Of a DNA stretch of 64,000 bases, positions 1 to 64,000 are shown in pieces (the stretch's first letter is position 1; every line of letters starts with the position of its first letter). This DNA comes from Armatimonadetes bacterium DC (GTDB lineage Bacteria; Armatimonadota; Fimbriimonadia; Fimbriimonadales; GBS-DC): assembly GCA_001442985.1 (NCBI GenBank), contig LDYB01000014.1, forward strand, positions 1-64,000, given 5' to 3'. A model generated the notes under the pieces. The model ran no database searches. It worked only from the letters and a program-made list of their open reading frames with translations, and had not been told where the DNA came from. The translations under genes and the position numbers were made by a program.

Positions 1-76
1 GCGCGAGCGCTTTCTCCACACGGCGCACACACGCGGCGCAGGTCATCCCCCGAATCTTCAGACGCACTCTGGGCAT
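1..76 (-). CDS. Heavy-metal-associated (HMA) domain protein, 3' part off the left edge
   Basis: Only the first 25 codons are visible. They read MPRVRLKIRGMTCAACVRRV and continue; GMTCAACV is the GMxCxxC copper-binding loop of HMA domains. This is either a small CopZ-like copper chaperone or the N-terminus of a CopA-type P-type ATPase; the window cannot separate them. The motif begins at residue 10, as expected at the very start of either protein. A TATACT -10 box lies 7 nt upstream of the ATG, so the predicted transcript starts at the start codon and has no ribosome binding site. Confidence 0.8.
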   Translation of the reverse strand, partial: MPRVRLKIRGMTCAACVRRVEKALA

Positions 77-82
77 ACAGGG

Positions 83-88
83 AGTATA
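83..88 (-). promoter_or_regulatory. -10 box (TATACT) of the HMA gene, leaderless type
   Basis: TATACT on the minus strand ends 7 nt before the ATG at 76, which places the expected +1 on the A of the start codon. No clear -35 is seen. Confidence 0.55.
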
Positions 89-190
89 CCCGATTCGGAA
101 CCCTGTGCGGTGTTCTATCGGGTACAACGGTGGGATACCCCTGACCTGCCGTGAACCCCTCGCCGTCCAATACACTCATAAGGACACAGG

Positions 191-196
191 TATAAT
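191..196 (+). promoter_or_regulatory. -10 box (TATAAT) of recG, leaderless type
   Basis: A perfect TATAAT places +1 near 203, two bases before the ATG at 205. A TTG at 196 in the same frame overlaps the -10 box, so it would not be transcribed from this promoter. Confidence 0.55.
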
Positions 197-204
197 TGCA
201 GGCA

Positions 205-2298
205 ATGGAACGGCGTGCAAGCGTGCGACTGGACACCGAAGTGCGCTTTCTTAAGGGGGTCGGCGACAAGCGGGCGCAAATCCTCGCCAAACTGGAACTG
301 TACACCCTGCAGGACCTGCTCTATCACCTGCCGCGACGCTACGAGGACCGCTCCCAGTTTCGCCGAATTGCGCACGCCCGCCCCGGCGAGGCAGCCACTT
401 TTGCAGGCAAGCTCATTACAGTGGACAATATCACCCCGCGCAGGGGGCTGACCCTCACCAAAGCCTTTCTGGACGACGGCTCCGGCGCGCTGGAGCTGGT
501 CTGGTACAACCAGCCCTACCTCAAAGACAGGCTGCTCAAACTGCGCAACCGCCGAATCGTCGTCTACGGGGTCGTCAAGGACACAGGCTGGGGACTGCAG
601 ATGGAAACCCCCGAATGGGAAGACCTCGAAGAGAACGACTCGATGGACGGGCTGTTGCACACCAACCGCATTGTGCCTATCTATCCGCTCACGGAAGGCA
701 TCGGGCAAAAACAGATGCGCCAGATTCTCTGGAATGCAATACAGTACGCCGACCTCGTGCCCGAAATTTTGCCCCGTGAAGTGCGCGAGCGCGTGGGGCT
801 GATGCCCGTCGCGGACGCGATTCGGCAGGTGCATTTCCCTGACCGCATGGATTTGATCACCCCCGCCCGCCAGCGACTGGTGTTTGAAGAGTTCTTCGTG
901 ATGCAGCTGGGGATTGGCATCAAGCGCCAGCAGATAGCGCAGGAGCGCGGCATCGCGATGCGCATCGACGAAGACCGCCTGATGGAAAAGATTCGCCAGA
1001 TTGTGCCGTTTGAGCTCACCAACGCCCAGAAGCGCGTGATTCGGGAAATCTGGGACGATATGCGCCGCCCCCACCCGATGAACCGCCTGCTTCAGGGCGA
1101 TGTCGGCTCGGGTAAGACCATCGTGGCGGGCGCGGCGATTCTGGCAGCCGTGGACAATCAGTATCAGGCAGCCATTATGGCGCCCACCGAGATTCTTGCG
1201 GAACAGCACTATATGGTGTTGCACCGCCTGTTCCAGCCGCTGGGGATCACGGTGGAGTTGCTGGTGGGGCGCTTGACGCCGCGTCAGCGGGCGCAGGCTT
1301 ACGAGCGAATCGCCTCTGGGCGGGGGATGGTCGCCGTCGGCACGCACGCGCTGATTCAGGAAGGCGTCAACTTCGCCCGGCTGGGGCTGGCGATTGTAGA
1401 CGAACAGCACCGTTTCGGCGTGCTTCAGCGCGCCGCTTTGCGCGACAAGGGCATCGCACCCCACCTGCTCGTGATGACCGCCACTCCTATCCCCCGCACG
1501 CTCACGCTCTCGCTCTATGGCGACCTCGATGTCTCCATTATTGATGAGACGCCCCCCGGACGCAAACCCGTCAAGACCTACTGGAAGTTCCCCGAAGACC
1601 GCCTCAAGGTCTACGAGGGCGTTCGCAAGCTGGTGGCGCAGGGGCGACAGGCGTATATCATCTGCCCGCTGATTGAAGAATCGGAAAAACTGCAGGTGCG
1701 CGCGGCGGAAGACCTCTATGAGCATCTGCGCAAAGATGTGTTCCCCGACCTGCGTGTGGGACTGCTACACGGCAGGATGAAGCCCGCCGAAAAAGAGGCG
1801 GTGATGGAAGCTTTCCGCGCAGGCGAAATCGATGTGCTGGTCTCCACCACCGTGATTGAGGTGGGCGTGGATGTGCCGAACGCCGTGGCGATGATTATTG
1901 AGGATGCGGAACGCTTCGGGCTGGCGCAGTTGCACCAGCTGCGGGGGCGTGTCGGGCGCGGCGAACACCAATCGTACTGCGTGCTGATTGCCGACCCGAA
2001 AACCGACGAGGGCAAAGCCCGCATGGAAATCATGACCCGCACCAATAACGGCTTCCTGATTGCTGAGGAAGACCTGCGCATTCGCGGTCCGGGCGAAATC
2101 TACGGCACACGCCAGAGCGGAATGCCCTCGTTCCGTGTGGCAGACCTGGTGAAGGATATGCACCTGCTGGAGGTGGCGCGTCAGGAGGCATTTCGCTTGC
2201 TGGAGCGCGACCCCGACCTGAACCTGCCCCAGCACCAGCGGTTGAAGGAGGCAGTAGACCGCTTCCGCCACAAGGTGGTGGTGGCAACGGTGGGCTAA
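205..2298 (+). CDS. recG: ATP-dependent DNA helicase RecG
   Basis: RecG remodels stalled replication forks and branch-migrates Holliday junctions in the cytoplasm. The 697-aa product has the full architecture: an N-terminal wedge/OB region (about 1-260), Walker A GDVGSGKT near residue 300, the DEQH box in VDEQHRFG near 400, the TATPIPRT motif, and a helicase C-terminal domain with QLRGRVGRG. The length is typical (RecG about 690 aa). The ATG at 205 is preferred over the in-frame TTG at 196 because the TTG lies in the TATAAT box. The gene is monocistronic and converges on the next gene, with one base between the two stop codons and no terminator hairpin seen. Confidence 0.97.
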   Translation: MERRASVRLDTEVRFLKGVGDKRAQILAKLELYTLQDLLYHLPRRYEDRSQFRRIAHARPGEAATFAGKLITVDNITPRRGLTLTKAFLDDGSGALELVWYNQPYLKDRLLKLRNRRIVVYGVVKDTGWGLQMETPEWEDLEENDSMDGLLHTNRIVPIYPLTEGIGQKQMRQILWNAIQYADLVPEILPREVRERVGLMPVADAIRQVHFPDRMDLITPARQRLVFEEFFVMQLGIGIKRQQIAQERGIAMRIDEDRLMEKIRQIVPFELTNAQKRVIREIWDDMRRPHPMNRLLQGDVGSGKTIVAGAAILAAVDNQYQAAIMAPTEILAEQHYMVLHRLFQPLGITVELLVGRLTPRQRAQAYERIASGRGMVAVGTHALIQEGVNFARLGLAIVDEQHRFGVLQRAALRDKGIAPHLLVMTATPIPRTLTLSLYGDLDVSIIDETPPGRKPVKTYWKFPEDRLKVYEGVRKLVAQGRQAYIICPLIEESEKLQVRAAEDLYEHLRKDVFPDLRVGLLHGRMKPAEKEAVMEAFRAGEIDVLVSTTVIEVGVDVPNAVAMIIEDAERFGLAQLHQLRGRVGRGEHQSYCVLIADPKTDEGKARMEIMTRTNNGFLIAEEDLRIRGPGEIYGTRQSGMPSFRVADLVKDMHLLEVARQEAFRLLERDPDLNLPQHQRLKEAVDRFRHKVVVATVG

Positions 2299-2299
2299 C

Positions 2300-3268
2300 T
2301 CAGCGCGAAACCTTAATCACGAAAATCTCGCGCTGTTCGTTGGTGATAATCAGCGTCTCGTTGTCCACCCACTCAATCGCCTCGCACTGCTTGCCGTTGG
2401 TGAACCGAATCTGGGTGGCTTTGCCTTCCGAGAGGAATCGGTCGCCTTGCGGGGGGCGCTGGAAGAGCCATACCGACTGCTGAGGCGCCTGACACAGCAC
2501 CGCCAGCACCTGCTCATCGGGCGACATCGCCGCCGCCGTCACCCAGCCCCCCAGATTGGGATGTTCATCCACTTTCGTGAGGGTATTGATGCGGTCGGTG
2601 GCTTCGCTGTCCAGCCGATAGAGGGTGGTGCTGGGGTCGGGGGTGTCGGGCTGGCGGGCAGGGCGATGCTTGGTCAGCAGATAGAGCTTACCTTGAAACA
2701 CAAAGAGCGCCTCGCAGTCGTAGCGCCAGGCGTCCTCAGGCGGAAAGGCTTTCTGGTCAGGGTAGGCAACCGGGATGCGCTTCAACACATGGGTGCGCAC
2801 GGTTTCGCGCGGGTTCGGCTCTTTCAGCACATAAATCGCTAAATCGCGGCGGGCGTTGAAGTTGTTGCCCGTATCGGCGATATAGAGCGTGTCGCCGTCG
2901 ATGGCGATATCTTCCCAGTCTATGTTCGTCGCGCCTTCAATCTGGACGCCCTCGAAATCGGGTGGGGCACTTTCGGGGCGGTTGGACGAATCGCGCCGCG
3001 ACACGAACGGCGGCACAATCACCGCGCCATTTTGCCGAATCGCGAACAGGCGTGCCCTGTCGCCGCTGTCGTTGTGAACCCAGTAGACATCGGGGTAGGT
3101 GCGACTGCGGGCAATCCCGCTCATTTCGTCAATCGGGGGGTGCGCAACGGTGGCGACAGGTTGAAGCGGGATCCCGTTTTGCGCCGATTTGGCAGGCGTC
3201 GGCAAAAACCAGCCAAACACACCCAGCGCGATTGCGAAGCCTATCAAATACCAGCCAACACGACGCAT
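2300..3268 (-). CDS. Exported or membrane-anchored beta-propeller-like protein
   Basis: The 322-aa product begins with two arginines and a hydrophobic stretch (about residues 5-24, GWYLIGFAIALGVFGWFLP), fitting a signal anchor or uncleaved signal peptide. The rest is mostly beta: EMSGIARSRTYPDVYWVHNDSGD, then IEGATNIDWEDIAIDG, repeated acidic turns and CEAIEWVDNETLIITNE. This resembles SdiA-regulated/esterase-like phytase propellers that read 'is the user-visible value there' type repeats, but no catalytic set can be assigned. Function unknown. The start is ATG at 3268; a GTG at 3271 sits exactly on the predicted +1, so a 323-aa form is possible. Confidence 0.75.
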   Translation of the reverse strand: MRRVGWYLIGFAIALGVFGWFLPTPAKSAQNGIPLQPVATVAHPPIDEMSGIARSRTYPDVYWVHNDSGDRARLFAIRQNGAVIVPPFVSRRDSSNRPESAPPDFEGVQIEGATNIDWEDIAIDGDTLYIADTGNNFNARRDLAIYVLKEPNPRETVRTHVLKRIPVAYPDQKAFPPEDAWRYDCEALFVFQGKLYLLTKHRPARQPDTPDPSTTLYRLDSEATDRINTLTKVDEHPNLGGWVTAAAMSPDEQVLAVLCQAPQQSVWLFQRPPQGDRFLSEGKATQIRFTNGKQCEAIEWVDNETLIITNEQREIFVIKVSR

Positions 3269-3277
3269 CACGGGATA

Positions 3278-3283
3278 AGTGTA
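3278..3283 (-). promoter_or_regulatory. -10 box (TACACT), leaderless type
   Basis: TACACT on the minus strand places +1 at 3271, on a GTG and three bases before the ATG at 3268. It forms a divergent pair with the TACAAT box at 3318-3323. Confidence 0.45.
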
Positions 3284-3317
3284 CCCGCTCTGCGTGTTAG
3301 CGTTGTGTTAACTCAGG

Positions 3318-3323
3318 TACAAT
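3318..3323 (+). promoter_or_regulatory. -10 box (TACAAT) of the 45-aa ORF, leaderless type
   Basis: TACAAT puts +1 at 3330, exactly the A of an ATG that opens a 45-codon ORF. Confidence 0.45.
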
Positions 3324-3329
3324 AGGCGT

Positions 3330-3467
3330 ATGCGATGGCTCTGGCGTCTTTTGCGGCTGCTGGGGGATGTGCGTGCGCTGAGTCGGGGGCGTTTGGGGCA
3401 ACGGCTGGCGTGGCGCGTCGCACGCGGGCTGCTGTGGCGCGTGGGACGCCGACGCCGATGGGGGTAG
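3330..3467 (+). CDS. 45-aa Arg/Leu/Trp-rich mini-protein
   Basis: The ORF starts at an ATG that coincides with the predicted transcription start of a TACAAT box and ends at TAG 3465-3467. The product begins MRWLWRLLRLLGDVRALSRG and ends in RRRRW then G; it is strongly basic and amphipathic, about one third Arg, with Leu, Trp and Gly. It could bind membrane, nucleic acid or a partner protein. It is probably co-transcribed with the glycosyltransferase 37 bases downstream, which has no promoter of its own that I can see. There is no family I recognise. A chance ORF in GC-rich DNA remains possible. Confidence 0.5.
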   Translation: MRWLWRLLRLLGDVRALSRGRLGQRLAWRVARGLLWRVGRRRRWG

Positions 3468-3504
3468 ACAGGAAAACATCTTTCTGTAGCGAACCCCTGC
3501 CCGC

Positions 3505-4719
3505 GTGCGCGTTCTGATGCTCTCATGGGAATATCCGCCGCGGATCGTGGGCGGCATTGCACGCCATGTGCAGGAGCTGGCGGAGTCGCTTGCCGCGCAG
3601 GGTGTGGAAGTGCATGTGCTGACCGCCTCGCACCCCGATGCGCCTGAGGAAGCGGTGGAAAACGGGGTGTTCCTCCATCGCGTGGGACCGCCGTTTCACC
3701 CCAGAGAGGACTTTCTGGGCTGGGTGCTGGCGCTGAACGCCAGCATGCAGAGTCGTGGCGAAGCGCTGTTGCACGCATGGCTCCAGACGGAGCCAGAGAC
3801 TCCCGTGATCCTGCACGCGCACGACTGGCTGGCGTACCCTGCGGGACGCGCGTTGAAACATGCGTTTCGGATTCCGCTGGTGGCGACCATCCATGCGACA
3901 GAACACGGGCGCCATGGGGGGCTGTTCAGCGACCTGTCGCGCACGATTCATCAGATGGAGTGGGAGCTGACCTACGAGGCGTGGCGTGTAATTGTGTGCA
4001 GCCAGTTCATGCTGGGCGAGGTGCATCGCCTGTTCGCAACGCCCCTTGACAAGATAGATGTGATTCCCAACGGCATCCGCGCGGAAAAGTTTGAATTTGA
4101 GTTTCCTGAAGCCGAGCGCTGGGCGTTTCGGCAACGCTACGCCCAGCCTGATGAGCCGATTGTCTTCTTCGTGGGGCGGATGGTGCCTGAAAAGGGTGTT
4201 CAGGTGCTGTTGCAGGCGTTTCCGATTGTGAAAGCGGAGGTGCCGAAGGCGCGGCTGGTGATTGCGGGCGGCGGCGCGCGGGCGCATCTGGAGGGATTCG
4301 TGCGGTTTCTGCATCTGGAAGACTCGGTGCAATTCCTGGGCTTTATCCCCGACGAAGAGTTGCTGCGCCTCTATCGGGTGGTGGATGTGGCGGTCTATCC
4401 GAGCCTGTATGAGCCGTTCGGCATTGTGGCGCTGGAGGCGATGGCGGTGGGTGTGCCAGTGGTGGTGTCCGATGCGGGCGGCTTAAAAGAGGTGGTCTGG
4501 CACGAGCAAACAGGGATTACAACCTACGCGGGCAACCCCGAAAGTCTGGCGTGGGGCATCCTGCGGGTATTGAAGGACCCTGAATCGGCGCGTCGCCGCG
4601 CCGAGTATGCCCAGCAGGTCGTGCGCACGGAGTTCCACTGGGAACGGATTGCCCAGCAGACCCGCCGGGTGTACCAGCGGGTCTGGGGCGAATATCTTCA
4701 AAGTGGCTGGGGGCGTTAG
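3505..4719 (+). CDS. Glycosyltransferase family 4 (glycogen-synthase-like)
   Basis: A GT-B retaining glycosyltransferase of 404 aa. The N-terminal half opens MRVLMLSWEYPPRIVGGIAR, the acceptor-domain glycine loop of the GT4 'glycogen synthase' subgroup. The C-terminal half has the donor-binding pieces FVGRMVPEKGVQVLL and EPFGIVALEAMAVGVPVVVS, the E-x7-E signature. Substrate is unknown: it may extend alpha-glucan or build an envelope glycan. The start is GTG, chosen because the conserved MRVLMLSWEYPP begins there; no good ribosome binding site precedes it, consistent with read-through from the 45-aa ORF. Its 3' end overlaps the convergent TPR gene by 4 nt. Confidence 0.9.
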   Translation: MRVLMLSWEYPPRIVGGIARHVQELAESLAAQGVEVHVLTASHPDAPEEAVENGVFLHRVGPPFHPREDFLGWVLALNASMQSRGEALLHAWLQTEPETPVILHAHDWLAYPAGRALKHAFRIPLVATIHATEHGRHGGLFSDLSRTIHQMEWELTYEAWRVIVCSQFMLGEVHRLFATPLDKIDVIPNGIRAEKFEFEFPEAERWAFRQRYAQPDEPIVFFVGRMVPEKGVQVLLQAFPIVKAEVPKARLVIAGGGARAHLEGFVRFLHLEDSVQFLGFIPDEELLRLYRVVDVAVYPSLYEPFGIVALEAMAVGVPVVVSDAGGLKEVVWHEQTGITTYAGNPESLAWGILRVLKDPESARRRAEYAQQVVRTEFHWERIAQQTRRVYQRVWGEYLQSGWGR

Positions 4720-5633
4720 GCGGCGAGGTCGCTGAGGGCGTTTCGGGCGATGGGGTTTTCGGGGTCAATATCCAGCACCTGCTGGAAGTGGTGTCGTGCT
4801 TCGGCGAGGCGTCCGCAATCGCGCAGGGTGATGGCAAGGTTCAGATGCGCCTCTAAGTAGCGGGGGTTAATCTCCAGCGCTTTCTGGAACTGTTCGATGG
4901 CTTCCTCCTCGCGTCCCAGCGCGGCGAGCGCCATCCCCAGATGGTTGCGGATATCGGCGAAGTTGGGGCGGATGGCGAGCGCTTTGCGATACTCGGCAAC
5001 CGCTGCTTCGAAGTTGCCCCGTTTGTAAAGGTCATCGCCCAGCTGCGCATGGTAGAGGGCGTCGTCTGTGCCGTTGGAGCCAAGCGTCTCGAAAAGGGCA
5101 ATCGCCTGATCAAAATAGCCCTTCTGGTCATATTCCAGCGCCTGCTCCAGCCGTTTGGCGTCGAAGCTGGAGTCGAGTGAGGCGGCAAACCGGATTTGCC
5201 GAATACCCTCTTCGCGGTGTCCCGTCTCGTAGAGCAGGATGCCCTTATACAGGTGCGCTTTGGCGAATCGGGCGTTAATCTGGAGCGCCTCTTCGATATG
5301 CTGGAGGGCGCCCTCGTAGTCGCGCAGTTTGCGGAGTGCCAGCGCCCGCTGGAAATGGAGGTCGGCGTAGTGGGGGTGGATCTCCAGCGCCTGTGCGAAA
5401 TGCTGGGCAGCCGCCTCATACTGACCCCGCCGATAGGCAGCCTGACCCAACTGCGCGTGCGATTCGGCGATGTAGAATTTCGCCAGCTTCTGCACCATCA
5501 CATCGCGCGTTTCCGTCAGTGAGCGCTCAAAAAGGCGCAACGCTTCTTCAAAGCGCCCATCATCATAACACCGGATGCCCTCGTCATAAGCACGGCTCTT
5601 CCCAACGCCCAGGAATTTCTGAAGGAACGACAT
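4716..5633 (-). CDS. TPR-repeat protein
   Basis: The 305-aa product is built almost wholly of tetratricopeptide repeats from about residue 15 to the end. Canonical units are recognisable, such as AAYRRGQYEAAAQHFAQALE, then HPHYADLHFQRALALRKLRD and LGREEEAIEQFQKALEINPR, each followed by the next helix pair; I estimate seven or eight. TPR arrays are protein-protein scaffolds and no partner is evident. The start is ATG 5633 (MSFLQKFLG), which follows AGGAGG with a 5-nt spacer; a longer ORF upstream lacks a ribosome binding site. There is no signal peptide, so it is probably cytoplasmic. It is divergent from the histidine kinase. Confidence 0.9.
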   Translation of the reverse strand: MSFLQKFLGVGKSRAYDEGIRCYDDGRFEEALRLFERSLTETRDVMVQKLAKFYIAESHAQLGQAAYRRGQYEAAAQHFAQALEIHPHYADLHFQRALALRKLRDYEGALQHIEEALQINARFAKAHLYKGILLYETGHREEGIRQIRFAASLDSSFDAKRLEQALEYDQKGYFDQAIALFETLGSNGTDDALYHAQLGDDLYKRGNFEAAVAEYRKALAIRPNFADIRNHLGMALAALGREEEAIEQFQKALEINPRYLEAHLNLAITLRDCGRLAEARHHFQQVLDIDPENPIARNALSDLAA

Positions 5634-5734
5634 GCTTGCCTCCTGTACGGGATTATCGGAAGCAGAAAAACCCATCTTGAGGGGGATGGCAGGAATTGTA
5701 TGAGGAGAAGCATATATTTCTCCGTAGAAAGGCG

Positions 5735-8089
5735 ATGCGCTCACTGGCACAGGTGTTGATTACAGGCACGGTCTACGCCCTGCTGGGTTGGGTGGGCTTG
5801 CATTATGCTTACCTGCCGACCTCCATCTCGCTCTTGTGGCTCCCAACGGGCTGGGCGATTGGGATGGTGTGGTGGTGGGGGCGCCCTGCGCTGGTGGGCG
5901 CCGCGCTGGCGGTGATGGTGCTTTCGGGGCTTGTGGAAGGCTGGGGCTGGGCTGGGCTGGCTCGGGCGGGCATCAGCTGGATTGCTTATGGCTCGATCAC
6001 GACGCTGCTGCGGCGCTTGAGTTTTGATTCGAACTTCCGCTATCCGCGCGACCTTATCGTGTTCTCGTGCGTGCTGGGGGGCGTGCTGGCGTTTACTGCG
6101 GTTTTACAGAATAGTGTCACGCTGCTCACAGGAGCTTTGTCGCTAAGCGCATTCCGGGAGAACTGGTGGCACTGGTGGGGCGGGAACCTGTTAGGGGGAC
6201 TGCTGATGGCCACGCCCCTGCTGGCGTATCAGCGGTTCAAAACCCTCAAGCTCAAGCACTGGGGCGAGATAGCACTCGCGTCGGGGCTGGTAGTGATGTT
6301 GACCTACTTCGTGCGCATGATTGACCCCTCCCACTATGCGCCGCTCTTGCTGGTGGCGGCGTTCCCGGTGCTGATGTGGGCGACCCTTCGCTTCGAGATT
6401 GCAGGCTTGAGCCTTACCCTGCTCGCGCTGGCGCTGGGATTGGGACCGCCTTTTGGAATGATTGTGCCTTCCGGGGCGGAGCAGATGACGGCGGGGGTCT
6501 TCTTTACTTACTGGCTCTTTCTGGTGATGAGCTATCATACGATGATGGTGCTGGGCATCTATGTGCGCCAGAAGCGCGAGTTTGCCCAGAAACTGGAAGA
6601 TGCTTACCTGCAAATGGAAGCGATTCTGGAAAACGCGCCAACAGTGGCTATTCAGGGCTATGATGCCGAAGGGCGCGTCGTGTTCTGGAACCGCGCCTCT
6701 GAAGAGATGTATGGCTACACGCGCGAGCAGGCGCTGGGCAAAACGCTATCCCAGCTGCTCTTTTCGCCCGAACAGGAGCAGGAATATCGGGTGATGATTC
6801 AGGAAATTCTGCGAACGGGCAAACCTGCACCCCTGAGAGAATGGGAAATCCGTATGGCAGATGGACAGACGCGCTACATCCTTTCCTCGCTGTTCCCCGT
6901 CCGACTGCGTGAAGGAACAGTCGTTATCTGCGCCGATATTGATATCACCGAACGCAAGCGACTGGAAAACCAGCTACTGCAGGCGCAAAAGCTGGAGAGT
7001 GTTGGACGCCTGGCAGGCGGCGTGGCGCACGACTTCAATAATATGCTCGCCGCGATTATGGGATACGCCGAGCTGGGGATGACGCGCGTACCGCCCGATC
7101 ACCCCGTCCAGCAGGACCTGCAACGCATTCTCGAAGCGGCAGAACGATCTGCGAATATCGTGCGTCAGTTACTGGGATTCGCACGCAAACAGTTCGCCCA
7201 GCCACGCCCAACCGACATCAATCAGGTCATTCAGGAAATGCTCCCACTCTTTGAGCATATGCTGGGCAAGGGGGTGGAGGTTAAACTCGAGCTTCACTCT
7301 GCGCCCCAGATTGTGCTGATAGACCCCGCCCAGCTGGAACAGATTCTGATGAACCTCGTGCTGAATGCACGCGACGCGATGCCAAATGGCGGCACCATTA
7401 CCATCCGTACCTCTCCCCGTCGGGTTGAAAAGCCAATTCCTGCGCTCCCCAAGGATGCCCCTCCCGGGGAATACGAATGCCTGAGCGTGCGCGATGAGGG
7501 AATTGGCATCGCGCCCGAAGACTTGCCGCATATTTTTGAACCCTTCTACACCACCAAAGGCGTGTATGGGCACGGGCTGGGGCTGGCAACGGTCTACGGA
7601 ATCGTCGACCAGAATCACGGCTTTCTGCAGGTTTTCAGCCAGCCGGGGCAGGGGACTGAGTTCTGCATCTGCTTCCCACGCTATCCTGAACCTGTTGTCG
7701 CCAAACCCCTGCTGCCGGGCGAAGGTGTCCAGACCCCGCCTGCGCGAATCCTGCTGGTGGAAGACGATAACAGCGTGCGTGAAAGCCTCAGCCTGATGCT
7801 TCAAATGATGGGGCATTCGGTTCATGCCTGCGCAACCCCCGAGGAAGCCTTGGAGGTCAGCCAGCAGAACGCTTTTGACATTCTCATCACCGATGTCGGG
7901 CTGCCCCGAATGGACGGTTATCAGCTCGCGGAACAGCTCGCGCGGCACTGCCCGCAACTCCGATGCATCTTTATGAGCGGTTATCAGGACCCACGCTTGC
8001 CAATCGAGTTGCCCTTGCGTCATGTCTTCTTGTCGAAGCCTTTCAGCTTGCGCCGCCTGCAGGAGGCTCTGAAAGAATTACAAGAATAA
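5735..8089 (+). CDS. MASE1-PAS hybrid sensor histidine kinase with receiver domain
   Basis: A membrane-bound two-component sensor of 784 aa. Residues about 1-290 form a MASE1-like block of eight or so transmembrane helices. A PAS domain follows (about 300-420, ENAPTVAIQGYDAEGRVVFW). HisKA has the phospho-acceptor His432 in GVAHDFNN; HATPase_c has the N box NARDAM, DEGIGIAPEDL and the GHGLGLATVYGI lid. A C-terminal receiver carries RILLVEDDN, phospho-acceptor Asp720 (TDVGLPRMDG) and the Lys of FLSKPFS. The cis receiver with no DNA-binding output domain suggests feedback or a phosphorelay to an unlinked protein. The start is ATG (MRSLAQVL); a TTG 39 nt upstream is in frame but poorer. The ligand is unknown. 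Confidence 0.93.
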   Translation: MRSLAQVLITGTVYALLGWVGLHYAYLPTSISLLWLPTGWAIGMVWWWGRPALVGAALAVMVLSGLVEGWGWAGLARAGISWIAYGSITTLLRRLSFDSNFRYPRDLIVFSCVLGGVLAFTAVLQNSVTLLTGALSLSAFRENWWHWWGGNLLGGLLMATPLLAYQRFKTLKLKHWGEIALASGLVVMLTYFVRMIDPSHYAPLLLVAAFPVLMWATLRFEIAGLSLTLLALALGLGPPFGMIVPSGAEQMTAGVFFTYWLFLVMSYHTMMVLGIYVRQKREFAQKLEDAYLQMEAILENAPTVAIQGYDAEGRVVFWNRASEEMYGYTREQALGKTLSQLLFSPEQEQEYRVMIQEILRTGKPAPLREWEIRMADGQTRYILSSLFPVRLREGTVVICADIDITERKRLENQLLQAQKLESVGRLAGGVAHDFNNMLAAIMGYAELGMTRVPPDHPVQQDLQRILEAAERSANIVRQLLGFARKQFAQPRPTDINQVIQEMLPLFEHMLGKGVEVKLELHSAPQIVLIDPAQLEQILMNLVLNARDAMPNGGTITIRTSPRRVEKPIPALPKDAPPGEYECLSVRDEGIGIAPEDLPHIFEPFYTTKGVYGHGLGLATVYGIVDQNHGFLQVFSQPGQGTEFCICFPRYPEPVVAKPLLPGEGVQTPPARILLVEDDNSVRESLSLMLQMMGHSVHACATPEEALEVSQQNAFDILITDVGLPRMDGYQLAEQLARHCPQLRCIFMSGYQDPRLPIELPLRHVFLSKPFSLRRLQEALKELQE

Positions 8090-8124
8090 CGGAACGCCAG
8101 CCCCCTGCAAACCGTCTGATGTGC

Positions 8125-8130
8125 TATAAT
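8125..8130 (+). promoter_or_regulatory. -10 box (TATAAT) of the matrixin gene
   Basis: A perfect TATAAT lies 18 nt upstream of the start, followed by AAAGGAGGT; this gives a short leader with an ordinary ribosome binding site. Confidence 0.55.
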
Positions 8131-8148
8131 ACCAAAGGAGGTATGCGA

Positions 8149-9657
8149 ATGAAGAACTTTTTCTGGCTTGCGGCACTGAGTTTCTGTTTGGCAGGTACGC
8201 TCGATGCCCAAAGAACGCCGCTTCTGGTTAACAAGCCAATTCACCCTTCGTGGGCACCCCTCTGGGATTGGGAGCGAGCGCCTTCGATGGAGGCGCGCCA
8301 TGCGTTGATTTCCGCGCTCACCGGGGTTGAAGGGGTGGGCACTTGCTGTGCCGAGGGGGTGAGCCATGACGGGCTGCCCCTGCACCTGTGCTTTGCGCCG
8401 GGTACTCCGCCCGAATATGTGGAGTATGTCTCGCGCCTGATTTTTGGCGACTTTTCTCCTGCCTATAATGCAGGGGCGCGCTGGACCAGCACTTCCTACG
8501 GCAGCACCGGCTCGACAGGGGCTCCCATCCGTTTGCGCTGGAGCTTTGTGCCCGATGGAACCCTGCTCCCGGGGCTGTCGGGCGGTTCGCAACCCAGCAA
8601 CCTGTTCAGTAGTATGAACAGTAAGTTTGGCAACAACACCACCCTCTGGCAGAATCAGTTCCGCAACAGCTTTACCCGCTGGTCGCAGGTAGCAGGGGTT
8701 CGCTACGAAGAAGTGGGCGACGACGGCGCGGCGTTTCCAGACTCCTCAGGCTCCGCCACCGCGCCGCGCGGCGATGTGCGCATCGGCGCCCGCCCCTTAG
8801 ACGGAGGTGGCGGCGTGCTGGCGTTCAACTACTTCCCTAACATAGGCGACATGGTGCTGGACTCCAGCGAGAACTGGCAGTCCAGCTCGGGCACCTACCG
8901 CTTCCTGCGCAACACCGTGATGCACGAACACGGGCATGGTTTGGCACTGGGGCATGTAATCCCCACCGACCGCACGAAGTTGATGGAACCTTACCTCAAT
9001 ACAAACTTTGATGGTCCTCAGGATGACGATATTCGCGGTGCGCAGCGCCTTTATGGCGACCCCTACGAGCTCAACAATACCGCCGCGACCGCAACTCCCA
9101 TCGATATGACAAGCACAAACACCACCACTCTGGACATGGCGAGCCTCGACCGCACCGCGGATGTGGACTGGTATCGCCTGACGATACCCCCCAGCCGGCG
9201 CCTCACGATCACCGTAACCCCCGTTGGCGCTGCCTATCAGGTCGGACCTGACGGCGGCACGGCAACAAGCATCGATACGCGCCTGATCCAGAATCTGCAA
9301 CTGGAGCTGCGCGCCTCCAACGGCACCACGGTTCTTGCCACAGCGAACAGCAACGGCGTGGGAGTGCCCGAACAGATTCTCAACTATCTGCTACCCCCGG
9401 CAGGCGGCACTTTCTATGCGCGGGTCTTTTCGGGGAGTGGCTCCACCAACGATGTCCAGCGCTACCGCATTACTGTGCAAACAACCGCCCTGCCTGCAGG
9501 CGATGTGGATGGCAACGGCTGCGTGGATGACGCGGACCTGCTGGCTATCCTGTTCGGGTTCGGGGGCAACGACCCCGCGCTGGATCTGGACGGCAACGGC
9601 GTGGTGGACGATGCCGACCTGCTGACCCTGCTGTTTAACTTCAGCGCAGGATGCTGA
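8149..9657 (+). CDS. Secreted matrixin-like metalloprotease with dockerin-like tail
   Basis: A 502-aa exported protein: signal peptide (MKNFFWLAALSFCLAGTLDA), a metzincin catalytic domain, a PPC-like beta domain (about 300-450, starting YELNNTAATATPIDM), and a C-terminal pair of Ca-binding-type repeats (GDVDGNGCVDDADLL and LDGNGVVDDADLL) ending Ala-Gly-Cys. The zinc site is HEHGHGLALGH (His259, Glu260, His263, His269) with a downstream Met-turn candidate LMEPYL. In the consensus HExxHxxGxxH the Gly is replaced here by Ala266. The second of two nearby ATGs is chosen because AAGGAGGT is 7 nt before it. A terminator-like hairpin follows. Confidence 0.88.
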   Translation: MKNFFWLAALSFCLAGTLDAQRTPLLVNKPIHPSWAPLWDWERAPSMEARHALISALTGVEGVGTCCAEGVSHDGLPLHLCFAPGTPPEYVEYVSRLIFGDFSPAYNAGARWTSTSYGSTGSTGAPIRLRWSFVPDGTLLPGLSGGSQPSNLFSSMNSKFGNNTTLWQNQFRNSFTRWSQVAGVRYEEVGDDGAAFPDSSGSATAPRGDVRIGARPLDGGGGVLAFNYFPNIGDMVLDSSENWQSSSGTYRFLRNTVMHEHGHGLALGHVIPTDRTKLMEPYLNTNFDGPQDDDIRGAQRLYGDPYELNNTAATATPIDMTSTNTTTLDMASLDRTADVDWYRLTIPPSRRLTITVTPVGAAYQVGPDGGTATSIDTRLIQNLQLELRASNGTTVLATANSNGVGVPEQILNYLLPPAGGTFYARVFSGSGSTNDVQRYRITVQTTALPAGDVDGNGCVDDADLLAILFGFGGNDPALDLDGNGVVDDADLLTLLFNFSAGC

Positions 9658-9678
9658 AATTCGCACGGAGACCTTCCC

Positions 9679-9714
9679 CACGCCCCTCCACGGATTTCGG
9701 GAGGGGCGTGCTTT
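9679..9714 (+). terminator. Intrinsic terminator-like hairpin after the matrixin gene
   Basis: CACGCCCCTCC (9679-9689) pairs with GGAGGGGCGTG (9700-9710), an 11-bp stem with a 10-nt loop, followed only by CTTTAATT. It separates the protease gene from the rpsO promoter. Confidence 0.65.
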
Positions 9715-9728
9715 AATTGGCAATCGGG

Positions 9729-9734
9729 TATAAT
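9729..9734 (+). promoter_or_regulatory. -10 box (TATAAT) of rpsO-pnp
   Basis: A perfect TATAAT gives +1 near 9741, leaving a leader of about 116 nt before rpsO. Confidence 0.6.
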
Positions 9735-9744
9735 CTCTGTCAAT

Positions 9745-9823
9745 CGCTGGAGAGAAGCGGTCGGCGCCGTTTGATGAGGGCGCTTCAGCGCTCTGATGAA
9801 ACGGCAGCGGCCTCTCTCCAGCG
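9745..9823 (+). promoter_or_regulatory. Structured rpsO leader RNA, candidate S15 autoregulatory element
   Basis: The leader folds into one long imperfect hairpin. The closing stem is CGCTGGAGAGA (9745-9755) with TCTCTCCAGCG (9813-9823), 11 perfect pairs. Inside, GGTC pairs with GGCC (9759-9762/9809-9812, one wobble) and GCCGTTT pairs with AAACGGC (9766-9772/9799-9805). A symmetric GATG/GATG internal loop (9773-9776/9795-9798) follows, then AGGGCGC/GCGCTCT closed by TTCA. Ribosomal protein S15 represses its own mRNA through different leader folds in several bacterial groups; that this fold does the same is inferred from its position. Confidence 0.6.
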
Positions 9824-9856
9824 ACACACCAGTAAGGAGGTAAGGAGGAAAACAGC

Positions 9857-10132
9857 ATGCCGCTGACACCGGAACAGAAACGACAGATTATCGAGGAGTT
9901 CAAGCGACACGAGGGCGACACAGGGTCTCCCGAGGTGCAAATCGCCCTGCTGACCGCTCGCATCAATCAGCTCACCGAACACCTGAAAAAACACCGCAAG
10001 GATTTCCACTCCCGACGCGGGCTGGTGATGCTGGTTGGGCAACGCCGACAACTGCTGAACTATCTCGCCAACGAAGACATTCAACGCTACCGTGCGCTCG
10101 TAGAGAAGTTAGGACTGCGTTCGCAGCGCTAA
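9857..10132 (+). CDS. rpsO: 30S ribosomal protein S15
   Basis: The primary 16S rRNA-binding protein of the small-subunit platform, 91 aa against the usual 88-89. Family signatures are visible: [20 protein letters not shown], then [23 protein letters not shown] and [20 protein letters not shown]. The ATG follows TAAGGAGG with a 9-nt spacer. It is the first gene of an rpsO-pnp transcription unit, an order conserved across many bacteria, and is preceded by a strongly structured leader. Confidence 0.98.
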
Positions 10133-10147
10133 GAGGAGGTTTTTTAT

Positions 10148-12415
10148 ATGCAACGCTATGCATTAGTTTCCGCCGAAATCGGCGGACGCGAGTTGTCGCT
10201 GGAGACAGGTCTGCTCGCTAATCAGGCTTCTGGGGCGGTCGTCGTGCGCTACGGCGATACGGTGGTGCTGGTCACCGCCACGATGAGCCCCAAAGCGCGA
10301 ACCGATATCGATTTTTTCCCGCTGATTGTAGACTTTGAGGAGCGCAAATACGCCGTCGGCAAGATTCCGGGCGGCTTCCTGAAACGCGGGGGACGCCCTT
10401 CTGACGAATCCATCGTGCAGGGGCGACTGGTGGACCGCGCTATCCGCCCGCTCTTCCCCAAAGGGATGCGCAACGAGGTGCAGGTGATTGTGCTACCCCT
10501 CTCGGTGGACTTCGACAACCCTCCCGCCGTGCTGGGCATTATCGGCGCGTCGGCGGCGCTGAGCATCTCCCCCATCCCGTGGAACGGACCGCTGGGCGCC
10601 GTCCGCATCGGCTATGTGAATGGCGACTTTATCGTCAATCCCACCAGCGAGCTGAGCGAGATGTCAGCGCTGGAGCTGGTGGTCGCCAGCCGCCCCGACC
10701 ATGTGATGATGATTGAGGCGGACGCCGATCAGGTGCCCGAAGAGGTGATGATGCAAGCCATCACCCTCGCGCACGAGGTCAATCAGCAGGTGATTGCGCT
10801 GATTGAGGAACTCAAAGCGCAGGCGGGTCAACCCAAAGCCGAAATCACCTACTATCTGGTCAGCGACGAACTCAAAGAGGCGGTCAAGCGGTTTGCGGGC
10901 GATTCGCTCAAACAGGCGATTCAGAACCCCGACAAGCTCGCGCGTGAGGCAGGGCTGACCCAGCTCAAAGAGGAAATCGTCACCCAGATGAACACCCCCA
11001 CCGACCCTGAGCTGCCGCCTCCCTATGAAGGGCGCGAGCTGGAACTCTCGATGGCGGTGGACGAGGTCATCAAAGAGACGGTGCGCCAGCTGATTCTGGA
11101 GGAGGGCAAACGCCCCGATGGACGCGCGCCCAACGAAATCCGCGAAATCCGCTGTGCTGTCGGCTTCCTGCCGCGCACCCACGGCAGCGGGCTGTTCCAG
11201 CGCGGACAAACGCAGGTACTGACCACCTGTACACTCGGCTCCCTGCACGAAGCCCAGATTCTGGACGCCCTCAGCGAGGAAGAGACCAAACGCTATATGC
11301 ACTTCTACAACTTCCCGCCGTTCAGCGTGGGCGAGGTGCGTCCTCTGCGTGGGGCAGGACGCCGCGAGGTCGGACACGGCATGCTCGCCGAACGCGCCCT
11401 CGTGCGCATGATCCCACCCGAAGAGGAGTTCCCCTACGCCATCCTGCTCTACTCGGAGGTGCTGGAATCGAACGGTTCCACCTCGATGGCGAGCGTGTGC
11501 GGCAGTACCCTCGCGCTGATGGATGCGGGCGTGCCCATCAAAGCGCCCGTCGCGGGCATCGCCACCGGACTCGTGTACGAAAGCGATGAGCGCTATGAGC
11601 TGCTGACCGACATTCAGGGGATGGAAGATGCCTGCGGCGATATGGACTTCAAAGTGGCGGGCACGCAAACGGGTATCACCGCGATCCAGCTGGACCTGAA
11701 AATCCCGGGCTTGCCGATGCATATTATCGCTGAGACTCTCCAGCGGGCGCGCGAGGCACGGCTGTTCATCCTGCAGAAGATGCTGGAGGTCATCCCCGAG
11801 CCGCGTCCGGAGGTGTCGCCACGCGCACCGCGCATCTTCGTGATGGAGATTAGCCCCGACAAGATTGGCGAGGTGATTGGACCGGGCGGGAAGATGGTCA
11901 AAAAGATAACCGCCGAGACCGGAGCGCAGATTCAGATTGAGCAGACGGGCAAGGTGTTTATCGCCGCGCCTGACGGCGAATCGGGCGAACGCGCGCGCCA
12001 GATGATCGAGGCGCTCACCAAAGAGATTGCCGTCGGCGAGGTCTACACAGGGCGCGTGACGCGCCTGATGTCGCGTGGCGCGTTCGTGGAGATTCTGCCG
12101 GGCAAGGAAGGGCTGGTGGAACTGCGCGAGCTGACCGATCGGCGCATCAGCCGCCCCGACGAGGTGGTCAAGGTCGGCGATGTGTTGCGCGTGCGCGTCA
12201 AGGAGATTGACGGGCTGGGACGCATTAACCTCAGCGCCCGCGGGCTGGAGCAGACGCTCGAGACGCTCAAAGGCGGCGCGCCTGCCCAAACTCAGGGCGC
12301 ACGCCCGCCGCATCCGCCGCGCCCTGCGCCCCCACGCCCTCAGCGCGAACCCGAACGCCCAAAACCCGAACCGACTGAAGAGCTGCCCAAGCCGCAGTTC
12401 CGACCGAAACGCTGA
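10148..12415 (+). CDS. pnp: Polyribonucleotide nucleotidyltransferase (PNPase)
   Basis: The 3'-5' phosphorolytic exoribonuclease of mRNA decay, a homotrimer in the cytoplasm. The 755 aa contain two RNase PH domains (about 1-230 and 320-550, the second with GSGLFQRGQTQVL and the metal-binding DACGDMDFKVAGT), a KH domain (EVIGPGGKMVKKITAETGAQ) and an S1 domain (GEVYTGRVTRLMSRGAFVEI). A Pro/Arg-rich tail of about 45 residues follows, longer than in most PNPases and perhaps an RNA or protein contact. A GAGGAGG ribosome binding site precedes the ATG, 15 nt after rpsO. carA follows 3 nt after its stop codon. Confidence 0.98.
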   Translation: MQRYALVSAEIGGRELSLETGLLANQASGAVVVRYGDTVVLVTATMSPKARTDIDFFPLIVDFEERKYAVGKIPGGFLKRGGRPSDESIVQGRLVDRAIRPLFPKGMRNEVQVIVLPLSVDFDNPPAVLGIIGASAALSISPIPWNGPLGAVRIGYVNGDFIVNPTSELSEMSALELVVASRPDHVMMIEADADQVPEEVMMQAITLAHEVNQQVIALIEELKAQAGQPKAEITYYLVSDELKEAVKRFAGDSLKQAIQNPDKLAREAGLTQLKEEIVTQMNTPTDPELPPPYEGRELELSMAVDEVIKETVRQLILEEGKRPDGRAPNEIREIRCAVGFLPRTHGSGLFQRGQTQVLTTCTLGSLHEAQILDALSEEETKRYMHFYNFPPFSVGEVRPLRGAGRREVGHGMLAERALVRMIPPEEEFPYAILLYSEVLESNGSTSMASVCGSTLALMDAGVPIKAPVAGIATGLVYESDERYELLTDIQGMEDACGDMDFKVAGTQTGITAIQLDLKIPGLPMHIIAETLQRAREARLFILQKMLEVIPEPRPEVSPRAPRIFVMEISPDKIGEVIGPGGKMVKKITAETGAQIQIEQTGKVFIAAPDGESGERARQMIEALTKEIAVGEVYTGRVTRLMSRGAFVEILPGKEGLVELRELTDRRISRPDEVVKVGDVLRVRVKEIDGLGRINLSARGLEQTLETLKGGAPAQTQGARPPHPPRPAPPRPQREPERPKPEPTEELPKPQFRPKR

Positions 12416-12418
12416 CCG

Positions 12419-13531
12419 ATGCGTGCCTACCTTGTGCTGGAAGATGGAAGCTGGTTCGCCGGCGAGGCGCTCGGCGCCGAAGGACATACCGTCGGCGAAC
12501 TGGTCTTCAACACGGGCATGACGGGCTATCAGGAGGTGCTCACCGACCCCTCCTACGCCGGGCAAATCGTGGTGATGACCTACCCGCTCGTGGGCAACTA
12601 CGGGCTGAACCCCGAAGACCACGAGTCGCGCCGCGTGCAGGTGGCAGGGTTTGTGGTGCGCGAAGCATGCGAGACACCTTCTAACTGGCGCGCCCGCATG
12701 GCACTACACGACTTTCTGGCACAGAATCAGGTGGTGGGCATCGCGGGGGTGGATACCCGCGCCATCACGCGCCGTGTGCGCCAGCACGGCGTGCTGATGG
12801 CGACCCTCACCACCCACGAAACGCCTGAAGAGGCGCTCCATCGCCTGCAGACCACCCCCCGCTACGACGACCACGACTTCGTGTACGCCGTCACGACCCC
12901 CGAACCCTACAAATGGGGCTACAACGGCATGGAGCCGATGGACGCCCCTGATGACCGCTATCGCTACCGTGTCGCCATTCTGGACTGTGGCGTGAAGTGG
13001 AACATCCCGCGCCGCTTAGCGAGTCTGGGCGTGCGCTCTATCGTGCTACCCGCCACCACCTCTGCCGAGCAGATTCTGGCGCTTAACCCCGACGGTGTGT
13101 TGCTCTCCCCCGGTCCTGGCGACCCTGCCCGGCTCCAGCCGATTGTGCAGACCATCCGCCAGCTGATTGGGCGCAAACCGATAGCGGGCATCTGCCTGGG
13201 GCATCAGCTGCTCTGTATGGCACTGGGCGCACACACCTATAAGCTCAAGTTCGGGCATCGGGGCTGCAATCATCCCGTGAAAAATTTGCTCACGGGGCAG
13301 GTTACGATTACCTCCCACAATCACGGCTACGCGGTTGTGCCCGAAAGCCTGGAGGGCACGGGGCTGGAGGTGACGCACATCCAGCTGAACGACGGCACAA
13401 TCGAGGGCGTGCGCCACCGCGATTTGAACCTGATAACCCTGCAGTATCACCCGGAAGCGGCGCCCGGACCGTGGGATAGCCGCCCCTTCTTCCACGAGTT
13501 CCTGCAGTTGATGGAGCGCGCCCGGGGCTAA
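12419..13531 (+). CDS. carA: Carbamoyl-phosphate synthase small (glutaminase) subunit
   Basis: Hydrolyses glutamine and passes ammonia to CarB, for pyrimidine and arginine synthesis. The 370 aa carry the CPSase small-chain domain (MRAYLVLEDGSWFAGEALG) and a class I glutaminase domain with the Cys nucleophile in GICLGHQLL and the His/Glu of QYHPEAAPGPWDS. ITSHNHGYAV is also typical. Only three bases separate it from pnp, so it is probably co-transcribed. No carB lies in the window. Its stop overlaps the convergent phosphodiesterase gene by 4 nt. Confidence 0.97.
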   Translation: MRAYLVLEDGSWFAGEALGAEGHTVGELVFNTGMTGYQEVLTDPSYAGQIVVMTYPLVGNYGLNPEDHESRRVQVAGFVVREACETPSNWRARMALHDFLAQNQVVGIAGVDTRAITRRVRQHGVLMATLTTHETPEEALHRLQTTPRYDDHDFVYAVTTPEPYKWGYNGMEPMDAPDDRYRYRVAILDCGVKWNIPRRLASLGVRSIVLPATTSAEQILALNPDGVLLSPGPGDPARLQPIVQTIRQLIGRKPIAGICLGHQLLCMALGAHTYKLKFGHRGCNHPVKNLLTGQVTITSHNHGYAVVPESLEGTGLEVTHIQLNDGTIEGVRHRDLNLITLQYHPEAAPGPWDSRPFFHEFLQLMERARG

Positions 13532-14013
13532 AGGGGGAGTATCTCCACTTTTAGCGCGGGCAGTTCCACAATCGCAATTGTGGCGCGCCCTGTAAGCCAG
13601 CCGCACACCTCGCCGGGGTTCAACACCACGCAGTCGCCCACGGTTTTGAGCTCCTGCTGGTGGGTGTGCCCGTAAATCACCAGCTGATAGAGTCCGCTCC
13701 GTGCGAACGCTTCCACCGGCTCTGGCTCATGCACCATCGCGATTTTGACGCCCGCCAGCTCCAGAAAGAGCGGCTGCACCTGCACCTGCCCGATTTCGCT
13801 GATGCGCTTTGCCAGCCCCAGCCGCTCGCCGTCGTTATTGCCAAACACGCCTTTCAGGGGGCAGGGGAGCTTCTGCAGGGCGTTCACCGTGAAGGGCGCC
13901 ACATAGTCGCCCGCGTGCAACACCAGCTCCACCTGATGGTCGTTCAGCGCCTCCACCGCGCGCTGCAGGTAGGTCATGTGGTCGTGGCTATCGGAGATAA
14001 CACCGATTCGCAT
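13528..14013 (-). CDS. YfcE/MJ0936-type metallophosphoesterase
   Basis: A small calcineurin-like phosphodiesterase of 161 aa. All metal motifs are present: D-x-H in ISDSHDHM, GDYVAPF, GNNDGERLG, MVHEPEP and GHTHQQEL. The family hydrolyses phosphodiesters such as bis-pNPP in vitro; physiological substrates are unclear. A TAATAG sequence 7 nt before the ATG could be a weak leaderless -10 box but lacks the final T, so I do not call it. The gene converges on carA with a 4-nt overlap. Confidence 0.92.
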   Translation of the reverse strand: MRIGVISDSHDHMTYLQRAVEALNDHQVELVLHAGDYVAPFTVNALQKLPCPLKGVFGNNDGERLGLAKRISEIGQVQVQPLFLELAGVKIAMVHEPEPVEAFARSGLYQLVIYGHTHQQELKTVGDCVVLNPGEVCGWLTGRATIAIVELPALKVEILPL

Positions 14014-14057
14014 AAGCCTCTATTACGGCGGCGCGGCTCCGCTTCCTGCTGAAGGGG

Positions 14058-14063
14058 TATACT
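14058..14063 (+). promoter_or_regulatory. -10 box (TATACT) of the first GT39-like gene, leaderless type
   Basis: TATACT gives +1 at 14070, one base before the GTG start at 14071; there is no room for a ribosome binding site. Confidence 0.5.
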
Positions 14064-14070
14064 TGGGGCG

Positions 14071-15891
14071 GTGGCAGCGCTGACAGGGATTGCGCTGGGA
14101 TTAGGAATCGTGTTTCTGGCGACGGGGCTGGGGATGGGCTGGCTCCGTCGTTTCGCGCTTTCGCCTCTCGAACGGCTGGCATATGGGGGTGCGCTGGGGC
14201 TGGCGGCGGTCTCCTACGGCGTCGCACTGTTCGCAAGCCTGCACAGGCTTATGGGGCTTTGGGGGCTGCTGGTGATTGTCGTTGCAGGGGGATTGTGGGG
14301 TTGGCGAATCAGCTGGCGTTCCCTTCGTGGGGGCTGGACGCACCGCTCATGGCTGAACGCGCTCGGCTGGGGCGTGAGTGGGCTGATTCTGTTGCTCACC
14401 CTGATTCTGTGCGCCCTGCCGCCTGACGGCAACGAATGGGACTCGCTGGCGTATCACCTCGCCTATCCCAAACTTTATTTGAAGGCGGGCGGGATGGTGG
14501 AGGTGCCCTTTATGCACCAGAGCTACTTTCCGCCACTGATGGACATGCTGTTTCTGCTGGGGTTGTGGCTGCACGGCGAGTCCTGTGCGAAGGTATTTCA
14601 CTGGGCGGTGGCGCTGTTGACGGCGCTGGGGATTGCGGGCTTCAGTCCGTCGCGTGGGGGCGTGATGGCGCTGCTCTGGCTGGGCACGCCGGTAGTGGCG
14701 TGGCAGGCGCACACGGCGTATGTGGACCTCTCCACTGCGCTCTACACGGGGCTGGGCGCGTTCGCGCTCTATCGGGGCGTGCGGGAGCAATCAACGGCGT
14801 GGCTCTGGCTTGCGGGCGTGATGGTGGGATGCGCCCTCGCCACCAAGTATACGGCGCTCCTCTCGTGGGGCTTGCTGGGGCTGATCGGGCTGGCGTGGAG
14901 CCTCCGGGCGCGATGGGGCCAGGGAACGCGCACTCTTCTCCTCGCAGGTTTACTCGCCCTGATGACTGGCGCGCCATGGTACCTGCGCAACTGGCTCTGG
15001 ACGGATAACCCCGTCTATCCGTTCGCCTATGAGATTTTTGGCGGCAGGCAGTGGAGTCAGGCGCAGGCAGAGGCTTACCGCCACGACCAGCTCCGCTTCG
15101 GCATGGGGCGTGAACCATATGCGCTACTGCTCAGCCCGTGGAACCTGACTGCCCTGCCTGCGCCGTTCGCAGACCCCATCGGCGCCCCGATTGGGGAGCG
15201 CGTCTACCTGCTCCCCACCGCAGGCATGGGCTATCTGGCGACGCTGGGCGTGTATGTGGCAGGCGGTGTGGGCGGCGGGCTGGGATGGCTCCTGATCTTC
15301 GCGCTGGGGAACCTCGTGGGCTGGTTTTTCCTGATGCAACAGATTCGCTATCTGATCCCTGTTTTTCCTGTGCTAACGGGCGTGGGGGGCGTGGCGCTGG
15401 AGCGGGCAGGGCGTCCTGTGCAGTACGCCTACGGGGGTGTTCTCATTCTGCAGGGAGGCTTTACGCTGTGGCTGCTGAGCGCCGCCTATCTAACCGACCT
15501 GCCCCTTGCCCTACAAGACCGCGACGCTTACCTGACGCGCCGATTGCAAATCTACCCGGCAATCCAGTACCTGAATCAGCACGCGCCACCCAACGCGGGC
15601 GTGATCCTGCTGGACGAGACGCGCGGCTACTATCTGGAGCGCCCCTATCTGTGGGGCAATGCAGGGCATCATCGGCTGATTCCTTACGAAACGATGCACC
15701 AGCCAGAGGCGCTGATTCGCTGGATGCGCGAACACGGTTATCGCCATGTGCTGATTAACCGCCGTTTCACGCCTCAAGGCGAGCCAGAGGCGTGGCGTCG
15801 GCTCTATGAGCAGGCGATAGCAGAGGGATTGCTTGTGCCCTGCTTTCTGGAGCGTGGTGTGGAGGTTTATACACTAAGTCAAGACGGGTGA
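14071..15891 (+). CDS. GT39/ArnT-type integral membrane glycosyltransferase
   Basis: A 606-aa protein with about 12 predicted transmembrane segments, the first at residues 1-20. The first large loop contains LPPDGNEWDSLAYHLAYPKL, the acidic site expected of GT-C enzymes that use polyprenyl-phosphate sugars. A C-terminal soluble part (about 480-606, from YLNQHAPPNAGVILLDETRG) faces outside. It probably adds sugars to a lipid-linked glycan or surface protein; donor and acceptor are unknown. The GTG start lies 7 nt after a TATACT box, so the mRNA seems leaderless. No operon partner. Confidence 0.82.
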   Translation: MAALTGIALGLGIVFLATGLGMGWLRRFALSPLERLAYGGALGLAAVSYGVALFASLHRLMGLWGLLVIVVAGGLWGWRISWRSLRGGWTHRSWLNALGWGVSGLILLLTLILCALPPDGNEWDSLAYHLAYPKLYLKAGGMVEVPFMHQSYFPPLMDMLFLLGLWLHGESCAKVFHWAVALLTALGIAGFSPSRGGVMALLWLGTPVVAWQAHTAYVDLSTALYTGLGAFALYRGVREQSTAWLWLAGVMVGCALATKYTALLSWGLLGLIGLAWSLRARWGQGTRTLLLAGLLALMTGAPWYLRNWLWTDNPVYPFAYEIFGGRQWSQAQAEAYRHDQLRFGMGREPYALLLSPWNLTALPAPFADPIGAPIGERVYLLPTAGMGYLATLGVYVAGGVGGGLGWLLIFALGNLVGWFFLMQQIRYLIPVFPVLTGVGGVALERAGRPVQYAYGGVLILQGGFTLWLLSAAYLTDLPLALQDRDAYLTRRLQIYPAIQYLNQHAPPNAGVILLDETRGYYLERPYLWGNAGHHRLIPYETMHQPEALIRWMREHGYRHVLINRRFTPQGEPEAWRRLYEQAIAEGLLVPCFLERGVEVYTLSQDG

Positions 15892-15896
15892 GGGGA

Positions 15897-16173
15897 GTGT
15901 TCAAAAACCTCTCGTGTGCCTGACGGCTGAAGCGGCTCTGTTGGAAGGATACTCGCGCCATCCTTTCTGAGACGACGGATTACGCCGCTTGGGGCGCGGC
16001 GACCGCGCCCCTGCCATGCCTGTACGGACGCGGTTTCCGTGTCCTGTTTTCTGAAGCGCCCGTTCTTTGCAACAGAGCAGCTGAAGCCGTTTCTATAAGA
16101 CGAAGACAACCGCTGTCGGCTAAAATAGCCAGCGCAGACCGACTTTGTTTTGGACTTGTTGTGAAGTGTTCGT
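15897..16173. repeat. Dispersed mosaic repeat, copy 1
   Basis: This gap of about 290 bases contains no gene. It is made of modules shared with 38254-38676. Module A, 15918-15950 (GCCTGACGGCTGAAGC at its start), matches 38281-38313 with two differences. Module C, 15983-16046, matches 38528-38592 in reverse orientation. The motif CTTTGCAACAGAGCAG is at 16065-16080. Module B, 16081-16150, matches 38407-38476 in direct orientation. AGTGTTC occurs at both ends (15896-15902 and 16167-16173). There is no transposase; the repeat may be a non-autonomous element or an intergenic repeat family. Confidence 0.75.
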
Positions 16174-16185
16174 AGTGGCTCCTGC

Positions 16186-17568
16186 TTAGCCCCCGCCCTC
16201 CTTCTTCGCCTGTTCCAGGTTGACGAGCGTGCCCATGAGGGTTTTCTCGGCGGTGTTGGTGTCCTGTCCCTGCAGGGCGCGGATGGCTTGAGTGACCTGC
16301 TGGGCTTCCTGCAGGCGTCCCTGCTGGAGCAACAGCGCCTGCGTGCGCTGGAGTTCCTGAAGCGCCTGAGTCTGGTTGAGCTGGTGGGCGCGGAGTCCCA
16401 TGATTGTTTTCTCCAGCGCGCGGGAGGTGAGCGCCACCTGCAGCTCGTTGGCGACGCGCGGGTCTTGCGGCACATTTGCTTTCGCGGGGTCGGTGGTGAA
16501 CTCCAGCACCACATCGTCCGTGAGGGTCTCCACGCGCCCTGTTACGATGTCTTCCCATGTGAGTTTCACTTTCGCGATGCGGTAGATGCCGGCGGGGTGG
16601 TTGGGGAACTCCAGTTCGAACACGGGCGTGAGCGTGCTGCCGCGCTCGGCGTCTACGAGTTGCATCTCCACCGTGCGCCCCTGCAGTTTGTATTCGCCCC
16701 CGAACGCCTGACGCACCTGCACCCAGCGGGCAAGTTGCAGCTCCAGCTTCGGGTTGCGGGCAACAACGGTCATCAGGCGTACCAGCTCCTGCTGGAACAC
16801 TTCGGGAATGCGCTGGGGCTGGTCAATATAGTAATACTTCCCCCCACTGCGGCGGGCGATGCCAGCGAGCAGTTCCTCGTTGTAATCGGGACCAAAGCCA
16901 AGCGCGGTCATGTGGAACCCGAACTCTTTGGCGCGTGCGGCGACGCCCACAATCATGCTGAAATCTTTGATGCCCACGGTTGGCTCGCCGTCGGTGAGCA
17001 AAATGAGGTGCGCCTGATAGCCCGGCAGGTTCACAGAGGTGAGCTGTTGCGTGCCGACCACCAGCGCGTCGTAGAGGTTGGTGGTGTCGCCGACGGTGAG
17101 GCGCATGATGTGGTCTTTGACCAGTTGCTTATTCACAATCTTGCGCGGGGGCATCACCACATCCACCGTGTCGGAGAAGGTCACGATGGACAGCACATCC
17201 TGCTCGGTGAGCTGGTCTACGAGATAGGTGCAGGCTTGCTTGGCGTACTCGAACGGCGCGCCCTCCATCGAGCCGCTGCGGTCCAGCACGAGGCAGAGGT
17301 TGAGCGGGGCGCGTCCGGCAGCGGTCTGGGAGGCGGTAATCTGGATCAGCAAGCCTTCGCGTGCGAGGGTTTGCGCGAGGGCGTACTTGCGTCCCAGCAC
17401 GACTTCCATCGTGAGCGAGGGTTGCGCGGGCGCACCCAGTCCGGGCACTGCCTGCGTACGATTCGGGTCTAACACCGGCATCGAGAAGGCTTGCGTGCGC
17501 ATCGGGTCCGAGGCGCCCATCGCCTGCGTGCGGTTCGGGTCTGCATTAAACTGCTGTGTCCGATCCAT
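16186..17568 (-). CDS. VWA-domain protein with N-terminal RTQ repeats
   Basis: A cytoplasmic von Willebrand factor A protein of 460 aa with no signal peptide. The N-terminal 43 residues carry four copies of a (D/P)-x-RTQ motif at Thr4, Thr14, Thr25 and Thr38. The VWA domain (about 85-265) has a complete MIDAS: DRSGS, the Thr of VGDTTNLYDAL and LLTDGEP. A VWA-associated beta domain follows. The C-terminal helical region has EKTIMG, LQRTQALLL and EKTLMG. Thr-rich motifs of this type are often Ser/Thr-kinase sites read by FHA domains; this is inferred, and no kinase is nearby. GGTGA lies 9 nt upstream of the ATG. Confidence 0.85.
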   Translation of the reverse strand: MDRTQQFNADPNRTQAMGASDPMRTQAFSMPVLDPNRTQAVPGLGAPAQPSLTMEVVLGRKYALAQTLAREGLLIQITASQTAAGRAPLNLCLVLDRSGSMEGAPFEYAKQACTYLVDQLTEQDVLSIVTFSDTVDVVMPPRKIVNKQLVKDHIMRLTVGDTTNLYDALVVGTQQLTSVNLPGYQAHLILLTDGEPTVGIKDFSMIVGVAARAKEFGFHMTALGFGPDYNEELLAGIARRSGGKYYYIDQPQRIPEVFQQELVRLMTVVARNPKLELQLARWVQVRQAFGGEYKLQGRTVEMQLVDAERGSTLTPVFELEFPNHPAGIYRIAKVKLTWEDIVTGRVETLTDDVVLEFTTDPAKANVPQDPRVANELQVALTSRALEKTIMGLRAHQLNQTQALQELQRTQALLLQQGRLQEAQQVTQAIRALQGQDTNTAEKTLMGTLVNLEQAKKEGGG

Positions 17569-17660
17569 AGGATATCTTCACCCTGTGTTTTTAGATTCTG
17601 CGTGGAGGCACGGAGTTCCTGCTGAATGGCGCCCCCTTGATTTTTCGGGCGGGGATGGTG

Positions 17661-17666
17661 TATAAT
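17661..17666 (+). promoter_or_regulatory. -10 box (TATAAT) of tRNA-Cys
   Basis: TATAAT lies 15 nt upstream of the mature tRNA 5' end, giving a leader of about 9 nt for RNase P removal. Confidence 0.6.
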
Positions 17667-17681
17667 TGAGGTGTCCCCAGA

Positions 17682-17757
17682 GGCGCGGTACCCAAGTGGC
17701 CAAGGGGGGGGCCTGCAAAGCCCCTATTCGTGGGTTCGATTCCCACCCGCGCCTCCA
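17682..17757 (+). tRNA. trnC: tRNA-Cys (GCA)
   Basis: A full 76-nt cloverleaf. The acceptor stem is GGCGCGG/CCGCGCC with discriminator T, the U73 identity base of tRNA-Cys, and CCA is encoded. The D stem is CCC/GGG; the anticodon stem GGGGC/GCCCC encloses loop CTGCAAA with anticodon GCA; the T arm is GTGGG-TTCGATT-CCCAC. A run of seven T residues follows directly (17758-17763 onward) and could terminate transcription. Confidence 0.98.
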
Positions 17758-17761
17758 TTTT

Positions 17762-19225
17762 TTATTTTCCGTTCCCCGATTCGGCGGGCGGCGGCGCAGG
17801 CTCGCCCTGAACCGTCACGAACGCATGGAGCCACTGCCCGTCCACATACGCGCTCACCACACCCTGCCCTGCACGCAGTGCGGTGAAGCGCCCCCACTGG
17901 TCTACAAACCCCAGCGCGTTCGGCGTGCCCCACACCACCTCCCATGTGGAGATGGGTTCCTTGCCCCTGTAAACCCGAAACCGCACCTGCTCGCCGACTT
18001 TGAGGTTTACCACAGGCGGCTCCAGTGTGTAAGCGTGGCGCGGGGTTGTGGGGCGCAAGCCCTCGTCGAACACCAGCCATGCGTTGGCAACGGGGCGCTC
18101 CGTGCCGTCGGAGGGGCTGTTGACGATGAGATTGCGCACAACCAGTGTGGTGGAGCCGCCCCCGTCCAGATTGATGGCTTCTATTGCGCCGTAGCGCTTC
18201 ATCAGTTCCGCCAGTTCAGGAAGCGTCGCGCCCTGACTGTGGGGCTGGCGTCCATCCACCGTCAGCCAGAGGACTTCGCCTTTCGCGGTGCGCCCGACAG
18301 CCGTGCGGGGATGGCGTCGCTCGATAAAGTTCGCGCGGTTGAACCCTGCCTGCTCCATCTCCTGCGCGGAAAGGGGCTGCCCGTTGCGCACCAGCCAGGG
18401 ACCGCCTGCCACGGCTTCCTGCACTTCGCGCCACCGCTCTGCGCCGTCGCCCTTGAGGTCAATCCGAATCTGAACGCGGTCGCCGGGCTGGAGCGCGCTC
18501 AGCGCCGCGGCGTGCGCCCCCGTTGCGAACAGCACCCCGCCCGAAAACGGGATGGACGCACTGTTGGCGTTGCGCACTTCGCGCACAATTGCGCTCGCCT
18601 GTGTGCCCACGCGCAGGGGGCGTGTGAGCGCGTCCAGCACCACCGCGACGCCCTGCGTTTCTGCCTGCGCCGTCGCGCCGAAAAAGGCGGTGTTCAGCAC
18701 CACATCGTCGGTGGCTTTTGCGGGTCGGTTCAGCCCCAGCAGGGGTAGTTTCGTGCCGTCGGGCAGGGTGATGTCAGCGTCCAGCACGGGCGCGCCCATC
18801 ACGATTTGCCCTGTGGGCGTCCAGCCGACGGCGGGTCGGTTCGGGAACGGCTCGCTGACCAGCTCGCCCGACACGATACACAGCCCCAGCGGGTCGCCTG
18901 TGTAGGGGAAAAAGTCGGCATTGATCGCCGCCAGGGCGCGATGGCGCCACGCCGCGCGGCTGGTCAGCTCGCGCCCCCGCGACGGGGAGTTGCTCATCAC
19001 CACATCCTCGCCCAGCGCCGCCTGAAATCGCACGAATCGGGAGGGGGTAATCCGCAAGCCCTGTACCGTGAGCGGCGGCTGCTGCCAGATTTCCTGAAAC
19101 AATACCACATTCGGGGCGATGCGTTTCTCGATCTTTTCAGGCGGGCGAGGCTGGGAGAGCGCGCCCAGCAGGCTGAACCCCACGCACGCGCTCAGAAGGG
19201 CAAGCCATCGTGTCGGCGTTCGCAT
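17762..19225 (-). CDS. Secreted phosphodiester glycosidase-family (NAGPA-like) protein
   Basis: The 487-aa product has an N-terminal signal peptide (LALLSACVGFSLLGALS) and a phosphodiester glycosidase domain: AAINADFFPYTGDPLGLCIV near 90-110, VGRTAKGEVLWLTVDGRQPH, and the family hallmark EAINLDGGGSTTLVV near 345. Relatives remove GlcNAc from phosphodiester-linked sugars; bacterial ones may act on wall polymers. An Ig-like or wall-binding segment of about 100 residues ends the protein. GGAG lies 9 nt before the ATG. Its start lies 6 nt downstream of gnd, so both are probably co-transcribed. Confidence 0.9.
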   Translation of the reverse strand: MRTPTRWLALLSACVGFSLLGALSQPRPPEKIEKRIAPNVVLFQEIWQQPPLTVQGLRITPSRFVRFQAALGEDVVMSNSPSRGRELTSRAAWRHRALAAINADFFPYTGDPLGLCIVSGELVSEPFPNRPAVGWTPTGQIVMGAPVLDADITLPDGTKLPLLGLNRPAKATDDVVLNTAFFGATAQAETQGVAVVLDALTRPLRVGTQASAIVREVRNANSASIPFSGGVLFATGAHAAALSALQPGDRVQIRIDLKGDGAERWREVQEAVAGGPWLVRNGQPLSAQEMEQAGFNRANFIERRHPRTAVGRTAKGEVLWLTVDGRQPHSQGATLPELAELMKRYGAIEAINLDGGGSTTLVVRNLIVNSPSDGTERPVANAWLVFDEGLRPTTPRHAYTLEPPVVNLKVGEQVRFRVYRGKEPISTWEVVWGTPNALGFVDQWGRFTALRAGQGVVSAYVDGQWLHAFVTVQGEPAPPPAESGNGK

Positions 19226-19231
19226 AGGGCA

Positions 19232-20143
19232 TCACTCCGAGGCTTTTTTGACGGCGTGTCCGCCGAACGCCTTGCGCAGCTGCGCCAGAAATCGGTACTG
19301 GAACCCCTCGCTATCCTGACTGCGGAAGCGCTCGTGCAGGGCGTGCGTAATCACGGGCGCGGGGCAACCCAGCTCAATCGCCTCCTGCGCCGTCCAGCGA
19401 CCCTCGCCCGAATCAGCCACATAGGGCGCCACCTCCGCCATCTGGGCATCCTCTTTGAGGAAGCCTGCAATCAAATCCAGCAGCCAGCTCCGAATCACCG
19501 TGCCGTAGCGCCACGCCTCCGCCACTTTTGCGAGGTCTATCTGGAACTCGGTTTTGCGCCGTAGCAGTTCAAACCCCTCGGCATAGGCTTGCATAATGCC
19601 GTACTCGATGCCGTTATGAATCATCTTGGCGTAGTGTCCTGCGCCGACAGGTCCCACATGCACCCAGCCTTTGTCGGGCGCAGGCGCGAGGTCGCGCAGC
19701 AGCGGCTCGATTCGTGCGACGACTTCGGGCGCGCCGCCCACCATCAGCCCGTAGCCGTTCTCCAGCCCCCACACGCCTCCAGAGACGCCCACATCGGCAA
19801 ACAGAATGCCGCGCTCCTGCAGGCGCGCCGCATAGCGCATCGAGTCGCGGTAATAACTGTTCGCGCCGTTCACCACCAGGTCGCCCGCGTTTAGCAGTTC
19901 GGCGAACTGGAAGATAGCTTGCTCGGTCGGCTCGCCTGCAGGGTACATAAACCACAGAATTCGGGGCGGTTTCAGCGCCGCAACGGCTTCTTCGGGGGTG
20001 TAAGCGGGCACGATACCGTAGGGAACATGCTCGTCTACGGTGGCGCGTGTTCGGGAGTAGCCCACAACCCGATGCCCACGCTGCGCCAGGCGACGCGCCA
20101 TGTTGCCGCCCATGCGACCCAACCCAATCATGCCAAGTTCCAT
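19232..20143 (-). CDS. gnd: 6-phosphogluconate dehydrogenase, short (GndA/YqeC-type) form
   Basis: Oxidative decarboxylation of 6-phosphogluconate to ribulose 5-phosphate in the cytoplasm. The 303-aa product belongs to the short form, usually NAD-preferring, rather than the 470-aa form. MIGLGRMGGNMARRL is the dinucleotide fold, VGPVGAGHYAKMIHNGIEYG carries the catalytic Lys and substrate contacts, and GEGRWTAQEAIELGCPAPVI is typical of the C-terminal half. The ATG at 20143 is chosen because a TATACT box places +1 one base before it; a longer ORF would reach back through the promoter. It leads the phosphodiester glycosidase gene. Confidence 0.94.
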   Translation of the reverse strand: MELGMIGLGRMGGNMARRLAQRGHRVVGYSRTRATVDEHVPYGIVPAYTPEEAVAALKPPRILWFMYPAGEPTEQAIFQFAELLNAGDLVVNGANSYYRDSMRYAARLQERGILFADVGVSGGVWGLENGYGLMVGGAPEVVARIEPLLRDLAPAPDKGWVHVGPVGAGHYAKMIHNGIEYGIMQAYAEGFELLRRKTEFQIDLAKVAEAWRYGTVIRSWLLDLIAGFLKEDAQMAEVAPYVADSGEGRWTAQEAIELGCPAPVITHALHERFRSQDSEGFQYRFLAQLRKAFGGHAVKKASE

Positions 20144-20150
20144 AGCGTAA

Positions 20151-20156
20151 AGTATA
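20151..20156 (-). promoter_or_regulatory. -10 box (TATACT) of gnd, leaderless type
   Basis: TATACT on the minus strand gives +1 at 20144, one base before the ATG. It is preceded directly by the terminator hairpin of the upstream gene. Confidence 0.55.
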
Positions 20157-20179
20157 CCCCCGCCCTTGTCAGGCGGGGG
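20157..20179 (-). terminator. Hairpin between the dockerin-tail gene and gnd
   Basis: CCCCCGCC and GGCGGGGG pair around a 7-nt loop. On the minus strand the hairpin is followed by TATACTTT, so the weak T tract doubles as the gnd -10 region. The gap to the stop codon is about 40 nt. Confidence 0.5.
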
Positions 20180-20221
20180 CATACAGGAGGTGATAGCCAG
20201 TCAACGGTGGATTCAAGACGC

Positions 20222-21445
20222 TTACAGTTCGTCGCCCTGCGCCCCGAAGTTGAACAACACAATCAGCAGGTCGGCGTCGTCCACGACGCTGTCGCCTGTG
20301 AGGTCAGCAGGGTTGGAACCTGTGGCGCCGAAGGCGAACAGCACAGCGAGCAGGTCGGCGTCGTCTACAATATTATCGCCGTTCACATCCCCGTTGGTCA
20401 GGGTGAAGTTCAGCGTCATGGAGGTGCCTGTGAGGTTCACGCTCTGCTTCTTTTTCAAGCCCGGTGGCAACTCCACCAGCACCTCCGCAGGTCCCTGCCC
20501 TGCAACGGAGACGGCATAGGTTCCATTCGGATAGAGGTTGGTGGTGTAGGTGTCAATCTGCGTGCCGCGTTTGACTTTGATAGTGGCGGTACGCCCGCTG
20601 TAGCTGCCCGTGTAGCCCTCGATAGTGATGGTACCGCCAATAAGCGTAACGGGGGTGGTCGGCGCCCCAATCACTTTCACGCCGAAGATAGCGGGCACGC
20701 CCCCTTCCAGCATGTACCCTGCATAGTCGCCTTCTGAACCGCCCGGCTCATACTGAATAAAATAGTCCATGTTGCAGTCCGTGCCAGGGAGGGGTCCGCA
20801 AACCCATGCGGCGCCGTTGTCCATCAGCAAGCCCAGATAGAAGTTGTAGCGCTGGGGGCAGGTGTTGGCTTCATCCGTAACGCTGGTCTGCACGGTGAAG
20901 ACCTCATTATAGGGGTCGGGATTGGTCGCCAGCCGCCAGACTCCCGCCTGAGGGACAAAGAGATAGTGCGGTCCCTGATTGCTTCGCAGGAAGGTGTGGG
21001 GTGGGGCGTCCGTCGGGTAGGGCGGCAAGCCACCGTCCGACTCCACCCAGTAGCCCTGAATCGTGTAGACCCCTGCAGTCGGGAAGTAGACCATAATCTC
21101 CACACGGCTGACACGGAACTCGCCCACGCCTGAAGGATCGCGCTGGGGGTTGATATTGATATCGTCCAGCACGATAAAATCGCTCGCATAGCCGTAGTAT
21201 TGACCTGAAGTTGCGAACCGACTGTAGAGCGTTACATCCGCTGGGAAGAAATCGCCCGTTGGGTCGCTGGGCGCCCAGCGCGGCTTGAAGGTGGGGATCA
21301 GATCACCCTGCCGAAACACCTTAACAATCTGCACATCGTCCAGCCGCTCGATGAGTTGCCAGCCACCGAGCGGCATCCAGCGGGTTTGAGCGAAAGTGGA
21401 GACCACCAACGCCACTGCCACGCACAAAGTCAAAAAGTGCCTCAT
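20222..21445 (-). CDS. Secreted protein with dockerin-like C-terminal repeats
   Basis: A 407-aa exported protein of unknown function. The N-terminus MRHFLTLCVAVALVVSTFAQ is a signal peptide. The body is all-beta, with WMPLGGWQLIERLDDVQIVK, then SDFIVLDDININPQR, an aromatic-rich middle and an Ig-like segment (TTPVTLIGGTITIEGYTG). The tail has two Ca-loop repeats, GDVNGDNIVDDADLLAVLF and LTGDSVVDDADLLIVLF, but ends GDEL instead of Gly-Cys as in its three relatives in this window. AGGAGG lies 6 nt before the second of two adjacent ATGs, which I take as the start. Its promoter lies within the end of csaB. Confidence 0.82.
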   Translation of the reverse strand: MRHFLTLCVAVALVVSTFAQTRWMPLGGWQLIERLDDVQIVKVFRQGDLIPTFKPRWAPSDPTGDFFPADVTLYSRFATSGQYYGYASDFIVLDDININPQRDPSGVGEFRVSRVEIMVYFPTAGVYTIQGYWVESDGGLPPYPTDAPPHTFLRSNQGPHYLFVPQAGVWRLATNPDPYNEVFTVQTSVTDEANTCPQRYNFYLGLLMDNGAAWVCGPLPGTDCNMDYFIQYEPGGSEGDYAGYMLEGGVPAIFGVKVIGAPTTPVTLIGGTITIEGYTGSYSGRTATIKVKRGTQIDTYTTNLYPNGTYAVSVAGQGPAEVLVELPPGLKKKQSVNLTGTSMTLNFTLTNGDVNGDNIVDDADLLAVLFAFGATGSNPADLTGDSVVDDADLLIVLFNFGAQGDEL

Positions 21446-21470
21446 CATAAGCCTCCTCTGCCCAGGATTG

Positions 21471-22517
21471 CTATCGTATATTATACATCAGACCTGCCTG
21501 TTGGGCGAGATGTTCCAGCAGGGCGGTCGCGCGTTCTTTCAAGGGGTGTACGGTGTCAGGCAGGGTTCGCTGGAGCGCGGGGATTTGGGGTTCAAAAGCA
21601 CGCCATGCCTCCACAAGCGCCTCGCCTGTGAGCGATTGGGGATTCACGAGGGGCATCTCCGTTTGACGCGCCAGCGCCTCCACTTTGGGGTCGTAGGCGA
21701 CGCAGAGCGTCGGGACGGCTTGCGCCAGCGCGAAGATGGCTCCATGCAGGCGCATCGCCACCATCGCGTGCAGGCGCGCCAGCGTGCCCATCAGCTCCGC
21801 AGGATGGCATGGGGGCGACAGCACCGGCGACTCGGCTTCGAGGGCAATCTGTTCACAGAGGGGGCGGTCCTGCGATTCCTGCATCGGCACAAGCAGGGGC
21901 TGATACCCTGCTGCTTTGAGGGCGCACGCCAGCGCAACAAACGCCTCCTTAACCTGCCAGTCGCCCCATGCGCGCGGCGCCAAGCCCACCCACTTGCCTT
22001 CAGTAAGGGGGGAAGCAGGGGGCTTGGGTTCCAGCGCCCATGTGAGGTCGGCATCCACACGCAGAGAAGTGCGCACGCCCAGCGCCCGAAGACGCTCTGC
22101 CGAATCTTCGTCGCGCAGGCTGATCCAGTCCAGTCGGTTCAGCACGCGCCGCACCAGCCAGCGGCTTGTCGCACGCCGAAAGGGACCCATCCCCTGTCCC
22201 ACCAGCCACACAGGCTTGCCTGCACGCCGTCCGCTCTCAATCAGCATCAGGTAGTAAAGCAGCGAGCGCAGGCTGGTAACATCCTGAAGCAGGCTGCCAC
22301 CCCCGAACACGAGCGCGTCCGCCTCCCGAACTGCCTGACGCACAGCGCGAAACGCCATACGCGGCACGGCGCGAACGCCGTAGGTCTGCTCGGTAAACTC
22401 AGGGTCTCCTGACAACACCACACATGCTTGCGGGGGCAATCGCTGAAGCAAACTGGCGAGGCATCCCTCATCGCCCCAGTTGCGATACCCGTAGTAGCCC
22501 ACCAGCAGCAGTCGCAT
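21471..22517 (-). CDS. csaB: Polysaccharide pyruvyl transferase CsaB
   Basis: CsaB adds pyruvate ketals to secondary wall polysaccharide, creating the ligand for S-layer-homology domains. The 348 aa carry the family start MRLLLVGYYGYRNWGDEGCL, the glycine motif GGGSLLQDVTS, WLVGQGMGPF and the C-terminal AMRLHGAIFALAQAVPTLCV. It begins 4 nt after the stop codon of the methyltransferase, so it is the third gene of an envelope operon. No SLH-domain protein is in the window. Confidence 0.93.
   Translation of the reverse strand: MRLLLVGYYGYRNWGDEGCLASLLQRLPPQACVVLSGDPEFTEQTYGVRAVPRMAFRAVRQAVREADALVFGGGSLLQDVTSLRSLLYYLMLIESGRRAGKPVWLVGQGMGPFRRATSRWLVRRVLNRLDWISLRDEDSAERLRALGVRTSLRVDADLTWALEPKPPASPLTEGKWVGLAPRAWGDWQVKEAFVALACALKAAGYQPLLVPMQESQDRPLCEQIALEAESPVLSPPCHPAELMGTLARLHAMVAMRLHGAIFALAQAVPTLCVAYDPKVEALARQTEMPLVNPQSLTGEALVEAWRAFEPQIPALQRTLPDTVHPLKERATALLEHLAQQAGLMYNIR
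21480..21485 (-). promoter_or_regulatory. -10 box (TATAAT) inside the end of csaB
   Basis: TATAAT on the minus strand, formed by the Tyr-Asn codons near the csaB stop. It would start transcription about 28 nt before the dockerin-tail gene. Confidence 0.45.
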
Positions 22518-22521
22518 GCGT

Positions 22522-23271
22522 CTACTTCAACCCCACATAGAACACGCGGTCGGAGCGTCGCTCTGGCGGATGGAGCGTGTAGGCGTCCAGCACTTCCACT
22601 TCCGCAAAGCCTGCCTCGCGCATCATCGTGCGCACCTCGCGCTCGGTGTAGGCGCGCTGGGTGTGAATCTCCCGGAAGTAGCGCTCGGTGTCGCCTTCCT
22701 GCACCCAGAAGTCCATGTAGACGGTGCAGAGGCGCGTTTCGCGGTCATATTCGCTGCGCCAGCGATAGCGCAGGTTGCGCCGCTTGCCCGACTGGTTAAA
22801 AAGTTTTTGCACGAAAGCATACTCCGTGTTCAGGTCAAAGATGAACACGCCCTGCGGGTTGAGATGGCGATACACCCGCCGCATGCATTCGGCGAACCGC
22901 GCAGGGTCGGTGATATTGTTCAGGCTGTCGAACAGGCTCACCACAAGGTCAAAGGTGTAGGGCAGCTCCAGCTCGCTGGCGTCCTGCACGAAGTAGGGGA
23001 TGTTGGAGCCGTGCTGGAGCGTCTTCTGGCGTGCCTGGGCAATCATGGCGGCGGAGCGATCCACACCCATCACCTTGTAGCCGTTGAGGGCAATCAGCTC
23101 GGTGAGGTTGCCCGTGCCACAGCAGAGGTCCAGCACCGTCTCGGCGGTGCGCTCGTAGTGATCCAGCAGGGTTTCCACATAGTGCCACCACCAGATGTAA
23201 GGGATTTCCTCCATCAGGAGGTCGTAGTAGGGCGCGACCGCCTCAAACGGCTCAGATGCGGAAGAGGTCAT
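22522..23271 (-). CDS. Class I SAM-dependent methyltransferase
   Basis: The 249-aa product has a Rossmann-type methyltransferase domain: motif I VLDLCCGTGNLTELI near residue 50, the acidic strand MGVDRSAAMI, YFVQDASELEL, and VVSLFDSLNNI. The substrate is unknown; the position between a LolA-like gene and csaB suggests an envelope role, but this is context only. I take the ATG at 23271 because AAGGA lies 7 nt before it; an ATG at 23286 in the same frame is an alternative. Its 5' end overlaps the previous gene by 20 nt, indicating translational coupling. Confidence 0.9.
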   Translation of the reverse strand: MTSSASEPFEAVAPYYDLLMEEIPYIWWWHYVETLLDHYERTAETVLDLCCGTGNLTELIALNGYKVMGVDRSAAMIAQARQKTLQHGSNIPYFVQDASELELPYTFDLVVSLFDSLNNITDPARFAECMRRVYRHLNPQGVFIFDLNTEYAFVQKLFNQSGKRRNLRYRWRSEYDRETRLCTVYMDFWVQEGDTERYFREIHTQRAYTEREVRTMMREAGFAEVEVLDAYTLHPPERRSDRVFYVGLK

Positions 23272-23923
23272 CGGAGAGTCCTTCATTGACGCGAATATTG
23301 GTGTTGACTGTGCGCCCGCCGAAACGCTGGTCTACATTATACACTTCCACTTTGCTGGGAACCCAGATTCCGGGCGCGGCCTGCACGGGGTCTTTGTATT
23401 CGAATCGGGCTCGATACTTGCCTGTGCGGCTGTACCAGACGCGGCGCACGGTGTAGCGTTTGTCGGGGTCCATCCACACGATGTGCCTGGCGTCGTCGTC
23501 GCCGTAGTTCCACTGGAGCTGGAACACATAGAGCGTAACGCCCCCTTCGCGCTCCTCTTTCTGGAAGACCGCCTCCAGCTGGCGGGCGACCGCAGGCGTG
23601 ATAAAGCCAAAATCCAGCGGCGTCTGACGCTTGCCGGGCGAGTTGGAGACATCCTCTCGCACGCGCTGACCCCCACCCGAAACAAACTTCGTGCCTCCAT
23701 TCAGAATGTAAGTGATGCGTGTGCCCTGTACTTCCGACTCAAGGCGCAGTTTGAGCGGCTCCTTGTAGTAGACAGTCATGCGCTTGAAGCGGTAGGCGTT
23801 GGCGAAGTCTTTGTTGATTTTGCGTAGCTCGCCCAGTCGCACGCCCTCGGCGCGCGCCTCCATCTGAAGGTCGCGCAGTTTATCCTGAACAAACGCCCGG
23901 AAGTCGGGTGCGAACCATCCCAA
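23252..23923 (-). CDS. LolA/LolB-like lipoprotein-sorting-type protein
   Basis: A 223-aa protein with the half-barrel pattern of LolA-like folds: FKRMTVYYKEPLKLRLESEV, then TYILNGGTKFVSGGG, DPDKRYTVRRVWYSRTGKYR, and a final GIWVPSKVEVYNV. These fit proteins that bind lipid or lipoprotein in the periplasm. The visible N-terminus (MGWFAPDFRAFVQDK) is not a signal peptide, which is odd for that role. The start is TTG with GAGGTGA 7 nt upstream. A TACAAT box lies 22 nt before it. First gene of the operon with the methyltransferase and csaB. Confidence 0.65.
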   Translation of the reverse strand: MGWFAPDFRAFVQDKLRDLQMEARAEGVRLGELRKINKDFANAYRFKRMTVYYKEPLKLRLESEVQGTRITYILNGGTKFVSGGGQRVREDVSNSPGKRQTPLDFGFITPAVARQLEAVFQKEEREGGVTLYVFQLQWNYGDDDARHIVWMDPDKRYTVRRVWYSRTGKYRARFEYKDPVQAAPGIWVPSKVEVYNVDQRFGGRTVNTNIRVNEGLSDDLFRI

Positions 23924-23944
23924 TTCCCATCACCTCTACAGGCT

Positions 23945-23950
23945 ATTGTA
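23945..23950 (-). promoter_or_regulatory. -10 box (TACAAT) of the envelope operon
   Basis: TACAAT on the minus strand, +1 near 23938, followed by a GAGGTGA ribosome binding site for the TTG start at 23923. Confidence 0.45.
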
Positions 23951-24018
23951 CCTGATTTGGTGAGAATAGCAGGAATTGGGCTGGCGCTGGTGTAAACTAT
24001 TGCAGGAGGCGAAGAACA

Positions 24019-24255
24019 ATGCCGATGGAAGATGTGGAGATGCGCCGTATGGTGCTTCGCGAGATTAACAAGCGCCACCTGGATACCTCGCTGATGGATG
24101 TGCATGTGATTCACGGGGTGGTCTACATTCGCGGCACGGTGCGGGGTATTCGCGGGCACAATGTGGATGTGAAGCAGGAGCTGGAGATTATCCGTCGCAT
24201 CCTGCGTCAGAAGCCCGGCATCCGCGATGTGGTGGTGGATGCCATCATTCGCTGA
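24019..24255 (+). CDS. Small BON-like domain protein
   Basis: A 78-aa cytoplasmic protein. The pattern I-N-K-R-H-L, VHVIHGVVYIRGTVRGI, VDVKQELEIIRRILRQKPGI and VVVDAIIR follows the alpha-beta-beta-alpha-beta order of BON domains, in which a conserved glycine sits in the middle strand pair. BON domains bind lipid or other envelope ligands; a free BON domain without signal peptide could act as an adaptor. GGAGG lies 9-10 nt before the ATG; TAAACT at 23993-23998 is a possible -10 box. Its end overlaps comF by 17 nt. Confidence 0.7.
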   Translation: MPMEDVEMRRMVLREINKRHLDTSLMDVHVIHGVVYIRGTVRGIRGHNVDVKQELEIIRRILRQKPGIRDVVVDAIIR

Positions 24256-24970
24256 GGCGCTTCTGGAGTGGTGTTATCCGCGCCGTTGCGTGGGCTGCGG
24301 GCGTTTCAGCCGGCAGGCGCTTTGCGAACTGTGCAGGTTGCTGCTGCCGAAGATTAAGCCGCCCGCGTGTCGCCGTTGTGGCGCGCCGCAGGAAGCCATG
24401 GAATGCCCCTACTGCCATGCACAGCGGTATGCGTTTGACGAGGCGGTCTGCGCCTGTGCTTACGAGCCGCCCCTGCGCCCTGCGATTACCCACCTGAAGT
24501 TCCGGCGATGGCTCCGCGGCGTGCCTGTGCTGGGGGCGCTGGTGGCGGAGGCGCTCTCACACCCCTCACGAGGGGCGCTGCTGAGGCAGGCGGACTGCAT
24601 CGTGCCGATGCCGATTCATCCGCGGCGTCGCGCCCTGCGCGGTTTTAATCAGGCGGAAGAGATTGCCAGAGTGGTGGCAGCGGAGCTGGGGGTTCCGTTA
24701 GAGACGGGGGCGGTACGACGGCGGTTCTATCGGCGCTCGCAGGTGGGGCTGGACGCCGAGGCGCGATGGCGCAATATCGCAGGCGCGTTCGAAGTGTGCG
24801 CTCCAGAACGCATTCAGGGAAAATTTGTTCTGCTACTGGACGATGTGTTCACAACGGGTAGCACTTTCAACGCATGCGCCACCGCGCTCAAAGCGGCGGG
24901 GGCGCGCTATGTGGTGGCGGTCGCCGTCGCTCGCGAGCTGCTCGCGCTACCGCAGGAGGATGCTGTCTGA
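24239..24970 (+). CDS. comF: ComF-family phosphoribosyltransferase-like protein
   Basis: ComF proteins are needed for DNA uptake in competent bacteria and may act as helicase partners. The 243-aa product has the N-terminal zinc-binding cysteines (CVGC, CELC, CRRC, CPYC within the first 70 residues) and the PRTase fold with the PRPP loop VLLLDDVFTTGST near 205 and FNQAEEIARVVAAELG. I use the ATG at 24239 (MPSFAEALLEWCYPRRCVGC); earlier GTG codons are in frame but sit further inside the preceding gene. The 3' end overlaps a convergent gene by 24 nt. Confidence 0.92.
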   Translation: MPSFAEALLEWCYPRRCVGCGRFSRQALCELCRLLLPKIKPPACRRCGAPQEAMECPYCHAQRYAFDEAVCACAYEPPLRPAITHLKFRRWLRGVPVLGALVAEALSHPSRGALLRQADCIVPMPIHPRRRALRGFNQAEEIARVVAAELGVPLETGAVRRRFYRRSQVGLDAEARWRNIAGAFEVCAPERIQGKFVLLLDDVFTTGSTFNACATALKAAGARYVVAVAVARELLALPQEDAV

Positions 24971-25741
24971 TGTCTCGTACACACGCCCCCGAATAATCAA
25001 CTGCACATAGACCGTATGCTCCCCTGGCTCGTGGGGCAGTTCCCAGTCTACCCACTCCTGCGGGGTGCGCCATTCGCTCCAGTTTCTGCCGTCGTTGCTG
25101 AGTCGCATCGCGGTGGCACGGCGCGCTCCATGCACATAGAGCCGCACGCTGGGGTTCTCGGTCCACGGCGCATCGAGGTTGATAATCAGGGGGTAGACGC
25201 CGCGGCGTGTGCCCAGCACCTGCGCCCATGCGGTGGTGTAGCGTCCTGTGTTCGTCCATGCGCTCCCGACGCCGACCTCGCGATAGTCGGGTGCGAGCAT
25301 CGCCATGCGGTGGGGTGGACTGTTGAGCCAGCCCTCCATCGCGCGCTCCCAGCTGGGTTGACCCGCCGCCAGATTTTCCGCCAGCATCATGAATCGGTAA
25401 CCTGCCTGCAGGGCGCGTGCATCGGCGCGACGCCCCTGCCGATCCACATGGGAACACGCCTGCATAATCAGGATCTCGTTCGCCTGCGTCTGCGCCGCCT
25501 CGCACAGCTCCAGATTCAACTTCAGCGGCGGCAGCCCCAGCGAGACGCGCAGCTCGTTCAGCTGCACCACATATTGATGGAGCGTGAACAGATGAAGCCC
25601 TCGCTCGCCCGCTGTGCCCCAGAGCGCACTCAGCAGCCAGCAGGCGAGAAGCCCCATCCCGCGAACGCCACCACTTTTCCAGACTTTTCCGAACAGGTAA
25701 AAAGCGTTTCCAGCCTTTGCCAAACGCTCCACTGCCCGCAT
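24947..25741 (-). CDS. CAP-superfamily (SCP/YkwD-like) secreted protein
   Basis: The 264-aa product has a hydrophobic N-terminal segment (about 23-40, GMGLLACWLLSALWGTAG) acting as signal peptide or anchor, then a CAP domain: LHQYVVQLNELRVSLGLPPL, AAQTQANEILIMQACSHVDR with the conserved His, AENLAAG, WLNSPPHRMAML and a final YTTAWAQVLG. A C-terminal beta segment follows. Bacterial CAP proteins are extracellular with unknown activity. GGAGG lies 9 nt before the ATG. The leader is about 105 nt from the TATAAT box; I see no known riboswitch in it. Confidence 0.88.
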   Translation of the reverse strand: MRAVERLAKAGNAFYLFGKVWKSGGVRGMGLLACWLLSALWGTAGERGLHLFTLHQYVVQLNELRVSLGLPPLKLNLELCEAAQTQANEILIMQACSHVDRQGRRADARALQAGYRFMMLAENLAAGQPSWERAMEGWLNSPPHRMAMLAPDYREVGVGSAWTNTGRYTTAWAQVLGTRRGVYPLIINLDAPWTENPSVRLYVHGARRATAMRLSNDGRNWSEWRTPQEWVDWELPHEPGEHTVYVQLIIRGRVYETSDSILLR

Positions 25742-25853
25742 AGGGGGTTCCTCCGTTTCGGTTATTCCACAAATGGAGCCGTACCTTCCCACCGGAATCG
25801 GACCAGGAGCGTCGCGCCTCCTTTCAACTGAGGGCGTCCAGCAGCCCCCTTCT

Positions 25854-25859
25854 ATTATA
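25854..25859 (-). promoter_or_regulatory. -10 box (TATAAT) of the CAP gene
   Basis: Perfect TATAAT on the minus strand, back to back with the forward promoter at 25909. Confidence 0.5.
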
Positions 25860-25908
25860 GCCCAATTGTCTCCATGCGAAAAATCTGCAATTTTGCGGGG
25901 ATTGCAGG

Positions 25909-25914
25909 TACACT
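25909..25914 (+). promoter_or_regulatory. -10 box (TACACT) of the PhyH gene
   Basis: TACACT gives +1 near 25921, directly followed by the GAGGTG ribosome binding site. TATATT at 25915-25920 is an alternative that would leave a leader of only a few bases. Confidence 0.4.
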
Positions 25915-25931
25915 TATATTGAGGTGAGCCG

Positions 25932-26702
25932 ATGGAAACCTATCCGCTAACGCAGGAGCAGATTCAGTTCTTTCGGGAGAATGGGTATCTGACCCTGAAA
26001 GGCGTGTTTACCGAAGAGGAGATGGCGGAGTTGCGCGAGGCGGCAGAGGCGCTGCTGAACCAGCGACTGGACCCCCGAATCGAAATCTCCCAGAACGACC
26101 CCGAATACGAGAAAATCTTCGTGCAGAAGGTGAACCTGTGGCGGATTGACGAACGCATGCGCAAGTTCGCCCTGCACCCCCGACTGGGCAAGATTGCCGC
26201 GCAGCTTGCGGGCACCACGATGCGCATCTGGCACGACCACCTGCTCGCCAAAATGCCAGGCGACAGTAAACCCACCGCATGGCATCAGGACATCCCCTAC
26301 TGGCCCCACACCGTCGGCAATCAGCTGGGCATCTGGATTCCGCTGTACGATGTGGATGAGCAGATGGGGTGTCTGGGTGTGATCCCCAAAAGCCACACGC
26401 TGGGGGTGTTGCCTGCGCACGACTTTCGTGATCTGGCGGATGTGTTTCAGTATCTGCCCGAATCGATGCGCACCCCCGTGTGGCTCCCCCTGAAGGCGGG
26501 CGATTGTTCGGTGCATCACGGGCTGACCCTGCACGGCGCGAACGCGAACCGTTCGAACCGCCCGCGTGTCGCCTTCGCGATTTTCTACATGCCCGATGGA
26601 ATCTGCTACACGGGTGCGGGGCATGTCGTTACGGACGGGCAGGGGTTCGAAGTCGGTCAGCCGCTGCGTGGAGAGCTGTTCCCAATCGTGGGCGAGCCTT
26701 AG
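25932..26702 (+). CDS. Phytanoyl-CoA dioxygenase (PhyH) family protein
   Basis: An Fe(II)/2-oxoglutarate-dependent oxygenase of 256 aa. The jelly-roll iron site is visible: H-x-D in WHQDIPYWPH near residue 118 and the distal His in GLTLHGANANRSNRPRVAF with the 2-oxoglutarate-binding Arg. QIQFFRENGYLTLKGVFTEEE is the standard N-terminal helix. The substrate cannot be predicted, as the family ranges from lipids to antibiotic and sugar-like compounds. GAGGTG lies 5 nt before the ATG. Its stop overlaps the convergent permease gene by 4 nt. Confidence 0.93.
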   Translation: METYPLTQEQIQFFRENGYLTLKGVFTEEEMAELREAAEALLNQRLDPRIEISQNDPEYEKIFVQKVNLWRIDERMRKFALHPRLGKIAAQLAGTTMRIWHDHLLAKMPGDSKPTAWHQDIPYWPHTVGNQLGIWIPLYDVDEQMGCLGVIPKSHTLGVLPAHDFRDLADVFQYLPESMRTPVWLPLKAGDCSVHHGLTLHGANANRSNRPRVAFAIFYMPDGICYTGAGHVVTDGQGFEVGQPLRGELFPIVGEP

Positions 26703-27547
26703 CCCTTCAAGCCTGTCAGGGTAATCCCGCGCACGAACGCCCGCTGGGCAAGCAGAAAGACCCCCACCAGCGGCGCGGTTACCACCACCGCCGCCGCCAT
26801 CAGCAGGTTCCACTGCTCGCCGTGCCGACCCAGAAAGTATTGCAACCCCACCGCGAGCGTGAATTTGCTGGCGTCGTTGAGATAAATCAGCGGTCCCATA
26901 AAGTCTGTCCACGACCACACGAACGCAAAGAGCGCAACGGTGGCAATCGCGGGCTTGGACATCGGCGCGACGATACGCCACAGAATCAGCCAGTCGCTAC
27001 AGCCATCAATCCGCGCCGCGTCCACCACCTCCTGCGGCAGTGTGATGAAAAACTGGCGGAGCATAAAGATAAAGAAAGCGTTCCCCAGAAAAGCGGGCAC
27101 AATCAGGGGCAAAAAGGTGTCCACCCAGCCCAGCCAGCGGAACAGCAGAAACACGGGCAGAATTGTAACTTGCGGTGGGAGCATGAGAGTGCTGAGCATG
27201 ACCCAGAACCAGAAGCGCCGCCCGCGCCAGCGCATCCGCGCGAACGCATAGGCAGGCGGCAGGCAGCTCAGCACCGTGCCCGCCATCGTCAAAATCGCTA
27301 TCACGAGCGTGTTGCGCAGATAGAGCCAGAAGGGGAAGGTGGTGAGCGCCGTTTGATAGTTCTCCCACGCGATTCGTGGAGGAATCCAGACGATTCGCTC
27401 GGTGAACAGGGCATCGTCGGGCTTGAGCGAGGTGCTGACCATCCACGCAATCGGGAGCATGAAGACGCCCGCGAGCAGGATCAGGGCGGCGTGCGCCGCC
27501 ACGACCCTGCCCCATCGCGCCATAGTGCGCCGGCGGTCAGAGCGCAT
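26699..27547 (-). CDS. Carbohydrate ABC transporter permease (MalG-like)
   Basis: The 282-aa inner-membrane protein has six predicted helices and the EAA loop VVDAARIDGCSDWLILWRIV that docks on the ATPase. It belongs to the CUT1 group (MalG/UgpE-like). It is the last gene of an operon with an ABC ATPase, yet no MalF-type partner or substrate-binding protein lies in the window. The ATG at 27547 overlaps purC by 11 nt; an internal ATG at 27523 (MARWGRVVAAH) is possible and would leave 14 nt after the purC stop. Confidence 0.92.
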   Translation of the reverse strand: MRSDRRRTMARWGRVVAAHAALILLAGVFMLPIAWMVSTSLKPDDALFTERIVWIPPRIAWENYQTALTTFPFWLYLRNTLVIAILTMAGTVLSCLPPAYAFARMRWRGRRFWFWVMLSTLMLPPQVTILPVFLLFRWLGWVDTFLPLIVPAFLGNAFFIFMLRQFFITLPQEVVDAARIDGCSDWLILWRIVAPMSKPAIATVALFAFVWSWTDFMGPLIYLNDASKFTLAVGLQYFLGRHGEQWNLLMAAAVVVTAPLVGVFLLAQRAFVRGITLTGLKG

Positions 27548-28475
27548 GTCCCACCAGACGGCGGTATGCCTCGCGGTAGCGCATGGCGGTTTGCTTTACA
27601 ATCTCGTCGGGCAGTTCGGGTGCGGGCGGCTGCTTGTTCCAGCCAAGACGCTCCACATAGTCGCGCACGAACTGCTTGTCAAAGCTGGGCTGGGCGCCCC
27701 CTGGCGCATACGACTCGGCGTCCCAGAAGCGCGAGGAGTCGGGGGTCAACACTTCGTCAATCAGCAGAATCTGCCCGTTTTCATCCTGACCGAACTCAAA
27801 CTTGGTGTCGGCGAGCAGGATACCGCGCGCGCGGGCGTACTCGCTGGCGAATCGGTAAATTGTCAGGCTCAGCGCCTGCAGGGTACGAATTGTTGCCTCA
27901 CCCACAATTGCGGAAGCCTGCTCCAGCGAGATGTTCTCATCGTGCCCTGTGGTGGCTTTGGTGGCGGGCGTGAAAATCGGCTCAGGCAGTTGCGCCGATT
28001 CCACCAGCCCTCCCGGCAAGGAAATGCCGTGTAGGGAGACAGGAGTCTGGCTCTGCGGACCGCCGACAGCGCAATACTCTTTCCACAGCGAGCCTGTTAG
28101 GTAGCCCCGCACGACGCACTCCACCGGGTAGGGCTTGGTGGGGCGTATCAGCATCGTGCGCCCCTCCAGCATTTCGCGATACGCTTCAGGGTCTGAAACG
28201 CCCGCGCGGCGCAGGGCATCGGCAATCGCCTCCCACTCCACGCTGAGCATGTGGTGAGCAATCCCCTGCGTTTCCAGCTGGCGGAACCAGAACGCGCTGA
28301 GCTGGGTCAGCACGCGCCCCTTGTCGGGAATGGGCGTCGGGAAGACCACATCGAACGCTGAGAGGCGGTCGGTGGCGACCATCAGCAGCACGTCGCCACA
28401 TCGGTACATATCGCGCACCTTGCCACGATGGTGCAGCGGCAGTGGCAACTCCGTTTGATACACAATCTGGCTCAT
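27537..28475 (-). CDS. purC: SAICAR synthase (purine biosynthesis)
   Basis: Phosphoribosylaminoimidazole-succinocarboxamide synthase joins CAIR and aspartate using ATP. The 312-aa product is of the longer PurC type: HHRGKVRDMYRCGDVLLMVA, then TDRLSAFDVVFPTPIPDKGR, VECVVRGYLTGSLWKEY, and LADTKFEFGQDENGQILLID with EVLTPDSSRFWD. It lies between genes for a sugar ABC ATPase and permease, overlapping both (4 and 11 nt), which is an unusual place for a purine gene. purF is 15 kb away on its own. Confidence 0.97.
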   Translation of the reverse strand: MSQIVYQTELPLPLHHRGKVRDMYRCGDVLLMVATDRLSAFDVVFPTPIPDKGRVLTQLSAFWFRQLETQGIAHHMLSVEWEAIADALRRAGVSDPEAYREMLEGRTMLIRPTKPYPVECVVRGYLTGSLWKEYCAVGGPQSQTPVSLHGISLPGGLVESAQLPEPIFTPATKATTGHDENISLEQASAIVGEATIRTLQALSLTIYRFASEYARARGILLADTKFEFGQDENGQILLIDEVLTPDSSRFWDAESYAPGGAQPSFDKQFVRDYVERLGWNKQPPAPELPDEIVKQTAMRYREAYRRLVGHAL

Positions 28476-29614
28476 CGGATGGCTTGCTCCGTCTGCGGGT
28501 CAAACAGGTGCAGATGTTCCAGATTCAGGCGGATGGGCAGGGCTTGCCCCTCCTGCACGGGCACGCGCGCGCTGATCTGGGCGATCAGCCGATGCCCGTT
28601 CACCACGAGATGCACATCGTTGCGGTCGCCCTGTGGCTCAATCACATCCACGGTTGCGGTCAGGGGCGGTGAAAGGAGGGCGTCGGTGGGGGCGTCGTTG
28701 CCCGCGTGGATGTCCTGGGGGCGAATCCCGATCAACACCGTAGGGGGCAGTGAGGTGGGTTTGTTGTTCGGCAGCGGGAGCCGCGTCTCGCCCAGCTGCA
28801 CTGCCGACTGCCCCCCTTCGCGGACGACAGGCACGGAGAGAATATTCATCGGGGGTGTGCCGATGAAGGTCGCCACGAACACATTCGCAGGCTGGTGATA
28901 GACCTCCTGCGGCGTGCCCACCTGCTGGAGAACGCCGTCCTTCATCACGGCGATTCGCGTGCCGAGCGTCATCGCCTCTTTCTGGTCGTGAGTCACATAG
29001 ACGGTGGTAACGCCCAGGCGCTCCTGCAGTTTTTTGAGTTCGGCGCGGGTCTGGTCGCGCAGTTTGGCGTCCAGATTGGAGAGCGGTTCGTCCATCAGGA
29101 ACACTTTGGGCTGGCGCACGATGGCACGGGCGAGCGCGACGCGCTGGCGTTGCCCGCCTGAGAGCTCTTTGGGCAGGCGATGGAGCAGGCTCTCAATCTC
29201 CAGCATCTGGGCGACCTGACGCACGCGCTCGTCGATGCGCTGGCGAATCGCGCGCGCCTCGCCCCAGTGGGTCAGCTGCCAGAGCCAGCCTTTCAGCTCG
29301 CGCAGGCGCAGTCCGAAGGCGATATTGTCATACACGCGCATGTGCGGATAGAGCGCGTAGTTCTGGAACACCATCGCGATATCGCGGTCGCGGGGGGAGA
29401 CATCGTTCACGCGCCGTTCGCCGATGTAAATATCGCCTTCTGTGACCTCTTCCAGCCCTGCCAGCAGGCGGAGCGCGGTCGTCTTGCCACACCCCGACGG
29501 TCCTACCAGCACCATAAACTCGCCCGGCTGGATGTGCAGGGTCAGCCGATTGACCGCGACCACCTGCCCGAACCGTTTGACCACCCGCTCGAAGCGCACC
29601 CCTTCGGCTCTCAT
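28472..29614 (-). CDS. Sugar ABC transporter ATP-binding protein (MalK/UgpC type)
   Basis: A 380-aa ATPase energising CUT1 sugar importers. Walker A GPSGCGKTT, signature LSGGQRQRVALARAI, Walker B VFLMDEPLSNLD and the switch His in THDQ are present. The C-terminal 130 residues form the TOBE/MalK regulatory domain (GIRPQDIHAGNDAP). One such ATPase often serves several sugar transporters, which would explain the missing binding protein. It overlaps the MBL hydrolase gene before it and purC after it by 4 nt each. Confidence 0.95.
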   Translation of the reverse strand: MRAEGVRFERVVKRFGQVVAVNRLTLHIQPGEFMVLVGPSGCGKTTALRLLAGLEEVTEGDIYIGERRVNDVSPRDRDIAMVFQNYALYPHMRVYDNIAFGLRLRELKGWLWQLTHWGEARAIRQRIDERVRQVAQMLEIESLLHRLPKELSGGQRQRVALARAIVRQPKVFLMDEPLSNLDAKLRDQTRAELKKLQERLGVTTVYVTHDQKEAMTLGTRIAVMKDGVLQQVGTPQEVYHQPANVFVATFIGTPPMNILSVPVVREGGQSAVQLGETRLPLPNNKPTSLPPTVLIGIRPQDIHAGNDAPTDALLSPPLTATVDVIEPQGDRNDVHLVVNGHRLIAQISARVPVQEGQALPIRLNLEHLHLFDPQTEQAIR

Positions 29615-30516
29615 GGCGTGCCCTGTGCCAGTTTTTTGCGCCAGTACCGGGCATAACCGAGCGCAATGAGCTCGTAGCCTGCGCCCAGGTCATAGCTGGA
29701 GGCGTCTACGCCGCGCTCCGCCATCTCGCGGTTGCCGTACTGGCGTAAAGCCTCGATTAGCTCCGAATCGCTGATTCCCTGCTCGATTTTCTGGCGGGTG
29801 AATTGCGCCCAGTCCAGCAGGCGCGCTTCCAGTTCGTCGAGGTGGCGTGCCACATCGTCAAAGAATCCGAAGTGGGTGAGCGCGAGCCGCTGGATGGGCA
29901 GGGCACGCAGTTTCGCCAGGCTGGCTTGCCATGCCTCCACATCCAGCTCAGGCGGTGGTGTGGGCGGGCGTACATAGGTGGTGTTGGGCATGCGCACGCC
30001 CGCAATATCGCCCGCGAAGAGCGTGCCGTCATGCTCATCCAGATAAGCGTGGTGATGACGGGCATGGCCGGGGGTGTCAATTGCCAGCAGGGTGCGCCCT
30101 GCAATCGTGAGCCGCTCGCCATCCTGCACGACGCGCACGCGCTCGGCAGGCACGGGGCGTACCTCGCCCCAGAGCGTGTCCATCATATCCCCATACAGGC
30201 GTGAGGCGCTCGCAATCAGGCGTGAGGGGTCTATCAGGTGCGGCGCCCCGACGGGATGCACATAGCACACCGCATGAGGCAATCGCTCCATCAGCACGCC
30301 AAGCGCGCCTGCGTGATCCAGATGGATGTGAGTCACCAGCAGATGGCGTACCTGTTCAGGCGCAATTCCGTGTGTCTGGAGCGCCTTCCAGAGCGTGGGG
30401 AGCGTGGTGGTGGGACCCACTTCAATCAGGGCGCACTCGTGCCCGTCGGTCAACAGATACGACGCAATCGCCAGCGGATAGCCCATAAAATTCAGGTCAA
30501 TCAGCGCGGTTTTCAT
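29611..30516 (-). CDS. MBL-fold metallo-hydrolase
   Basis: The 301-aa product has the metallo-beta-lactamase motif HIHLDHAGAL near residue 65, DTPGHARHHHAYLDE, and a final LTHFGFFDD metal ligand. It resembles glyoxalase II-like or lactonase-like hydrolases, but the substrate is unknown. The ATG at 30516 (MKTALIDLNF) is chosen since the longer ORF would run through the TACACT box at 30532-30537; this leaves a leader of about 9 nt without a ribosome binding site. First gene of a four-gene overlapping operon. Confidence 0.88.
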   Translation of the reverse strand: MKTALIDLNFMGYPLAIASYLLTDGHECALIEVGPTTTLPTLWKALQTHGIAPEQVRHLLVTHIHLDHAGALGVLMERLPHAVCYVHPVGAPHLIDPSRLIASASRLYGDMMDTLWGEVRPVPAERVRVVQDGERLTIAGRTLLAIDTPGHARHHHAYLDEHDGTLFAGDIAGVRMPNTTYVRPPTPPPELDVEAWQASLAKLRALPIQRLALTHFGFFDDVARHLDELEARLLDWAQFTRQKIEQGISDSELIEALRQYGNREMAERGVDASSYDLGAGYELIALGYARYWRKKLAQGTP

Positions 30517-30531
30517 AGTCTGGTGGGTTTT

Positions 30532-30537
30532 AGTGTA
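30532..30537 (-). promoter_or_regulatory. -10 box (TACACT) of the MBL-ABC-purC operon
   Basis: +1 near 30525 and ATG at 30516. Divergent from the prepilin promoter 75 nt away. Confidence 0.4.
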
Positions 30538-30610
30538 CCCGCTGGCGAAGTCCGGCGCAAAAACCCAGAGACACAGTTGTCCCTTCTGCACTCTAAGAAA
30601 ATTGCTGGGG

Positions 30611-30616
30611 TATATT
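30611..30616 (+). promoter_or_regulatory. -10 box (TATATT) of the prepilin-dockerin cluster
   Basis: TATATT is followed by GGAGGG at 30624-30629 and the ATG at 30636. Confidence 0.45.
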
Positions 30617-30635
30617 AAGGACAGGAGGGTTTCTT

Positions 30636-31391
30636 ATGAAGAAGCAATACGGCTTCACCCTCGTGGAGCTGCTGGTGGTGATTGCGATTATCGCGGTGCT
30701 GGCAGCGATCCTGTTTCCTGTGCTGGCGCAGGCACGGGCGAAGGCGCGTCAGGGCGCCTGTATGTCCAACCTCGGTCAGATTGCCAAAGCGTGCCTGATG
30801 TACGCCAACGACTACAACCAGATGATGCCGACGGTCGGGTGGGTGTTTCGTCCAACGCCTGATGACGCACGCCTGTGGACAGCGATGATTGCACCGTATG
30901 CACGCAATAAAGAGATTTTTCGCTGCCCAAGCGCGCCTGAAAGCGAGTATGGGGAAACCTGGGCGCAACGCGCACGCCTGTCCTATGGGCTGAACTGGTT
31001 CTGGGGCTTCCCCTACCAGCCGTCGATGGACTATATCGTGTCGCTCAGCAAGGTCACGCGCCCTGCTGCGGCGATACTGGTGCTGGATAGCATGCCGCTC
31101 ACGCCTTCCCCCGACCCGTTTGGTGGCTACATGGTCACTCCCTTCGGCTTTGAAAACCGCACGCGCGTTCTCCCGATGAACAAACCGAGCGGCTATGCAA
31201 CCCGCCATTCCGATGGGGTTGTGGTCGCCTTCGCGGACGGACATGCGAAGTGGTTCAAAGGCGACCAGCTCTACGCCCGCCAGTCGAATGGAACACCCAT
31301 CCTCCAGGCGAACGATGAGACCCTGTTCGATTGTAATCCTGTCAAACTCAAGTGGGCGGTTCATCTTGGCGAGCGCACGGGGTGCCCGTAA
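30636..31391 (+). CDS. Type II secretion/type IV pilin-like prepilin with H-X9-DG motif (1)
   Basis: A 251-aa pseudopilin. A short leader MKKQYG precedes the prepilin peptidase site and methylated Phe, then the hydrophobic stem [21 protein letters not shown] globular domain follows with [20 protein letters not shown] and the C-terminal [12 protein letters not shown], the H-X9-DG motif of the family found in large numbers in Planctomycetota and Armatimonadota. Such proteins assemble into or accompany export pseudopili; individual roles are unknown. It begins a run of three same-strand genes (gaps of 11 and 60 nt). Confidence 0.93.
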
Positions 31392-31402
31392 GGAGGGAGA
31401 CC

Positions 31403-32254
31403 ATGAGGCGCTTCGGATTTACCCTGATTGAGCTGCTGGTCGTCATTGCGATTATCGCCCTTTTGGCGGCGATTCTGTTCCCTGTATTGGCGCAGGCGCG
31501 TCTCAAAGCGGAGCAGACCGCCTGTATGACCCATCAGAGGCAGATGGGGCAGGGTGTGATGCTGTACCTGCCCGATTACGACCATGTATTCCCCCCATCG
31601 GGCGAGGGCACAGGTCCCATCCCGAACTGGGCAGAGCGAATCTACCCCTATGTGCGCAGCCTCGAAGTGTTCACCTGCCCGACGCAGGGCATCTCCTACG
31701 ATATTGTGCGACGCTGGTACAATCTGGGGCGCGCGCAAGCGGAAGCCATCTACCAGCGCTACGGCGTGCGCAACTTCTCGGCAAACGCCTATGTGCTGGC
31801 ATGGATTAATCCGCCCTACCCTCGCGCGGGTCCGGGCGTCGTGCGCCACGAGGCTGAGGTAGAAGAACCGGCAAACACGATTATCTTCAACGAGTGTGTG
31901 GGGGTGGGCACGGTGCTGCATCGGGATCGCAACGGAGTGCTGGTGCCCAACAATATGCACTGGTGGTGGGCCATCTCGGATGAATGCTGGGTGTGCGCCG
32001 AATCGGCGCGCGACCCCGACCTCGACGAAAACTTCTGGACCAGCCTGCTGACCCACAACAATGGCGCGAACTATACTTTTGCCGACGGACACTCGAAATG
32101 GATGCGCCCCGATCAGACCTACATGCCACGCCGTTGTCAGGGCACCACGCCTATCGGCAACATGTGGCAGTGGGGTGAACCGACGCTGGGGCGCTGCGGC
32201 GCGAACGATTGCTCCGTCGCTATCCGTCAGGCAGTCGCCAACTTCTGTCGCTAA
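31403..32254 (+). CDS. Prepilin with H-X9-DG motif (2)
   Basis: A second pseudopilin, 283 aa, similar in layout to the previous gene: leader MRRFG, stem [40 protein letters not shown] and C-terminal [12 protein letters not shown] (H-X9-DG). The insert between stem and motif differs from the first copy, so the globular heads have diverged. AAGGAGGGAG lies just before the ATG at 31403; a longer ORF begins inside the previous gene and has no ribosome binding site. Confidence 0.92.
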
Positions 32255-32314
32255 CCGATTTCAGGAAGGGCAAGGGCGCAAGGACGCGCACACGCTACAG
32301 TGAGGTGAAAGGTC

Positions 32315-34378
32315 ATGAGGAGCATGCTGACGGCATTTGGGCTTTTGGCATTCGCGTGTCTCGCATGGAGCCAGACGCTCCATACCACCCCGCACGGCGA
32401 GGGAATGCGCGGTCTTGCCCCCGCCACACGACCCGCTACTCCCACCCTCCGCTGGCAAAAGACGCTTCCCCTGGGGATTGCGCACGGCAGTATCACTTTC
32501 AGCCACGGGGGGCAGTACCTGTATTTCAAGACCTTCGGCGCCGCGCAAGGACAGGTGTTCAAAGTCAGCGCGGCGGATGGCAGCACCGTCTGGGCAACCA
32601 ATCCTGCAACGCTGGGTTTTGGCAACTTCTCCTATTCTGGCGTTACGGTCGACGAAGCGGCAGGGCGTGTGTATACCAGCGCCCGCGCTTCGGCGCAGCC
32701 GACTGGACAGTCGTTTATCGCGGCGCTCGATATCAACACAGGCGCGGTGGTCTGGCTCAAGACCGCAAGCGACCTGGGGCTGGCAGGCGCCGACTTTGGG
32801 CGCGGTAATATCTTGCTCAGCCCCGACCGCACACGCCTCTACGCCCGCGATAACGCAGACCCCTCCCGGATTGTGTGCCTGAACGCGGCGAACGGCAACC
32901 TGATCTGGGTCTACACCTCCCCTTTCAGTGGGGCGCCGCCCTTCCAGACCCTCGGACCCGTCTGGACAGACCCCGTTTCAGGACGCCCCCGCATCGCGTT
33001 CTGCAATAATGCAACCATCGGCTCCATCGTGGTGATTGAGGATGCGGGCACTTCCGCCAATCTCGTGTGGAGCGCGAATGTGGCGCTGGGACTTCAGTAC
33101 CGCTGGTGGGGCAATGTGGTTGCCAGCCTCGATTTCCGCACCCTCTACGCCAACTCGTTCTGGGATTCGGGCAACCCCGTTTTTACCGCGCTGGACGCTG
33201 CCACAGGGCAAATCCTCTGGCAAATCTTCTACTCCGTCTTTAACGGGATGAACCAGTATCAGAACCCCGTGATCGGGGGCGACGGCACGATCTATAGCGG
33301 CGGGCGCGTTACGATACCGCCTCCTATCATGAGCGGACCTGCCGCCACCGGACAACCGGGCGACTTCTGGAACTCGCTGGCGGCGAGCGACCAGGTGCCG
33401 CGACCCTGGACTCTGGAAAACCTGCGCGCGCATGACGACTCCGCGACCCCCATCGATATTGCCAACATCGACTTCGCAGAATCGTCCACCTATCCCCCCT
33501 CGGATGGGGACGATCTGATGCGCGATTACCACTACATCGGCGCGCTGGGCTACAACGGTCCTGCCACCATCCGCCTCTCGCAGGTGCCCGACGGAACCTA
33601 CGACCTGTATCTCTACAGCTTCACGCCCATCGCCACCGACCAGAATGCCGTGTTCACGGTCAACGGGATTACGAAGACCGTAACCCCCAGTATCCCCTTC
33701 ACTGGCTACCAGGAGGATGTGAACTATGTCGTCTATCGCAACATTTCCCCAACAAACGGCGAAATCAACATCACCGTTGAAATTGACCTGTTCAACCAGT
33801 ACGCGGTGGTCAACGGGTTGCAGCTGGTTGGGCTAACGGGAAGTCTGGCGGGGAAACGGGTGAATGTGGACTTCAACCAGCTGGGCACTATCGGCGGCGG
33901 GATTACGGCGATTCGCCCCGACGGCACGATTCGCTGGCAGTTCAAGCCCGAAGGGAGCGGCGAGTTCAGTGGCTGGCCCGTGGTCACCTGTGGCAGGGTG
34001 CTGTACGCCTGCGACCAAGTGGACTTCGCGACCACCTACCTGTACGCCGTGCGCGATGAGGGCAATAACGCGAGGTTCCTGTGGCGGTTCCAGCTTCCTT
34101 ATAACTACTTCGGGAACAACTCTCCTTCTGTCGGACCCGATGGCACGCTCTATATTGCCCCGTCGCGCGATAGTGCGGACGCCCAGACCCTTTATGCGTT
34201 TGCGCCTGCGCCCGCAGGCGACATCAACGCCGACGGGTGCATCGACGACGCAGATCTGCTCGCGGTACTGTTCAGCTTCGGCGCGTCGGGCTGCCTCCCC
34301 GAAGATGTGAACGGGGACGGCGTGGTGGACGACGCGGACCTGCTGGAGGTGCTGTTCAACTTCGGAACAGGATGCTGA
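32315..34378 (+). CDS. Secreted PQQ-type beta-propeller with inserted domain and dockerin-like tail
   Basis: A 687-aa exported protein. Signal peptide LTAFGLLAFACLAWSQ; then propeller blades of the PQQ/WD type (VSAADGSTVWATNPAT, LDINTGAVVWLKTA, LNAANGNLIWVYTS, DAATGQILWQIFYS). Around residues 340-530 the propeller is broken by a beta-rich insert with GTYDLYLYSFTP and VVNGLQLVGL, resembling carbohydrate- or surface-binding jelly rolls. Blades resume (IRPDGTIRWQFKPEG). The end has GDINADGCIDDADLLAVLF and GDGVVDDADLLEVLF, finishing Gly-Thr-Gly-Cys. GAGGTGAAAGG precedes the ATG. Ligand unknown. Confidence 0.85.
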   Translation: MRSMLTAFGLLAFACLAWSQTLHTTPHGEGMRGLAPATRPATPTLRWQKTLPLGIAHGSITFSHGGQYLYFKTFGAAQGQVFKVSAADGSTVWATNPATLGFGNFSYSGVTVDEAAGRVYTSARASAQPTGQSFIAALDINTGAVVWLKTASDLGLAGADFGRGNILLSPDRTRLYARDNADPSRIVCLNAANGNLIWVYTSPFSGAPPFQTLGPVWTDPVSGRPRIAFCNNATIGSIVVIEDAGTSANLVWSANVALGLQYRWWGNVVASLDFRTLYANSFWDSGNPVFTALDAATGQILWQIFYSVFNGMNQYQNPVIGGDGTIYSGGRVTIPPPIMSGPAATGQPGDFWNSLAASDQVPRPWTLENLRAHDDSATPIDIANIDFAESSTYPPSDGDDLMRDYHYIGALGYNGPATIRLSQVPDGTYDLYLYSFTPIATDQNAVFTVNGITKTVTPSIPFTGYQEDVNYVVYRNISPTNGEINITVEIDLFNQYAVVNGLQLVGLTGSLAGKRVNVDFNQLGTIGGGITAIRPDGTIRWQFKPEGSGEFSGWPVVTCGRVLYACDQVDFATTYLYAVRDEGNNARFLWRFQLPYNYFGNNSPSVGPDGTLYIAPSRDSADAQTLYAFAPAPAGDINADGCIDDADLLAVLFSFGASGCLPEDVNGDGVVDDADLLEVLFNFGTGC

Positions 34379-34389
34379 TCCTCTGAAGC

Positions 34390-34419
34390 GCCCCCTCTCC
34401 ACAGGTGCGGGGAGGGGGC
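34390..34419. terminator. Hairpin between convergent genes
   Basis: GCCCCCTCTCC and GGGGAGGGGGC pair with one G-T wobble around an 8-nt loop. It can serve both flanking genes, but neither side has a T tract. Confidence 0.5.
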
Positions 34420-34433
34420 AAGACGAGAAAACC

Positions 34434-35126
34434 TTACCGCATCGGTCTCAGCACATGCACGCGCACTTTGCGCCTGCCGAACTGAATCGCCTGCTGGCGC
34501 GTGGCATAGCAGAGGTCTATTTTGTTGCCCCGAATGGCGCGCCCCCGGTCGGCGGCGATTGCCATCCCGTAGCCTTCCACATACAGCACCGTGCCGAACG
34601 GGATTACGCGCGGGTCTACCGCCACCAGCCCATAGCCTGCGGGCAAGCCTGTGGCTGTGCGCCCACTGCCTGTGCCCCCGCCGCTCCGATGCGGGGTATA
34701 CGCGGTCGCATGCATCGTGAGCGTTTTGACAGTGTAGAAGTTGGTGTTGCGTCCGACGGCGCCACGCGAGGCGATATGCCCATGCACCCCAATCTGATAA
34801 ATCTGGGGCTGAGGCGGGGTCAGCACCTCGCTGGCGATGGCAGTGCGCTGAACCTCTTTGCCGTTTTTGAGCACCACACGCCACCGCACCCATTTCTCGC
34901 CTGCCTGCCCACGCTGCACCAGCACTCGATGGCGCGGGGGTAAACGACGGTTCACCTCAAACACGGTCGGAAACGGAATGGCGACCGTCTCCTCTCGGTA
35001 AACAATTTCCGTTTTTTGATCGTTGCGTGTGTTTTGCGCGAAAACCCAGATGCCTGCACAAGCCAGCACAGCCAGCACAAAACCTCGCCACGATCCACCC
35101 CGTAAGGCGTTCCTTCGCTTCTGCAT
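34434..35126 (-). CDS. G5/3D-domain secreted wall protein (YabE/resuscitation-type)
   Basis: The 230-aa product has a signal peptide or anchor (GFVLAVLACAGIWVFAQ), a G5 domain (about 45-115: IVYREETVAIPFPTVFEVNR, HRVLVQRGQAGEKWVRWRVV) and a C-terminal 3D domain with a double-psi barrel: MHATAYTPHRSGGGTGSGRT, VAVDPRVIPFGTVLYVEGYG, and the acidic ADRGRAIRGNKIDLCY that gives the domain its name. Relatives are lytic transglycosylase-like peptidoglycan enzymes or spore/Rpf-like factors. The ATG at 35126 follows GGGAGGAAAAC. TATACT at 35188-35193 is the likely -10 box. Confidence 0.92.
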   Translation of the reverse strand: MQKRRNALRGGSWRGFVLAVLACAGIWVFAQNTRNDQKTEIVYREETVAIPFPTVFEVNRRLPPRHRVLVQRGQAGEKWVRWRVVLKNGKEVQRTAIASEVLTPPQPQIYQIGVHGHIASRGAVGRNTNFYTVKTLTMHATAYTPHRSGGGTGSGRTATGLPAGYGLVAVDPRVIPFGTVLYVEGYGMAIAADRGRAIRGNKIDLCYATRQQAIQFGRRKVRVHVLRPMR

Positions 35127-35187
35127 TGTTTTCCTCCCTTTGCGAAACCGCATCGGTTCCGCGAAGTGTGCCCGGGTTGGACGCCAG

Positions 35188-35193
35188 AGTATA
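35188..35193 (-). promoter_or_regulatory. -10 box (TATACT) of the G5/3D gene
   Basis: TATACT on the minus strand, leader of about 55 nt with a normal ribosome binding site. I see no c-di-AMP (ydaO) riboswitch in this leader. Confidence 0.45.
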
Positions 35194-35225
35194 CCCGATG
35201 AAGTATCGGAATTGCAACTCTGATT

Positions 35226-37498
<2,273 letters not shown>

Positions 37499-37510
37499 CT
37501 ATGTGTGCCA

Positions 37511-37516
37511 ATTGTA
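37511..37516 (-). promoter_or_regulatory. -10 box (TACAAT) of gap
   Basis: TACAAT on the minus strand, +1 near 37504, leader of about 18 nt carrying GGGAGG. Confidence 0.5.
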
Positions 37517-37576
37517 CCCCGAAGGAAAGCGCCCGGTTGGGAGACATCACCATCGATAGGATGCCTTCTGAAGTTT

Positions 37577-37981
37577 TTACCAGGGTTCCGAGATTATTTG
37601 CAAGCCTGCTATGCGTTCAAAATGGCGTGGATTCGTCGTCAACAGGACAAGATTGTGATGCACGCAAGTGGCGGCGATTAGTAGGTCTATATCTCCTATC
37701 AGCAGGTTTTGCTGCCGCAGACGCGCTCGCTCTTGACCGAACCAGCGCGCTATCGGCTCCGTTATCGGCAGGAGTTGTTTGTCCGCGATAAATGTCAGCA
37801 CTGCTTGTTCTGCTCTTTGGGGGTCGCGAGCGCGAAAGACCCCTTCATACAGCTCTGCCAGCGAGAGAATACTGATAGCTATCTGGCTGGAGCCTATCTT
37901 CTGCAAAGTCTCTGTATACGCCTTCGAGCCGCGCAAGTGCCGCACAATCCAGCCCGTGTCCAGCAAATAGGTTGGATTCAT
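37577..37981 (-). CDS. vapC: PIN-domain toxin (VapC-like)
   Basis: A 134-aa PIN-domain ribonuclease, the toxin of a type II toxin-antitoxin pair. The acidic residues are in place: YLLDTGWIVRHL (Asp near residue 8), SLAELYEGVF (Glu), IGDIDLLIAATC (Asp pair) and TTNPRHFERIAGL at the end. It overlaps the antitoxin gene upstream by 4 nt. The likely RNA target is unknown; VapC enzymes cut tRNA or 23S rRNA. Confidence 0.92.
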   Translation of the reverse strand: MNPTYLLDTGWIVRHLRGSKAYTETLQKIGSSQIAISILSLAELYEGVFRARDPQRAEQAVLTFIADKQLLPITEPIARWFGQERARLRQQNLLIGDIDLLIAATCVHHNLVLLTTNPRHFERIAGLQIISEPW

Positions 37982-38217
37982 AGGCGAGTCTCCGCACGGG
38001 TGTCCACAAGCCGATGGGCATAGACCTCTTGCTCGAACTGCTCACAGTCCAGCAGGTCTGCCCACGCCCCTGCGGTTGATGCTATGGTGTCAGCAGATTC
38101 TGAGCTTTCGCCTGCGTCTGGGATGACCACGGTTAGCTCTGTACCTTCTTCCAGAGACAGCGGCTCCAGCGGTTCCAGCACGCCACTCCGATACTTTACT
38201 TTGACCAGACGAGCCAT
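37978..38217 (-). CDS. AF2212-type (DUF104) antitoxin
   Basis: A 79-aa partner of the PIN toxin. MARLVKVKYRSGVLEPLEPL followed by LEEGTELTVVIPD is the beta-barrel N-terminus of the AF2212/DUF104 antitoxins; the remaining 45 residues are polar and helical (SADTIASTAGAWADLLDCEQ) and likely wrap the toxin. AGGA lies about 6 nt before the ATG at 38217. TATACT at 38235-38240 is the -10 box, adjacent to the repeat element. Confidence 0.88.
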   Translation of the reverse strand: MARLVKVKYRSGVLEPLEPLSLEEGTELTVVIPDAGESSESADTIASTAGAWADLLDCEQFEQEVYAHRLVDTRAETRL

Positions 38218-38234
38218 CGCTATTCCTGGCAAAG

Positions 38235-38240
38235 AGTATA
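38235..38240 (-). promoter_or_regulatory. -10 box (TATACT) of the toxin-antitoxin pair
   Basis: TATACT on the minus strand abuts the left direct repeat of the mosaic element, so any -35 sequence would lie in repeat DNA. Confidence 0.45.
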
Positions 38241-38689
38241 CCCCAGTTAGGCTGAGGGCGTTCGAAAAATCCCACCTTATGCCTGACGGCTGAAGCTGCT
38301 CTGTTGCAAGGATGGGGACATAGGTATTTTGCGCCCGCCTCCGCGAGGTTCCTTGAGGGGTAGGCTGTTTGATAGGCGTGCCATCTTTGAGCCTGTGCCC
38401 TGACGGCTGAAGCCGTTCCTATGAGATGAAGCCGACCTTCGTCGGCTGAAATAGCCAGCGAAGGCTGGCTTCGTTTATTAGGAACAGGTTCACCTGCTCT
38501 GTTGCAAAGATGGTGAGGTTTGGAGAACAGGACGCGGGAACCGCGTCCCTACCCGCATGCGTAGGGGCGCGGTCGCCGCGCCCCACGCGGCGAAATCCTG
38601 TGTGCCATAAGGTGGAATGGGCATCCTTGCAACAGAGCAGGTTCACCCGTGCTGCTCAAAGGCGATTTTGCGAACACCCCAGTTAGGCT
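38241..38689. repeat. Mosaic repeat element, copy 2, with flanking direct repeats
   Basis: CCCCAGTTAGGCT occurs at 38241-38253 and again at 38677-38689, both preceded by A. Between them lie about 423 bases without a gene, made of modules shared with 15897-16173: A at 38281-38313, B at 38407-38476 (with two internal hairpins, AGCCGAC/GTCGGCT and AGCCAGC/GCTGGCT) and C at 38528-38592 (opposite orientation to copy 1). CTGCTCTGTTGCAA is at 38295 and 38494, and its inverse TTGCAACAGAGCAG is near 38627. The direct repeat looks like a target duplication. No coding capacity seen. Confidence 0.75.
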
Positions 38690-38705
38690 CGACTGTTGCG
38701 GAGTA

Positions 38706-38711
38706 TATACT
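38706..38711 (+). promoter_or_regulatory. -10 box (TATACT) of the sugar kinase gene
   Basis: TATACT just right of the repeat element; +1 near 38718, leader of about 38 nt. Confidence 0.45.
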
Positions 38712-38755
38712 TCCTTCCGTCCAGCAGGAGCCTGCAACCGCGCGACGAACAAGAT

Positions 38756-40393
38756 ATGGACATGCACGGCTATGTCATCGGCGTGGATGTGGGTACTGCC
38801 AGCGCCCGAGCAGGCTTGTTTGACCTGCAGGGCAATCGCCTTGCTATTGCGGTAGAGCCAATTCAAATCCATCGCCCGCAAGCCGAGTACGCAGAACAAT
38901 CATCCGAAGACATCTGGCGGGCGGTGGGGGAAGTGGTGCGGCGGGTGGTACAGGAAGCGCAGGTTCCCCCGGAACAGGTGCTGGGCATCGGCTACGACGC
39001 CACCTGCTCGCTGGTGGTGCTGGATGCGCACGACCAGCCCCTGAGCATCTCGCCCACGCGCGACCCCCAGTGGAACATTATCATGTGGATGGACCACCGC
39101 GCCGTCGCCGAAGCAGAAGAGATTAACGCGGGCGACTACGAGGTGTTGCGCTATTCAGGCGGCGCGCTCTCGCCTGAAATGGAACCCCCCAAGCTGCTCT
39201 GGCTCAAGCGCCACATGCCAGATGTGTTCCACAGCGCGGGCAAGTTTCTGGATTTAGCCGACTTTCTGGTGTACCGCAGCACAGGGCGCAACCTGCGCAG
39301 TGAATGCACGATGGGGTGCAAGTGGACTTACCTGCCTGCCGAGTCGCGCTGGGAGGAGCGGTTTCTGAAGGCGATAGGCATCGAATCAATTCTGGAGCGC
39401 GGGCGTGCAGGCGAGGCGATTCGTCCGCTTGGCGAGTCGGCAGGCACGCTGACCCCAGAAGCGGCGCAACACCTGGGGCTGACCCCCCGCACACAGGTCG
39501 CAATCGGAATTGTGGATGCGCACGCGGGCACGATTGGTCTGCTGGGCGCCGTGTGGTACGATCAAGAAAAGCCCGACCTGACGGCTGTGGAGCGTGCGCT
39601 GGCGCTGATTGGGGGCACTTCCTCATGCCTGATGGCGCTTTCACGCGAAGCGCGGTTTGTGCCAGGCGTGTGGGGACCCTACTATGGCGCGGTGCTGCCC
39701 GGCATGTGGATGAACGAAGGCGGTCAATCGGCGGCGGGCGCCCTGATTGACTACACGCTGGAGCATCACATTCAGTACCCCGTGTTGCGCCAGCAAGCAG
39801 AAGCGGAAGGCATCACTCCCTACGAAGTGGCAAACCGCATCATTGACCGTCTTGCTGAAGGGCTGCCTTACCCTGCGCTGTTGACCCGCAACCTGCATGT
39901 GTACCCCGACCATTACGGCAACCGTGCGCCCTATGCCGACCCGCACTCGCGCGGCGTGGTGGACGGCTTGACGCTGGATAAAAGCGTCGAGGCGCTGGCG
40001 TTGCTCTATTACGCCACGGTGCAGGCGCTGGCGTACAACATTCGCGATGTGCTACGCGCCCTGCAGGAATCGGGCTACACCATCGACACCATTTTTGTTA
40101 CGGGCGGGAGCGTGAAAAACCGCGTGTGGCTGCGCGAGCATGCCGACATCACGGGCTGCCGGATTGTGATTAACCGCGAGCCAGAGGCGGTGCTGCTGGG
40201 AAGCGCGATTCTGGGCGCGGTCGCCAGCGGCGCTTATCCCGACATTCCCAGCGCGATGAAGGCGATGAGCCAGCCCGAGCAGGTGATTGAGCCGAATCCT
40301 GCAACCGCACGCTACCATGCGGTGAAGTTTGAGCTGTTCCGCGAGATGTATCAGCAACATCGGGCGCGGCGCGAGCGCATGGCGCAGGTCTAA
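38756..40393 (+). CDS. FGGY-family carbohydrate kinase (ribulokinase/rhamnulokinase-like)
   Basis: Phosphorylates a ketose in the cytoplasm. The 545 aa show FGGY features: [20 protein letters not shown] (phosphate-1 loop), [39 protein letters not shown] and the C-terminal ATP site [20 protein letters not shown]. The length is nearer AraB (about 560) than RhaB (about 490). Because the convergent neighbour is an L-rhamnose isomerase, L-rhamnulose is a plausible substrate, but L-ribulose is equally possible from sequence alone. ATG 38756 or the next at 38762 could start; no good ribosome binding site is seen. Confidence 0.9.
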
Positions 40394-41610
40394 CCCGGAT
40401 AGCCCGCGCCGCCCGGCGAGACGCTACCCCGCTCCTGCGCGACGCGCTCCGCATAACCCGAACGCCGAAACGCCTCTAAGGGGTCAGGCTCCAGCCCCAT
40501 CTCGAGGCGCACCTGCGCCAGCAGCGGGCGTACATCGGTTTCGTAAGCTTCCTGCAGAATCCGATGCGCTTCCAGCACCTCTCCTGCTTCCTGCGCCGCG
40601 CGTAAACGCGCCCGATCCACCAGCAACGCCTTCGCATAGGCGGTCTGGACGTTCATCACCGACAGAATCATCGCCTCAATCTTCGGCTCGATGTTATGCG
40701 ACTGGTCTATCATGTAGGCGACCTGCTGGGCACAGGCTTGCGTGCGGGGGTCTTCTTCGGCGCTTGCCAGCTCGCAAAAAATCAGGAACAGCTCAAACGG
40801 ATTGATGGAGCCGACAATCAGGTCATCGTCGGCATACTTGCGGTTGTTGAAGTGGAAGCCGCCGAGTTTACCCTCGTCCAGCAGGAACGCCACGATATGC
40901 TCAATATTCGTGCCCTGCGGGTGATGCCCCGTGTCCACCAGCACCTGCGCTTTCTCGCCCAGTTTCAGCGCAAGGCTGTAGGCGACGCCCCAATCGGGGA
41001 TGTCGGTATGATAAAACGCAGGCTCAAAGAACTTATACTCTATCAGCAGTCGGCATCCACCCAGTTTGGGATAGATGGCTTGCAGGCTTTCCAGCAGGCG
41101 GTGCTTGCGTGCCCGAAAATCGTCCTGACCGGGATAGTTCGTGCCGTCCGCCAGCCACAGGCTGATAATCGTAGAGCCGACGGCGTGGGCAATCTGAATA
41201 CACTCCTCAATATGGGCAATCGCTTGCTGACGCACGGCGGGGTCGGGATGGCACAGGCTGCCCAGTTTGTACGAATCGTCCTGAAACAGGTTCGGGTTAA
41301 TCGCGCCGATTCGGATGCCCAGCGACTCGGCGTACTGGCTGAGCGCGTGCCAGTCGTCCACCTTATCCCAGGGGATGTGCAGGGCGACGGTGGGGCAAAC
41401 GCCGGTGAAACGATGCACCACGCTGGCGTCCTGGAGTTTCTCATACACATTCCGCGCCGCGCCCCGCCAGGGGAAGACCTTGAACCGCGTGCCAGAGTTG
41501 CCGTAGCCCCACGAGGGGGTCTCAATCCGCTGGGCTTTGAGCCGCTGCTTGACCTGCTCTATATCCACGCCCCGTTGAGCCAGCTGCTCCGCAAGCGCCG
41601 AATAACTCAT
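40390..41610 (-). CDS. L-rhamnose isomerase (RhaI type)
   Basis: Converts L-rhamnose to L-rhamnulose. The 406-aa product is of the RhaI group seen in Bacillus, Thermotoga-like and soil bacteria rather than the E. coli RhaA type: [60 protein letters not shown] with a metal-binding Glu, [20 protein letters not shown] and [15 protein letters not shown]. The ATG at 41610 follows GGAGGTGGCG; a longer ORF starts 15 nt upstream. Its stop overlaps the convergent kinase gene by 4 nt, so the two have separate promoters. Confidence 0.92.
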
Positions 41611-41667
41611 CGCCACCTCCTGCATGGGGATTCGATTCGTTTTGTGAAGATTCCTGCAAACGACTGG

Positions 41668-41675
41668 AGTATAAT
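41668..41675. promoter_or_regulatory. Overlapping bidirectional -10 element
   Basis: AGTATAAT contains TATAAT on the plus strand (41670-41675) and TATACT on the minus strand (41668-41673). The forward -10 serves the membrane protein at 41696 and the reverse -10 serves the rhamnose isomerase at 41610. Confidence 0.5.
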
Positions 41676-41695
41676 TGAAGCGGGGTGAGCGGTTC

Positions 41696-42481
41696 GTGGC
41701 TCAAGAGATGCGACTGCCTTCGGCGCTGGTGAATCGCTTCGGGAGCTATTGTCTCGCGTTTGGCGCGATAACGGCGGCTGCCCATCTGGGGTGGGGGTTG
41801 ACACTGATGTGGGCAGGAGTTGAGGCTGAGTGGGCAGTCGCGTACCTGCTGTGGGCACTCCTTCCGCTTACAGTAGCCATATGGGGCTTGGGCATTCTGC
41901 GGGGCGCCTCGTGGAGCCGTGCCAATTTTTTGTATGCGCTCGCAGGGGCGACCTGCATAGCGGTTTTCGCAGAGGGAATATACCTGCAGCTAAGGGAGGC
42001 TTCCACATTCCAGTGGGTGCGTAATCTGGTGCTGACGGGGTGGTATCCGTTGCTGGGCTGGCTCTGGTGGCGACACTCAAGGCGTTCTGAAGCGCTTGTG
42101 TTGTGGAGCAAGCCTGTCGGGATTTATCTGATGGGTTGGGCGCTTCTTTGCGGTGGTCTCTTGCTGGAGCAGTATAACTCCTATCCATTAGGTCCCGTGT
42201 TGGCGCTGGTCTTGCTGGCGTTCTGCTTTCTGGGGCTGATTGCGGGTATAGAAATGGTGTACGCTAACAGGGTGCTACAGTCCACTCTGACGATTGTTGC
42301 GGGATTCGCAGTTGTGCTGTTATTTATCTTGAACCTCTTCTGGCTCGGTTATATGTGGTTTTTGGTTCGGGGCGTTGCGCAAGACGAGTGGGCGCTCTAT
42401 CGGCTGGTGGGCGGTCTGGCGGAAGCAACCTACCTTCTGGCGCCGCTGGTGTGGGTTGTGGTTGTATATTGGGGAGAGTAG
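41696..42481 (+). CDS. Integral membrane protein of unknown function
   Basis: A 261-aa protein with about eight predicted transmembrane helices spread over its whole length, for example [39 protein letters not shown] and [20 protein letters not shown]. There are no charged motifs pointing to a transporter or enzyme, and I do not recognise a family. GTG 41696 is chosen because GGGGTGA lies 8 nt upstream; ATG 41708 (MRLPSALV) is the alternative. It ends 46 nt before the coiled-coil gene, which has its own -10 box. Confidence 0.7.
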
Positions 42482-42512
42482 AAAAGAATGAGCTTCGGAG
42501 CCTGAATTCGGG

Positions 42513-42518
42513 TAAAAT
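42513..42518 (+). promoter_or_regulatory. -10 box (TAAAAT), leaderless type
   Basis: TAAAAT gives +1 near 42525, three bases before the ATG at 42528. Confidence 0.45.
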
Positions 42519-42527
42519 TTTTGTGGC

Positions 42528-43703
42528 ATGCCAACGCTTCAGGAAATAGAGCAGCTGCTCTCTGGCGCGTTCAGCCCGGAACAGGTTCAGGTGTTGACCT
42601 CTGCCCTTCTGCGGATGTCGCAAGAGATTCTGGAGTCGGAGGTCATCAAGCGGGTTGACCATCTGGAGAGTGAGATGCGGGAGCGCTTCGCGTTGCTCTT
42701 GCAACAGGTTGAGGCGCTCACAGCCCAAACACAGGCGAATACCCAAGCAATACAAACGCTGACGGAGCAAACGCGCGCCAATACTGAGCAGCTGCGGGCA
42801 CATACCGAACAGATTGCCGTACTCACCGAACAAACCCGCGCCAACACGCAGGCAATTCAGGTGCTCACCGAGCAAACGCGGGCGAACACGGAGCAGCTCA
42901 AGGTGCATACCCAGCAAATTGAGGCACTTACAGAGCAAACTCGCGCCAATACCGAGCAGTTGCGGGTGCATAGCGAGCAGATTGCGGCGCTGACCGAGCA
43001 AACGCGGGCGAACACGGAGCAGTTGCGGGTGCATAGCGAGCAGATTGCGGCGCTGACCGAGCAAACGCGGGCGAACACCGAGCAGCTCAAGGTGCATACC
43101 CAGCAAATTGAGGCACTTACAGAGCAAACTCGCGCCAATACCGAGCAGTTGCGGGTGCATAGCGAGCAGATTGCGGCGCTGACCGAGCAAACGCGGGCGA
43201 ACACGGAGCAGTTGCGGGTGCATGCACAGCAAATCGAGGCGCTTACGAGGCAGACCGAAGCTAACACGAAGCAGATCGCCAAAAACACACGGGCTATCAG
43301 AGACCTCGCCAAGCAAGTGGGCGGACTGGCGATGACGGTCGGCTATACCCTCGAGAACGAGGCGTACAAAGCACTGCCCCAACTGCTCAAACGGGATTAT
43401 GGCTTGGAAGTCGTCGGGCGGCTGAAGCGCGGCTTTATCACCGTTGGCGAGGGGCAGCATTATGAGCTCAACATTCTGGGCGAGGCGCGGCGCAACGGGG
43501 AACTGCTCACAATCGTCGGTGAAAGTAAAGCACAGCTCTCCAGAAATGATATTGACAACTTCCTGCGGCGCAAGCTGAGACCCCTCAGTCGGCATATGCC
43601 TAACCTGTTCCCTGTGCTGGTGGCGCACATGGTGTCGTCGCCCAGAGTGATGGAATACGCCCAGCAGCAGGGGGTCGCTGTGTATTTGTCTTACGATTTC
43701 TGA
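42528..43703 (+). CDS. Coiled-coil repeat protein with C-terminal PD-(D/E)XK-like (DUF3782-type) domain
   Basis: The 391 aa fall in three parts. Residues 1-65 are helical (MPTLQEIEQLLSGAFSPEQ). Residues about 65-250 are tandem repeats of 14 or 21 residues with consensus LTEQTRANTEQLRVHSEQIA plus one, in register as heptads, so a long coiled coil. Residues about 255-391 are globular, with YTLENEAYKALPQLLKRDYG, YELNILGEARRNGELLTIVG, then ESKAQLSRNDIDNFLRRK; the E...ES-K spacing fits a PD-(D/E)XK nuclease fold as in DUF3782 proteins. Activity unproven. The ATG lies directly after a TAAAAT box, so the mRNA may be leaderless. Confidence 0.85.
   Translation: MPTLQEIEQLLSGAFSPEQVQVLTSALLRMSQEILESEVIKRVDHLESEMRERFALLLQQVEALTAQTQANTQAIQTLTEQTRANTEQLRAHTEQIAVLTEQTRANTQAIQVLTEQTRANTEQLKVHTQQIEALTEQTRANTEQLRVHSEQIAALTEQTRANTEQLRVHSEQIAALTEQTRANTEQLKVHTQQIEALTEQTRANTEQLRVHSEQIAALTEQTRANTEQLRVHAQQIEALTRQTEANTKQIAKNTRAIRDLAKQVGGLAMTVGYTLENEAYKALPQLLKRDYGLEVVGRLKRGFITVGEGQHYELNILGEARRNGELLTIVGESKAQLSRNDIDNFLRRKLRPLSRHMPNLFPVLVAHMVSSPRVMEYAQQQGVAVYLSYDF
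42778..43246 (+). repeat. In-frame tandem repeat, 63-bp units with 189-bp higher-order period
   Basis: Units of 63 bp (and a few of 42 bp) encode the coiled coil. A 145-bp segment at 42891-43035 recurs without change at 43080-43224, exactly 189 bp (three units) further on, showing recent duplication of a three-unit block. Confidence 0.85.
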
Positions 43704-43712
43704 AAGGCTTTC

Positions 43713-45137
43713 TCACTCCTGCGTTGCCAGCGCAGGCTCAAAGATGTCGCGCGTGAGCTCCACATCATCGGGGATGGGGATAGGGTAGTCGCCGTTGAAG
43801 CAGGCTAAGCAGAAGCGCCCCTGGGGCTGACCGCACGCCCGCAAAAGTCCTTCAATACTGAGGTAGCCGAGGCTGGTCGCCCCAATCTGCTGGCGAACAT
43901 CTTCCACCGTGTGGTGCGCGGCTACCAGCTCGCGCTGGGTCGCCATATCAATCCCGTAGTGGCACGGGAATCGGATAGGCGGCGCAGTGATACGCATATG
44001 CACCTCGCGCGCCCCCGCCTCAAACAGCAGGCGTACAATCTGGCGTGTGGTCGTGCCGCGCACGATGGAGTCGTCCACCACCACGAGCCGCTTGCCTGCG
44101 ATGACTTCCGTAAGCGGCGTGAGTTTGAGGCGCACGCTCAACTCGCGCATGCGCTGGTCGGGCTGAATGAAGGTGCGCGGCGCATAGCGATTTTTAATCA
44201 GCCCATCGCCATAGGGAATGCCCGACGCATGGGCATAGCCCACCGCGGCGGGAATGCCCGAATCGGGCACGGGGATCACAAGGTCGGCTTCGGCGGGATG
44301 CTCACGCGCCAGCTCCATGCCCATGCGACGGCGCACCTCGTAGAGCAGGCGCCCATAGAGGTGGCTGTCAGGGCGCGCGAAGTAAATCAGTTCAAACATG
44401 CACAGCGCTTCGCGAGCGGGTTTTGCTCCCTCGTAGGAGCGCAATCCCTCGGCGTCAATCACTACAATCTCGCCGGGGGCGACATCGCGCACATACTCTG
44501 CACCAATCGGGGGAAACGCACAATCTTCGGATGCCAGCACCCACGCCGAACCGAGCCTGCCCAGACAGAGCGGGCGCACCCCAAACGGGTCGCGCACGCC
44601 TATCAGCTGGGTGGGGGTCAGAATCGCCAGCGAGTAGGCGCCCTGCACACGCGCCATCATTGCCCGAATCGCCTCCACAATATCACCCTCGTAGGCGCGG
44701 GCAATCAGGCGCACAATCACCTCCGAGTCGTTGGTGGTCTCAAACTGCTCGCCAGCGGCTTCCAGCTCCGCACGCAGGGTGTGAGCATTCACCAGATTGC
44801 CGTTGTGCGCCACCGCGATATTACCCTGAAGCGTGGAGCAGGTAATCGGCTGCACATTGCGGAGGGTGGAGGAGCCTGTCGTGGAATAGCGCGTGTGCCC
44901 CACCGCAATATGCCCTCGAAGGCTTTGCAAAATGGGTTCCGTGAAGACGCGCGTTACCAGCCCCAGATCGCGATAGGCGCGTACACTTTCGCCGTCAGAT
45001 ACAGCAATCCCCGCGCTCTCCTGTCCCCGATGCTGCAGCGCGAACAGTCCGAAGTAGGTCAGTCGCGCCACATCTTCGCCTTCGGCATAGACGCCGAAGA
45101 GTCCGCAAGCCTCGCGCGGGGTGTCGTGGTCTATCAC
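43713..45137 (-). CDS. purF: Amidophosphoribosyltransferase (purine biosynthesis)
   Basis: First committed step of purine synthesis: PRPP plus glutamine to phosphoribosylamine. The 474-aa protein is of the Bacillus type: a short propeptide before the catalytic Cys in REACGLFGVYAE, glutaminase domain GVRDPFGVRPLCLG, PRPP loop VVDDSIVRGTT, and C-terminal cysteines in FPCHYGIDM and GRFCLACFNGDYP that fit a 4Fe-4S site. A TACAAT box puts +1 near 45141; GTG 45137 is the first complete start codon after it, so I prefer it to TTG 45143. Confidence 0.96.
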   Translation of the reverse strand: MIDHDTPREACGLFGVYAEGEDVARLTYFGLFALQHRGQESAGIAVSDGESVRAYRDLGLVTRVFTEPILQSLRGHIAVGHTRYSTTGSSTLRNVQPITCSTLQGNIAVAHNGNLVNAHTLRAELEAAGEQFETTNDSEVIVRLIARAYEGDIVEAIRAMMARVQGAYSLAILTPTQLIGVRDPFGVRPLCLGRLGSAWVLASEDCAFPPIGAEYVRDVAPGEIVVIDAEGLRSYEGAKPAREALCMFELIYFARPDSHLYGRLLYEVRRRMGMELAREHPAEADLVIPVPDSGIPAAVGYAHASGIPYGDGLIKNRYAPRTFIQPDQRMRELSVRLKLTPLTEVIAGKRLVVVDDSIVRGTTTRQIVRLLFEAGAREVHMRITAPPIRFPCHYGIDMATQRELVAAHHTVEDVRQQIGATSLGYLSIEGLLRACGQPQGRFCLACFNGDYPIPIPDDVELTRDIFEPALATQE

Positions 45138-45147
45138 GGTCAAGAGA

Positions 45148-45153
45148 ATTGTA
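45148..45153 (-). promoter_or_regulatory. -10 box (TACAAT) of purF, leaderless type
   Basis: TACAAT on the minus strand, +1 near 45141, four bases before the GTG start. No ribosome binding site fits between. Confidence 0.45.
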
Positions 45154-45159
45154 CCTGCC

Positions 45160-45867
45160 TTACCCGATGGGGATGGTCTCGCCAGGGCGCATCACGATGA
45201 TTTCCAGTCCCTCGATATCGCGGGTTTCCTCACGCAACTGTTCGGGCGTGCCTGTGAGCAAGGGGAAAGTGCCCCAGTGCATCGGGATGACCTTCTTCAC
45301 GCCGAGCAGTTTAATCGCGTAAGCCGCCTCGCGCGGTCCCATCGTGAAGCGGTCGCCAATCGGGAGCATCGCAATCGTGGGGCGATACAGTTCACCGATG
45401 AGTTTCATATCGCCGAAGACGCAGGTGTCGCCCGCGTGGTACAGGGTCAGCCCATCCTCAAGGCGGATGACCCAGCCTGCAGGCTCGCCCCCGTAATGCA
45501 CTTGCCCGCCCTCATCGATGCCGTTGCTGTGGAAGGCGTTCACCATCGTGAAGGTGATGCCGTCCATCATCAGCGAGCCGCCCTTGTTCATGGGCTGCAC
45601 ATTATGGATACCGTGCTGGGCGAGGTGGAGATAAATCTCAAAAATCGCGAGAATCTGGGGCTGGAACTCGCGGGCAATCTTCACCGCATCGCCGAAGTGA
45701 TCCGAGTGCCCGTGCGAGATGAGCATGTAGTCCAGTTTGGGCAGTTTTTTCTCGCTTTCGGGACAGGCAGGGTTGCCGTAGACCCATGGGTCAATCAGGA
45801 TGCGCTTGCCTTGCGGCGATTCGATCAGAAAAGTCGAGTGCCCGAACCATTTGACGGTGGTTGCCAT
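45160..45867 (-). CDS. UPF0173 family metal-dependent hydrolase
   Basis: A 235-aa MBL-fold hydrolase with the UPF0173 start MATTVKWFGHSTFLIESPQG, metal motif SHGHSDHFGDA, YHAGDTCVFGDM and IPMHWGTFPLLTG. The physiological substrate is unknown. GGAGGGAG precedes the ATG by about 8 nt. It lies 36 nt downstream of the DUF4832-like gene and may be the last gene of that transcription unit. Confidence 0.95.
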   Translation of the reverse strand: MATTVKWFGHSTFLIESPQGKRILIDPWVYGNPACPESEKKLPKLDYMLISHGHSDHFGDAVKIAREFQPQILAIFEIYLHLAQHGIHNVQPMNKGGSLMMDGITFTMVNAFHSNGIDEGGQVHYGGEPAGWVIRLEDGLTLYHAGDTCVFGDMKLIGELYRPTIAMLPIGDRFTMGPREAAYAIKLLGVKKVIPMHWGTFPLLTGTPEQLREETRDIEGLEIIVMRPGETIPIG

Positions 45868-45903
45868 GGCGCTTCTCCCTCCTTTATTAGGATACCCGAT
45901 AGT

Positions 45904-47178
45904 TCAGGGGATGCGCAGTGGTGCCAGCACATTCCAGCTGTTGATGACGGCGAAGTTATTCGCAAACCGCACACGCGGCTGATTGCGCCACGGGTCGATG
46001 ATTCCCAGCACCAGACGATATTCGCCCTTCGGCAGGCTCACAATCGGCGACACCGTGCGCATAATGAACTCGCCCGGCAGCCAGCGGCGAATATCCACTG
46101 CCACGCGCCAGCTCCAGATGACCTGATTTGCCGTGTTCATCAGCCCCATTCGCACCTCCCAGGGGTAGTAGAAGGGCGCGACGCCCTGATTGACCCCAAA
46201 CAGCGCGAGCTCGATTCGGGAGCCGCGACGCACTTCGGGTGTATACCGCAACTCCTTCAGGCGATACTCATAGCCCATCATGCGCACCATCGTGCGACTG
46301 TTGTTCATAAAAGTGCTGTTGCTCCGATGGTCTTCCAGAGGCGGGCAGTAGGGTCCCAGATAGGTAATGTGAGCGCGTTCGGTCATGGTGCGGGTCAGGT
46401 CCCAGTCGGTGGTCATCAGGCGGAGCGCTTGATTGGGCACCATCTCGCCGCCGATGCAGGCGACTTTCCAGTTCTGGTCGCGTCCTGCGCGGCGCAGGGT
46501 GGGCAGGAAGTGCCACGCCTCACCGCCGTCGGTGTCTTCGGGGAACATATCATCGTGGTAGCCCAGCCATGGGTGTTGCCCCAGATAGCCGTTCGCCGTG
46601 CGCGCCTGCAGGATTTTGTTGGGAAAGGCGGCGCGCATCTCGTCCACCACCGTGCGTTGCGTTGCCTCGCTGGCGAAAAGTTCGGTACGAGGGTAAGTGT
46701 GCCACTCACCCCAGAAACCAAGAAATCCCAGTTGCACAAAAGCCACGCGCGGATGATTGTTATACCGTTGCCCCAGCGCGCGAATCAATCGCACCAGCGC
46801 CTGCACCAGACGCGGGTCGTCGTAATCCGGCGAGAGACCACCCCCATATTCCGTGTAGGGGCGCATTTCCACGCCCATGTCTATCAGCCACTGAGGTACG
46901 CCCGTTGGCTGACCCGGATAGTCCAGATACACGCGAAACACCACATGGTTGTTGCGTGTGAGGTTCGTGTCCCAGCGTTGTTCCCACTGCTCGAAGCGAT
47001 AGTCGTTCGGGTTCGGTTCCAGCTCGCGCCACGAGACATACCAGAAGTTCATGCTCACAGGCAAGTAGTATTGCGTGAGCCACGAGAACCAGTAGGGCGC
47101 CCAGCCCTTGAGCGGATTGTCCAGCGGACCGGGCGCCGCCGAGAAGACCACCGTTTTCGGACGCTGAATCTTCTGCAT
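45904..47178 (-). CDS. DUF4832-like TIM-barrel (glycoside-hydrolase-like) protein
   Basis: The 424-aa protein has GH-like features: LDNPLKGWAPYWFSWLTQYY, MNFWYVSWRELEPNPNDYRF, HVVFRVYLDYPGQPTGVPQW, FVQLGFLGFWGEWHTYPRTE (Glu as a possible catalytic acid), and a C-terminal beta domain from about 330 (IELALFGVNQGVAPFYYPWE). This matches the DUF4874/DUF4832 pair often found near polysaccharide-use genes; activity is unknown. There is no signal peptide, so unless export is unusual it acts inside. AAGGAGG precedes the ATG. Confidence 0.75.
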   Translation of the reverse strand: MQKIQRPKTVVFSAAPGPLDNPLKGWAPYWFSWLTQYYLPVSMNFWYVSWRELEPNPNDYRFEQWEQRWDTNLTRNNHVVFRVYLDYPGQPTGVPQWLIDMGVEMRPYTEYGGGLSPDYDDPRLVQALVRLIRALGQRYNNHPRVAFVQLGFLGFWGEWHTYPRTELFASEATQRTVVDEMRAAFPNKILQARTANGYLGQHPWLGYHDDMFPEDTDGGEAWHFLPTLRRAGRDQNWKVACIGGEMVPNQALRLMTTDWDLTRTMTERAHITYLGPYCPPLEDHRSNSTFMNNSRTMVRMMGYEYRLKELRYTPEVRRGSRIELALFGVNQGVAPFYYPWEVRMGLMNTANQVIWSWRVAVDIRRWLPGEFIMRTVSPIVSLPKGEYRLVLGIIDPWRNQPRVRFANNFAVINSWNVLAPLRIP

Positions 47179-47199
47179 CGTCGCTGACCTCCTTATGAA

Positions 47200-49182
47200 T
47201 TATTGACCCCAGAAACTATAAGCAGGAGTGTTGAACAACACACCGACCAGACTCCAGCCCATTCCGACGATTGCCTCGCCGACAATCAGTCCCAGAAAGA
47301 AGGGGAGCCACTGCCTGTAAAGTTGTAGCCCGCCAAACCGCACAATCAGCCACTTGATGAGCCATGCGAGCATCAGGGGCGCCCAGACCAGATTCATCGC
47401 CCAGCTGCCCGAAATGGCAAAGCCGATTGGATGAAGCGGGAAGCCAAGCCAGTGGGTGCGGAGCATCATCAGTCCACTGGCGACCATGAACCCCACGCCC
47501 ATCGCCGCCACCTTGCCCTGATGCGGCTCCTGACCCAGCTGAACCCAGTTCTGCAGGCGATTATACGCCTCAAAGCCGAACTGCTGTCCCGCAAAAAACT
47601 CCGCGCCCGTGCCGTACCGATACGCATAGTGCAGAAACGCCCAGAAGCTCAAAACCGCGCCCCACAGCCCTGCCCACAGAAAGGCTTTGAAAAACGGCGT
47701 GAGCGCTGCACGCTGGTCGTGCGCCATCTTGAAGCCTTCCAGAATAAACGGCATTGGATGGGAGCGATAGGCGCGGTTGAACCAGTAGAAAAAGTTCAGC
47801 ATCGTCAACTCGCGCCCTGACCACTGATGCGTGCCCAGTGTCGTTGTCAGCACATGGTCAGGTCCAGAGAAGTGCTGGTCATGCACGGGCGGACCCAGCT
47901 CGGCGCGAATGCGGGTGATCACCAGCGCGAACAGCAAATAGAGCGCGACCGCCAGCAGCGCGTAGTGCCACCGCATGCCGAACGCGCCCAGAAAAAGGGT
48001 CAGCCCTGCCAGCCCGCCAAAAAGACCCCATACCGCATGACGATAGGGCAAAGCCTCGGTGTCGTCCCGCAAATCGCTTCGGGAAGGAGTGCGAAGATGG
48101 GTCACGAGCTGCTTGACCAGCCCGCGCCCGCCCAGCAACAGAAATAGCCCAATCGCCAGATACGCGCCAATCCCCTGCTCCCGAATGTATGGGAACTCAG
48201 GCGTGATGTCCAGCCCCCACGCACGGCCCGCCACCAGCTGCGCCTTCCAGAACAGATAAAAAAACCAGCAGGAAAACAGCAAATCCAGCGGGAGCAAATA
48301 GCCAATCCCAATCGCGAAGGGATAAAACGAAACAGGGAACCAGCCCACCGCGTCCCACGGCTTATTGGTCATATACTGGGCGAGGTCCTGATGCTTGACA
48401 GGGATTTCGGGCACGGAAGGAAACCAGAAATGCAAGCCGTTGAGCAGGTTGATTCCGCCCGCCACGATAGCACCTGCCCAGAAGAGTCGCGCACGCCACA
48501 GACCTCCTTCAGGTTGCACCATCTGCAAAGGAAGCGCCACCAGCGGAAACGCCAGTTTCTCCTGCACCGCCCACTGATAGCGCACCAGCGAGCTCAGGCA
48601 GAGCATCGTCCACCAGAGCAGCCCAATAAAGACCAGCCAGAGCAGCAGGGGCGAGAGCCACGCTTTCAGGTAATCCCAGCGATAGAGGGTGTCGTTGCCG
48701 ATGAAGTAGCCCCGAAGCGCTTCTGAGTCCTGTACCACCAGCGCAGGGGGCAACACCTCCAGCACTCGCTCAAAGCCCGCCTGTTGCGCCCCGTGATAGT
48801 ACGGGTGCGCCATCATCTGAATGAGCGCGGGCACGCCGTCCAGCCCCACAAACGCCGAGCCGATACAGAGCATCGAGTAAATCAAGAGCAGTTCTGCGGG
48901 GCGAAACGCCAGGGCTGGGCGGAGCCGCGTCAGCAGCCGATTGACCACCAGCAGCAGAATCAGCCAGAAAATGGCGTTCAAAAACAGCGAAATCGTGGTG
49001 GGGTAGGGACCCTCGCGCACGCGCTCAATCTGGACGATCCACGCCGCGTTGGGAATCATCAGGAGCGTGCCGACAAGCAGGGCGCGTCGGCGGGGGCGCA
49101 CCGCCTGCTCCGCCAACACGCCCGTGCTTGACCCGACGAAGGAGGTCTGCTCGCGATGCTGCACAAGAGCCATAGAGTTCAC
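47200..49182 (-). CDS. Large multi-pass membrane protein, uncharacterised (DUF6785-like)
   Basis: A 660-aa protein with about 14 hydrophobic segments, starting LVGTLLMIPNAAWIVQIERV and TISLFLNAIFWLILLLVVNR. Conserved-looking loops are RPAELLLIYSMLCIGSAFVG, MTNKPWDAVGWFPVSFYPFA and HWSGRELTMLNFFYWFNRAY. I associate it with a large uncharacterised membrane family common in Armatimonadota/Planctomycetota (DUF6785/6784-like); this recall is not certain. It could be a transporter or a glycan-handling enzyme. The GTG start overlaps the stop of the 66-aa gene (GTGA); ATG 49173 is possible. Confidence 0.72.
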   Translation of the reverse strand: MNSMALVQHREQTSFVGSSTGVLAEQAVRPRRRALLVGTLLMIPNAAWIVQIERVREGPYPTTISLFLNAIFWLILLLVVNRLLTRLRPALAFRPAELLLIYSMLCIGSAFVGLDGVPALIQMMAHPYYHGAQQAGFERVLEVLPPALVVQDSEALRGYFIGNDTLYRWDYLKAWLSPLLLWLVFIGLLWWTMLCLSSLVRYQWAVQEKLAFPLVALPLQMVQPEGGLWRARLFWAGAIVAGGINLLNGLHFWFPSVPEIPVKHQDLAQYMTNKPWDAVGWFPVSFYPFAIGIGYLLPLDLLFSCWFFYLFWKAQLVAGRAWGLDITPEFPYIREQGIGAYLAIGLFLLLGGRGLVKQLVTHLRTPSRSDLRDDTEALPYRHAVWGLFGGLAGLTLFLGAFGMRWHYALLAVALYLLFALVITRIRAELGPPVHDQHFSGPDHVLTTTLGTHQWSGRELTMLNFFYWFNRAYRSHPMPFILEGFKMAHDQRAALTPFFKAFLWAGLWGAVLSFWAFLHYAYRYGTGAEFFAGQQFGFEAYNRLQNWVQLGQEPHQGKVAAMGVGFMVASGLMMLRTHWLGFPLHPIGFAISGSWAMNLVWAPLMLAWLIKWLIVRFGGLQLYRQWLPFFLGLIVGEAIVGMGWSLVGVLFNTPAYSFWGQ

Positions 49183-49379
49183 CGTGGTGCCATAGGGGCG
49201 CCACCGCCAGGGGCGCCGGGCATCGGTGTGCCCGGCGCGCCCGGGGCAGGTTTAGCGACGCTCTCGCCATAACTCTGGACGCCACCCGTCACAAAGAAGC
49301 GGTAGAGCAGCACGCCCACGACCAGCAAGAGCGCCACAATAATCCCTACAGCCACCGGAGTCGGAATTTCGCGTTGCAT
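49179..49379 (-). CDS. 66-aa single-pass membrane peptide with Gly/Pro/Ala tail
   Basis: One transmembrane helix (about 8-28, TPVAVGIIVALLLVVGVLLY) and a flexible tail rich in Gly, Pro and Ala (KPAPGAPGTPMPGAPGGGAP). GGGGAGGCGGAT precedes the ATG. It lies 12 nt downstream of a prepilin gene and overlaps the 660-aa membrane protein gene, so it is translated as part of this operon. It could be a small subunit of an export machine; no family recognised. Confidence 0.8.
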   Translation of the reverse strand: MQREIPTPVAVGIIVALLLVVGVLLYRFFVTGGVQSYGESVAKPAPGAPGTPMPGAPGGGAPMAPR

Positions 49380-49391
49380 ATCCGCCTCCCC

Positions 49392-50216
49392 TTACTGACC
49401 GTAGTCGTAGGTGCTGGCGCACTCGGTTCCTGTGGCGAACTCGCGGTCGCCCAGCAGCACGGGATAGAAGTGCGAGAAGTTCGCGCCGCGCCACTCGAAG
49501 TAAGGCGCTCCCCGCGCCGAACGCCGCGCCCACTTCGCGTGACCATCCACGAAGGTAAACACCAGCCCCTCCTGATGGCGCACCACGCCCTGCACCCACG
49601 GCCATTCGCGGTCATAGGGCACATATTTCATAAATGCGTTCGGGTTGGCAGGACCGCGCAAACAAGTGTATTCGCTGTAGATATAGTTGTTGTCCATCAC
49701 CAGCGCCACTTCTGCCACCCGCTCAATCTGCGCCAGTGAGACCGGACTCAGGCTCTGGGTGCGGTTGATAATCACCTGGTTCAGCCCATACTCCACCTTG
49801 GGCACGAGCCACTGGTTCTGAGGCGGTCTCCCGCGACCGCACTCCCACAGGGCATAGGAAGCGTAGTACCACTCCCCTTCGTAGCTGGGGCAGTCGAAGA
49901 TGCCTGCGTTTTTGATGTAGGGATGGAGCAGGTACGCCCAGTGTTGACGCGGGTGGCGTGCGTCGTGCATGAAGTAGCCCGTTTCGCTGGTAGGACAGCC
50001 GCCAGGCCATGGCTGGATGAAGAACTTCTCGTCGTAATCGGTTACATAAGCCACCACGGCAATCCCGATCTGGCGCATGTTGCTGAGGCACTGGGTCTTG
50101 CGGGCGCTCTCACGCGCCTGCGCGAACACAGGGAACAGAATCGCCGCCAGAATGGCGATAATTGCAATCACGACCAGCAGTTCAATCAGTGTGAACCCTC
50201 TGCGATAGTGCCGCAT
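49392..50216 (-). CDS. Prepilin with H-X9-DG motif (3)
   Basis: A 274-aa pseudopilin: leader MRHYRRG, stem [20 protein letters not shown], then [20 protein letters not shown] and the C-terminal [12 protein letters not shown] (H-X9-DG). It is cognate in layout to the two prepilins at 30.6-32.3 kb. GAGGTGAG precedes the ATG. The next genes downstream encode a 66-aa membrane peptide and a large membrane protein; the gene upstream encodes a dockerin-tail protein, the same pairing as at 32.3 kb. Confidence 0.93.
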
Positions 50217-50239
50217 ACTCTCACCTCACTGTGTGATGT

Positions 50240-50271
50240 TTTGCAGGGAGCCAGCCGCGGCTCCCTGCAAA
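50240..50271 (-). terminator. Hairpin between the dockerin-tail gene and the prepilin operon
   Basis: TTTGCAGGGAGCC and GGCTCCCTGCAAA form a 13-bp perfect stem with a 6-nt loop, 8 nt after the stop codon. It is followed by ACATCACAC, so there is no T tract; it may instead protect the 3' end or only attenuate. Confidence 0.5.
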
Positions 50272-50278
50272 GTGATTT

Positions 50279-51238
50279 TTAGCATCCGCTGCCGAAGCTG
50301 AACAGCACCTGCAGCAGGTCGGCGTCGTCCACAACGCAATCCTGATTGACATCGCTGCTCAGCCCGTCGCCGCCGTTGCCGAAGTCAAACAGCACCTGCA
50401 GCAGGTCGGCGTCGTCCACACAACCGTCGTTGTTCACATCGCCAGCGGTTTTGAGAAACACCTGCTCCAGCTGAATGTAGTCAAAGTCGGCGCTGGGCAT
50501 GGGCTCTGCCGTAAAACCAGCGACATTGAAAAAGCCGACATAGCCGCCGTTCTGCACAATGTCGCTCACAATCTGCGGCACATCCATCGGCGAGGGCCAG
50601 ATGGCAACCCAGTCGTCGTCGATACCCTGGCGCTTAATCTTGATGTTCACTTTGCGCACCCCGTCGACGAGACCTGCGTCCTCGATTCGTAGACCGCAGG
50701 TGGAGCTGTTCTGCCCATCATCCCAATAGCCTGCGGAGGCGCCGCCATAGCCATAGCTCCGATTGATTTCCTGCGCCGTGCTGACCCAGAACCGAATCGG
50801 CGAGGCATTCGGGTCCACCAGCAACATGACGGTGTAGTAGTTGTCCATATCCTTCATCAGCATGAGCCCGACCTGAGTGTAGGCGCCCGGGATGTTGCCG
50901 TTCAGGTTGAGGGTGACAGTGGTCTCAATCGCCCAGCCATCGCCGAATCCGCGCACGGGCAGGTTCAGGAAGTTGTTCGCGTAGTTCCACTGGTCATAAG
51001 TAGAGTTCCATGGGTGGAAATCGATAACCAGCAGGTCGTCCTGAAACCTGTAGCGGGACGGGTCTTCCGAGTTCCAGTAATCGCATGCGTCAGGATTGGG
51101 AGCAATCACGGTCCATGACCATGGCAGACCTGGGTCAAGCCCAGCCGAGAACTCGTCGCGTACATTCACCTGTGCGTAAGCGTTTACGCTCAAGCACAAC
51201 AGCATGACTAATCCCCATCGATTCAGGTAGCCTTTCAT
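50279..51238 (-). CDS. Secreted jelly-roll (DUF1349/laminin-G-like) protein with dockerin-like tail
   Basis: A 319-aa exported protein. Signal peptide WGLVMLLCLSVNAYAQ; then a concanavalin-type beta sandwich (DEFSAGLDPGLPWSWTVIAP, WAIETTVTLNLNGNIPGAYT, QVGLMLMKDMDNYYTVMLLV), typical of sugar-binding DUF1349-like domains. The tail has GDVNNDGCVDDADLLQVLF and VNQDCVVDDADLLQVLF, ending Gly-Ser-Gly-Cys. CAGGAGG, which precedes the ATG by 10 nt, overlaps the end of the LacI gene. A LacI-type operator-like palindrome lies in its signal-peptide codons. Confidence 0.85.
   Translation of the reverse strand: MKGYLNRWGLVMLLCLSVNAYAQVNVRDEFSAGLDPGLPWSWTVIAPNPDACDYWNSEDPSRYRFQDDLLVIDFHPWNSTYDQWNYANNFLNLPVRGFGDGWAIETTVTLNLNGNIPGAYTQVGLMLMKDMDNYYTVMLLVDPNASPIRFWVSTAQEINRSYGYGGASAGYWDDGQNSSTCGLRIEDAGLVDGVRKVNIKIKRQGIDDDWVAIWPSPMDVPQIVSDIVQNGGYVGFFNVAGFTAEPMPSADFDYIQLEQVFLKTAGDVNNDGCVDDADLLQVLFDFGNGGDGLSSDVNQDCVVDDADLLQVLFSFGSGC
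51173..51190. promoter_or_regulatory. LacI-type operator-like palindrome inside the coding region
   Basis: TGCGTAAGCGTTTACGCT shares its first 13 bases with the palindrome at 52299-52316 and has the central CG of LacI-family operators. It lies 49-66 nt into the dockerin-tail gene. Confidence 0.55.
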
Positions 51239-51241
51239 CGC

Positions 51242-52285
51242 TTATGCCTCCTGTTGCGTGATTTTTGTGGTGCTTTGACGCACCACAAAGCGCGTTGCGA
51301 CCGTCTGAACAGGCTCTGTGTCGCTTTTTTCTTTCTGTAGCAGATGAACCAGACTTTCCACAGCCTTCTCCCCCAGAATTGCATAATCAATTCGGATGGT
51401 GCTGAGTGGCGGAATGAGCCACTGTGCCATCGGGATGTCGTCGTGCCCTACGACTGAGATGTGGTGTGGCACGCTCAACCCGGCTTCCTGCAGGGCGAGC
51501 AGGACGCCCATCGCCAGCAGATCGGTGCGCGCCAGAATGGCGGTCGGGCGCTGCGCGTGCTGGAGCAATCGCTTTGTGGCTTCGTAGCCTCCCAGCGGGG
51601 TTTCGTTCGCGTAGAGAACCCCTTCTGGCACGAGGGTAGCATGGTGCTGGCGAAGCGCTTCACAGATGTAGTCCAGCGCGGGGTCTTCGGGATGGCTGCC
51701 GATGTAGGCGAATTGCCGATGCCCCTCCGCTGTGAGGTGGGCAATTGCTTCCTGCCAGCCTGTTTTGACATCCAGCACCACACAGCGCATCGTGTCGGGC
51801 ATTTCGGCAGGAGGGTGGTAGGCAATCAGCACCGTCGGGATACGCGCCTTCATCAACGGCTTGAGCCATTCCGCGCTCACATCGGGGTTGCCTATCAAAA
51901 TCACGCCCGAAATCAGGCGCGAGTTAATCCACTGGCGCAGGGTACTCTGCCGATAGTGGCTATCTCCCACCAGGTTCATCAGCAGGCGGTAGCCGTGCTT
52001 GACCAGTGCCGCCTGAATGGCACGCCCCAGCTCAATCAGAAACACATCGGACAGCACCTCCATCTGCCCCAGATACTCCAGAGCAATCAGCGTGCTGTGG
52101 CGTCGGGCAAGGCTCTGGGCGTGCAGGTTCGGCACATAGCCCATGCGCTCCATCTGTTCCAGCACGCGCGCCCGTGTTTCGGGGCTGATGCGCCCGCGCC
52201 CGTGAATCGCTCGCGAGACCGTCGCGACCGACACCCCCAGCGACTCTGCCAGCTCCCGAATCGTAATCTCCTGCGTGCGCTTCAT
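51242..52285 (-). CDS. LacI-family transcriptional regulator
   Basis: The 347 aa have an N-terminal LacI helix-turn-helix (TIRELAESLGVSVATVSRAI, then RISPETRARVLEQMERMGYV and the hinge NLHAQSLARR) and a periplasmic-binding-protein effector domain (about 62-335) with GVILIGNPDVSAEWL, RTDLLAMGVLLALQEAGLSV and the C-terminal LSTIRIDYAILGEKAV. The effector is presumably a sugar. Its own promoter carries a LacI-type operator just after +1, and a second lies in the next gene, 4 nt downstream, so it probably controls itself and the dockerin-tail gene. Confidence 0.95.
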   Translation of the reverse strand: MKRTQEITIRELAESLGVSVATVSRAIHGRGRISPETRARVLEQMERMGYVPNLHAQSLARRHSTLIALEYLGQMEVLSDVFLIELGRAIQAALVKHGYRLLMNLVGDSHYRQSTLRQWINSRLISGVILIGNPDVSAEWLKPLMKARIPTVLIAYHPPAEMPDTMRCVVLDVKTGWQEAIAHLTAEGHRQFAYIGSHPEDPALDYICEALRQHHATLVPEGVLYANETPLGGYEATKRLLQHAQRPTAILARTDLLAMGVLLALQEAGLSVPHHISVVGHDDIPMAQWLIPPLSTIRIDYAILGEKAVESLVHLLQKEKSDTEPVQTVATRFVVRQSTTKITQQEA

Positions 52286-52298
52286 CGCCAGCTGCCTC

Positions 52299-52316
52299 TG
52301 CGTAAGCGTTTTCGCA
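52299..52316. promoter_or_regulatory. LacI-type operator at the lacI-family gene promoter
   Basis: TGCGTAAGCGTTTTCGCA: half-sites TGCGTAAGC and TGCGAAAAC around a central CG. It occupies about +5 to +22 relative to the predicted start, a position suited to autorepression. Confidence 0.65.
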
Positions 52317-52326
52317 ACCTGTGCTA

Positions 52327-52332
52327 ATTATA
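52327..52332 (-). promoter_or_regulatory. -10 box (TATAAT) of the LacI-family gene
   Basis: Perfect TATAAT on the minus strand, +1 near 52320; the leader of about 35 nt contains the operator and a GAGG before the ATG. Confidence 0.55.
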
Positions 52333-52455
52333 CACCGATTTGCGTTGCAATTCCTACCAGAAGGACTCTGAAACTGGAGAAATTCAGGGGGAAATGTTCA
52401 CGGGATTGGAGGTCTCTTGCCCTCCGTCGGGAAGGCAAGAGACCAGAAAGAGGCT

Positions 52456-53910
52456 TCAGGTTCTCGGTGTGAGAATCAGCTGGTGCGTGGTGAGGTCAAA
52501 CAGGATGTCTGCGTTCAGCACCTCGCCGAGCAGGGCGGCGGGCACGATCACGCGCCCGTTGACAATCTGGAGCGGCGCATCCAGGGTGAGGGGTATTTCG
52601 TTGAGGGTGGCGCGGTTCGCCCGAACATCCAGTACCAGCGTCTTCTCACCCAGCAGGATTGTGGCTTGCTTGTGCTGATTGTCCCAGCGAATGGTTGCCC
52701 CTGCGCTCTCCAGTGCGTGGCGCACCGTCACCAGGGGGATGCCCTCCTCAACGCGTGGAGCCACATCGGGCACAATGACCCTCCCGTTCCACACCAGCTC
52801 GAAGGTGCGGATGGTGCTGGGCAGGCGTGTGCCGTGTCGGAACAGGAGAACCGCGCTCTCGTAGGCGGTTGGGGCAGCCGATTTGGGTGCGCTCGCAAGC
52901 ACGGGCGGAACGGTGAGTTTTTGCCCGCGCATCTGAGGCTCCGCCTTCGCCACGCGCCAGCCCGGTTGCCACTGGTAGACCGGCGTGGGCGTGAAGCGGG
53001 TGCTGGGAGGCACCTCAGGCGCGGTGAAGCGTGCTTCAAACTGGGGCTGCCCCGTGCCTGGAGCCGTGCGCCATGCGGCGGGATTGGTTTCCGCAGGCGC
53101 GAGCGCGACACTCAAAGCAGGCTCCGCAGGCACGGAGGGAATCGCCTCGTTCGCAGGCGTGCTGAGGCGCAACTCCAGGGGGGCGGCGCTTCCTGCCATC
53201 TCACCTGTTCGAAGCCCCGAAAGTTCCGCGCTGGGCGACGACTCGACAGCGACCACCGCGGGTTCCACCATTTCGCCAGAAAGCTCTGGCTCCATCTGGC
53301 GCTCGGTGCGCCCGCCAGGGTTGTTCACAAACACGCGGGTGGGCGGCGTTTTGAAGGTCTGCTTACCGTCGAACACCCACACCTCTAAAGTGTGCCAGCC
53401 GTTGGTTGCCTGTGTAGTGTCCCACTGGTAAATGTAGGGCGCGAAGTTGCGCAGGGCGCGCGCCTGACCGTCCACAAAAAAGGTTACATACATGTTGCCC
53501 TGCAGGTTGAGCCGCGCCTCTACGGGGATTGTGCCGCTCACACGGGTTCCGTTGCGCGGGATAATCAGGTTCACGGGCGCGTAGGGGTCAGGCTGAAGCT
53601 CTACGGGCGCACGGGTTTCCCCTATCAGGCGCCCCTGACGATCGTACAGACGAATAACCGCCTCGTGGGTGCCGGGGGCTAACCCCATGCTGGTCAAGCC
53701 AAGTGTTATCTGGGCGCCCTGCACGGTGCGTGTGGCGATCACCTGCCCATTCACCAGAATCTCCACATAGGCGGGACGCACCCGCTCGAACTGCAACACC
53801 ACCTGATTGGCACTGCCCCGAAACACTTTCACAGGCGCGGCGTCCTGGGATGGGGCAACCATCGATAAACCTGCCAGCGCCAGCACGCTAATCCACTGTC
53901 GAGCTCGCAT
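52456..53910 (-). CDS. Secreted Ig-like/copper-amine-oxidase-N-domain protein
   Basis: A 484-aa exported protein: signal peptide (WISVLALAGLSMVAPSQ), two Ig-like beta domains (about 30-200, with PRNGTRVSGTIPVEARLNLQ typical of 'Big_17'-like modules), a Pro/Ala/Glu-rich linker (about 205-350), and a C-terminal copper-amine-oxidase N-like domain (WNGRVIVPDVAPRVEEGIPL, SAGATIRWDNQHKQATILLG, QIVNGRVIVPAALLGEVLNA). The last is a common surface or wall-binding module of unknown ligand. AAGGAGG precedes the ATG at 53910; TATCAT at 53946-53951 is a possible -10 box. Confidence 0.85.
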   Translation of the reverse strand: MRARQWISVLALAGLSMVAPSQDAAPVKVFRGSANQVVLQFERVRPAYVEILVNGQVIATRTVQGAQITLGLTSMGLAPGTHEAVIRLYDRQGRLIGETRAPVELQPDPYAPVNLIIPRNGTRVSGTIPVEARLNLQGNMYVTFFVDGQARALRNFAPYIYQWDTTQATNGWHTLEVWVFDGKQTFKTPPTRVFVNNPGGRTERQMEPELSGEMVEPAVVAVESSPSAELSGLRTGEMAGSAAPLELRLSTPANEAIPSVPAEPALSVALAPAETNPAAWRTAPGTGQPQFEARFTAPEVPPSTRFTPTPVYQWQPGWRVAKAEPQMRGQKLTVPPVLASAPKSAAPTAYESAVLLFRHGTRLPSTIRTFELVWNGRVIVPDVAPRVEEGIPLVTVRHALESAGATIRWDNQHKQATILLGEKTLVLDVRANRATLNEIPLTLDAPLQIVNGRVIVPAALLGEVLNADILFDLTTHQLILTPRT

Positions 53911-54032
53911 ATAAACCTCCTTATTCAAAGTTGCTCCTGCATTAGATGATACAGCAACCCACCATGTACCCCCCTTCGCAGGCAATTCCTGCCAATTTCG
54001 GGCGAAATTCGGCGCCAATTTGCCCAAAACCC

Positions 54033-54063
54033 TTGACTTTAAGGGGGGTTAATCGTCTAAACT
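54033..54063 (+). promoter_or_regulatory. Sigma-70-type promoter of the SigH operon
   Basis: TTGACT (54033-54038) and TAAACT (54058-54063) are separated by 19 nt, the clearest -35/-10 pair in the window. +1 near 54070 leaves a leader of about 129 nt before sigH. Confidence 0.55.
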
Positions 54064-54088
54064 ACTCATGTCCGCAAGGGGAGTACGC

Positions 54089-54202
54089 ATGGAACGAGGT
54101 CTCTGGTGGCGAGAAGGGCAAGCTGACGCGGTGGTCAGTGCTGTGGGCGCGGCGAAATCCCCGTCAGCGGGCACCATTATCCGACGGAGGGCACATACAT
54201 GA
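54089..54202 (+). CDS. 37-aa upstream ORF coupled to the sigma factor
   Basis: The ORF starts at an ATG preceded by AAGGGGAG and ends at a TGA overlapping the sigma-factor start (ATGA). Its product begins MERGLWWREGQADAVVSAVG and ends in RRRAHT. It occupies the gap between the promoter and sigH, so ribosomes leaving it could re-initiate on sigH. It may be a regulatory leader peptide or simply a chance ORF; the peptide matches nothing I know. Confidence 0.45.
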   Translation: MERGLWWREGQADAVVSAVGAAKSPSAGTIIRRRAHT

Positions 54203-54939
54203 GGGAACACGGCATGATGGAGGAACCCTTCTTCGACGACTCCAATCTGTGTTTCACCTATATGCAAGATGAAGAATTAGTGTATTATGCGAAACAAGGA
54301 AGCCAGCGCGCCGCAGAGATTCTTCTCAAACGCTATCGTTCGCTCGTGGAGATGAAGGCGCGCTCTTACTTTTTAATCGGCGCAGAGCATGAAGATGTCG
54401 TGCAGGAAGGGCTGTTGGGGCTTTATAAGGCAATCCGCGACTTCCGATATGACCGTTTCCATAAGTTTCGCCCGTTCGCGGAGCTGTGCGTTACACGCCA
54501 GATTATCTCCGCTGTCAAAGCGGCGACACGCCAGAAGCATATCCCTCTCAACGATTCCATCTCCATCGATCGCCCGATTCAGGACCCCGCCAGCGCCGAC
54601 GCCGACACGACGCTGGGCGAAATGCTTCCCGACCCCAACGCCCTGACCCCTGAAGAGGTGATTCTTTATCAGCGAATCCCGATGGCGGTGCTGCGGCTGG
54701 CGCAGGAGCGCATGAGTCCGCTGGAGCTGCAGGTACTGGAGTGCTATCTGGATGGGCTGTCCTATCGGGAGATGTCGGAAAAGCTCAACCGCCACACAAA
54801 GTGCATCGATAACGCACTCCAGCGGGTCAAGAAGAAGATTGTGCAGGTGTATCAGGAGTACTACGGAGAAGAAAACACAGCGGTGCGCCGTCGGAAACGC
54901 CTGCGAATTGCACCGGAGCTGGACGATAACCTGCTATGA
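54199..54939 (+). CDS. SigH-like RNA polymerase sigma factor
   Basis: A sigma-70 family factor of 246 aa close to Bacillus SigH/Spo0H: region 2 YYAKQGSQRAAEILLKRYRS and EDVVQEGLLGLYKAIRDF, then FHKFRPFAELCVTRQIISAV, a linker with LNDSISIDRPIQDPA, and region 4 MSPLELQVLECYLDGLSYRE plus KCIDNALQRVKKKI. In Bacillus SigH directs stationary-phase and competence genes; the target set here is unknown. GGAGG lies about 9 nt before ATG 54199. It overlaps kdsD by 4 nt. Confidence 0.93.
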   Translation: MREHGMMEEPFFDDSNLCFTYMQDEELVYYAKQGSQRAAEILLKRYRSLVEMKARSYFLIGAEHEDVVQEGLLGLYKAIRDFRYDRFHKFRPFAELCVTRQIISAVKAATRQKHIPLNDSISIDRPIQDPASADADTTLGEMLPDPNALTPEEVILYQRIPMAVLRLAQERMSPLELQVLECYLDGLSYREMSEKLNRHTKCIDNALQRVKKKIVQVYQEYYGEENTAVRRRKRLRIAPELDDNLL

Positions 54940-55925
54940 GCCGGATTCTGGGTGAAAGGTCGGTGCGTGCGGTGGCGCAGGAGGTGCTGCGCATCGAAGC
55001 GCAGGCGGTTGAAGCGCTGGCAGAGCGCATCGATGAGTCGTTCGAGCGCGCGGTGCAGGTGTTGCTGGCGTGTTCGGGGCGGTTGGTGGTCAGCGGGGTG
55101 GGCAAGTCGGGCGCGATCGCGCGCAAACTGGCAGGTACTTTCAGCAGCACAGGCACGCCCGCTCTCTTTTTGCACCCCACGGAAGCGGCGCATGGCGATC
55201 TGGGCACGGTAACGGCGCAGGATGTGGCGCTACTGCTTTCTTACAGCGGGGAAAGCGATGAGCTTGTCGCGCTCTGCCCCGCCCTTAAGCGCCTGCAGGT
55301 GTTCACGATTGCGATGACGGGGCGCCCCGATTCAACGCTGGGGCGTATGGCGGACCTGGTGCTGGATGTAGCGGTGGAGCGCGAGGCGTGCCCGCATAAT
55401 CTCGCGCCGACTGCCAGCACCACGGCGATGCTGGCGATGGGCGACGCACTGGCGTTAGCCACGATGGTGGCGCGCGGCTTTACCCCCGACGATTTTGCGC
55501 TCAATCATCCTGCGGGTGCGCTGGGGCGACGCCTGCTGCTGCGGGCGCACGATGTGATGCGCACGGGCGAGGCGCTCGCGATTGTGCCACAAGACGCCCC
55601 CCTGCGCGACGCGCTGTTCGCAATTACCCGCGCGGGCGCAGGCGCCGCCTGCGTGGTGGACGAAAACGGCGTCATGGTCGGGCTGGTAACCGATGGCGAC
55701 ATCCGCCGACGCCTGCTTCAAGACGAACGCGCCCTCTCGCAACCCGTGCATGAGGCGATGAACCGCCACTTCTATCGCCTGCAGGGCAACCCCCTTGCAA
55801 TTGAGGTGCTGGAAAAGTTCCAGAGCCTGCCCGTCAAGATTGGCGATATGCCCGTGCTGGACGAAACAGGACGCCCGATTGGCATGATTGCACTCAAAGA
55901 CCTCCTGCGAATCGGGATTGTCTAA
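54936..55925 (+). CDS. kdsD: Arabinose-5-phosphate isomerase (KdsD/GutQ family)
   Basis: Interconverts ribulose 5-phosphate and arabinose 5-phosphate, the precursor of Kdo in lipopolysaccharide. The 329 aa have an N-terminal SIS domain (VVSGVGKSGAIARKLAGTFS, HGDLGTVTAQDVALLLSYSG, ESDELVALCPALKR) and two C-terminal CBS domains (from HDVMRTGEALAIVPQD). Kdo synthesis implies an outer membrane, supporting a diderm organism. It is translationally coupled to the sigma factor, a pairing I do not know from other phyla. Confidence 0.93.
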   Translation: MSRILGERSVRAVAQEVLRIEAQAVEALAERIDESFERAVQVLLACSGRLVVSGVGKSGAIARKLAGTFSSTGTPALFLHPTEAAHGDLGTVTAQDVALLLSYSGESDELVALCPALKRLQVFTIAMTGRPDSTLGRMADLVLDVAVEREACPHNLAPTASTTAMLAMGDALALATMVARGFTPDDFALNHPAGALGRRLLLRAHDVMRTGEALAIVPQDAPLRDALFAITRAGAGAACVVDENGVMVGLVTDGDIRRRLLQDERALSQPVHEAMNRHFYRLQGNPLAIEVLEKFQSLPVKIGDMPVLDETGRPIGMIALKDLLRIGIV

Positions 55926-56512
55926 CCTTCTTTCCCCCACTCAAAGCAGAGTTGCAGGACAGGCGCGTAGGTGCGCCGGTGTTGGGAGCAAGCCCCGTAC
56001 ACCGCCAGCGATTGCAGATGGGCAGGTGTTGGGTAGCCTTTGTGCTGGGCGAAGCCGTAAGCAGGGTAGAGGGGGTCTATGTCGCGCATCAGGCGGTCGC
56101 GCACCACTTTCGCCACGATGGAAGCGGCGCTGATAGCAGGGTGGAGCGCATCGCCGTCCACAATCGCCTCCTGCGAGATGGGGTAGTCGGGCACAGGGAA
56201 CTTACCGTCCACGAACACTTTGTGCGGATTAACGGGCAAGGCGAGCAGGGCGCGTCGCATTGCCAGCAGGCTCGCCTGCAGGATGTTGAGCCGCTCAATC
56301 TCGCGCGGCGACGCCACCCCCACCGACCACGCCACCGCCACCTGCTGAATCTGCCTGAAAAGGTGTTCGCGCGCCGACTCGGAAAGCGTTTTGCTGTCGC
56401 GCACCCCTTCCAGCATCAGCGGCTCCCGCAGCAGCACGCAACCTGCCACCACGGGACCCGCAATCGGACCGCGCCCCGCCTCATCCACGCCCGCAATCAG
56501 CCTTCCTTTCAT
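55922..56512 (-). CDS. rnhB: Ribonuclease HII
   Basis: Removes ribonucleotides misincorporated in DNA. The 196 aa begin MKGRLIAGVDEAGRGPIAGP, with the catalytic DE pair, and contain RDSKTLSESAREHLF, VDGKFPVPDY, the Asp of VDGDALHPAISAASIVAKVV and YGFAQHKGYPTPAH. All four acidic catalytic residues are visible. The longer ORF upstream is not needed, as the conserved region starts at ATG 56512. Its end overlaps the convergent kdsD gene by 4 nt. Confidence 0.96.
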   Translation of the reverse strand: MKGRLIAGVDEAGRGPIAGPVVAGCVLLREPLMLEGVRDSKTLSESAREHLFRQIQQVAVAWSVGVASPREIERLNILQASLLAMRRALLALPVNPHKVFVDGKFPVPDYPISQEAIVDGDALHPAISAASIVAKVVRDRLMRDIDPLYPAYGFAQHKGYPTPAHLQSLAVYGACSQHRRTYAPVLQLCFEWGKEG

Positions 56513-56595
56513 GCGGAGGTGCAATTTCGCCCTTCGGAGATGTTTTCCCGCCTCTGGAGCAGGAAAAGAAGCGTCGAGCGCGAAAGGGGAGCGTG

Positions 56596-59500
56596 ATGTA
56601 TCGCCTCGTGTGGATTCTCGGCTGGGCTTGGCTCGTATTGCCTCTCTGGACACAGCCCCTTTCGGATGGTGTTTTCGTGTTGACCGACCTGATGACGCGC
56701 TGGCATACGGGCGCGGTGTCGGATGCGCTCTCGCCCTCTGTGGTGCGCACAATCCAATCGGGCGGGGTGGCGCGACAGGGCGCGCTGTTGCACCCCACGC
56801 GACGCCCTGCACGGGCTGTGTTCACGCTGGAACTGCCGCGTGTGGATGCAGGCGACCGACTCGTGCTGACGGCATGGGCAGGCGTGGACGATAACGCCCG
56901 CCGCGATGACCCCCAGAATCCCCACGACGGCGTGCGCGTGAGCCTGAAGGTGGAGGATAAAAGCCTCGTCAGCGTGGAATGTCGGGAGCCGGGCTGGCAA
57001 CCCCTTTCCGCCGACCTGACGCCTTTTGGCGGGCGCACAGTCAAAGTAGCGTTTGAGGTAGACGGGCTGGGTAACACCAACTACGACTGGGCATACATCG
57101 CGGATGCGCGGGTACTGCGCCTGCGGGAGCGCTTCGCCACCCCTGCCCGTTCGCCCCTGCCTCCCGAAGGCGTGCTGGAGGTGCGCGGCACGCCTGGCGA
57201 TCGGTTTGAGCTAGACGCGCCCCAGCAGAAGCCGATTCGAGCCACCATCCCCGATAGCGGCGTTCTCTGGATTGCTTATGCATTTCACGGGGCACGGCAT
57301 GCGACTCTCACCGAGCTGCAGCGCGAATCGGTGACGCGGGTCTATCGGCTTCAACCCCGTTTGCGCTTTGCAGGTGTGTATGCTCGACGCGCGCTTTATG
57401 CACCCAACGAGACCGCAGAGTGCGTCGCCGTGATAGAGAATGCGGGTCAGGGCACATGGGAAGGGCGCCTGATCGTGCGTGTTCAAGCCTTACAGGAGGC
57501 TCGCCTTCTGGATGATGCCCAACTGGCTGAAGTGTTGCTGCCCCCTGGCGCAAGGCATGCAGTACGGTTCCGTGTGGGCTTGGGCGCTCAGCCACGCCTG
57601 AGCGTGATGCTACGCTCCGCGGCGGGCAACGACGGCGTGATTTTCAACCCGACCGTTTCGGCGTTGCCCAGCAGCATCCCCGACGAGGGCAGTTTCGTGC
57701 GCCAGATTGGCACGGCGTGGGTGTTGCAGAATGAGTTTTTGCGTCTGGTGCTGACGCCTGCTTTCCCCAAAGGCTATGCCGCGCGGCTTTACGGTAAGCA
57801 CGCGGGTGGCTGGACCCTGCTGGCAACAACGCCCACCCTCGCCGAAGCGGTGCTGAACGCCGAAAACGCGCCCCCTAAACCTGCCGTGTTTCTGCCAGAG
57901 AGCATCACGCCCAACGGCTCACGCCTCAGTCTGGTGCTGCAGGGCACGGTCGGGCTGGTGGGGCGTGCTACCCTCGGCTATCGGCTGGAGGGCAGTCGGC
58001 TGGAGTGTACGGCGCGGCTGACCAGCACGCTGGATGCCCATCTGTATCGGTTCCGCTTCCCCGACTGGCGCGTGGGGGACGGCTCTTTCGGTGAGCGCAA
58101 AGACGAGGCGCTCTTCCCCGGGCTGGAGTATCTGCTGGACGAGGAACCTTCGTCCGATACGCGCTTCGCCGCGCCGCCCTATCACCTGCGGCTCAGTCCG
58201 CACCCCTATAAGGTAACCGTGCCCGTGATGGCGGTTCGCTGGCGCAACTGGCTGGTGAGTATGACATGGAACCCCGAAGCGGGCTGGTCGGGCGTGTTGC
58301 GTGTGCCAAACCCGATGTTCGCCTCGCCGAACCATTTTGAGTGGGGCGCGCATCACCGCTTCGCGCTATGGGTGCCTGCCATTCCTAAATGGGCGGACGA
58401 AAACGCAGAACAGGCGCGCGAACCGTTCCGTTTGCTGAAAAACGACTCGGTTCTGCTCTCGGCGACACTGGTGGTGCGCAACGATGCGGAGGATGTGATT
58501 CAGGCAATCGCTGACTATTTGCGGGAGACAGGCATGCCGCACCCCCCCGCGCCCCAGCGTACCGACCTGCAGGCGCTGACTCTCACAGTTCAGGGGCTTC
58601 TCGGCAACTATGATGCGAACCTCAAAGCGTGGCGCCACACAAACACGGGACCGACCTTCTACGACCCGCAGGTGGCGCTGCCGTTGTGGGTGCTGGGGCA
58701 TCGGCTCTATCCCGAAGATTCGCGGCGGCGCGTGGCGCTCCAGCAGGTTCGTGAGGCGGTGAGCGCCCAGCCGCGTGGGAACATCGGGCTGGAACTGGCA
58801 TTTTACATCGGCGGGCTGCCCAGTGTGTTGCAACACTGGGACGGGACGATGGAGTCGGTGCGCAAAACCCAGCGTGCCGACGGCTCGTGGGGCTGGAACC
58901 CTGAGACGCCGCGCCACGCAATCTTCGGCAAGGCGGGCGACACCGCCAGCGGCTGGACAGGGCAGCATGCAGCTCGGATAGGGCAGCACGCCCGAATCAC
59001 GCTGAACCCTGCTTCGCGCGAGTCGCTGATGCGGGCACTGAACTTCCTGATGCGCCAGCGACGCCCCGAAGGCGCTCAAACATGGGAACTGCCTCTGCAT
59101 GTGCCCGACCTGCTGGCAGTGCCGTATGCCATCAACGCCTTTCTGGACGCCTACCAGCTCACGGGCGAGTCGCACTATCGTGAGTGGGCGGAGCGGTGGG
59201 CGCTACGCGGCGTGCCGTTTGTTTACCTCTGGAGCGCGCCCGATCGTCCCATTATGCGCGGCGCGACCATCCCCGTGTTCGGCGTTACATGGCTCAACCA
59301 GCAGCCGTGGTTCGGTGTGGCGGTGCAGTGGAACGGGCTGGTCTACGCACGGGCGCTCTATCGGCTTGCGGAACAAAACCCCGAATCGCCCTTTGACTGG
59401 CGACGCCTTGCCGACACCATTACGCTCAACGCCGTGCAACAGCAGGAGTGGACCTCCGAGCGCTATCCCGCCCACGAGGGGATGTATCCCGATGCGTTCA

Positions 59501-59916
59501 GTATCGTCAAGGGGGCAGAGGAGTATCACTGGGACCTGAACCCGCGTCTGGTGGCGCCCTGTATTGCCCAGCGGCTGCGCTTCGCCATCGAGCCGCAAAC
59601 GGTGATCGCGCGTCGGGGCACGCGACTTGTCGCCTGCACTGCGCCGGGCTTACAGTCTGCTGAATGGGAGGGGGAGCGCATGGTGATGGAGATTTCAACC
59701 CCCGTGAGCGGCTTGCCCGCGCTCCATGTGTATGTGGCAGGCCTGGAGAGCGTGAACGCAGTTCGGCTGAACGGGCAGCCGCTCCCCCAGGTGAACGACA
59801 TAGACAAGTACCTCTGGGAGCTGGGCGAACCCAGCTCAGGCTGGCAGCGCCTTCATGGGGGCTTGATAATCCGTGTAGTCAACCCCCCAGATCGGTTTAC
59901 GCTGGAGGTGGAGTAG
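56596..59916 (+). CDS. 1106-aa secreted protein, possibly glycan-active
   Basis: An exported protein with signal peptide (LVWILGWAWLVLPLWTQPLS). Residues about 40-180 resemble a sugar-binding jelly roll (ARAVFTLELPRVDAGDRLVL, GRTVKVAFEVDGLGNTNYDW). A CARDB-like beta domain (about 255-350) and a large middle domain follow. From about 640 the protein is helical with (alpha/alpha)-barrel-like spacing (GNYDANLKAWRHTNTGPTFY, RADGSWGWNPETPRHAIFGK, WTSERYPAHEGMYPDAFSIV), as in glycoside hydrolases or polysaccharide lyases. The end is beta. I cannot assign a family. GGGGAG precedes the ATG at 56596. Confidence 0.75.
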   Translation: MYRLVWILGWAWLVLPLWTQPLSDGVFVLTDLMTRWHTGAVSDALSPSVVRTIQSGGVARQGALLHPTRRPARAVFTLELPRVDAGDRLVLTAWAGVDDNARRDDPQNPHDGVRVSLKVEDKSLVSVECREPGWQPLSADLTPFGGRTVKVAFEVDGLGNTNYDWAYIADARVLRLRERFATPARSPLPPEGVLEVRGTPGDRFELDAPQQKPIRATIPDSGVLWIAYAFHGARHATLTELQRESVTRVYRLQPRLRFAGVYARRALYAPNETAECVAVIENAGQGTWEGRLIVRVQALQEARLLDDAQLAEVLLPPGARHAVRFRVGLGAQPRLSVMLRSAAGNDGVIFNPTVSALPSSIPDEGSFVRQIGTAWVLQNEFLRLVLTPAFPKGYAARLYGKHAGGWTLLATTPTLAEAVLNAENAPPKPAVFLPESITPNGSRLSLVLQGTVGLVGRATLGYRLEGSRLECTARLTSTLDAHLYRFRFPDWRVGDGSFGERKDEALFPGLEYLLDEEPSSDTRFAAPPYHLRLSPHPYKVTVPVMAVRWRNWLVSMTWNPEAGWSGVLRVPNPMFASPNHFEWGAHHRFALWVPAIPKWADENAEQAREPFRLLKNDSVLLSATLVVRNDAEDVIQAIADYLRETGMPHPPAPQRTDLQALTLTVQGLLGNYDANLKAWRHTNTGPTFYDPQVALPLWVLGHRLYPEDSRRRVALQQVREAVSAQPRGNIGLELAFYIGGLPSVLQHWDGTMESVRKTQRADGSWGWNPETPRHAIFGKAGDTASGWTGQHAARIGQHARITLNPASRESLMRALNFLMRQRRPEGAQTWELPLHVPDLLAVPYAINAFLDAYQLTGESHYREWAERWALRGVPFVYLWSAPDRPIMRGATIPVFGVTWLNQQPWFGVAVQWNGLVYARALYRLAEQNPESPFDWRRLADTITLNAVQQQEWTSERYPAHEGMYPDAFSIVKGAEEYHWDLNPRLVAPCIAQRLRFAIEPQTVIARRGTRLVACTAPGLQSAEWEGERMVMEISTPVSGLPALHVYVAGLESVNAVRLNGQPLPQVNDIDKYLWELGEPSSGWQRLHGGLIIRVVNPPDRFTLEVE

Positions 59917-61211
59917 CGAGGAGCCACTCGCTGGCGAGCGTCCACTCGATTCCTTCCACGACCTCCTGCGGAGGCGTGAGTGTGATGAGTCGCTTGCGGG
60001 CGTGCGGAAACTCCTGACCCGCTTCGAGCAAGGCTCGCAGCTCGCGCTGGCGTACCGAGTCGTCGCCGAGGTCGGCGCATACCTGAATAAGTTCGGTGGA
60101 ACCATCTGGGAACACGGCGAGAAAGTCCACCTCGTAGCCTGAGGGGGTGCGCACATAGCCAACCTCTGCGCCGCGTCGCTCCAGCTCCAGATAGATGGCT
60201 GTCTCTAAAGCTGGTCCTACAGAAGGTTGAGAGGTGCGAGCATAAAACGGGATTAGCCCCATGTCAATCGGGTAGACCTTGCGAGGATTCGTCATGCGCT
60301 TGCGCTCCGAAAAGGTTGCCAAAGCGAGCGTCCGAATCAGGAAAGCGTCTTCCAGATAGGTGATATACTCGTACACGCGCTCCTTACCGATGCTGAACCC
60401 TTGAGTACGCAGGTCGTTGTAGAATTTGTGGGCGCTGAAGGGGCTGGCAGGATTGCCCAGCAGCTGGCGCACCAGCCAGCGCAGCGCCTGCGGATGTGAA
60501 ACCTGATGGCGCTCAATCACATCGCGCAGGATGGCTGTGTCCACATAGGTGCGCAACAGTTCGCGTCGTGAACGCTGGTCGGCGCCGATGGCTTCTGGAA
60601 AGCCTCCTTCCGACAGGTAACGGAGCAGCCAATGCTCTATCTGACTGCGCTCTGCGGGGGTAAGCCGTTCCCACTCCTGCGATGGCTCCGTGCCAAGATG
60701 GCGCAGAAACTCGCGGAAGCTGAACGGGAAGAGCCGTATTTCCAGCACGCGCCCCCGCATCGAGGTCGCTATCTCGCGTGAGAGCAGTCGCGCTGAGGAG
60801 CCAGAAAGATAGATGTCCACCAGTTCCGTGTCCATGAGGCGTCGGACAAAGCGCTCCCAGCCGCTGACTGCCTGAATCTCGTCAAAGCAGAATAGCACGC
60901 GCTGGCTTGCCCGATACTGCGGATAAAGGCGGTAGTACGCCTCCACAAGCGCGTCCAAGCCTGAGGCGTCCATCGGGAGTAAGCGGTCGTCCTCAAAGTC
61001 AATATACACAAGCGACTCGCGCGGCGCCGCTTGCCAGCGCGTCGGCAATCACCTGCCAGAGGTAGGTGGTCTTCCCAGAGCGTCGCATCCCGATTACCGC
61101 ATATGCCTTGCGCGCCCTGATCTGCGGCACAAACACATCCCGCCGCGTGAACGCGGGAACGGGCATTGTCAGGCTCTCCACAATCTTCTGAGTGAGTATT
61201 CCCTGCAACAT
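59897..61211 (-). pseudogene. Archaeal-type AAA ATPase with DUF4143, frameshifted
   Basis: Two reading frames together make one protein of about 430 aa. The first (61211 to about 61035) encodes MLQGILTQKIVESLTMPVPA and Walker A GMRRSGKTTYL, and runs into a stop at 60999. The second begins near 61030 and continues with ESLVYIDFEDDRLLPM, VLFCFDEIQ (Walker B), LSGSSARLLSREIATSMRGR and the DUF4143 nuclease-like domain (GYEVDFLAVFPDG). The break is a one-base shift in GGCGCCGCGCGAG at about 61015-61030. No slippery heptamer is seen, so it is a pseudogene or a sequence error rather than programmed frameshifting. These ATPases are often toxin- or mobile-type accessory genes. Confidence 0.85.
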
Positions 61212-61230
61212 CTTTCCTTCCCAGAAGGAA

Positions 61231-61236
61231 AGTTTA
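61231..61236 (-). promoter_or_regulatory. -10 box (TAAACT) of the broken AAA ATPase gene
   Basis: TAAACT on the minus strand, +1 near 61224, followed by GGAAGGAAAG before ATG 61211. Confidence 0.35.
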
Positions 61237-61311
61237 CCCCGAAACTTTCCTTGTGAGAGGGAAAGAAGAGGAAGACCATCTAAGGTACCATGTAAGCAAG
61301 GGGATGGTGTT

Positions 61312-62787
61312 ATGTTGTGGCTACGGTTTACGGAGCGTGCGCGCAGGGTTATCTTCTATGCGTACAAGGAAGCGCAGCAGCTGGAGGAGTCTGAGGTCAA
61401 CACTGAGCATCTCCTGCTGGGACTGGTGCGTGAGTCGGACAGTATTGCTGTGCGTATTCTGGAGCGTCTGGGGGTAAGCCCGCAGCGCATCCGCAACGAG
61501 ATTGAGCGCTATGCAATTCGTGGCGGGGCGCGCTCATCGGGGGAAATGTCGCTTGCCCAGCGTGCGAAGCGCGTGATTGATCTCGCTTATGACGAAGCGC
61601 GGCAATTCAATAACAACTACATCGGGACGGAACACCTGCTTCTGGGGCTGATTCGCGAGGGCGAGGGACTGGCAGCCCGCATACTACAGAAGCTCGGTGC
61701 TGATCTGGAACGCGCCCGCGAGGCGGCAAAGTCGCTTCGCGAGGAGTCAGCACCCCCTCCCAGTCGCGCCCGCGCCCCCAAACGCACCGAGTTCGGGCTG
61801 AACCTGAACTGGCTGGCACAAAGCCGCCAGCTGGAACCCGCCTACGAACGCGATTCGGAAATTCACGCGCTCCTGCAGATTCTGGCGAAACCCGACCGTG
61901 CCCATGCGCTGCTCGTTGGCGAGCGCGGCGTCGGCAAGACCACAATCGTGCACGGGCTGGTGAACCTGCTGGTATACGGCGAGCCACTGCCTCCTCTGAG
62001 CGGGGCGCAGGTGATGGCGCTTACCCCCTACACTCTAATGGTCCACGCCCGCACGCCTGAGCGGGCAACCCAACTCCTCGACGAGCTCACACTTCGGAGC
62101 AGTGAGTGGATTCTTTACCTTGACGACATGGAAACGCTGTTTGAGCTCTCGCAGGGCGACTCTGACCCCATGCTCTGGCTGAAACAGATTCTGAGCCTGA
62201 AGGGTGTGCGCTTCGTTGGCGTTTATAACACGGGCAACCCGCAAGATAGTGAACGCCTGTCGCATCTGAAGACGCTTTTCACAGTTATGACGGTTGGGGA
62301 GATGACGCCCGAAACCACAGCGCGGGTTCTCTATCGGAAGCGCCCTGAAATCTCTCGTCAGCTGGGCGTTGCGGTTTCGGACGAGGCGATTGAGAGGGCG
62401 GTTGCCTGGTCGGTTCGCTATCTGCCAGAGCGTCGCTTGCCAGAGAAAGCGGTAGACCTGCTGGTCTCGGCAGCGACGCGAGCCAGCCTCAGCACGAGCC
62501 TGCTGCCGCCCACTTTCTGCCAGCAGATCGCCGCAGGCAACCTGCCAGAGCGGGGGACAAGGGAAAGCCTCTTTGACTACCTGCGACAGCTGATGGAACG
62601 ACTCCGCGAATTGCAACCCGCATCGTCCCTTGAGCAACAGATGCTTCAGGAGCAGCGGCAGTATCTAATCCAACTTATTGAGCGCCTTTCGGCAGGGAAC
62701 GCGGTACTGGCGCTCACCCCTGCCGAGGTTGCACAGCAACTTCACGAGTGGACGGGAATCCCTGTGGAGCAGATAATGGCGGACTAA
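61312..62787 (+). CDS. ClpC-like protein with one degenerate AAA domain
   Basis: The 491 aa carry two Clp N-domain repeats (about 1-70 and 79-143; FTERARRVIFYAYKEAQQLE and LAQRAKRVIDLAYDEARQFN), a linker and one AAA (D1) domain with Walker A GERGVGKT (203-210). Normal ClpC has about 810 aa; this one stops after EWTGIPVEQIMAD, the D1-D2 linker, so the second ATPase ring is missing. Walker B reads ILYLDD where ClpC has DE. The arginine-finger segment ALERRF is replaced by HLKTLFTV. It may act as a ClpC adaptor or substrate receptor rather than an unfoldase. AAGGGGATGGTGTT precedes the ATG. Confidence 0.87.
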   Translation: MLWLRFTERARRVIFYAYKEAQQLEESEVNTEHLLLGLVRESDSIAVRILERLGVSPQRIRNEIERYAIRGGARSSGEMSLAQRAKRVIDLAYDEARQFNNNYIGTEHLLLGLIREGEGLAARILQKLGADLERAREAAKSLREESAPPPSRARAPKRTEFGLNLNWLAQSRQLEPAYERDSEIHALLQILAKPDRAHALLVGERGVGKTTIVHGLVNLLVYGEPLPPLSGAQVMALTPYTLMVHARTPERATQLLDELTLRSSEWILYLDDMETLFELSQGDSDPMLWLKQILSLKGVRFVGVYNTGNPQDSERLSHLKTLFTVMTVGEMTPETTARVLYRKRPEISRQLGVAVSDEAIERAVAWSVRYLPERRLPEKAVDLLVSAATRASLSTSLLPPTFCQQIAAGNLPERGTRESLFDYLRQLMERLRELQPASSLEQQMLQEQRQYLIQLIERLSAGNAVLALTPAEVAQQLHEWTGIPVEQIMAD

Positions 62788-63404
62788 TCCGCTTTTGGTG
62801 GCAACAGCTCGTCTACAGGAATCACACTTTCAGGCTTGGCGACGGGGCTAATCTGGTCGCCCGCGCGGTAAATCGCCTGCTGACGATAGCCGTAGCCATA
62901 GGGACGCCCCGTCATCGGCGCTGGCTCGCGAAACACTTCCAGCACCCATTCTTGCAGGTTGACAATCCAGTATTCGGGGATGCCCGCCCACGCATAGAGG
63001 CTGGCTTTGGTGTGGCGGTCCAAGCGCAGGGTGGTTTCGCTGACTTCCACCACGAGCAGGGCGCGGGAGGGATGGGCGTGGGCGAAATCGCGGATGGTGC
63101 CTTCCACCACCGCCACATCGGGCAGGGGCTCGTCTCGCTCGCTCAAAGTGAGAGGGAGTTGAACCCGAACGACATAGCCTTGACCGAATGCCTGACGCAA
63201 CGCCTCTTCACACAGGCTGATAGCCGTCGCGTGGGCGCTTTTCATGGGGAGCTCCTTTGCGATGAGTTCGCCGCCAATCAGTTCAATCTTCTCATCGGGC
63301 TGGAGGATGCCCGCGTCGTACATCCGTTCCAGTTCGGCGCGAGTGAACTTGCGCCGATACCCCGCCCGATACGCAGGCACGACCCGCGATAGCACTTTCG
63401 CCAT
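62784..63404 (-). CDS. Uma2-family (DUF820) PD-(D/E)XK endonuclease-like protein
   Basis: A 206-aa Uma2 protein: YRRKFTRAELERMYDAGILQ, EKIELIGGELIAKELPMKSA, LPLTLSERDEPLPDVAVVEG with the metal-binding Asp, ALLVVEVSETTLRLDRHTKA (the E-x-S motif) and WAGIPEYWIVNLQEWVLEVF. Uma2 genes multiply in many Chloroflexota, cyanobacteria and Armatimonadota; they are thought to be nuclease-like but their role is unknown. A TATACT box puts +1 exactly on the A of its ATG, so it is leaderless. Its 3' end overlaps the ClpC-like gene by 4 nt. Confidence 0.92.
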   Translation of the reverse strand: MAKVLSRVVPAYRAGYRRKFTRAELERMYDAGILQPDEKIELIGGELIAKELPMKSAHATAISLCEEALRQAFGQGYVVRVQLPLTLSERDEPLPDVAVVEGTIRDFAHAHPSRALLVVEVSETTLRLDRHTKASLYAWAGIPEYWIVNLQEWVLEVFREPAPMTGRPYGYGYRQQAIYRAGDQISPVAKPESVIPVDELLPPKAD

Positions 63405-63406
63405 AC

Positions 63407-64000
63407 TCAGAGTATACCTTGAGGCGGCAACAGCTCGTCTACAGGAATCACGCTTTCAGGCTTGGCGACGGGGCTAATCTGGTCGCCCGCGCGGTAAATC
63501 GCCTGCTGACGATAGCCGTAGCCATACGGACGCCCTGTCATCGGCGCTGGCTCTCGAAACACTTCCAGCACCCATTCTTGCAGGTTGACAATCCAGTATT
63601 CGGGGATGCCCGCCCACGCATAGAGGCTGGCTTTGGTGTGGCGGTCCAAGCGCAGGGTGGTTTCGCTGACTTCCACCACAAGCAAGGCACGGGAGGGATG
63701 GGCGTGGGCGAAATCGCGGATGGTGCCTTCCACCACCGCCACATCGGGCAGGGGCTGATCGCGCTCACTGAGCGCCAGCGGGAGCTGCGTATCCACCAGA
63801 TAGCCTTCTGCTTCGGGAAACACCTTCTGCAACGCGCGGACACACAGAGCCGAATCGCAGTGGCATGGGCGCTTTTCATGGGGAGCTCCTTTGCGATGAG
63901 TTCGCCGCCAATCAGTTCAATCTTCTCATCGGGCTGGAGGATGCCCGCGTCGTACATCCGTTCCAGTTCGGCGCGGGTGAACTTGCGCCGATATCCTGCC
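63407..64000 (-). pseudogene. Second Uma2 copy, frameshifted and cut by the right edge
   Basis: A tandem copy of the gene at 62784. From the edge it reads AGYRRKFTRAELERMYDAGI and EKIELIGGELIAKELPMKSA in one frame; at about 63838-63850 the frame changes by one base and the rest (KVFPEAEGYLVDTQLPLALS, ERDQPLPDVAVV onward) continues in another, ending PPQGIL. About 330 bp of the 3' part are about 97 percent identical to the other copy, and the 5' part is also close, but roughly 75-100 bp in the middle differ strongly. The 3' end includes the -10 box of the other copy. Confidence 0.82.
63411..63416 (-). promoter_or_regulatory. -10 box (TATACT) of the Uma2 gene, leaderless type
   Basis: TATACT on the minus strand, +1 at 63404, the A of the ATG. 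The box is also the last Ile-Leu codons of the upstream copy. Confidence 0.5.

What the first reader, a model, noticed from the sequence alone, without database searches (positions are those of the whole stretch)
9735..9856. rpsO leader with a long hairpin unlike the standard S15-binding folds
The leader contains an 11-bp perfect closing stem, two inner stems, a symmetric GATG/GATG internal loop and a TTCA-capped top helix, all directly before the ribosome binding site. S15 autoregulates through unrelated leader folds in E. coli, Geobacillus, Thermus and others; this single-armed architecture does not obviously match one of them.
Basis: partly seen in the sequence, partly recalled or inferred. 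Interest (0 to 1): 0.62.

Follow-up and report, generated by a model that had tools for sequence, protein, structure and literature searches.

The report
Conserved hairpin leader of rpsO-pnp
The hairpin in front of the S15 ribosomal-protein gene is a real RNA structure kept across a whole order of bacteria, but wherever S15 and its neighbour, the RNA-degrading enzyme PNPase, have been moved apart it is always found at the PNPase gene, so it probably controls PNPase rather than S15.

Summary
The hairpin is real (window 9744-9824, z -5.4) and starts about 3 nt after a predicted transcription start. It is a divergent member of an RNA element found throughout the order Fimbriimonadales (Armatimonadota). 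The core covaries strongly: 10 of 17 pairs change on both sides. Covariance models place it in front of rpsO or pnp in 93 of 113 genomes of the order, almost always once per genome. They find it in none of about 178 other genomes of the phylum, and Rfam has no match.

The S15 reading is the part that fails. In 64 genomes the element precedes an intact rpsO-pnp operon, where the two genes cannot be told apart. In 17 genomes with rpsO and pnp separated, the element lies directly before pnp in all 17 and before rpsO in only 3, each of which also has a pnp copy. The arrangement changed at least 3 times, parsimoniously about 6-8.

The best reading is a 5'-terminal pnp leader hairpin. By analogy with E. 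coli it would mediate PNPase autoregulation, probably by RNase III processing. The gene link and the fold are shown; ligand and mechanism are inferred. A second hairpin next to rpsO in one sub-clade is a better S15-leader candidate.

The parts
9729..9734 (+). TATAAT, predicted -10 box of the rpsO-pnp transcription unit (TSS expected near 9741)
   Evidence: Sequence. In 46 of 50 relatives a -10-like hexamer ends 22-32 nt before the core, against 4.7% of shuffles. The generic sigma-70 scan does not list it, as no good -35 is present.
9744..9824 (+). complete 5'-terminal leader hairpin
   Evidence: Fold z -5.4; anatomy.
9744..9755 (+). 5' arm of the 12-bp outer stem (pairs with 9813-9824)
   Evidence: Own 5' and 3' flanks pair at -31.6 kcal/mol; none of the swapped flanks of relatives does as well.
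9813..9824 (+). 3' arm of the outer stem
9766..9805 (+). conserved core (P1 GCCGUUU/AAACGGC, two G.G mismatches around AU/UA, 7-bp apical helix, UUCA loop)
   Evidence: Best hit of model R2 in the 64-kb window: 22.1 bits, E 0.0012, built without this sequence. R1 gives 19.1 bits.
9835..9850 (+). two tandem Shine-Dalgarno-like AAGGAGG motifs, outside the hairpin
   Evidence: Sequence; not part of the hairpin in the fold.
9857..10132 (+). rpsO, ribosomal protein S15 (91 aa)
   Evidence: ORF; homologues in 108 of 113 genomes of the order.
10148..12415 (+). pnp, polynucleotide phosphorylase (755 aa), the gene to which the element is linked across the order
   Evidence: ORF; order-wide search and linkage table.

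Best explanation
The hairpin is the 5'-terminal leader RNA of the pnp transcription unit, which in this genome includes rpsO. It belongs to a Fimbriimonadales-wide structured element. The transcript begins at or within a few bases of the outer stem, so the whole 5' end is folded into one long irregular duplex of about 33 bp while the Shine-Dalgarno sequence stays free. The most likely function is cis-acting feedback control of PNPase through mRNA decay or processing. RNase III would cut the long stem, the 5' arm would stay annealed and shield the new 5' end, and PNPase would digest that arm (or bind the leader) and so trigger decay when it is plentiful, as in E. coli pnp. SHOWN: existence, covariation, position behind a predicted promoter, gene specificity and linkage to pnp when the operon is split. 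INFERRED: PNPase as effector, RNase III cleavage, and the direction of regulation.
For: Covariation: 93% of cells paired, 10 of 17 pairs with changes on both sides, score 0.471 against 0.173 in shuffles and 0.153 or less when slid; same with an enlarged set. Linkage: R1 finds the element in place in 83 genomes, and R2 adds 10 in the window's own family. Where rpsO and pnp are unlinked or more than 260 nt apart, the element lies 72-185 nt before the pnp match and not before rpsO in 13 genomes plus G053. G065, G026 and G043 have a copy before both genes. The pnp tree needs 6 changes for the 14 separated genomes (at least 3 forced by starred branches), or 8 with the two-copy genomes. No hits outside the order in the phylum. 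A -10 box lies 22-32 nt before the core in 46 of 50. RNase III is encoded in this genome. In E. coli, PNPase promotes decay of its own mRNA by digesting a short protective RNA (PMC10362022), RNase III cuts the pnp 5' UTR (PMC5371410), and Streptomyces has an RNase III-cut hairpin before pnp (PMC5872136).
Against: Most P1 pairs, including a U.G wobble, are nearly invariant. That suggests sequence-specific recognition, which RNase III and PNPase are not known for. Three genomes keep a copy before rpsO as well. No transcript or cleavage data exist. R1 finds no homologue in the E. coli rpsO-pnp region. G002, in the same family, has rpsO and pnp but no element upstream, so it is dispensable there.
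Confidence: 0.6

Rival explanations
1. S15 autoregulatory leader: excess S15 binds the hairpin and represses rpsO-pnp, possibly through the conserved U.G next to G-C pairs or the G.G mismatches.
For: In 64 genomes the element directly precedes rpsO. Known S15 leaders use stacked G-C/G-U pairs (PMC7247131), and the Thermus leader has a G-G mismatch in place of the GU/GC motif (PMC4684408). Conserved U.G and G.U pairs, about 9 bp apart, are seen here.
Against: When rpsO stands alone the element is absent in 14 of 17 cases and stays with pnp in all 17. The order of the wobble and the G-C pair is not that of 16S helix 22 (own knowledge of 16S). The Shine-Dalgarno is not in the structure. A different conserved hairpin abuts rpsO in one sub-clade and stays with rpsO in G053.
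Confidence: 0.12
2. A leader recognised by some other RNA-binding protein, or a passive 5'-end stabiliser or RNase III site without feedback, that sets pnp mRNA lifetime.
For: 5'-terminal position and a long duplex of about 33 bp fit a stabiliser. Near-invariant P1 nucleotides suggest a specific binder.
Against: About one element per genome, only at pnp or rpsO-pnp, argues for gene-specific control. A passive stabiliser would not need an invariant P1 sequence.
Confidence: 0.23
3. A DNA-level feature: operator palindrome, mobile inverted repeat or transcription terminator.
For: The window copy is almost a perfect palindrome; both strands score similarly with R2.
Against: Elsewhere the models are strongly strand-specific (L205: 49.4 against 17.9 bits), and U.G and G.G positions are conserved, as expected of RNA. 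No other copies in the genome. No T-run after the hairpin.
Confidence: 0.03

Closest known systems
E. coli pnp leader (RNase III / PNPase autoregulation)
   Same: A single-armed long irregular hairpin directly upstream of pnp (folded from NC_000913.3); rpsO-pnp context; E. coli RNase III cuts it (PMC5371410) and PNPase digests a protective short RNA (PMC10362022).
   Different: No covariance-model similarity. In E. coli it lies between rpsO and pnp behind its own promoter; here it usually precedes rpsO. The order-specific core GCCGUU..AGCGGC was not recognised in E. coli. Cleavage here is untested.
Streptomyces rpsO-pnp intergenic hairpin (PMC5872136)
   Same: Hairpin linked to pnp, cleaved by RNase III.
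   Different: Intergenic position; not compared by sequence here.
S15 (rpsO) leaders of E. coli, Geobacillus, Thermus, Rhizobium, Actinobacteria, Chlamydia, Flavobacteria and Archaea (PMC4137082, PMC4684408, PMC7247131)
   Same: Upstream of rpsO; conserved G.U next to G-C; G.G mismatch as in the Thermus leader.
   Different: No three-way junction or pseudoknot seen, free Shine-Dalgarno, no Rfam match, and the element follows pnp rather than rpsO.

Membership tests
Rfam S15 leader families / any Rfam family | Score above gathering threshold | tested here: not met
   Window 8000-12000 with permissive E-value: no r-protein leader. Seven relatives at gathering threshold: none.
S15 autoregulatory leader (functional class) | Stays linked to rpsO | tested here: not met
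   Absent before rpsO in 14 of 17 genomes with separated genes.
S15 autoregulatory leader (functional class) | GU/GC motif or three-way junction mimicking 16S h20-h22 | tested here: inconclusive
   G.U next to G-C conserved but in a different order from 16S; no junction. Window copy has U-A at the P1 position.
S15 autoregulatory leader (functional class) | Binds S15 | not testable with these tools
   Needs a binding assay.
PNPase-autoregulatory pnp leader (functional class) | Long hairpin in the 5' UTR of the pnp mRNA | tested here: met
   Directly before pnp in 17 of 17 split genomes; behind a -10 box in 46 of 50 leaders. Transcript start itself is predicted, not mapped.
PNPase-autoregulatory pnp leader (functional class) | Double-stranded stretch long enough for RNase III, and RNase III present | tested here: met
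   About 33 bp in the window; RNase III domain in G000.
PNPase-autoregulatory pnp leader (functional class) | RNase III cleavage and PNPase-dependent decay | not testable with these tools
   Needs RNA experiments.
E. coli pnp leader by homology | Sequence/structure-model match | tested here: not met
   R1 on the E. coli rpsO-pnp region, filters off: best 6.2 bits, outside the leader.
Fimbriimonadales R1/R2 element | Window hairpin recognised by a model built without it | tested here: met
   R2: 22.1 bits, E 0.0012, top hit in 64 kb at 9766-9805. R1 full-window search missed it but gives 19.1 bits locally.

The most novel reading that the evidence does not exclude
An unreported order-wide structured RNA family in Armatimonadota is a PNPase (not S15) feedback element with a sequence-specific, pseudo-symmetric core (GUUG-N4-GAGC on both strands). 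It would have evolved independently of the E. coli pnp leader, with the neighbouring rpsO controlled, in at least one sub-clade, by a separate hairpin.
Probability: 0.5. Interest if true: 0.62.

Novelty: new variant of a known kind. Interest (0 to 1): 0.52.

Why it matters
PNPase autoregulation by a leader hairpin is worked out mainly in E. coli. A second, unrelated and deeply conserved pnp leader would show that the strategy arose more than once, and it gives a defined core to test. It is also a caution for naming ribosomal leaders by the first gene downstream: the obvious ligand (S15) is contradicted as soon as genomes with a split operon are examined.

Tried and rejected
Mobile or repeated element: no second copy in the genome. 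Rfam: only sub-threshold miRNA, snoRNA and CRISPR-repeat chance matches. Terminator: no T-run. Homology to the E. coli pnp leader: no model match. The GATG motif as the conserved feature: specific to this genome. R1 alone missed the window copy in a full-window search, so R2 was built with the window's family but without the window. Outer-stem coevolution by swapped flanks was clear for the window and most of its family but modest overall: 24 of 50 leaders at or below 5%. Weak hits elsewhere in G093, G059 and G032 (E 0.02-0.1) were treated as chance. Literature: the library search for Armatimonadetes with rpsO gave one unrelated Paenibacillus paper, Fimbriimonadales with RNA gave no leader paper among those listed, and PMC125756 and PMC2648360 are not held.

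Full report
OBSERVATION. The window lies in a Fimbriimonadales (Armatimonadota) genome; the closest named rpsO hits are Fimbriimonadales MAGs. Window 9744-9824 folds into one long irregular hairpin: a 12-bp perfect outer stem, a 3-nt bulge, a 5-bp stem, a 2x2 loop, GCCGUUU/AAACGGC, two G.G mismatches around A-U/U-A, a 7-bp helix and a UUCA loop. It is far more stable than shuffles (z -5.4). TATAAT at 9729-9734 puts the expected transcript start near 9741, so the hairpin would be the 5' end of the mRNA. Two AAGGAGG motifs and rpsO (9857) follow, then pnp (10148).

COMPARATIVE EVIDENCE. rpsO leaders from 60 relatives were read. Fifty leaders, the window's included, carry a core recognised by eye as GCCGUUG-N4-GAGcc..loop..ggUUG-N4-GAGCGGC or a variant of it, plus an outer stem. 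Folded alone, most cores outside the window's family give the same outline: 6 bp, 1x1, 4 bp, 1x1, apical helix. In the window the two mismatches enclose 2 bp; in its sister genus g5 usually only one mismatch remains; in G001 the stem is fully paired.

Covariation is strong: 10 of 17 pairs change on both sides, score 0.471 against 0.173 shuffled and 0.153 or less slid. A second alignment with the window's family gives 11 of 17. By contrast P1 (CCGUU/AGCGG) hardly varies and keeps a U.G wobble in 24 of 26 sequences, which looks like a recognition site. Of 50 outer stems, 24 pair better than 95% of swapped flanks.

Covariance models R1 and R2 find the element in 93 of the order's 113 genomes at the rpsO/pnp locus. 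They find nothing in the roughly 178 other genomes of the phylum. The window copy is recovered by R2, which was built without it, as the top hit of 64 kb (22.1 bits, E 0.0012). It is a divergent member: R1 missed it in a full-window search, and genome-scale searches with their stricter filters do not report it.

WHICH GENE DOES IT SERVE? In the common arrangement, element-rpsO-pnp (64 genomes), linkage cannot say. Where the genes are split it can. G037, G108, G027, G063, G058, G098, G083, G081, G060, G082, G030, G091, G080 and G053 all have the element directly upstream of pnp and none upstream of rpsO. G065, G026 and G043 have one before each gene. So pnp has it in 17 of 17 and rpsO in 3 of 17. 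On a pnp tree the 14 separated genomes need 6 changes, at least 3 of them forced by starred branches. Several of these genera group together and share an extended version (CCUGGAUGCGUGCCGUUC...), so the 17 genomes are not 17 independent observations.

MECHANISM. The element lies at the predicted 5' end: a -10 box lies 22-32 nt before the core in 46 of 50 leaders, against 4.7% of shuffles. It leaves the Shine-Dalgarno free in the window, is a long duplex, and is tied to the gene of a 3'-5' exonuclease. In E. coli, RNase III cuts a hairpin in the pnp 5' UTR (PMC5371410) and PNPase promotes decay of its own mRNA by digesting a short protective RNA (PMC10362022). Streptomyces has an RNase III-cut hairpin upstream of pnp (PMC5872136). 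The E. coli leader, folded here, is likewise one long single arm, but R1 does not recognise it. The best explanation is therefore functional analogy, not homology: a pnp leader for PNPase feedback. That PNPase or RNase III act on it is inference. The invariant P1 is the main argument that some other, sequence-specific protein takes part.

S15. Known S15 leaders rely on stacked G-C/G-U pairs or a three-way junction (PMC7247131; PMC4684408). The element has conserved G.U next to C-G and G.G mismatches, so S15 binding cannot be excluded by sequence. But an S15 operator should not leave rpsO when the genes part. A second hairpin directly upstream of rpsO, with an invariant ACGG and 6 of 11 pairs showing double changes, occurs in g11, g25 and g29. 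In G053 rpsO has only this hairpin and pnp has only the R1 element. It is the better S15-leader candidate, on few sequences.

NOVELTY. No Rfam family matches, and no paper found in the library describes a leader in this lineage (most subscription papers are not held). I rate it a new variant of a known kind.

Noticed in passing
L210 (rpsO of G053); L031, L144, L125, L124, L235, L038, L140, L193, L191 between the element and the rpsO start: A second conserved hairpin just upstream of rpsO (for example CCUGGAGCG-UUCGAGAAACACGG-CGCACCUGG, invariant ACGG; 6 of 11 pairs with double changes). In G053 it stays with rpsO while the R1 element stays with pnp: candidate genuine S15 leader.
   Followed up: partly
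G065 C46 (L203, L204); G026 C4 (L202); G043 C4 (L201): Three genomes carry two copies of the element, one before rpsO and one before pnp; in G026 and G043 the second copy has its own TATACT box, like the two-promoter layout of E. coli.
   Followed up: partly
G002 C21, upstream of rpsO 33752 (L011): Same-family genome with rpsO-pnp intact but no element: a TATACT box lies only about 45 nt before the ATG, so the leader seems to have been lost.
   Followed up: no
L180, L182, L187, L189, L192, L196, L205, L206, L209: The pnp-only versions share an extended conserved context, CCUGGAUGCGUGCCGUUC...GAGCGGCAUUC(A/G)GAC, which predicts a fixed bulge next to P1.
   Followed up: no
window 9680-9713: G+C-rich inverted repeat CACGCCCCTCC...GGAGGGGCGTG followed by CTTTAATT, a possible weak terminator of the upstream ORF (7963-9657), which looks like a secreted metallopeptidase with a C-terminal dockerin-like repeat.
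   Followed up: no
window 9835-9850: Two tandem AAGGAGG Shine-Dalgarno-like motifs before rpsO.
   Followed up: no
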